A stretch of DNA of 33,263 nucleotides from NCBI RefSeq assembly GCF_009733735.1, contig NZ_WNJP01000014.1, forward strand, positions 1 through 33,263, written 5' to 3'. Origin of the DNA: Sandarakinorhabdus oryzae (GTDB lineage: Bacteria > Pseudomonadota > Alphaproteobacteria > Sphingomonadales > Sphingomonadaceae). The notes below the pieces were generated by a model that was not told the DNA's origin, ran no database searches, and saw only the letters and a list, made by a program, of their open reading frames with translations. Numbering within the stretch: position 1 is the first letter of the stretch; every line of letters begins with the position of its first letter. Below, in pieces: positions 1-33,263 of this stretch. Made by a program: the position numbers and the translations under genes.

Positions 1-1
1 T

Positions 2-1081
2 GCTGCGGCGCGCAGCCAGTGGGAAGCCCGGCTTGCCGCCAGCGCGCACGCCGACGAATTCAGCCGCCGCATGGCGGGCCGCCTGCCGGCCAGCGGCAGT
101 GCGGTCTTCACCGACTACATGGCCGGGCTTGCCGCCACCCCGCCCAAGGTGGCGACGCGCAAGGCCAGCGAGATGGCGCTGGACGCGCTGGTGCCGGCGC
201 TGCCCGAACTGCTCGGCGGCTCGGCCGATCTGACCGGATCGAACAACACCAAGGCCAAGGGCCAGGCGCTGTTCACCGCTGATGATTACAGCGGGCGCTA
301 TGTGCATTATGGCATTCGCGAATTCGGCATGGCCGCGGCGATGAACGGCATGGCGCTGCATGGCGGGGTGATCCCCTATGGCGGCACCTTCCTGGTGTTC
401 AGCGATTACATGCGCAACGCCATCCGCCTGGCCGCCATCCAGCAGATCCGCGTGATCCATGTCGCCACGCATGACAGCATTGGCCTGGGCGAGGATGGCC
501 CCACCCACCAGCCGATCGAGCATCTCGCAAGCTTGCGCGCCATGCCCAATCTGGCAGTATGGCGTCCGGCCGATGCGGTGGAGACCGCCGAGGCGTGGAA
601 CTGTGCCCTCGAAGCGCAGACCCGTCCCTCAATCCTGGCGCTGTCGCGTCAGAATCTGCCGGCGCTGCGCACCGACGTCGCGGAAAATCGTTCGGCCAAG
701 GGGGCGTATCGCCTGACGGCTGCGACAGCGCCGCGCGCTGCCGTGCTGATCGCCACCGGTTCGGAAGTGCATATCGTCGCCGAAGCGGCCGCGCTGCTGG
801 AGGCTGATGGCATCGGCTGCGATGTCGTCTCGATGCCGTGCTGGGAGGTCTTCGCCGCGCAGGATGAGGCTTACAAGGCCGACGTGCTGCCGGCCGGTGT
901 GCTGAAGGTCTCGGTGGAAGCCGGGGTGACGATGGGCTGGGAACGCTGGACGGGCAGCGACGGCCTCAACATCGGCATTGATCATTTCGGCGCGTCGGCG
1001 CCGGCCGATCGGCTCTATGCCGAATATGGATTGACCGCGCCGGCGATTGCCGCGCGGGTGAAGGCCCAACTGGGCCGCTGA
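2..1081 (+). CDS. tkt: Transketolase, C-terminal part (5' end outside window)
   Basis: Transketolase moves two-carbon ketol units between sugar phosphates in the pentose phosphate pathway, using thiamine diphosphate in the cytoplasm. The reading frame is open from base 2 with no start needed, so the first part of the gene lies upstream; about 359 residues of a protein usually near 655 are present. The pyrimidine-binding domain is recognisable by GIREFGM, which carries the catalytic Glu that activates the cofactor, and by HDSIGLGEDGPTHQP, a hallmark stretch with an active-site His. The C-terminal ketolase domain includes ATGSEVHI and the late VSVEAG segment. The gene is followed after 15 bases by gap, so it probably heads or belongs to a glycolysis/pentose-phosphate operon. 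Nothing in the visible part looks broken. Confidence 0.97.
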   Translation, partial: AAARSQWEARLAASAHADEFSRRMAGRLPASGSAVFTDYMAGLAATPPKVATRKASEMALDALVPALPELLGGSADLTGSNNTKAKGQALFTADDYSGRYVHYGIREFGMAAAMNGMALHGGVIPYGGTFLVFSDYMRNAIRLAAIQQIRVIHVATHDSIGLGEDGPTHQPIEHLASLRAMPNLAVWRPADAVETAEAWNCALEAQTRPSILALSRQNLPALRTDVAENRSAKGAYRLTAATAPRAAVLIATGSEVHIVAEAAALLEADGIGCDVVSMPCWEVFAAQDEAYKADVLPAGVLKVSVEAGVTMGWERWTGSDGLNIGIDHFGASAPADRLYAEYGLTAPAIAARVKAQLGR

Positions 1082-1096
1082 GGAAGGACCAAGGAC

Positions 1097-2104
1097 ATGG
1101 CTGTGAAGGTTGCAATCAACGGCTTCGGGCGCATCGGCCGCAACGTGCTGCGCGCCATCATCGAATCCGGCCGCACCGATATCGAGGTTGTGGCGATCAA
1201 TGATCTCGCCTCGCCACAAGCCAATGCCCGCCTGCTGGCGCGCGACAGCGTGCATGGCGCCTTTCCGGGCAGCGTGAGCGTGGATGGCGATGCCATCGTG
1301 GTGAACGGCAAGCGCATCGCGGTGACTGCCGAGCGTGACCCGGCCAAGCTGCCGCATGCCGCCATGGGCGTGGATATCGCCCTGGAATGCACCGGTTTCT
1401 TCACCGATGCCGCCAAGGCCGGCGCCCATATCACGGCCGGTGCGAAGAAGGTGCTGATCTCCGCCCCGGGCAAGAATGTCGATCTGACCGTGGTTTACGG
1501 CGTCAACCACGCCAAGCTGGCGGCCGAGCACAATATCGTTTCCAACGCCTCGTGCACCACCAACTGTCTGGCGCCGGTCGCCATGGTGCTGGACCGTGAG
1601 TTCGGCATCGTGAAGGGCCTGATGACGACGGTGCACGCCTATACCAACGATCAGAAGATTCTTGATCAGATTCATGACGATCCGCGCCGTGCCCGCGCCG
1701 CTGCGCTGTCGATGATCCCCACCACGACAGGCGCCGCGCGTGCCGTGGGCGAGGTGCTGCCGCAATTGAAGGGCAAGCTGGATGGTTCTGCCATCCGCGT
1801 GCCGACGCCCAACGTCTCGGTGGTGGACCTGACCTTCGAAAGCGCCAAGACGACGACGAAAGATGAGGTGAATCAGGCGCTTGCGGCGGCTTCCGCTGGC
1901 GCATTGAAGGGTATCCTCGATTTCTCGGTCGAGCCTCTGGTGTCGATCGACTTCAACCACAGCCCGGCCTCGTCCACCGTCGACAGCCTGGAAACCGCGG
2001 TGATCGGCGGCAATCTGGTGCGCGTGCTGGCCTGGTACGACAATGAATGGGGCTTCTCCAACCGCATGGCCGATACCGCCGTCGCCATGGGCAAGTTCCT
2101 GTAA
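1097..2104 (+). CDS. gap: Glyceraldehyde-3-phosphate dehydrogenase, type I
   Basis: This enzyme oxidises and phosphorylates glyceraldehyde 3-phosphate to 1,3-bisphosphoglycerate in glycolysis, or runs in reverse in gluconeogenesis. It has 335 residues, the usual length. The N-terminal Rossmann motif is [10 protein letters not shown], and Asn35-Asp36 at the end of the second strand is typical of NAD-dependent enzymes. The catalytic motif [12 protein letters not shown] places the nucleophile at Cys153. HAYTNDQ and the C-terminal [12 protein letters not shown] are also family hallmarks. The start is ATG with an AAGGA-type ribosome site 5-13 bases upstream. It sits 15 bases after tkt and 4 bases before pgk, which supports co-transcription. 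Confidence 0.98.
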
Positions 2105-2108
2105 AACA

Positions 2109-3305
2109 ATGGCGAACTTCTGCACCATTGATGACATGCCGGCCTTGCAGGGCAAGGTTGTGCTGGTGCGCGCCGATCTCAATGTGCCGATGGCCGACGG
2201 CCGTGTTGGCGACGACACCCGTCTGCGCGCCGCCGTGCCGACCATATCGGCGCTGGCCGATGCCGGTGCCAAGGTGCTGGTGCTGTCGCACTTTGGCCGC
2301 CCCAAGGGGCGTGACGAGAAGAACAGCCTGAAGCCGATTTCGCTGGCATTGGCGTCCGTTCTGGGCCGTCCGGTGGCCTTTGCCGATGATTGCGTGGGCC
2401 AGCCGGTGACGGACGTTGTCCGGGCGTTACCCGCTGGCGGGATCGCGGTGCTGGAGAACACGCGTTTCCATGCCGGCGAGGAAGCCAATGATCCGGCCTT
2501 CGTCGCCGCGCTCGCCGCGGCCGGCGATTTCTACGTCAACGACGCCTTTTCGGCCGCCCACCGCGCCCATGCCAGCACCGAAGGCCTGGCGCACGTGCTG
2601 CCGGCCTTTGCCGGGCGGACGATGGAAGCCGAGTTGAAGGCGCTGCAGGCCGCGCTCGGCACGCCCAAGCGCCCCGTTGCGGCGGTGGTTGGCGGCGCAA
2701 AAGTGTCGAGCAAGATCGACGTGCTCACCCACCTGGTCGAAAAGGTCGATCACCTGATGATCGGCGGCGGCATGGCCAACACCTTCCTCGCGGCGCGCGG
2801 GATCGATGTCGGCAAATCGCTGTGCGAGCATGAGCTGAAGGACACGGCGCTTGATATCATGGCGCGGGCCGAGAAGGCCGGCTGCACCATCCACCTGCCC
2901 TATGACGTGGTGGTGGCCAGGGAGTTCAAGGCGCATGCCGCGAGCCGCATCGCCAATATCCACGACATCCAGGCCGACGAGATGGTGCTGGATATCGGCC
3001 CGGCCGCGGTCGAGGCGCTGGCCGATGCGTTGAAGACCTGCGCCACCTGCGTGTGGAACGGGCCGCTGGGCGCGTTCGAGATCGCGCCCTTTGATGCCGC
3101 GACCGTGGCGCTGGCCCGCACGGCAGCGGCGCTCACGCAAGGCGGCAGCCTGCTCACTGTCGCCGGTGGGGGTGACACGGTGGCGGCACTGGCCCATGCC
3201 GGGGTGACCAAGGATTTCAGTTTCATTTCCACGGCCGGCGGCGCCTTCCTGGAGTGGATGGAAGGCAAGGCGCTGCCGGGCGTCGTCGCGCTGCAACAGG
3301 GATAA
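2109..3305 (+). CDS. pgk: Phosphoglycerate kinase
   Basis: Phosphoglycerate kinase transfers phosphate between 1,3-bisphosphoglycerate and ADP in the cytoplasm, making ATP in glycolysis. The product is 398 residues, a normal bacterial length. N-domain substrate motifs RADLNVPM and LSHFGRPKG are present, followed by the hinge and the nucleotide domain with [19 protein letters not shown] and the glycine-rich VAGGGDT. The frame remains open upstream into the end of gap, but the ATG at 2109 gives the standard N-terminus and starts four bases after the gap stop. No clear Shine-Dalgarno sequence precedes it, so translation is probably coupled to gap. The class I aldolase gene follows 12 bases later. 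Confidence 0.98.
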
Positions 3306-3317
3306 GGAACGCAAGCC

Positions 3318-4232
3318 ATGTCGATCACGCCCACCGTCAAGGCCATTCTCGCCAATTACGAGAGCGACAATCCCGGCACCAAGGCCAATCTGGCGCGCAT
3401 GCTGATGCAGGGCCGGCTGGGCGGCACCGGGAAGATGGTGATCCTGCCGGTGGACCAGGGTTTCGAGCATGGCCCGGCGCGCAGCTTTGCGCCCAACCCC
3501 GAAGCCTATGATCCGCATTACCACTATCAGCTCGCCATTGATGCCGGCCTGTCGGCCTATGCCGCGCCCTTGGGCATGCTGGAAGCCGGTGCCGACACGT
3601 TCGCCGGCCAGATCCCGACGATTCTCAAGGTCAACAGCTCGAACAGCTGGGCCACCGGCATCAACCAGGCCGTCACCGGCGGTGTGGACGACGCGCTGCG
3701 GCTGGGCTGCGCGGCCATCGGCTTCACCATCTATCCGGGTGCCGACGACGTGTTCGACATGATGGAGGAGTTCCGCGAATTGGCCGCCGAAGCCAAGTCG
3801 GTCGGCCTTGCCACCGTGCTGTGGAGTTACCCGCGCGGCGGCAATCTGACGAAGGACGGTGAACTGGCGCTCGACGTTGGCGCCTATGCTGCGCACATGG
3901 CGGCACTGCTCGGCGCGCACATCATCAAGGTAAAGCTGCCGACCGCCCACATCGAGCAGAAGGATGCGGTGAAGGCCTATGAGGGCGGTGACTGGTCGGC
4001 ACTGTCCAGCCGCGTCGCCCATGTCGTGAAGTCCTGCCTGAACGGTCGCCGCCTGGTGGTGTTCTCCGGCGGCGCCACCAAGGGCACCGATGCGGTGTTC
4101 AGCGATGCGGTGGCGATCCGTGACGGTGGCGGCAACGGCAGCATCATCGGCCGCAACACCTTCCAGCGCCCGCGCGCCGAGGCGATGGCGATGCTGGACA
4201 AGATCGTCGATATCTATCTGGGCAAGGCCTGA
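3318..4232 (+). CDS. fbaB: Class I fructose-bisphosphate aldolase (DhnA type)
   Basis: This aldolase cleaves fructose 1,6-bisphosphate to dihydroxyacetone phosphate and glyceraldehyde 3-phosphate through a Schiff-base lysine rather than a metal. The 304-residue protein matches the DhnA/archaeal-type class I family: an early VDQGFEHGP, a mid-protein LWSYPRGG and a late FSGGATKGTD phosphate-binding loop. In HIIKVKLPT, Lys204 is the probable Schiff-base residue (Lys206 is the alternative). The ATG at 3318 has an AAGGAA ribosome site 8-13 bases upstream. The gene sits directly after pgk and 8 bases before thiE. The symbol is given by similarity to the E. coli DhnA-type enzyme; some sphingomonad annotations simply call it fba. 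A deoxyribose-phosphate-type aldolase is less likely given the context. Confidence 0.93.
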   Translation: MSITPTVKAILANYESDNPGTKANLARMLMQGRLGGTGKMVILPVDQGFEHGPARSFAPNPEAYDPHYHYQLAIDAGLSAYAAPLGMLEAGADTFAGQIPTILKVNSSNSWATGINQAVTGGVDDALRLGCAAIGFTIYPGADDVFDMMEEFRELAAEAKSVGLATVLWSYPRGGNLTKDGELALDVGAYAAHMAALLGAHIIKVKLPTAHIEQKDAVKAYEGGDWSALSSRVAHVVKSCLNGRRLVVFSGGATKGTDAVFSDAVAIRDGGGNGSIIGRNTFQRPRAEAMAMLDKIVDIYLGKA

Positions 4233-4240
4233 ACCGCGCC

Positions 4241-4927
4241 GTGACCGACGACGAACTGGTTCCGCTGCCCGCCGATTTCGCCGACCGTTTCGAACAGGAC
4301 GAGCGGCCGCCGTGCCAGCTCTATGTCATCTCACCGGCGCGGATCGCGATTCCGGCCTTCACCGACAGCCTGAAGGCGGCGCTCGATGCCGGCCCGGTGG
4401 CGGCGTTCCAGCTGCGGCTGAAGGACGTGAGCGACGACGAGGTGCTGCGCGCCTGCGAAGCGTTGCTGCCGGTGTGCAAGTCTGCGGATGTGGCCTTCAT
4501 CCTGAATGATCGCGCCGATCTCGCCAGGCAGGCCGGCGCCGATGGCGTGCACCTCGGGCAGGGCGATGGCGGCATCGCCGAGGCCCGCGCGCTGTTGGGC
4601 CGAGAGGCGCAGATCGGCCGCACCTGCCACGACAGCCGCCACCTCGCCATGGAAGCCGGCGAGCAGGGCGCCGATTATGTCGCCTTCGGGGCCTTTTACG
4701 ACACCACCACCAAGCCCAGCCATTACCGGCCGACGCCGGACATCCTCAGCTGGTGGATCACGCTCAGCCAGCTGCCCTGCGTCGCCATTGGCGGCATCTT
4801 CCCGCACAACGCCGCGCCGTTGGTGGCGGCCGGCGCCGATTTCATCGCGGTGGTGCGCGCCGTGTGGGAGCATGAAGGCGGTCCGGGGGCCGGGGTGAAG
4901 GCGTTTGGAGACGTGCTGGGCTGGTAA
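4241..4927 (+). CDS. thiE: Thiamine-phosphate synthase family protein
   Basis: ThiE joins the pyrimidine (HMP-PP) and thiazole phosphate halves of thiamine in the cytoplasm. The 228-residue protein is a TIM barrel with family landmarks: QLRLKD near residue 50, LNDRADLA, GVHLGQGDG, a diphosphate loop of the TxTKP type in YDTTTKP, and VAIGGI near the C-terminus. The start is GTG at 4241, eight bases after the aldolase stop. An N-terminal extension of about 25 residues precedes the LYVIS strand where shorter ThiE proteins begin. No TPP riboswitch was noticed upstream; the gene appears to be carried by the glycolytic operon, where thiamine diphosphate is also the cofactor of transketolase. TenI-like regulators share the fold, so biochemical function is inferred. 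Confidence 0.88.
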   Translation: MTDDELVPLPADFADRFEQDERPPCQLYVISPARIAIPAFTDSLKAALDAGPVAAFQLRLKDVSDDEVLRACEALLPVCKSADVAFILNDRADLARQAGADGVHLGQGDGGIAEARALLGREAQIGRTCHDSRHLAMEAGEQGADYVAFGAFYDTTTKPSHYRPTPDILSWWITLSQLPCVAIGGIFPHNAAPLVAAGADFIAVVRAVWEHEGGPGAGVKAFGDVLGW

Positions 4928-4955
4928 GCCTTGACGTCAGCATGTGAACCGGCCA

Positions 4956-4977
4956 CTGTATTGCTATTGCAATACAG
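4956..4977 (+). promoter_or_regulatory. Hairpin just upstream of a ribosome binding site
   Basis: A perfect 9-bp inverted repeat (CTGTATTGC / GCAATACAG) with a four-base TATT loop ends one base before or within the GGAGG ribosome site of the DUF5694-like gene. A TTGACG at 4931-4936 could be a -35 box, but no convincing -10 element is seen at normal spacing. The repeat could be an RNA hairpin that affects ribosome access or an operator for a dimeric regulator. Which of these is true cannot be told from sequence. Confidence 0.45.
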
Positions 4978-4986
4978 GAGGGCATC

Positions 4987-5838
4987 ATGCAGTGGGCGAT
5001 CAGGGCAGGGGTGCTGGCCTTGGGGCTGATCGGGGTGGCGGTTGCAGCCCAGCCAAAGGCCAAGCCGCCAGCCGCTCCGCCACCCGTGCAGGTGATGGTG
5101 CTGGGCACCTATCATTTCGGCAATCCCGGCCTTGATATCAACAACATGAAGGCGGATTCGGTGCTCACACCGCAGCGGCAGGCCGAATTGCAGCGCGTGG
5201 CTGAGGCCATCCTCGCCTTTCGCCCGACCAGGGTGATGGTGGAACGGCAGAGCAATGAGCCGGGCTTTGCCGTGCCGGATTACGCGACGTTCGACGCCGC
5301 CATGCTGGCCAGCCGCGCCAACGAGACAGTGCAGATCGGCTATCGCATCGCCCGGCTGGCCGGATTGACCGCGGTGCAGGGCATTGATGAACAGCCGGGC
5401 CCCGGCGAGCCCGACTATTTCCCCTATGGCAAGCTGGAGGCCACCGCGCAGCGGCTGGGCCAGACGCCGGTGCTGGAGCGGCTGAACGGTGAGGTCGGCG
5501 CCTGGCTGAAGGATTTCGAGGCCGCACAGAAGACAAGCAGTGTCGGCCAGCTGCTGGCGCGCATGAACGATCCCAACGGGCTGCAGGGCAAGATGGATTA
5601 TTATTACGGCGCGCTGGGCATTGGCGACCGCGATGATCAGAGCGGGGCCGACCTCAACGCCATGTGGTATCTCAGGAATGCCAAGATCTTCGGCAAGCTG
5701 ATGCAGGCCTCGCAACCCGGAGACCGCGTGCTGGTGATCTATGGCAGCGGCCACCTGTTCTGGCTGCGCCACTTCGCGCGGCACACGCCCGGCTATGTTG
5801 ATGTGGATGCCATGCCCTATCTGAAGAAGGCGCGCTGA
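4987..5838 (+). CDS. Secreted DUF5694-like protein (TraB/ChaN-like superfamily)
   Basis: This 283-residue protein starts with a signal peptide (hydrophobic ALGLIGVAVAA, probable cleavage near residue 21) and a Pro/Ala/Lys-rich linker, so it is probably periplasmic or outer-membrane facing. The mature part opens with VMVLGTYHFGNPG, continues with VMVERQ and GIDEQPG, and ends with VLVIYGSGHLFWLRHF. The paired histidine-containing GxYH and GxGH motifs recall the ChaN/TraB/erythromycin-esterase-like superfamily, and the overall pattern fits DUF5694. The biochemical role is unknown. Translation should be strong: AGGAGG lies 6-11 bases before the ATG. It stands between the glycolytic operon and the suhB-like gene, with a hairpin in its leader and a repeat element after it, so it may be its own transcription unit. 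Confidence 0.78.
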   Translation: MQWAIRAGVLALGLIGVAVAAQPKAKPPAAPPPVQVMVLGTYHFGNPGLDINNMKADSVLTPQRQAELQRVAEAILAFRPTRVMVERQSNEPGFAVPDYATFDAAMLASRANETVQIGYRIARLAGLTAVQGIDEQPGPGEPDYFPYGKLEATAQRLGQTPVLERLNGEVGAWLKDFEAAQKTSSVGQLLARMNDPNGLQGKMDYYYGALGIGDRDDQSGADLNAMWYLRNAKIFGKLMQASQPGDRVLVIYGSGHLFWLRHFARHTPGYVDVDAMPYLKKAR

Positions 5839-6172
5839 GGGCGAATATTCCCACCCCCAACCCCCGTTGATTGCAGCAGGGGAGCCGTGCAGGGCGTGGC
5901 CCGACCTGCTCCCCTCCCTTGCAAAGGGAGGGGCCGGGGGAGGGTGCTTGCCGGCCGGGCTCCGTGCAGCCGGGAAAGACCCTCCCCCGACCCCTCCCTG
6001 CCAGCAGGGAGGGGAGCAATGCAGTCGGCCCTTTCCCTGCTAGCGGGGCAGAAGAGTGACGGATTGCGGCTCTGCCTTGCCCACGCCGCCCGCATCCGCT
6101 AAGGCCGCCTCGCTCTTTCGCATCCCTGTTCCCCGTACTGCGGCCGGCGCCTGCTGGCCCAAGGATATTGCC
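5839..6172. other. Intergenic region holding a repeat element
   Basis: This 334-base gap contains the C/G-rich inverted repeat described separately (5908-6017). The rest, 6018-6172, has a small imperfect palindrome near CCCTGCTAGCGGGG (about 6037) and an AAGGA site at 6161-6165 that serves the suhB-like gene. Short open frames here encode the low-complexity peptides typical of such repeats and are not credible genes. No clear promoter was recognised. Confidence 0.7.
5908..6017. repeat. REP/BIME-like inverted repeat pair
   Basis: Two arms in opposite orientation, 5908-5945 and 5979-6017, are near-perfect reverse complements. They differ at one G/A position and at the loop core (TTGCAA against GCCAGCA). 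Each arm contains its own CCCCTCCCT/AGGGAGGGG palindrome followed by a CCGGGGGAGGGT tail. A 33-base spacer separates them. The arrangement matches bacterial interspersed palindromic elements. Whether it is dispersed elsewhere in this genome cannot be seen here. Confidence 0.8.
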
Positions 6173-6970
6173 ATGGTCGCCCATTCGTCGCTCATCACCG
6201 TCATGGAAAAGGCCGCGCGCAAGGCCGCGCCCAAGCTGCGCCGCGATTTCGGGGAAGTGGATGCACTGCAGGTCAGCCGCAAGGGCCCGGCCGATTTCGT
6301 GTCCAATGCCGACAAGGCCGCCGAAGCCAGCGTGGTCGAAGTGCTGCGCCACGCGCGGCCCGATTGGGGCCTGCTGCTGGAAGAAGGCGGCGAGATCAAG
6401 GGCGAGGATGAACGCTGCCGCTGGATCGTCGATCCGCTGGATGGCACGTCCAATTTCCTGCACGGCATCCCGCATTTCGCCATTTCCATTGCCGCCGAAA
6501 TCGATGGCGAGGTGACGGCCGGCCTGATCCACCAGCCGCTGACGGGCGAAAGCTATTGGGCGGAAAAGGGCCGCGGTGCCTGGCTTTCGACCCAGCGGCT
6601 GCGCGTGTCGGGCCGGCGTGATCTGAATGATTGCCTGGTGGCGACCGGCATTCCCTATCAGGGCCATGGCAATCGCGAACAGTTCGGCAACATATTGGAT
6701 GCGGTGATGCCGGAAGTTGCCGGTGTGCGCCGCTTTGGCGCCGCCAGTCTCGATCTGGCCTGGGTGGCGGCCGGGCGCTTCGATGGCTTCTGGGAAACCG
6801 GTCTCTCTTATTGGGACATTGCGGCGGGCATCCTGCTGATCAAGGAAGCCGGCGGCTTCGTCAGCGATTTCCGCGGCAGCGATGGCATGGTCGGCCGCCG
6901 CGAGATCATCGCCGGCAACCAGTCCATCCAGTCGCGCCTGCACAAGATCGTGGCGGGCGCGCTACGCTGA
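6173..6970 (+). CDS. suhB: Inositol monophosphatase family protein
   Basis: Members of this Mg-dependent phosphatase family hydrolyse inositol 1-phosphate or related sugar phosphates; SuhB also acts in rRNA antitermination in E. coli. The 265-residue protein has the full metal-binding set: Glu70/Glu71 in LLLEEGG, the motif DPLDGTSNF with Asp87 and Asp90, and YWDIAAG with Asp215. The ATG at 6173 gives the normal N-terminus and has AAGGA at 6161-6165; the open frame continues upstream into repeat-derived sequence and should not be used. It is bracketed by two different inverted-repeat elements. The true substrate is not clear; inositol, 3'-phosphoadenosine or histidinol phosphate are all possible in this fold, with inositol monophosphatase the best guess. 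Confidence 0.9.
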   Translation: MVAHSSLITVMEKAARKAAPKLRRDFGEVDALQVSRKGPADFVSNADKAAEASVVEVLRHARPDWGLLLEEGGEIKGEDERCRWIVDPLDGTSNFLHGIPHFAISIAAEIDGEVTAGLIHQPLTGESYWAEKGRGAWLSTQRLRVSGRRDLNDCLVATGIPYQGHGNREQFGNILDAVMPEVAGVRRFGAASLDLAWVAAGRFDGFWETGLSYWDIAAGILLIKEAGGFVSDFRGSDGMVGRREIIAGNQSIQSRLHKIVAGALR

Positions 6971-6977
6971 TATCACC

Positions 6978-7122
6978 CGTCACCCCGGCGAAAGCCGGGG
7001 CCCATCGCCCGCACTGATCGGCTTCGCGCGTTTCGGGGTGTGAGAGCCAATCGTCATGCGACCCGACGATTGTGCACGTGGGGACGCCTGGGCGATGGGC
7101 CCCGGCTTTCGCCGGGGTGACG
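6978..7122. repeat. Perfect 33-bp inverted repeat element (VTPAKAGAH-type REP)
   Basis: The arms 6978-7010 and 7090-7122 are exact reverse complements over 33 bases. Each arm contains the internal palindrome CCCCGGCGAAAGCCGGGG. The 79-base centre holds a smaller 8-bp inverted repeat, CAATCGTC (7048-7055) with GACGATTG (7065-7072). The element starts seven bases after the suhB stop. The same core is known from many alphaproteobacterial and other genomes, where its translation is the recurring spurious peptide VTPAKAGAH. It has the shape of a small MITE or REP doublet and codes for nothing credible. Confidence 0.88.
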
Positions 7123-7259
7123 ATATTGGGTGTGTGGTGGCTCCGCCAACGCCGCAGCCTTGACAAAATGTCGCATTTTTTGGCCGCCAGAGGTTGCCGC
7201 AGCGCAGCAGGGCGGCTAAACCCAAGTGCATCGCAACAGCTGTTGGAAGCCCCCAGGCC
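7123..7259 (+). promoter_or_regulatory. Probable promoter/leader region of the nuo operon
   Basis: This 137-base stretch lies between the repeat element and nuoA. It contains TTGACA at 7160-7165, a consensus -35 box, followed by an unusual AT-rich run (AAAATGTCGCATTTTTT). No good -10 hexamer is visible 16-18 bases later. Because the upstream repeat breaks the previous operon, a nuo promoter here is likely. The exact start site is not resolved. Confidence 0.4.
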
Positions 7260-7637
7260 ATGTCGGCCATTGCCTCAGACTATCTGCCGGTGCTGCTGTT
7301 CTTCGCAGTGGGCATCGCCTTCGCGCTGATCTTCGTCAGTGTGCCGATCGCGGTATCGGCCCTCACCGGCACGGCCAAGCCGGAAGCGGTGAAATTGTCG
7401 GAATATGAAAGCGGCTTCCCCGCCTTTTCCGATGCGCGCACCAAGTTCGATGTGCAATTCTACCTGGTGGCAATCCTGTTCATCGTCTTCGATCTGGAAG
7501 CGGCCTTCCTGTTCCCGTGGGCGGTCAGCCTGCACTGGGGCGGGGAAAGCGCCTGGTGGGCGATGATGGAATTCCTCGGCGAGCTGGCCATTGGCCTGGT
7601 TTATGCCTGGAAGGTGGGAGCACTGGAGTGGGAGTGA
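7260..7637 (+). CDS. nuoA: NADH-quinone oxidoreductase subunit A
   Basis: NuoA is a small membrane subunit of complex I that helps link the peripheral arm to the proton-pumping arm near the quinone site. The 125-residue product has three hydrophobic segments (about residues 9-34, 68-92 and 98-118). It carries the family signature [20 protein letters not shown] in the loop, followed by [15 protein letters not shown], with the conserved Asp/Glu of the second helix. The ATG at 7260 gives the standard N-terminus; an upstream TTG in frame would add 22 residues that do not look like NuoA. It overlaps nuoB by ten bases, which implies coupled translation. Confidence 0.96.
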
Positions 7638-8176
7638 TCGTGCCTGAAAATTCTGGCGCGATTGCGCTGCCGGAGAATAATCGCGACCTCTTCCTTGGCG
7701 ATGTGAGTCAGGAAGTGGCGGACAAGGGCTTCCTTGTCACCTCGACCGAAGACCTGTTCCACTGGGCGCGCACCGGCAGCCTGTGGTGGATGACCTTTGG
7801 CCTCGCCTGCTGCGCGGTCGAGATGATGCACACCAACATGCCGCGTTATGACCTGGAGCGGTTCGGTGTCGCCCCGCGCGCCTCGCCGCGCCAGTCGGAC
7901 GTGATGATCGTGGCCGGCACCTTGTGCAACAAAATGGCCCCGGCGCTGCGCCGCGTTTATGACCAGATGGCCGAGCCGCGCTATGTGATTTCCATGGGCA
8001 GCTGCGCCAATGGTGGCGGCTATTATCACTACAGCTATTCGGTGGTGCGCGGGTGTGACCGGATCGTGCCGGTGGACATCTATGTGCCTGGCTGCCCGCC
8101 GACCGCCGAAGCGCTGCTTTATGGCATCCTGGCCCTGCAGCGGAAGATCCGCCGCGTCGGCGTGTTTGAACGGTAA
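7628..8176 (+). CDS. nuoB: NADH-quinone oxidoreductase subunit B
   Basis: NuoB carries iron-sulfur cluster N2, the last electron carrier before quinone in complex I. In this 182-residue protein the cluster ligands are visible: tandem Cys61-Cys62 in [11 protein letters not shown], Cys126 in GSCANGGG and Cys156 in VPGCPPTAE. The frame continues upstream inside nuoA, so the start must be chosen; GTG at 7628, giving an MGVIVP N-terminus, fits best and overlaps the end of nuoA. GTG codons at 7634 and 7640 are alternatives. nuoC starts five bases after the stop. Confidence 0.97.
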
Positions 8177-8181
8177 GCGCC

Positions 8182-8826
8182 ATGGGCATCGTTGCACCTG
8201 AAGTGGGCAAGCACAGCTGGCCGGTGATGGCCACGCACGATGGGCTGAAGGACCGGTTGGCCGAACTGCTCGGCGATGCGCTGATCGAAGTGATCGCGCA
8301 TGCTGGCGAAACCAGCGTGCTCGTGCAGCGTGACCGGCTGGTGGAGGTGGTGACCAAGCTGCGCGATGCGCCCGACCTCAGGCTCAACCAGCTCATCGAC
8401 ATTTGCGGCGCCGATTATCCGGAGCGGGCCGAACGCTTCGAGGTGGTGGTGCATCTGCTGTCGATGGCGCTCAATCTGCGGCTGCGGGTGAAGGTCTCGA
8501 CCGATGGCCACGCCCCGGTGCCGTCGCTGGTCGAGGTCTGGCCCAACGCCGGCTGGTACGAGCGCGAGACTTGGGATTGTTATGGCGTGATGTTTGCCGG
8601 CAATCCCGACATGCGCCGCATTTTGACGGACTATGGCTTTGAAGGCCATCCGTTCCGCAAGGATTTCCCGCTGACCGGCCATGTCGAGCTGCGCTGGTCG
8701 GAAGAGCACAAGCGCGTGGTTTATGAGCCGGTGAAGCTGGCCCAGGATTTCCGCAGCTTCGATTTCCTCAGCCCCTGGGAAGGCACGGACTATGTGCTGC
8801 CGGGCGATGAAAAGGCAGGAAAATGA
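8182..8826 (+). CDS. nuoC: NADH-quinone oxidoreductase subunit C
   Basis: NuoC is the 30-kDa subunit of the hydrophilic arm of complex I. It is structural and packs against NuoD. The 214-residue protein has the family signature around residues 128-160: [19 protein letters not shown] followed by MRRIL and [13 protein letters not shown]. It is separate from nuoD here, unlike the fused NuoCD of E. coli. The ATG at 8182 lies just after the nuoB stop. The last four bases (ATGA, 8823-8826) also contain the nuoD start, a classic coupling overlap. Confidence 0.97.
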
Positions 8827-10067
8827 GCAGTCTCGGTTCCGCTGGCGCCGCGTGGACGGCTGACGACACCATCGACGTGCTGCCCGCCAAGGACGGCAAC
8901 GAGATCCAGAACTACATGATCAATTTCGGGCCGCAGCACCCGGCGGCGCACGGCGTGCTGCGCCTGGTGATGGAACTGGACGGCGAGCTGATCGAACGCT
9001 GCGACCCGCACATCGGCCTGCTCCACCGCGGCACCGAGAAATTGATCGAATACAAGACCTATCTGCAGGCGCTGCCCTACATGGACCGCCTCGATTACGT
9101 GTCGCCGATGTGCATGGAGCACAGCTATGTGCTGGCCATCGAGAAACTGGCCGGCATCGAGGTTCCGCTCAGGGCCAAGTACATCCGCACGCTGTTTGCC
9201 GAGATCACCCGCATCCTCAACCACATCATGAACACCACCGCGCACGCCATGGACGTGGGCGCGATGACGCCGATCCTGTGGCTGTTCGAGGAACGCGAAA
9301 AGCTGATGGAATTCTATGAGCGCGTCAGCGGCGCGCGCTTCCACGCGGCCTGGTTCCGGCCGGGCGGCGTGCATCAGGATCTGCCGGCCGGCTTGCTCGA
9401 AGACATCATCGCCTGGTGTGATGGCTTCCCCAAGGTGCTCGACGAGATGCAGGGCCTGGTGGCCGACAACCGCATCTTCAAGCAGCGCAATGTCGATGTC
9501 GGCGTGATTTCCAAGGAAGACGCCATCCGCATGGGCTTCACCGGGCCGTGCCTGCGCGCCAGCGGCGTCGCCTGGGATCTGCGCAAGAGCCAGCCCTATG
9601 ACGCCTATCACCTGGTGGATTTCGACGTGCCGGTCTCCACCGATGGCGACTGCTATGCCCGTTTCATGGTGCGCATGGCCGAAATGCGCGAAAGCCTGAA
9701 GATCATCCGCCAGTGCGTGAAGGACATGCCGGCCGGCAAGCACATCACCGACAACCGCAAGGTGGCGCCGCCGTCGCGTTCGGAAATGAAGCGCTCGATG
9801 GAAGCGCTGATCCACCATTTCAAGCTCTACACCGAAGGGCTGCATGTGCCGGCCGGCGAAGCCTATGTGGCGACCGAAAGCCCCAAGGGCGAGTTCGGCA
9901 TCTACATGGTGGCCGATGGCACCAACAAGCCGTGGCGTTGTCACATCCGCGCGACGGGCATGGCACACCTGCAGGCGATGGATTTCCTGTGCAAGGGCCA
10001 TCTGCTGGCCGACGCGCCGGCGGTGCTGGGCAGCCTCGACATCGTGTTCGGCGAGGTGGACCGGTGA
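8823..10067 (+). CDS. nuoD: NADH-quinone oxidoreductase subunit D
   Basis: NuoD is the 49-kDa subunit of complex I and forms much of the quinone-binding cavity with NuoB. The 414-residue protein shows [12 protein letters not shown] near residue 37, [29 protein letters not shown], and the conserved C-terminus DIVFGEVDR that reaches the quinone site. The start overlaps the nuoC stop as ATGA. At the 3' end the GTG of the following NTF2-like gene overlaps the nuoD TGA (GTGA, 10064-10067), so that extra gene is translationally coupled to nuoD. Confidence 0.98.
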
Positions 10068-10396
10068 CGAAGCTCGCCATCGCCGAGGCGATGATCGCGC
10101 ATTACAACGCGCAGGATGCCGATTCCTATGTGGCGTTGATGACCGATGATGCGGTGGAAGCCGGCTATCGCGGCGCGGTGCTGCGCGATGGGAAAGAGGG
10201 CGTGCGGGCGGGGCTGAAGGCGATGTTTGCCCAGTTCCCCGAAAATCGCGCCGAGATCATCACCGGTTATGAGCTGGGCCCGTTCGCCGTGCTGCACGAG
10301 AAGGTGTGGCGCACAGCCGACGGCGAGCCGTTCGAGGTGATGAGCGTCTATAGTTTCGAGGGCGACCTGTGCAGCCGCGTGGAGTTCATCCGGTGA
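10064..10396 (+). CDS. NTF2/SnoaL-like small protein inside the nuo operon
   Basis: This 110-residue protein has the look of a SnoaL-like member of the NTF2-like fold: an N-terminal helix followed by [14 protein letters not shown], then [17 protein letters not shown], then alternating strands ending in [21 protein letters not shown]. No catalytic residues can be assigned. It starts at GTG 10064, overlapping the nuoD stop, and its own TGA overlaps the GTG of nuoE (10393-10396). Its expression should therefore be locked to the complex I genes. It is not a known complex I core subunit. It could be an assembly or accessory factor, or an unrelated enzyme in a convenient position; its function is unknown. 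The start is set by the overlap; upstream frame inside nuoD is shadow sequence. Confidence 0.85.
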
Positions 10397-10985
10397 GCGA
10401 CTTTACCGATTTCAGCTGGACCGAAGCCAACGCCGCCGAAGCGCAGCGCATCTTCGGCCTGTATCCGCCCGGCCGGCAGGCCAGCGCGATCATGCCGCTG
10501 TTGTGGCTGGCGCAATATCAAGTGCGCGATGAAACCGGTGTTGCCTGGCTGCCGGTACCGGTGATCGAGTTTGTCGCCAACCAGGTGGGCATGCCCTATA
10601 TTCGCGCCTACGAGGTCGCCAGCTTCTACACCATGTACAATCTGAAGCCGATCGGCCGCTATCATGTGCAGGTGTGCGGCACCACGCCGTGCATGCTGCG
10701 CGGCAGTGATGACATATTGAAGGCCTGCAAGGACAAGGGCCTGAAGAAATATGGCACCACCGATGATGGCCTGTTCACCCTGACCGAAGTCGAGTGCCTG
10801 GGCGCCTGTGCCAACGCGCCGATGGTGCAGATCAACGATCATAATTATGAAGACCTGACCTACGACAGCATGACCGCAATCCTGGAGATGCTGGCGCGGG
10901 GCGAGGAGCCGACGGTGGGCAGCCAGATTGGCCGCACCGCGTCCTGTCCCGAAGGCGGTCCGACGACCTTGCAGGAGATGGTGTG

Positions 10986-10986
<1 letters not shown>
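10393..10986 (+). CDS. nuoE: NADH-quinone oxidoreductase subunit E
   Basis: NuoE is the 24-kDa subunit of the NADH dehydrogenase module and holds the 2Fe-2S cluster N1a. The 197-residue protein has the ligand set Cys95 and Cys100 in [12 protein letters not shown], and Cys135 and Cys139 in [12 protein letters not shown]. The thioredoxin-like domain is preceded by the helical bundle with ALRG-like segments [10 protein letters not shown] and [14 protein letters not shown] at 10393 is chosen because it overlaps the upstream stop as GTGA and gives a normal-length N-terminus. nuoF follows with a one-base overlap. Confidence 0.97.
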
Positions 10987-12290
<1,304 letters not shown>

Positions 12291-12349
12291 CGCTTCAGGG
12301 AGCGAAAATCGCCCCTTTCCACTGGCCTTTTTCCCGGCTTTCCCCTAAT

Positions 12350-12376
12350 CCAGACAGGCATTTGAAGCCTGCCTGG
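12350..12376 (+). promoter_or_regulatory. Leader hairpin upstream of gyrA
   Basis: CCAGACAGGC (12350-12359) and GCCTGCCTGG (12367-12376) form a 10-bp stem with one G-T wobble and a seven-base loop, 20 bases before the gyrA start. No T-run follows, so it does not look like an intrinsic terminator. It lies in the 105-base gap between nuoF and gyrA, where a gyrA promoter is also expected. It may be a leader structure or an operator. Confidence 0.4.
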
Positions 12377-12395
12377 AAGAGCCAAGAAAAGCACA

Positions 12396-15100
<2,705 letters not shown>

Positions 15101-15104
<4 letters not shown>

Positions 15105-15790
15105 GCGACGCGCGCCGCCCGGGCCAGCAGTCCGCGGCCAACGCCAAGCGTGATCAGCCACTGGCCGCCGAAATAGAGCGCCCAGACAAGGGCGCCGTCC
15201 ACCACCGGCCCCACGAGGTGCCCGCCGCCCATGCGCAGCACCAGGATGGTGTCGGACAGCACGAAGGCGATGGCACCCAGCGCCGCCAGCCGCGGGAAGC
15301 GACTGAGCCACAGGCTGGCGGCCATGCCGGTGAGCAGCACCGCATAGACCATGGTCAAGCCCCAGGGCTGGCTGGCCGGGGTGAGCAGCGGCGGCATGAT
15401 GAGGCCATAGAGGATGAGGCTGGCGGCGATCAGCCGGTCACGCACGGCGGCGTCGCGGCGGTGGCGGGCATAGAAGGCGATGGCGACGGCATGCCCGGCG
15501 GCAAAGCTGGCGGCGCCGGCGATGAACAGGCCCGGCAACTCCAGCAGCACGTCGCCCAGCGCGCCCAGCGCCATGATCGCGGCCAGCACGCGGGCGCCCG
15601 GCGCCTTCAATTGCCAGGCCGAAAGCGCCAGCAGGGCAACGCCGCTGCCTTTCAGCGCGGTCTGCACAGGGCCGTCGATCAAGGGGGCGAGCAGCAGGAA
15701 GGCAAGGCCCGCGGCCAGCGATGTCGCCAGCCCGGCGCGAAAGCCGAGCGGCAGGCCGGCCAGCGGCAACGAGGCGACGAAGGCCGGCAT
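15101..15790 (-). CDS. Lysoplasmalogenase-like (YhhN/TMEM86 family) membrane protein
   Basis: Members of the YhhN/TMEM86 family are polytopic membrane proteins; the animal enzyme hydrolyses the vinyl ether bond of lysoplasmalogen, and bacterial roles are poorly known. The 229-residue product is highly hydrophobic, with about seven or eight membrane segments. Family-type acidic motifs are present in GALGDVLLELPG and FVLSDTILVLR, and the protein ends with LYFGGQWLITLG. ATG at 15790 gives a protein starting at the first membrane segment; a GTG at 15847 would add a 19-residue charged extension without support. It is convergent with gyrA and its TAG lies across the gyrA stop. Confidence 0.82.
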
Positions 15791-15974
15791 CGCTGAACAG
15801 TCTCGCCCGTGGCGGCGGGGAGGGCAAGGCTTGGCGGCCAAACTCACTCATTGTTCATGTTGAGCGCGATATTGGGCCGGCCTACGGTGTGTGTGACCGG
15901 TTGACGCGGAAGCGACGACGGCTTAGCCCAACCCGGCATGAGTTGAGGCCAAAAGATCCTTGTGGGAGGCATGA
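15791..15974. promoter_or_regulatory. Divergent intergenic region
   Basis: This 184-base gap separates the start of the lysoplasmalogenase-like gene (minus) from the start of a secreted protein gene (plus), so promoters for both are expected here. A TTGACG at 15901-15906 could be a -35 box for the plus-strand gene, but no good -10 follows. GGGAGG at 15963-15968 is the ribosome site of the downstream gene. No repeat or RNA gene was seen. Confidence 0.45.
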
Positions 15975-19968
<3,994 letters not shown>

Positions 19969-19996
19969 TAAGACTATGGGCACAGGAGACTTGTCC

Positions 19997-20509
19997 ATGC
20001 GTTTCACCTTGCTGTTGCCGATTGCCCTGATTGCCACCGCGGCTGTTGCCGCGCCGGGCCGGGATGACCAGCTGAAGCCGGTTTCGGTGCAGATGGCTGC
20101 GGCCGGCCAGGCCGCGCTGGCGGCGGGCAAGGCGCAGGACGCCATCGACGCGTTCGAGGCGGCGCTGGCCAGCGATCCGCGCAATGTCGCGGCCTTCGCC
20201 GGCATCGCGGCGGCCTATGAAAAGCAGGGCCTGCCGGGCAAGGCGATCAAATATTATCGCGAGGCGCTGGCGCTGAACCCGTCAGACATTTCGGCGCTGG
20301 AAGGCCAGGGCCGGGCGTTGGTGGCGCGCGGCGCGACGGCGCGGGCGCAGATCAACCTCGCCCGCATCAAGGCGCTGTGCAAGGCCGATTGCAGCGCCGC
20401 CGGCCGGCTGGAAGGCGTGATCGCCAAGGCCAGCCGGCAGGCGGAGGCCTCAACAGCGTCGAGCCAGCAAGCCGCCGTGGCGGTGAAGGACAAGCCTACG
20501 CAGGAGTGA
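19997..20509 (+). CDS. Secreted tetratricopeptide-repeat protein
   Basis: This 170-residue protein has a signal peptide (MRFTLLLPIALIATAAVAA, cleavage near residue 19) and then TPR units: AAGKAQDAIDAFEAALASDPRN, followed by AAYEKQGLPGKAIKYYREALALNP and a third around ALEGQGRALVARG. The C-terminal tail is Ala/Ser/Gln-rich and probably flexible. TPR proteins mediate protein-protein contacts; the partner is unknown. AGGAG lies 9-13 bases before the chosen ATG at 19997; an ATG at 19976 in frame would add seven residues before the signal peptide. It is the last gene of the guaB-rsmB group and converges on the GNAT gene with a six-base gap. Confidence 0.85.
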   Translation: MRFTLLLPIALIATAAVAAPGRDDQLKPVSVQMAAAGQAALAAGKAQDAIDAFEAALASDPRNVAAFAGIAAAYEKQGLPGKAIKYYREALALNPSDISALEGQGRALVARGATARAQINLARIKALCKADCSAAGRLEGVIAKASRQAEASTASSQQAAVAVKDKPTQE

Positions 20510-20515
20510 GCAGGA

Positions 20516-20989
20516 TCAGCCTGCCAGCGACTTGACGAAGATCACCTTGCCTTCGCCTGGCTGGTAGAAGTCGGCGATCCGGCCGGTTTCGGCATAGCCA
20601 ACGTGGCTATAAAAGCGCCGGGTGCGTGCGAACTCCATCTGATCCGAGGTTTCGACCAGCAGGAGGTGGGCGCGCGCTGCACGCAGTTGGCGTTCAACCT
20701 CGGCCAGCAGGGCAGCCCCGAAGCCGCGGCCATGACTGTCGGCGGCGACAGCAAGCAGCAGATTGTTCCAGGTGCCACTCGTCATGCGCTCAGGTGCGGC
20801 ATAGGCGAGGCCCTTGACGCCATGGTCATCCACGACCAGCCAGATCTCGCCCGATGGTGGCTCCGCAAAATACCCCGCCACCATGTCGTCAAGCAGCTCG
20901 GACGGGAACAGGCCGACACTGTCGATGATGGCCTTGGCGGCGGGCAGGTCGGATGGGTGCAATGATCTGATCATGAAGCCATTTCGCAT
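20516..20989 (-). CDS. GNAT-family N-acetyltransferase
   Basis: The 157-residue protein has the GNAT fold that moves an acyl group from acyl-CoA to an amine. The strand LLLAVAADSHGRGFGAALL carries the acetyl-CoA-binding loop (GRGFGAALL, an R/Q-x-x-G-x-G/A match), followed by LLVETSD and the C-terminal TRRFYSHVGYAETGRI typical of the last helix and strand. The substrate cannot be told. ATG at 20989 is used; ATG at 20974, giving MIRSLHP, is equally plausible. It lies 15 bases after rsmA on the same strand, so it is probably the last gene of the lptD-surA-pdxA-rsmA operon. Confidence 0.88.
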   Translation of the reverse strand: MRNGFMIRSLHPSDLPAAKAIIDSVGLFPSELLDDMVAGYFAEPPSGEIWLVVDDHGVKGLAYAAPERMTSGTWNNLLLAVAADSHGRGFGAALLAEVERQLRAARAHLLLVETSDQMEFARTRRFYSHVGYAETGRIADFYQPGEGKVIFVKSLAG

Positions 20990-21004
20990 CAGCCCCGGAA
21001 GCGG

Positions 21005-21826
21005 TTACAGCCGCGCCGCCGCCTTCGCAAACGCTTCCACCGGCACCGTCTCGGCCCGCGCTTCGGGCTTGATGCCTTCGGCTTCCATTGCCTCCAGTGC
21101 ACCGGGCAGGCCCTTCAGGCTGGCGCGCAGCATCTTGCGGCGCTGACCGAAGGCCGCGGCGGTGAGCGCGGCGAGGCGGGCGGGCGTAGCGGCTGACAGC
21201 GGCGCCCCCGGCACGAGATGGACGACGGCGCTTTCCACCTTGGGCGCCGGCACGAAGGCGCGGGGGGGCAGGGTGAGCGCGATCTTCGGCGTTGACCGCC
21301 ACTGGGCCAGCACCGCCAGCCGGCCGTAGGCGTCATCGCCCGGCGCGGCAATGATGCGCTGGGCGACTTCCTTCTGGAACATCAGGGTCAGGCTGGCCCA
21401 CCATGGCGGCCATTCGGGGCTTTCCAGCCAGCCGGTGAACAGCGCCGTGCCGATATTGTAGGGCAGGTTGGCAACGATGTGTGCGCCGGCACCGGCCAGC
21501 GCCCGTGGGTCCACCGCCATGGCATCGCCGCCAACCACCGTGAGCCGGCCGTCGGCCGCATCGGCGAGTTCGGCCAGCGCGGGCAGGGCGCGGTCGTCAC
21601 GCTCCACCGCGAAGACCTGGGCACCGGTGCGCAGCAGGGCGCGGGTGAGGCCGCCGGGGCCGGGGCCGACTTCATAGACGCGCGAATCCCGCCCCAGGCC
21701 GGGGATGCGGGCGATGCGATCGAGCAGGTTGGTATCGGTGAGGAAATTCTGGCCGAGCGATTTCTTGGCATTGAGGCCGTGCCGGGCGATCACCTCGCGC
21801 AGCGGCGGCAGGTCGGCCAGGCTCAT
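21005..21826 (-). CDS. rsmA: 16S rRNA (adenine1518/1519-N6)-dimethyltransferase
   Basis: RsmA (KsgA) dimethylates two adjacent adenines at the 3' end of 16S rRNA, a late step of 30S maturation. The 273-residue protein begins with the family signature [11 protein letters not shown], then the SAM motif [12 protein letters not shown], and the catalytic motif NLPYNIGT at Asn120-Tyr123. The C-terminal domain includes [11 protein letters not shown] and [15 protein letters not shown] at 21826 lies four bases after the pdxA stop. The lptD-surA-pdxA-rsmA order is the usual one in proteobacteria. Confidence 0.97.
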
Positions 21827-21830
21827 CGGC

Positions 21831-22829
21831 TCAACTGGCAGCGCGGCGGGCGGCGCATTCGCCGGCCATGCGGATGGCGGCGATCATGGCACTGGCGGCG
21901 GCGACGCCCTTGCCGGCGATATCGAAGGCCGTGCCGTGATCGGGCGAGGTGCGCACGATCGGCAGGCCGAGCGTGACGTTGACGCCATCATCGAAATGCA
22001 GCGCTTTCAGGGGGATCAGTGCCTGGTCGTGATACATGCACAGCGCCACGTCATAGCGGGCGCGGGCCGGCGGGTGGAACATGGTGTCGGCCGGCAGCGG
22101 GCCGATGACGTCCAGGCCTTCGGCGCGCAGCGCCTCGATGGCGGGACGGATGATCTCCACCTCTTCGCGGCCGAGCGTGCCTTGTTCGCCGGCGTGCGGG
22201 TTGAGGCCGGCAATGGCGAGGCGGGGCTGTTCGATCCCGAAATCGCGGGTGAGCGCGCGCGCGGCGATGCGGGCACGGTTGACGATCAGTTCGGTGGTGA
22301 GCAGGCGCGGCACGTCGGCCAGCGGCACGTGGACGGTGAGCGGGATGGTGCGCAAGCTGGGCCCGGCCAGCATCATCACCGCGTTGGCCGGGGCGATGCC
22401 GCAGCGTTCGGCGACGAACTCGGTCTGGCCCGGATAGGTGAAGCCGATGGCGAACAATTGCGCCTTGGAAACCGGCCCGGTGACCAGCGCCGAGGCCATG
22501 CCCTGGCGGGTGAGGCCAGCGGCGAGTTCCAGGCTGTCGAGTGCGCAGCGGGCGCCGGCGAGATTGGGCTCGCCCGGCACGATCTCACCCGGATCATCGA
22601 CCTGGATCAGCGGCAGCGCCTCGTTGAACACCGTCGCCGCGCTCGCCGGATCGGAGAGCACGGCGGTCGGCCCGTTCCACACCGCACGGATCGAGCGGGC
22701 ATCGCCGATGGCGAGGAAGGGCGGCAGGCCGGCCTCCACCCGCCGTTCCCAGGCGGCGGCGATCACTTCGGGTCCGATGCCGGCCGGATCGCCGATCGAC
22801 ACGGCCAATGGGGCCGGCACCGCCGTCAT
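21831..22829 (-). CDS. pdxA: 4-hydroxythreonine-4-phosphate dehydrogenase
   Basis: PdxA oxidises 4-phosphohydroxy-threonine in the DXP-dependent route to pyridoxal phosphate, with NAD and a divalent metal. The 332-residue protein opens with [11 protein letters not shown] and carries TGPVSK, the three metal-ligand histidines His167 (TVHVPL), His212 (NPHAGE) and His267 ([10 protein letters not shown]), and the late [15 protein letters not shown]. These positions are one residue off the E. coli enzyme. The start overlaps the surA stop by one base (TGATG on the minus strand), consistent with coupled translation. Confidence 0.97.
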
Positions 22830-24172
22830 CAGCGATAATCGACGATGGCGTCGCGCCGAAGGTCGCGCAGGTAACGGCGGGCGCGCATGTTGACGCGTTC
22901 CTCGTTCATCTGGGCATAGATCTCGTCGAAATTGGGCGCCTTGGCCTGCACCATGCTATCATCGCGGCCGCAGAGCACCAGCACGCGCAGGCCTTCCTCG
23001 GCCGAACCGAAGGCCGGGGTGGCTTCACCGATCGACATGCGGCCCAAGATGGCCTGCAACTGCGCCGGCAGGTCCTTCATGCGCACGGCATCGTTAACAG
23101 CGACTTCGCCGTTCACCTTCTTGGCCACCGCCTCGACGCCGCCGCAGCCGCCCATGTTCTGGGTGAGCGTGCCGATTTCCTGCACCTTGGCGCGGGCTTC
23201 GGCTTCGGTGGTGTCGGGCTTCAGCGGGATGGTCAGCTGTTTGAGGCTGAGCTGGGCCAGAAGCGGATCGGCGGCCAGCACCTGGCGCTTTTCGATCAGC
23301 GCCATGATGGCGACGCCGCCCGGCACCGCGATCGCATCGGTGATCTGGCCGGGCTGCAGGGCTGCGACGGCCGGCGCCACCGCGTCGTTCAATTGCTCGC
23401 CGCGCACCCAGCCCAGGTCGCCGCCCAGGCCGGCGGTGGAGGCTTCGGAGAATTGGCGAGCATAGGCGACGAAGCTGGCGCCGCCGCGGACCTGGCCGAC
23501 GATGCGGCTGGCATCTTCCATCACCGCATTGAGGTTTTCCGGGGTGGCCGCCAGGAAGATTTCGCCGACATGATATTCGTCCTTGCCCTTGGCGGCGTTC
23601 AGCTTGTCGATCACCTGCTGCACCTCGTCGTCGCCGACGTTGACCAGCGGCTCAACCTTGCGGCGCAGCACCCGGCTCCAGGCCATTTCGGCACGGATCT
23701 GCGCCTTCAGGCTGCTGGCCGAGCTGTTGTTCTGGTGAAGATACTCCTCGAACTGCTTGGGCGTGCGCTTGAAGTTCGTGGCGATGCGCTCGAAAGAGCG
23801 GCTGACTTCGGATTCGCTGATGCGGATATCGTTCTCGGCGGCTTCCTGCATCTCCAGCTTTTCGTCGATCAGGTTGCGGATGATCTGCAGGCGCAGTTTC
23901 TGCTTTTCCGCCTCGTCGATGCGGCCGCCGTTGGCCGCCAGCACCAGGTTGAGCCGGTGATCGATATCGGTGTCGGTGATCACTTCGCCATTGACGATGG
24001 CTTGCGCCTTGCGCAGCGTCGGATCGACTTCGCCCAGCAGCACCACCTCGGGCAGATCATTGGCCGAAAAACTGCGGTTGGCCGCCTGCGCCAGCACATT
24101 GCCCTGCGTGGTTGGCACGGCCATAGCAAGGGCCAGCACTGCCAGCGGGCCGTTCAGCAATCTCACCTTCAT
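22829..24172 (-). CDS. surA: Periplasmic chaperone and peptidyl-prolyl isomerase SurA
   Basis: SurA guides outer-membrane beta-barrel proteins, including LptD, through the periplasm. The 447-residue protein has a signal peptide (hydrophobic LAVLALAMAVP, cleavage near ALA/QA around residue 29). A SurA N-terminal chaperone domain follows with AIVNGEVITDTDIDHRL and IRNLIDEKLEMQEA. The first parvulin domain contains YHVGEIFLA, FSEASTAGLGGDLGWV and LQPGQITDAI. A second, more degenerate parvulin-like region begins near LSLKQLTIPL and contains an unusual Cys pair around NMGGCGG. It lies directly downstream of lptD, its best-known client. Confidence 0.95.
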   Translation of the reverse strand: MKVRLLNGPLAVLALAMAVPTTQGNVLAQAANRSFSANDLPEVVLLGEVDPTLRKAQAIVNGEVITDTDIDHRLNLVLAANGGRIDEAEKQKLRLQIIRNLIDEKLEMQEAAENDIRISESEVSRSFERIATNFKRTPKQFEEYLHQNNSSASSLKAQIRAEMAWSRVLRRKVEPLVNVGDDEVQQVIDKLNAAKGKDEYHVGEIFLAATPENLNAVMEDASRIVGQVRGGASFVAYARQFSEASTAGLGGDLGWVRGEQLNDAVAPAVAALQPGQITDAIAVPGGVAIMALIEKRQVLAADPLLAQLSLKQLTIPLKPDTTEAEARAKVQEIGTLTQNMGGCGGVEAVAKKVNGEVAVNDAVRMKDLPAQLQAILGRMSIGEATPAFGSAEEGLRVLVLCGRDDSMVQAKAPNFDEIYAQMNEERVNMRARRYLRDLRRDAIVDYR

Positions 24173-24289
24173 TCACATGCTCCGAAGCGCCGCAGCGCAC
24201 CCCCGTGGGCTCTGCCCTTAGCGCATGGGTGCGGGCCGGGGAAAGCGCTTGTTTGGGCGCTATGGCCGGCAAAGGCTGAACAGCGGGTG

Positions 24290-24308
24290 AAAAGCCGGTA
24301 ACGCCGGC
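24290..24308 (-). terminator. Weak terminator-like hairpin between lptD and surA
   Basis: Read on the minus strand, GCCGG-CGTTA-CCGGC forms a 5-bp all-GC stem followed by TTTT. It lies 16 bases after the lptD stop and 118 bases before surA. The stem is short, so it may act as a partial attenuator rather than a true end. The rest of the 24173-24324 gap shows no clear promoter, though a surA promoter is possible. Confidence 0.35.
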
Positions 24309-24324
24309 GGTTATTGGCACCCCA

Positions 24325-26661
24325 TCACTGGCCAAGCGTCTTGAACGCGATGCTGATCTGGAAGTTGTTGCCTGGCCGGAAATCGCGGTCGCCCACATAG
24401 TCACGGCGCCAGCCGATGCCGAAGCGGAAGCATTCATCCTCGTACTGGATGCCGATGCGGTGGCGGATGGCACGGAAACCATCACTGTTGGACAGCGGAT
24501 TTTCCGCCCGCGTCGTCAGATCGATGATGGCGTTGCCGAACAGCGCCCAGTAACGCGCAAAGGCCACTCGCCCGGCGATGCGCAGCTCCTGCCGGTCTTC
24601 CAGATCCTCCAGCGTGACGTTGCGGTTGAGCCGGATGTACGCCGCCGACACATAGGAGCGGCGGCCGCCCAGGGTCAGGTCGATCTCGTTTCGGCGGACG
24701 GCGAAATTGTCCTTGTCGAGCCGGAAGCGATGGGTGAGCTCGACCAGGCGGCCGATCTTCAGGCTGGTGCGGCCCACCACGTCCGAAAGCCGGCCGCGAT
24801 AGCCGGTCCCGGCGGCAAATTCGCTGCCGTCGCCGTCGAGCCGGACCGACTGGCCGATTTCGGTGCGCAGCTGCCAGCCTGGCCGGTCGAGCGTATATTC
24901 GGCGCCATAGGTCAGGCGGCTGCCACTTTCGATGCGATCAAGGCCCGGCGTGCGGTTGAGATCGAACAGCGACACGTCTTCCAGTTCGAAAGCGCGGGAA
25001 TCCTCGTTGGGGAAGCCGGCGTTGGGCACGCGCGGCGACGCCACCAGCTGCACGCGCGGCGTGATCGTCTGCACGCCGCCGAACGCCGGACCGGCGAACG
25101 GCCAGCTGACATCGACCGCCGCCAAGGCCATCGTGCGCCCGCGCCAGCCATCGCGGCCGGCATAATCGGGGAAGGTGGCCAGGGCGGAATTGCGCACGTC
25201 ATAAAGGTCACCGCGCACCAGCCCGGTGAAGGTGACGCGCTGGCCAAGGGTGGTGGTGAGGTTGCGATCCCAGCGCGCCCAGCCCAGCGCGCGAAACATG
25301 TCCTGCCCGTCGGTGCGGGTCAGCAGCAGCGAATTGGCACCAAAGCGCAGGCGGCCACCGACGACATTCCAGTCCGGCCGCCAGTCATAATCGATCAGCG
25401 GCAGCGCCAGCGGAATCTCGCCGGCGCGATCGGTGGCGCGCAGGCCCTGGAAATACCAGGCCGAAATCGACAGCCAGCTTTCATCCGTGACCCGTTCCAG
25501 TGCGTAGGACGAACGCAGCGTGTCATCGAAACCCAGGCCATAGCGGCGGTTGAACGTGTCGTCGGTGGTCAGCCGCAGCGAGAAGACCGAGCGCCAGTAA
25601 CGGTCGTGCTGGAGCCGGCCCTTGATGCCGAGATAGCCACGGAATTTCTCGCCGCGATCAATCTCGGTCACCCCGTCCGACGCCAGATCGAAGCGGCGCG
25701 AGAAGGTGAACATGCCATCGACCTGGATCGGCCCGTCGCGCAGCAGTTGCCGCGCCTGGAAGGCCAGCGCCGGGTTGGTGGCGCTGTAGAGCCAGGGGGT
25801 GAGCGTGACGTCGCGATCCGGGCCGAGCGCGAAATGGATTGGCGCCGAAACCCCCAGGCCCAGCTGGCGCTGGATTTCCACCGCCGGCACCAGCACGCCC
25901 GACGCGCGCGGCGAATCGCCATCCGGGTGGGACAGGCTGGGCAGCCAGAACACCGGCACGCCAAACATTTCCATGCTGGCATCGCGATAGGAAATGCGGT
26001 GCCGGGTCTGATCATAGACGATTTTCACCGCCTTGATCTTCCACACCGGCGTCTGCGGGCAGCCCTGGCCATCGACCACGGCGCAGGGGCTGTAGACCGC
26101 CCGGTCCATGGCATAGCGCTGGGCGCTGCGGGTGGCGGCCTTCGCCCCCAGCCGACCGCCATCGTTCAGCACCAGCAGCATGTTGGCGATGGCGCCGTCC
26201 TTCAGGCTGTCCGACAGGGCAATGTGGTCACCCAGGGCCTGATTGCCGGAGGGATCGGTGATCTGCACATTGCCGATCGCCACCACCTCACCTTCCTTGC
26301 CGGGCCTGGCACGGGTATATTCCACCCGGTCGGCCACCATCGCATAGCCGTCGCGCGTCACCCGCACGCGGCCGCTGGCGATCACCAACTGCTTGTCCTC
26401 ATCGTAACTGAGCTGGTCGGCCTCGAAATCGACACTGTCGCCCGGCGCCGGCAGATGTGATGTGCGCGGCGGCGCATCGGGATCCTTGTTGGCCGGTTCG
26501 CGGTTGCCCCACAGCGCTGGCGCCATGCGCTGCGCTGCTGCGGGGGCCGGCAGCAGGGCAAGGGCCGCCACGGCCAGCAGCAGGCCATTTCGGAAAGCGG
26601 GCAGGGGGGCAGGGCCGGGCACATTGGGTCGATAGCCGGGCCATGCCGGGCCTGCAACCAT
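24325..26661 (-). CDS. lptD: LPS-assembly protein LptD
   Basis: LptD is the outer-membrane beta-barrel that, with LptE, inserts lipopolysaccharide into the outer leaflet. The 778-residue protein has a signal peptide (GLLLAVAALALLPAPAAA, near residues 26-43) and then the periplasmic OstA/LptA-like jellyroll domain with VDFEADQLSYDEDKQLVIASGRV. The linker VYSPCAVVDGQGCPQ keeps a Cys pair. The large barrel domain begins with MFGVPVFWLPSLSHPD, includes SGVLVPAVE, and closes near YEDECFRFGIGWRRDY. A terminal aromatic is lacking (it ends in TLGQ). The ATG at 26661 gives a 25-residue hydrophilic lead before the hydrophobic core. It is divergent from pepA and heads the operon with surA. Confidence 0.95.
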   Translation of the reverse strand: MVAGPAWPGYRPNVPGPAPLPAFRNGLLLAVAALALLPAPAAAQRMAPALWGNREPANKDPDAPPRTSHLPAPGDSVDFEADQLSYDEDKQLVIASGRVRVTRDGYAMVADRVEYTRARPGKEGEVVAIGNVQITDPSGNQALGDHIALSDSLKDGAIANMLLVLNDGGRLGAKAATRSAQRYAMDRAVYSPCAVVDGQGCPQTPVWKIKAVKIVYDQTRHRISYRDASMEMFGVPVFWLPSLSHPDGDSPRASGVLVPAVEIQRQLGLGVSAPIHFALGPDRDVTLTPWLYSATNPALAFQARQLLRDGPIQVDGMFTFSRRFDLASDGVTEIDRGEKFRGYLGIKGRLQHDRYWRSVFSLRLTTDDTFNRRYGLGFDDTLRSSYALERVTDESWLSISAWYFQGLRATDRAGEIPLALPLIDYDWRPDWNVVGGRLRFGANSLLLTRTDGQDMFRALGWARWDRNLTTTLGQRVTFTGLVRGDLYDVRNSALATFPDYAGRDGWRGRTMALAAVDVSWPFAGPAFGGVQTITPRVQLVASPRVPNAGFPNEDSRAFELEDVSLFDLNRTPGLDRIESGSRLTYGAEYTLDRPGWQLRTEIGQSVRLDGDGSEFAAGTGYRGRLSDVVGRTSLKIGRLVELTHRFRLDKDNFAVRRNEIDLTLGGRRSYVSAAYIRLNRNVTLEDLEDRQELRIAGRVAFARYWALFGNAIIDLTTRAENPLSNSDGFRAIRHRIGIQYEDECFRFGIGWRRDYVGDRDFRPGNNFQISIAFKTLGQ

Positions 26662-26724
26662 CTGCTTGGCGGTAAGGGAGCGAGCGCCTAATCAGGTCCC
26701 CTGTCCGAATCGAAAGGGAATTTG
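26662..26724. promoter_or_regulatory. Shared divergent promoter region (lptD / pepA)
   Basis: Only 63 bases separate the divergent starts of lptD and pepA, so promoters of the two must lie close together or overlap into the coding regions. AGGGAA at 26715-26720 is the pepA ribosome site. No -35/-10 pair could be assigned with confidence on either strand. Confidence 0.4.
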
Positions 26725-28200
26725 ATGCTCGCCATTACCTATCTGCCTGCCGTTGCCGATGCGGCTGCGGCCCTGGTCGTGCTGGCGGGGCCCGACGGCG
26801 CACTGTCGGCCGGGGCGCAGGCCGCCGATGCGGCCACCAAGGGCGCCGTGCAGGCGGCGGCCAAGGCCGCGCGCTTTGAAGGCGGTGTGGGCGAGATCGT
26901 GGAATTGCTGGCGCCGGCTGGCCTTGGCCACAGCCGCCTGCTGCTGGTTGGCACCGGCCCCAATGACAAGATCGATGCGGGCGTTGCCGAGCGCATCGGC
27001 GGTGCGATTGCGGCGCGGCTGCTGCTGAGCGGTGAGACCACGGCAAGCGTGGACGTTGCCGCTGTGCTGGCCGGTGATCTGGCGGCGCACCTGGCGCATG
27101 GTGCGGTGCTGCGCTCGTGGCGGTTTGATCCCTATCGCACCAAGCTGAAGGACAAGCAGAAGCCGACGCTGACCAGCCTGGCCATCGTCGGCGCCGGCGC
27201 GGTGACGGCGCACGACAAGTTGATGGCGATTGCCGGCGGTGTCGCCCGCACCCGCACCCTGGTCAGCGAACCGCCCAACATCCTCTATCCGGAGAGCTTC
27301 GTCGAAAAATCGCTCGACTTGGCAGCGCTTGGTGTCGAGCTCACCATCCTTGATGATGACCAGATGAAGGCGCTTGGCATGGGTGCGCTGCTCGGCGTGG
27401 CGCAAGGCTCGGTGCGGCCGGCGCGCATCCTGGCCATGCGCTGGAATGGCACTGGCCGCGATGACGTGAAGCCGGTGTGCCTCGTCGGCAAGGGCGTCAC
27501 CTTCGACACTGGCGGCATCAGCCTGAAGCCGCCGGCCGGCATGGAAGACATGAAGTGGGACATGGGCGGCGCCGGTGCCGTGACGGGCGCCATGCACGCG
27601 ATCGCGGCGCGCAAGGCCAAGGCGCACGTGGTCGGCGTGGTTGGCCTGGTCGAGAACATGCCCGACGGCAATGCCCAGCGCCCTGGCGACGTCGTCACCA
27701 CCATGAACGGCCAGACGGTGGAAGTGATCAACACCGATGCCGAAGGCCGGCTGGTCCTGTGCGATGCGATCTGGTGGGCGCAGGAGACGTTCGAACCGGA
27801 AGTGGTCGTTGATCTTGCGACGCTGACCGGCGCGATCATCATCAGCCTGGGCCATGAACATGCCGGCATGTTCTGCAACGATGATGGCCTGGCGGCGCAA
27901 CTGGCCGCCGCCGGCAGCGCCGTGGGCGAGAAATTGTGGCGGATGCCGATCGGCGAAGCCTATGACAAGCTGATCGATAGCGATGTGGCCGACATGAAGA
28001 ATGTCGGCCCGCGTGAAGGCGGCTCGATCTCGGCGGCGCAGTTCATCGCCCGCTTCCTCAAGCCGGGCGTGAAGTGGGCGCACCTCGATGTCGCCGGCAC
28101 GGTGTGGGCCAACAAGCCCGGCGCGCTGTTTGACAAGGGCGCCACTGGTTACGGCGTGCGCCTGCTTGATCGCTTCGTGGCGGACAATTTCGAGGGCTGA
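26725..28200 (+). CDS. pepA: Leucyl aminopeptidase (M17, cytosol aminopeptidase)
   Basis: PepA removes N-terminal residues from peptides with two metal ions; in E. coli it also binds DNA. The 491-residue protein has the M17 catalytic domain: VGKGVTFDTGGISLKP with Lys256 and Asp261, KWDMGGAG with Asp279, and the signature NTDAEGRLVLCDA with Asp338, Glu340 and Arg342. The spacing matches E. coli PepA with an offset of 14 residues. A less conserved N-terminal domain covers about the first 160 residues. ATG 26725 follows AGGGAA; the TTG one codon before it is not preferred. The next gene is ndk, after 97 bases. Confidence 0.96.
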   Translation: MLAITYLPAVADAAAALVVLAGPDGALSAGAQAADAATKGAVQAAAKAARFEGGVGEIVELLAPAGLGHSRLLLVGTGPNDKIDAGVAERIGGAIAARLLLSGETTASVDVAAVLAGDLAAHLAHGAVLRSWRFDPYRTKLKDKQKPTLTSLAIVGAGAVTAHDKLMAIAGGVARTRTLVSEPPNILYPESFVEKSLDLAALGVELTILDDDQMKALGMGALLGVAQGSVRPARILAMRWNGTGRDDVKPVCLVGKGVTFDTGGISLKPPAGMEDMKWDMGGAGAVTGAMHAIAARKAKAHVVGVVGLVENMPDGNAQRPGDVVTTMNGQTVEVINTDAEGRLVLCDAIWWAQETFEPEVVVDLATLTGAIIISLGHEHAGMFCNDDGLAAQLAAAGSAVGEKLWRMPIGEAYDKLIDSDVADMKNVGPREGGSISAAQFIARFLKPGVKWAHLDVAGTVWANKPGALFDKGATGYGVRLLDRFVADNFEG

Positions 28201-28297
28201 TTTGCGGGACCGAGTCCCCGCCCGGCTTGCAATCGCGGGGCGTGGCCTGTAGGGGGCCGCGCATCCCCCGTTTCGCATTGCAACACAGGAATTTTCG

Positions 28298-28720
28298 ATG
28301 GCGATTACCCGCACCTTCTCGATCATCAAGCCCGACGCCACCCGCCGCAACATCACCGGCAAGGTGAATGCGATGATCGAAGCCGCCGGCCTGCGCATCG
28401 TCGCGCAAAAGCGCCTGCACCTCACCCAGGCCCAGGCCGAAGGCTTCTACGCCGTCCACCGCGAGCGCGGCTTCTTCGGTGAACTGGTGCAGTTCATGAT
28501 CAGCGGCCCGGTGGTCGTGCAGGTGCTGGAAGGCGAAGACGCCGTGCCGGCCTATCGCAAGGTGATGGGCGCCACCAACCCGGCCAACGCCGATGCCGGC
28601 ACCATTCGCAAGGAACTGGCCGAATCGATCGAAGCCAACACCGTGCACGGTTCGGACAGCGACGAGAACGCTGCGATCGAGATCGCGTACTTCTTCGCGC
28701 AGACCGAGATCGTCGGCTAA
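28298..28720 (+). CDS. ndk: Nucleoside diphosphate kinase
   Basis: Ndk moves the terminal phosphate between nucleoside triphosphates and diphosphates through a phosphohistidine, balancing NTP and dNTP pools. The 140-residue protein is standard length, begins [13 protein letters not shown], and carries the active-site histidine His117 in [15 protein letters not shown] 28298 is preceded by CAGGAA at 28286-28291. A strong terminator follows 21 bases after the stop. In the 97-base gap upstream no other gene is seen. Confidence 0.98.
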
Positions 28721-28741
28721 GCCGACGCGCCTTGCGCATTG

Positions 28742-28774
28742 AAAGGGCCGCAGCACCCGCTGCGGCCCTTTTTT
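28742..28774 (+). terminator. Rho-independent terminator of ndk
   Basis: AAAGGGCCGCAG (28742-28753) pairs perfectly with CTGCGGCCCTTT (28760-28771) around a six-base CACCCG loop, and the T-run continues to 28774. It ends ndk transcription. Read from the other side the same stem is followed only by TTT, so it may weakly stop the convergent HNH gene as well. It marks the edge of the low-GC insert. Confidence 0.95.
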
Positions 28775-28778
28775 CTGA

Positions 28779-29810
28779 TCAAGATTGGCTTCGTGGGCGC
28801 ACGAAGCGTTTAGGAGACTGAATCCCACCTCTGTTGTTGCTCAAAGAAGTAATGAATAATCCTGTGGAAGGATCGTACACCGGCGGCCCCTTTATTGGCC
28901 TGTAGCGTTCGATCATGTGCGCGCACTCAATATCATCCCAGCTTCGAAAAATTTGCATCGAACCCTCCGCAAGGCGAACGTGCGAAAACGGCCGAACGGC
29001 ATTCTGCGTTACAATGAGCTCGTGGGGCGTTTCGAAGGATGTGTATAAGTGCGTCGCATCCCGAAGGGCAGCCTTGTAGTGAATGCGCGCAGAAACTTCT
29101 GAAAATTGCAGTGGGTGCAGTCGTCTTCCATCAAGATTTAGCGGGCCTTTTGGGCCCACCTCGTATTGGAGCCCTCCATCGTTCACAAACACTACGCCTA
29201 CACCGCCTAGCCGAACAGCAATGGACTGGCCTGCGAGATTAGTAGAGAAGTCAAATTCTCCGAAATCGTCATCTGGTTCGATCCGATACATGTATATCGT
29301 GAAAGGGTGTGGTCCATGCAGTGAATGAAATATAGTTCGCTTGCGCGCGCTTTGAAGGATGAATTGGGCCTGGGTAAATTCCTCCAGGAAATCATGTGAT
29401 ATTATTGATCCTTTTGATGGATCGCTTCGATCAAACAGAAGTGTAGTTTCTTTGACCAATATCCCTATAAAAATTTTGCAAAGCCACCGTCCGAAAGCAT
29501 ATCGAACAGATAAATTGTTGAAGTCAGGCTTTTGCAGAAATTTAATAATTTCTTGTTCAATGTTGCTTAAAAAGCCGCCATTGCATTTTTGACAGCAAGG
29601 AACTGTTAGTTTGCGATAAGGAATAAGAGTTCCGTTGAGCAAGGATAATTTTTTATCAAGCAGGTCAAAGCGGTGCTGTGCCCAGAGCGGTATGATGTGC
29701 TCGCCTAATCCAGTCGTTGGATCTCCGCCACATGCGAAACACTGGCCACCTACGAATGCGCCGCCTGATGCAGCGCGATCCATTATCGTTAGGATGTAAT
29801 CATCCATCAT
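28779..29810 (-). CDS. HNH-type zinc-binding protein, probable endonuclease (low-GC island gene)
   Basis: This 343-residue protein has an N-terminal HNH-like zinc module: CFACGG with Cys24 and Cys27, GEHIIPLW with Glu37-His38 in the place of the first catalytic pair, and VPCCQKCNGGFLS with Cys73, Cys76 and Asn77. This fits a zinc-stabilised beta-beta-alpha metal nuclease. The remaining 250 residues are mixed alpha/beta with no motif I recognise. Base use differs sharply from the neighbours: hand counts of two 60-base samples gave 32 and 22 G+C, with many A/T-ending codons. It sits alone between ndk and purN on the opposite strand to ndk and has no good ribosome site before ATG 29810 (a second ATG follows at once). 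It is probably acquired; a role in defence or mobile DNA is conceivable but not shown. Confidence 0.72.
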   Translation of the reverse strand: MMDDYILTIMDRAASGGAFVGGQCFACGGDPTTGLGEHIIPLWAQHRFDLLDKKLSLLNGTLIPYRKLTVPCCQKCNGGFLSNIEQEIIKFLQKPDFNNLSVRYAFGRWLCKIFIGILVKETTLLFDRSDPSKGSIISHDFLEEFTQAQFILQSARKRTIFHSLHGPHPFTIYMYRIEPDDDFGEFDFSTNLAGQSIAVRLGGVGVVFVNDGGLQYEVGPKGPLNLDGRRLHPLQFSEVSARIHYKAALRDATHLYTSFETPHELIVTQNAVRPFSHVRLAEGSMQIFRSWDDIECAHMIERYRPIKGPPVYDPSTGLFITSLSNNRGGIQSPKRFVRPRSQS

Positions 29811-29984
29811 AATTGATGCTGTTTATATCGGAATATCGAGGTGCACACTATATACAAAAATTGGATGAATAAATTTTAGATTGTTTCAAGATCTTTTGTA
29901 CAGAATATGTGCTTTTGCGATAGTTCGTTATATAAAACTAATTTACAGAATATTCTCAATATTTTTCTTATCATTCTTATCCGC
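29811..29984. other. AT-rich region upstream of the HNH gene
   Basis: These 174 bases lie between the HNH gene start and the purN stop. They are extremely AT-rich for this chromosome: bases 29881-29980 contain 24 G+C by hand count. The sequence should hold the HNH gene promoter, reading leftwards, but AT content makes any single -10/-35 choice unreliable. No RNA gene was recognised. GC content returns to normal at the purN stop codon. Confidence 0.75.
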
Positions 29985-30923
29985 TTAATACGGCAGCATC
30001 GCCAGCCGCCTAGGCGCGCACAGCCGCCACGCAGCGCCCAGCATCGTCTCGATCATCGCCCAGTCCGGCCCGTCGGTGAGCACCACACCCACCCAGCCGG
30101 CGGGGCCGAAATATTTGGGGCGGAAGAAGCGATCCGGGTCCTGTTCGATCAGCATGGCGGCTTCGTCGAGGCCGGAGACCTTCAGTAGCAGCGCGGTGAT
30201 GCCGTCGCCGTGGTGATTGTCGGAGAAATAGGCGAAGAACTTGCCGCCCTCGACGTAAAAGCCGGGGGAGCCGTGGGAGAGTTTCTCGGCCGCCGCCGGC
30301 AGATTGAGCGCCAGGCCGCGCACGCGTTCCAGCAGGGCGTCAGGGCGGTCAGCGGCGGAGACGAAATCGGCGAGCACGCGCGGGTAGAGCTGATGCTCGG
30401 CATAGCTGACGCGCACGGCGAGGCTGTCGGGCGTGTCGCCGGGAAGCACTTTCACGCGCGCCTGGCCCAGGATCGGGCCGTCATCCAGTTCAGGCGTGAC
30501 AATGTGGATGGTGCAGCCGGTTTCGGCCTCGCCGGCGGCCAGCACGGCTGCGTGGGTGTGCAGGCCCTTGTGTTTGGGCAGCAGCGACGGGTGGATATTG
30601 AGGCAGCGGCCCTGCCAGTGGTTGACGAATTCGGCCGAGAGCAGCCGCATGTAACCGGCGAGCGCGATGTGGGTGACACCGGCTTTCTCAAGTTCACGGG
30701 TGATGATGGCGTCGAACTCGGCGCGCTTCATGCCCCTATGGCTGTGCGCGAAGGTGGGAATGGCTTCGGCCTTGGCCAGTTGCAGACCCGCCGCGTCGGG
30801 ATCGTTGCTGCCCACCACCACGATCTCGTAGGGGCAATCATAGAGGCGGCTGGCATAGAGCAAGGCGGCCATGTTGCCGCCGCGCCCGGAGATGAGGACG
30901 CCGACTCTCGCCTTCTCAGGCAT
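29985..30923 (-). CDS. purN: Phosphoribosylglycinamide formyltransferase fused to a YjbR/MmcQ-like domain
   Basis: PurN formylates glycinamide ribonucleotide with 10-formyl-tetrahydrofolate in purine synthesis. The first 190 residues are a full Pur[15 protein letters not shown] phosphate loop, AGYMRLL, and the catalytic triad Asn109 and His111 in LNIHPSLLP and Asp148 in ELDDGPILG. Residues about 195-312 form a second domain with [32 protein letters not shown] and a terminal WVGVVL, a good match to the YjbR/MmcQ family (a double-wing DNA-binding-like fold of unclear role). Normal PurN is about 190-215 residues. ATG 30923 is chosen because it gives the standard N-terminus and overlaps the purM end by eight bases; the frame extends 16 codons further upstream. 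Confidence 0.92.
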
Positions 30924-32004
30924 CGTGGCTGGCCGTCCAGGCGGCGGTTTCGCCCCATTGGCCGGGGGCACCGTGGACCTCGCAGCCTTTCTGGCCGGCG
31001 ATGATCTCGCCGATCACGCTGGCCTGCTCGCCGGCGGCTTCAAGCGCGGCGATCACCGCTTCGGCTTCGCCGCGATCCACCACCAGCACCATGCCGGTGC
31101 CGCAGTTGAACGTGCGCGCCATCTCTGCGGCCGCGACACCGCCCTCAACGCGCAGCCAGTCAAACAGTGGCGGCAGCGTGGGCGCGGCCACCAGCGCGCG
31201 GGCGCCGGCGGGCAGCACGCGCGGGATATTCTCGAGGAAACCACCGCCGGTGATGTGGGCCAGCGCCTTGATATGGCCCGCCCGGATCAGCGGCAGCAGC
31301 GGCTTCACATAGATGCGGGTGGGTAAGAGCAGCGCCTCGGCCAACGTGCGGCTGGCATCGAACGGGGCCGGGGCGGCAAGATCGGCGCCAGACCGGGCGA
31401 TGATGCGGCGGATCAACGAATAGCCGTTGCTGTGTGCACCCGACGAGGCGACGCCGACGATGAGCTGGCCGGGTGCCACGCCGTCGCCGGTCAATTGCTC
31501 GCCGCGTTCGACCGCGCCGACGGCAAAGCCGGCGAGGTCATAATCGCCGGCCGCATACATGCCGGGCATTTCCGCCGTCTCGCCGCCAATCAGCGCGCAG
31601 CCGGCTTGCCTGCACCCGTCGGCGATGCCGGCAACCACGCGGGCAGCAACCCCGTTCTCCAGTTTGTCGGTGGCGAAATAGTCGAGGAAAAACAGCGGCT
31701 CGGCGCCTTGCACGATGAGATCGTTGACGCACATGGCCACCAGATCGATGCCCACCGTGTCGTGCCGACCGGTGTCGATGGCCAGCTTCAGCTTGGTGCC
31801 AACACCATCATTGGCGGCGACCAGCAGCGGGTCCTTGTAACCCGCCGCCCTGGGATCGAAGAAGCCGCCAAAGCCGCCCAATTCGGCGTCCGCGCCGGGG
31901 CGTGCCGTGGCGCGGGCGAGGGGGGCGATGGCCTTCACCAGCGCGTTGCCGGCAGCGATGTCCACGCCGGCATCGGCATAGGTGAGGGGGCGCTTGTTGG
32001 TCAT
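30916..32004 (-). CDS. purM: Phosphoribosylformylglycinamidine cyclo-ligase
   Basis: PurM (AIR synthetase) closes the imidazole ring in purine synthesis using ATP. The 362-residue protein carries the family hallmarks [74 protein letters not shown] and [19 protein letters not shown] 32004 (MTNKRPLTY) is preferred over the in-frame ATG at 32016, because the shorter form is the usual family N-terminus; neither has a clear ribosome site. It overlaps purN by eight bases, so the two purine genes are coupled. It is divergent from the secreted DUF2066-like gene. Confidence 0.97.
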
Positions 32005-32086
32005 GCGCGCCGCCATAGCGCCAGATGAACGGGAGCGCCAGCATCCGCGCTTGGCAATGAGGGCGGTGCGGCCCTAAACAGCAGGC
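32005..32086. promoter_or_regulatory. Divergent intergenic region (purM / DUF2066-like)
   Basis: This 82-base gap separates the divergent starts of purM and the secreted DUF2066-like gene and must contain or border both promoters. No operator palindrome or clear -35/-10 pair was found. AGCAGG at 32080-32085 could be the ribosome site for the rightward gene. Confidence 0.35.
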
Positions 32087-33263
32087 GTGAAACCGCGTGT
32101 CGCCTTGACCCTGTTGGCTGTGCTCGGCGCAGCCGTGGCGCTGGCGCAGGCAGCGAAGCCGCCGGTCGCGGCGCCGCCATCGGCGACCGCGGCCGCCGGC
32201 AATGCCTATGCCGTGGGCGGCATCGATGTCGATGTGACGGCCAAGAGCGTTGATGATGCCCGCCACAAGGCGTGGACCGAGGCCATGCGCAAGGCCTGGC
32301 CGATCCTGTGGTCGCGCCTCGCCGGCCAGAGCGAGGACCAGGCGCCGCGGCTGTCCGATGGCCAGATCGATGGCATCGTCGCCGGCATTGAAAGCCAGGG
32401 CGAGCGTTTCTCGGCCACACGCTATATCGCGCGCCTGGGCGTGGTGTTCGATCGCAGCCGTGCGGCCGAATATATCGGCGGTGTCGCCCGCACCCAGTCG
32501 CCGCCGCTGCTGCTGTTGCCGCTGCTGATCGACGGCGGCGCCGCGCAGGTGACGCAAGCGAAGACGCCGTGGCGCGATGCCTGGGCGCGCTGGCAGGGCA
32601 ATGTGACGCCGATCGATTATGTGCTGCCCGCCGGCAACCCGGCCGACAATCTCTGGCTGAGCGCGGCGCAGGTGCGGCGCACCGATCCCGCCGGCTGGCG
32701 CAGCATCATCACCCGCTTTGACACGGTGGACGTGCTGGTCGCCGAAGCGCGGCTGACCCGGCTCTATCCCGGCGGGCCGATCCGGGCGCTGTTCATCGCC
32801 CGCCACGGTCCCAATGGCGAGGAACTCGGCCGGCTGGGCCTGCGGGTGAACAGCGAGGCGGGACTGACCCGACTGCTCGATGAAGGCGTGAAGGGCATCG
32901 ACGGATTTTATGCGCAGGCGTTGCGCGACGGCCGGCTGCGCGCTGACAAGGAGCTGGCGGTGGACGTCGCCGCCATCGCCGCCGCCGATGTGCAGATCGG
33001 CACCCTGCCACCGGTAACGGAAACCGTGCTGGTCGCCGCGATCACGCCCGACAATGCCAGCCTCGCCACCGCGGAACGCCTGCTGCGCAGTGTGGCCAGC
33101 GACGTGCTGGTGCGCCAGGTGGCGGTGGGTGGCACCAGCCGGCTGGAAATCGCACTGCCCGGCGGGGCGACCGCCCTGCGCGAGGCGTTGGCGTTGCGCG
33201 GCTGGGCGCTTGATCCGGTGGGCGCCGATCTGGTGCTGGCCGGCAATGGCAAGAGCTTCTCGG
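32087..33263 (+). CDS. Secreted DUF2066-like protein (3' end outside window)
   Basis: An uninterrupted frame runs from GTG 32087 to the window edge, 392 codons. It starts with a signal peptide (MKPRVALTLLAVLGAAVALA, cleavage near residue 20-23) and a Pro/Ala linker, so it is exported. The mature start, YAVGGIDVDVTAKSVDDARHKAWTEAMRKAW, resembles DUF2066: a strand with V-x-V followed by a helix of the DARxxAxxxA type. The family is often found beside purM in proteobacteria, as here. Its function is unknown. The assignment is by resemblance only; some related proteins are labelled heavy-metal-associated-domain proteins, but no CxxC metal motif is present in the visible part. Confidence 0.75.
   Translation, partial: MKPRVALTLLAVLGAAVALAQAAKPPVAAPPSATAAAGNAYAVGGIDVDVTAKSVDDARHKAWTEAMRKAWPILWSRLAGQSEDQAPRLSDGQIDGIVAGIESQGERFSATRYIARLGVVFDRSRAAEYIGGVARTQSPPLLLLPLLIDGGAAQVTQAKTPWRDAWARWQGNVTPIDYVLPAGNPADNLWLSAAQVRRTDPAGWRSIITRFDTVDVLVAEARLTRLYPGGPIRALFIARHGPNGEELGRLGLRVNSEAGLTRLLDEGVKGIDGFYAQALRDGRLRADKELAVDVAAIAAADVQIGTLPPVTETVLVAAITPDNASLATAERLLRSVASDVLVRQVAVGGTSRLEIALPGGATALREALALRGWALDPVGADLVLAGNGKSFS

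Follow-up and report, generated by a model that had tools for sequence, protein, structure and literature searches.

A horizontally acquired HNH-type gene in the ndk-purN slot of Sandarakinorhabdus oryzae encodes a candidate single-protein immune nuclease

Introduction

The window analyzed here (33,263 nt of contig NZ_WNJP01000014.1 from Sandarakinorhabdus oryzae) carries a single gene of strikingly low GC content in the gap between ndk and purN. This raises the questions of how the gene came to be there, whether related genomes use the same gap in the same way, and what the encoded HNH-type protein may do for its host. We addressed them by comparing the gap across the genus, by collecting the relatives of the protein from chromosomes, plasmids, and viral contigs, and by inspecting its predicted structure.

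Results and discussion

Composition and edges of the island

The stretch from the ndk terminator to the purN stop codon has the HNH-type gene as its sole occupant. Its reading frame starts with ATG and is intact, with no internal stop codon. When GC was scanned along the 33-kb window in 1.2-kb windows at 100-bp steps, the minimum fell at this gene (0.442, compared to a mean of 0.654 and a standard deviation of 0.041). The gene itself has a GC content of 0.473 and a GC3 of 0.456, compared to GC3 values of 0.83-0.87 for the neighbors, read as pepA, ndk, purN, and purM, and the 174 bp upstream of it are still poorer in GC (Table 1). The low-GC single-gene island described in the first-pass annotation is thereby borne out as the lowest stretch of the window.

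Both of the proposed edges were also recovered. The left edge is at position 28773 (gap position 53), just past the stem of the ndk terminator; beyond it, the DNA no longer resembles the ndk-purN gaps of four other genus records (L066, L052, L048, and L057). At the right edge, the foreign content extends up to the purN stop codon (29985-29987). The terminator is kept 3' of ndk in several genomes of the same genus. Because the stop codon of the HNH-type gene is only 8 bp from the stem, this gene, which is on the minus strand, may share the terminator, although just three Ts follow on that strand; a consensus terminator scan listed the stem on neither strand.

Table 1. Features of the ndk-purN slot and of the protein encoded in it (positions in the window).
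Feature	Positions	Strand	Details and basis
ndk terminator	28742..28771		perfect 13-bp stem, 4-nt loop; inverted repeat scan
Foreign slot content	28774..29984		left breakpoint up to the base adjoining the purN stop; end of similarity and GC
Gene of HNH-type protein	28779..29810	-	343 aa; ORF and relatives
C-terminal alpha/beta domain, residues 139-305	28896..29396	-	AF2 model of residues 96-305; proposed sensor
Long helix, residues 100-127	29430..29513	-	AF2 models; possible linker
Putative HNH module, residues 24-90	29541..29741	-	alignment, predicted strand-strand-helix order, sub-threshold HNH_5 match, phrog_10503 match
AT-rich upstream region	29811..29984	-	27.6% GC; promoter-like site at 29902-29873

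The window locus showed neither a mobility gene nor shared ends. Between 28600 and 30200, there are no direct or terminal inverted repeats apart from the terminator and an AT palindrome. The two promoter-like matches in the AT-rich upstream region are no excess over the mean of 1.8 obtained with shuffled sequences. An intron was considered and dismissed, as the Rfam matches between 28600 and 30100 are all below threshold and lie on the ndk terminator region. A plasmid DNA search with the slot itself as query returned no match. Judged from composition and context, the HNH-type gene is of foreign, horizontally acquired origin.

Content of the ndk-purN slot across the genus

The ndk gene was found in 23 of the 24 genomes of the genus, and longer stretches around it were read for 20 of the 22 other genomes and for the window. 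In G399 and G409, no HNH match was found within the ndk loci with their 1.5-kb flanks. The slot could be measured in the 18 of 20 records where both ndk and purN were found (L053 and L062 have no purN in the stretch). It is near-empty in three of these 18 records (49, 70, and 97 bp, as calculated from tblastn ends) and comprises 418-2224 bp of varied content in the other 15. Among the 10 records whose purN shares at least 86% identity, none has an empty slot. The HNH-type gene occupies the slot in only one of the 21 records read, which is the window itself. Another member of the genus (G167) also has an HNH-type gene, at a different locus (L040), and the gene is thus not syntenic among close relatives.

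Five records (L048, L051, L052, L065, and L066) have an unrelated gene of about 300 codons in the slot (e.g., L052:5022-5942). Its products are 81%-100% identical to the L052 copy and lack a Pfam match. One of the five is the slot of G167 (L048). A search of the window genome for this gene, run without a positive control, gave no match. Among the other slot contents are a ParE toxin (L054, confirmed with PF05016) and, by eye, a GNAT-like protein (L049), an HtpX-like protease (L055), and others. Because five relatives hold another slot gene and this gene was not found in the window genome, the slot content has probably been exchanged rather than simply added, and we consider replacement at least as likely as insertion. 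The earlier view that the insertion disrupts nothing is therefore no longer taken as given.

At the locus of the G167 member (L040:18000-19383), GC-rich hairpin repeats flank the gene on both sides; by eye, these are REP-like.

Sequence of the protein and profile matches

The CxxC, EHIIP, and CxxCN motifs reported in the first-pass annotation are indeed found at the N-terminus of the protein. In the HNH nuclease superfamily, the invariant histidine of the motif acts as general base. Profile matches to this region are weak. Pfam HNH_5 (PF14279), which has the same CxxC ... CxxCN HNH-type motif, matches the window protein at E 0.12 and 12.8 bits, below the gathering cutoff of 27.5 bits, and scores 17.4 and 19.5 bits with the relatives L244 and L242. 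It matches six of the 13 members of alignment A1 at E <= 1, with 1.5e-5 as the best value. About 250 residues of the C-terminal part are outside the HNH_5 model. Of the PHROG families, phrog_10503 and phrog_38451 are the closest, both with a function given as unknown. The match to the first covers 75 of 251 profile positions and is confined to the N-terminal part of the window protein (residues 24-100, E 1.7e-4); four of the six members of alignment A4 match it as well (best E 6.2e-6). For single family members, some of the matched PHROG families bear the name HNH endonuclease.

The window protein matches none of the PADLOC-DB 2.0.0 families at E <= 10, has no match in NCBIfam, and gave no credible match in PDB sequence searches; 2vsh (E 0.047) was taken as a chance match. 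In the literature consulted, no description of this protein family was recognized. A term search in the accessible part of PMC9519451 found neither HNH nor DUF3883, and in that of PMC9122126 HNH is likewise absent and DUF4238 occurs in one passage.

Predicted structure

AF2 models were obtained for the whole protein (pLDDT 71, pTM 0.74) and for residues 96-305 (pLDDT 81, pTM 0.79). In the predicted order, the HNH module is followed by a long helix and then by an alpha/beta domain. Within the module, strands are predicted for residues 54-56 and 62-64 and a helix for residues 74-93, an order which fits beta-beta-alpha. When the whole model was compared to PDB and viral structures with Foldseek and VIA, no match rose above noise; in PDB, the IscB chain 9lir_D (Z 2.5) stands amid unrelated rows. 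The C-terminal model, compared to PDB with the same tools, did not yield a match above noise either, so that the C-terminal domain is as unrecognized by fold as it had been by eye. Since it lacks a fold match, its designation as a sensor is a guess from the model.

The arrangement resembles that of type IV restriction enzymes of the EVE-HNH and SRA-HNH types (VcaM4I, TagI), which, according to the parts of the descriptions available to us, likewise combine an HNH module, a long helix, and a second domain in one protein. They differ by the position of the HNH module, which is N-terminal in the window protein, and by their EVE or SRA domains, which are not matched there. In VcaM4I, the HNH dimer is described as restrained by a linker helix, and the HNH module as toxic in isolation (PMC7897488, seen in part). 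By analogy, helix 100-127 is a possible linker or autoinhibitor.

The same resemblance invites a special case of an immune function, namely that the protein is a modification-dependent (type IV) restriction enzyme with a C-terminal domain which reads modified bases and an HNH module which cuts. The plan of nuclease, helix, and domain would be that of VcaM4I in reversed order, there is no methyltransferase gene adjoining the window gene, and one relative (L042, see below) adjoins a type I restriction-modification locus. However, none of the structures compared, whether of SRA, EVE, or other folds, matched the C-terminal model, even if a missing match is no exclusion. We consider this special case unlikely, if worth keeping in mind.

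Distribution and conservation of the family

Relatives of the protein are rare and patchy. Single-protein searches found them in eight of 397 genomes of the family Sphingomonadaceae and in three of 385 genomes of the class, and a search with alignment A1 in three of 397 genomes of the phylum, the window genome being included each time. Five of the eight family-level genomes have weak matches, with 28%-34% identity over part of the protein. Two of the 11 genus genomes in the family-level search have an HNH-type gene. A close relative (L009) is encoded on a contig of a metagenome-assembled genome from Sphingomonadales. Plasmid relatives come from Rhizobium, Agrobacterium, Bradyrhizobium, Acetobacter, Sphingobium, Peribacillus, and Lactiplantibacillus. 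With alignment A1 as query, four viral contigs were found to carry a family member; the scan with the Lactiplantibacillus member gave no viral match, and alignments A3 and A2 gave only contigs known from A1.

A set of 23 members was aligned. It does not contain L046 (a 66-residue match after which the frame is broken), L243 (a distant HNH protein, 39.5 bits), L012 (the same protein as L011), the plasmid matches H4 and H6, and duplicates. Nine residues are invariant in all 23: E37, H38, P41, W43, Y65, N77, E85, W109, and D211. An invariant histidine and an invariant asparagine, by which HNH (beta-beta-alpha-metal) modules are recognized, are thus both found in the alignment. Nor are the N-terminal cysteines poorly conserved: C24 is kept in 22 members, and C27, C73, and C76 in 21. 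The exceptions are L045:7673-8563 and L246:7926-8900, which form a pair on a long branch and in which at most one of the four zinc-type cysteines is left, with the E-H and N residues kept; with an earlier GTG start, L045 also has the first cysteine.

Because identity to the window protein drops to about 20% across the family, the tree is a rough guide, and its long branches call for caution. In it, viral contig L071 and L015, the member on a Firmicute plasmid, form one group (100/99), and a second group (100/100) joins viral contig L069 to the members from rhizobial plasmids and sphingomonad chromosomes. For the plasmid pair L011/L013, a dN/dS of 0.09 indicates purifying selection; for the window gene and its nearest relatives, dS is saturated. 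The GC content of the gene is at least 5 points below that of its flanks in 17 of the 23 members but not in six; within the 23, L011 and L013 have near-identical proteins.

Exchangeable slots in plasmids and viral contigs

In the Agrobacterium plasmid pTi_CFBP2407 (L013), DUF3991-toprim and dnaE2 flank a segment with the family gene, an HTH gene, and a PIN gene. These two outer genes are also found in pRvVAR0630b, where they bracket a DUF6088 gene (which we take to be an AbiEi-type partner), an AbiEii/AbiGii-type gene, and a cold-shock gene. The left side and the three inner genes are the same in Rhizobium lusitanum p_2, where dnaE2 is unannotated at the right in an incomplete gene table.

Across L258, L259, and L013, the DUF3991-toprim slot alternates between an AbiEii-type pair and the HNH, HTH, and PIN genes, with dnaE2 at the right of L013 and L258.

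In viral contig L071, the family gene is located between terL and portal. This junction was compared for L071 and 79 of the 80 loci among the portal matches listed, the remaining one being on the contig of L071 itself; six of the 80 records compared lack one of the two genes and were dropped. Among the matches listed, the remaining 74 junctions span 4-11 bp (36 cases, read as empty), 71-128 bp (12), or 423-1985 bp (26), and the family gene was found in one of the 74, which is L071 itself. In viral contig L069, the family gene is upstream of a small HNH/terS region. It has no match in 79 loci related to L069, many of which do not cover the slot, and five related loci with the same outer genes have other sequence in the slot. 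Read from these sequence comparisons, family members are occupants of exchangeable slots in chromosomes, plasmids, and phages.

By eye, the larger terL-portal junctions (L071 and L078-L156) hold PAPS-reductase-like proteins, AAA ATPases, toxin-antitoxin-like pairs, a membrane protein, and others.

A lone gene with an HNH-type motif between phage genes, as in L071, is also what a free-standing homing endonuclease gene would look like. Such a gene would cut the allele with an empty slot and be copied in by repair, and the available part of PMC10448857 states that phage homing genes are often near essential genes. The weak PHROG matches, some to families named HNH endonuclease, fit as well. Against homing, the family members read have no common insertion site, and their hosts and slots on chromosomes, plasmids, and viral contigs are unrelated. 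When the window gene is compared to its three closest relatives, the similarity is confined to the gene and stops at its edge, with no common flanks. Some of the replacing occupants are AbiEii-type or toxin-antitoxin-like, and 50,697 phage records gave no tblastn match with two family members as queries. Taken with the members found in restriction-modification, retron, and PD-Lambda-4_A loci (see below), this makes homing quite improbable.

The protein might also be an accessory nuclease for DNA metabolism or plasmid maintenance with no immune role, or the gene a decaying passenger. The rhizobial plasmid members L010-L013 are near dinB, and L011-L013 near dnaE2/imuA genes; this and the isolation of the window locus would suit such a reading. 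Both are at odds with the rare and patchy distribution and with the invariance of the catalytic-type residues in 23 of 23 members, and the dN/dS value argues against decay, in the L011/L013 pair only. We regard this explanation as improbable.

Defense genes near relatives

No defense neighbor was seen at the window locus. Several relatives have such neighbors. In L041 (60% identity), RT_II-A (E 4.9e-105) and NDT_II-A (E 2.1e-63), a PADLOC retron, are 5.8 kb away, and a phage integrase is also present. In L042, the family gene is 11 bp behind hsdR in a type I restriction-modification locus that also comprises hsdS and the 3' part of hsdM. In L015, a NOV_C/DUF3883 gene is 29 bp upstream of the family gene. 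In L010, an annotated DNA repair exonuclease and an AAA ATPase nearby were read as SbcCD-like, and matches to LmuB are weak.

The Sphingobium plasmid member (L244) has two such associations. A DUF4238 gene (L244:9221-10162; PF14022, E 7.7e-32) overlaps its 3' end by 4 bp, and PD-Lambda-4_A (1205 bits), the one component of PD-Lambda-4 looked for, is divergent from it, with one annotated hypothetical CDS in between. According to the passage available from PMC9122126, a lone DUF4238 protein confers strong resistance to T7. The annotation tables read for other plasmid members do not list a DUF4238 partner; eight plasmid records hold a DUF4238 relative, that of L244 included.

For 10 loci, 147 neighboring ORFs were pooled and scanned with PADLOC (E <= 1e-25), 25 of the 50 family matches being listed. 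The ORFs were called heuristically, and the test set includes the HNH ORFs of L240, L241, and L242. Among the matches listed are the retron, the type I restriction-modification system, and SoFic, the last being placed in L242 by its Fic motif (the ORF with this motif is 4 kb from the family gene). The control, 150 ORFs from 10 windows of the same genomes, matched 10 PADLOC families; its matches (RtcR/PspF-like, IetA/TRIP13-like, and RTasPolA) are presumably housekeeping lookalikes. Among the matches listed, a defense protein is thus found at three of the 10 test loci and at none of the 10 control loci (one-sided p about 0.1), and an enrichment of defense genes around relatives is suggestive only. 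Among the pooled PADLOC matches listed, there is no defense neighbor for L040, L043, L044, L045, L046, L240, and L241, and there is none in the annotations of L014, L245, and L246.

Next to L243, the distant HNH protein outside the 23-member set, a TIR gene was observed.

The suggestion in the first-pass annotation that the gene is defense or mobile-element cargo thus gains from the context of some relatives and not from the window locus itself, and the proposed role is one that we infer.

Proposed function

We lean slightly toward the reading that the gene is horizontally acquired single-gene cargo for a stand-alone immune nuclease, with an HNH module that would be restrained by a C-terminal sensing domain. 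The N-terminal module, putatively supported by zinc and of the beta-beta-alpha-metal type, probably cuts DNA. The long helix would hold it against the C-terminal domain and so keep the nuclease off. Upon phage or plasmid entry, the C-terminal domain would sense a cue, such as a phage protein or unusual DNA, and release the module, so that the invading DNA or the infected cell would be destroyed. Given that the window locus showed no mobility gene and no shared ends, the gene has probably spread by recombination in its flanks, or inside plasmids and prophages.

Known anti-phage hotspot cargo, such as the DUF4238 protein and AbiE, likewise occupies exchangeable slots as lone genes or small units. 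One family member overlaps with a DUF4238 gene, and an AbiEii-type pair is found in the same plasmid slot of a relative. The window protein itself is unrelated to these systems, and the likeness is drawn from sequence and context.

More tentatively, we propose that the relatives constitute a family, as yet undescribed, of HNH immune nucleases that consist of one protein and restrain themselves. Their C-terminal trigger would have a fold unmatched in PDB, and they would serve as interchangeable slot cargo across Alphaproteobacteria, Firmicutes, their plasmids, and temperate phages, with a cysteine-poor branch (L045/L246) and one member associated with DUF4238.

The protein is not placed by Pfam, NCBIfam, or PADLOC, although its relatives are repeatedly found as lone cargo of slots which other genes fill in related sequences. 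For the genus, the ndk-purN gap is a ready cargo slot for a survey. As a candidate that consists of one gene, the HNH-type protein is testable by cloning this gene alone, and if its C-terminal domain works as proposed, that domain would be a new trigger module.
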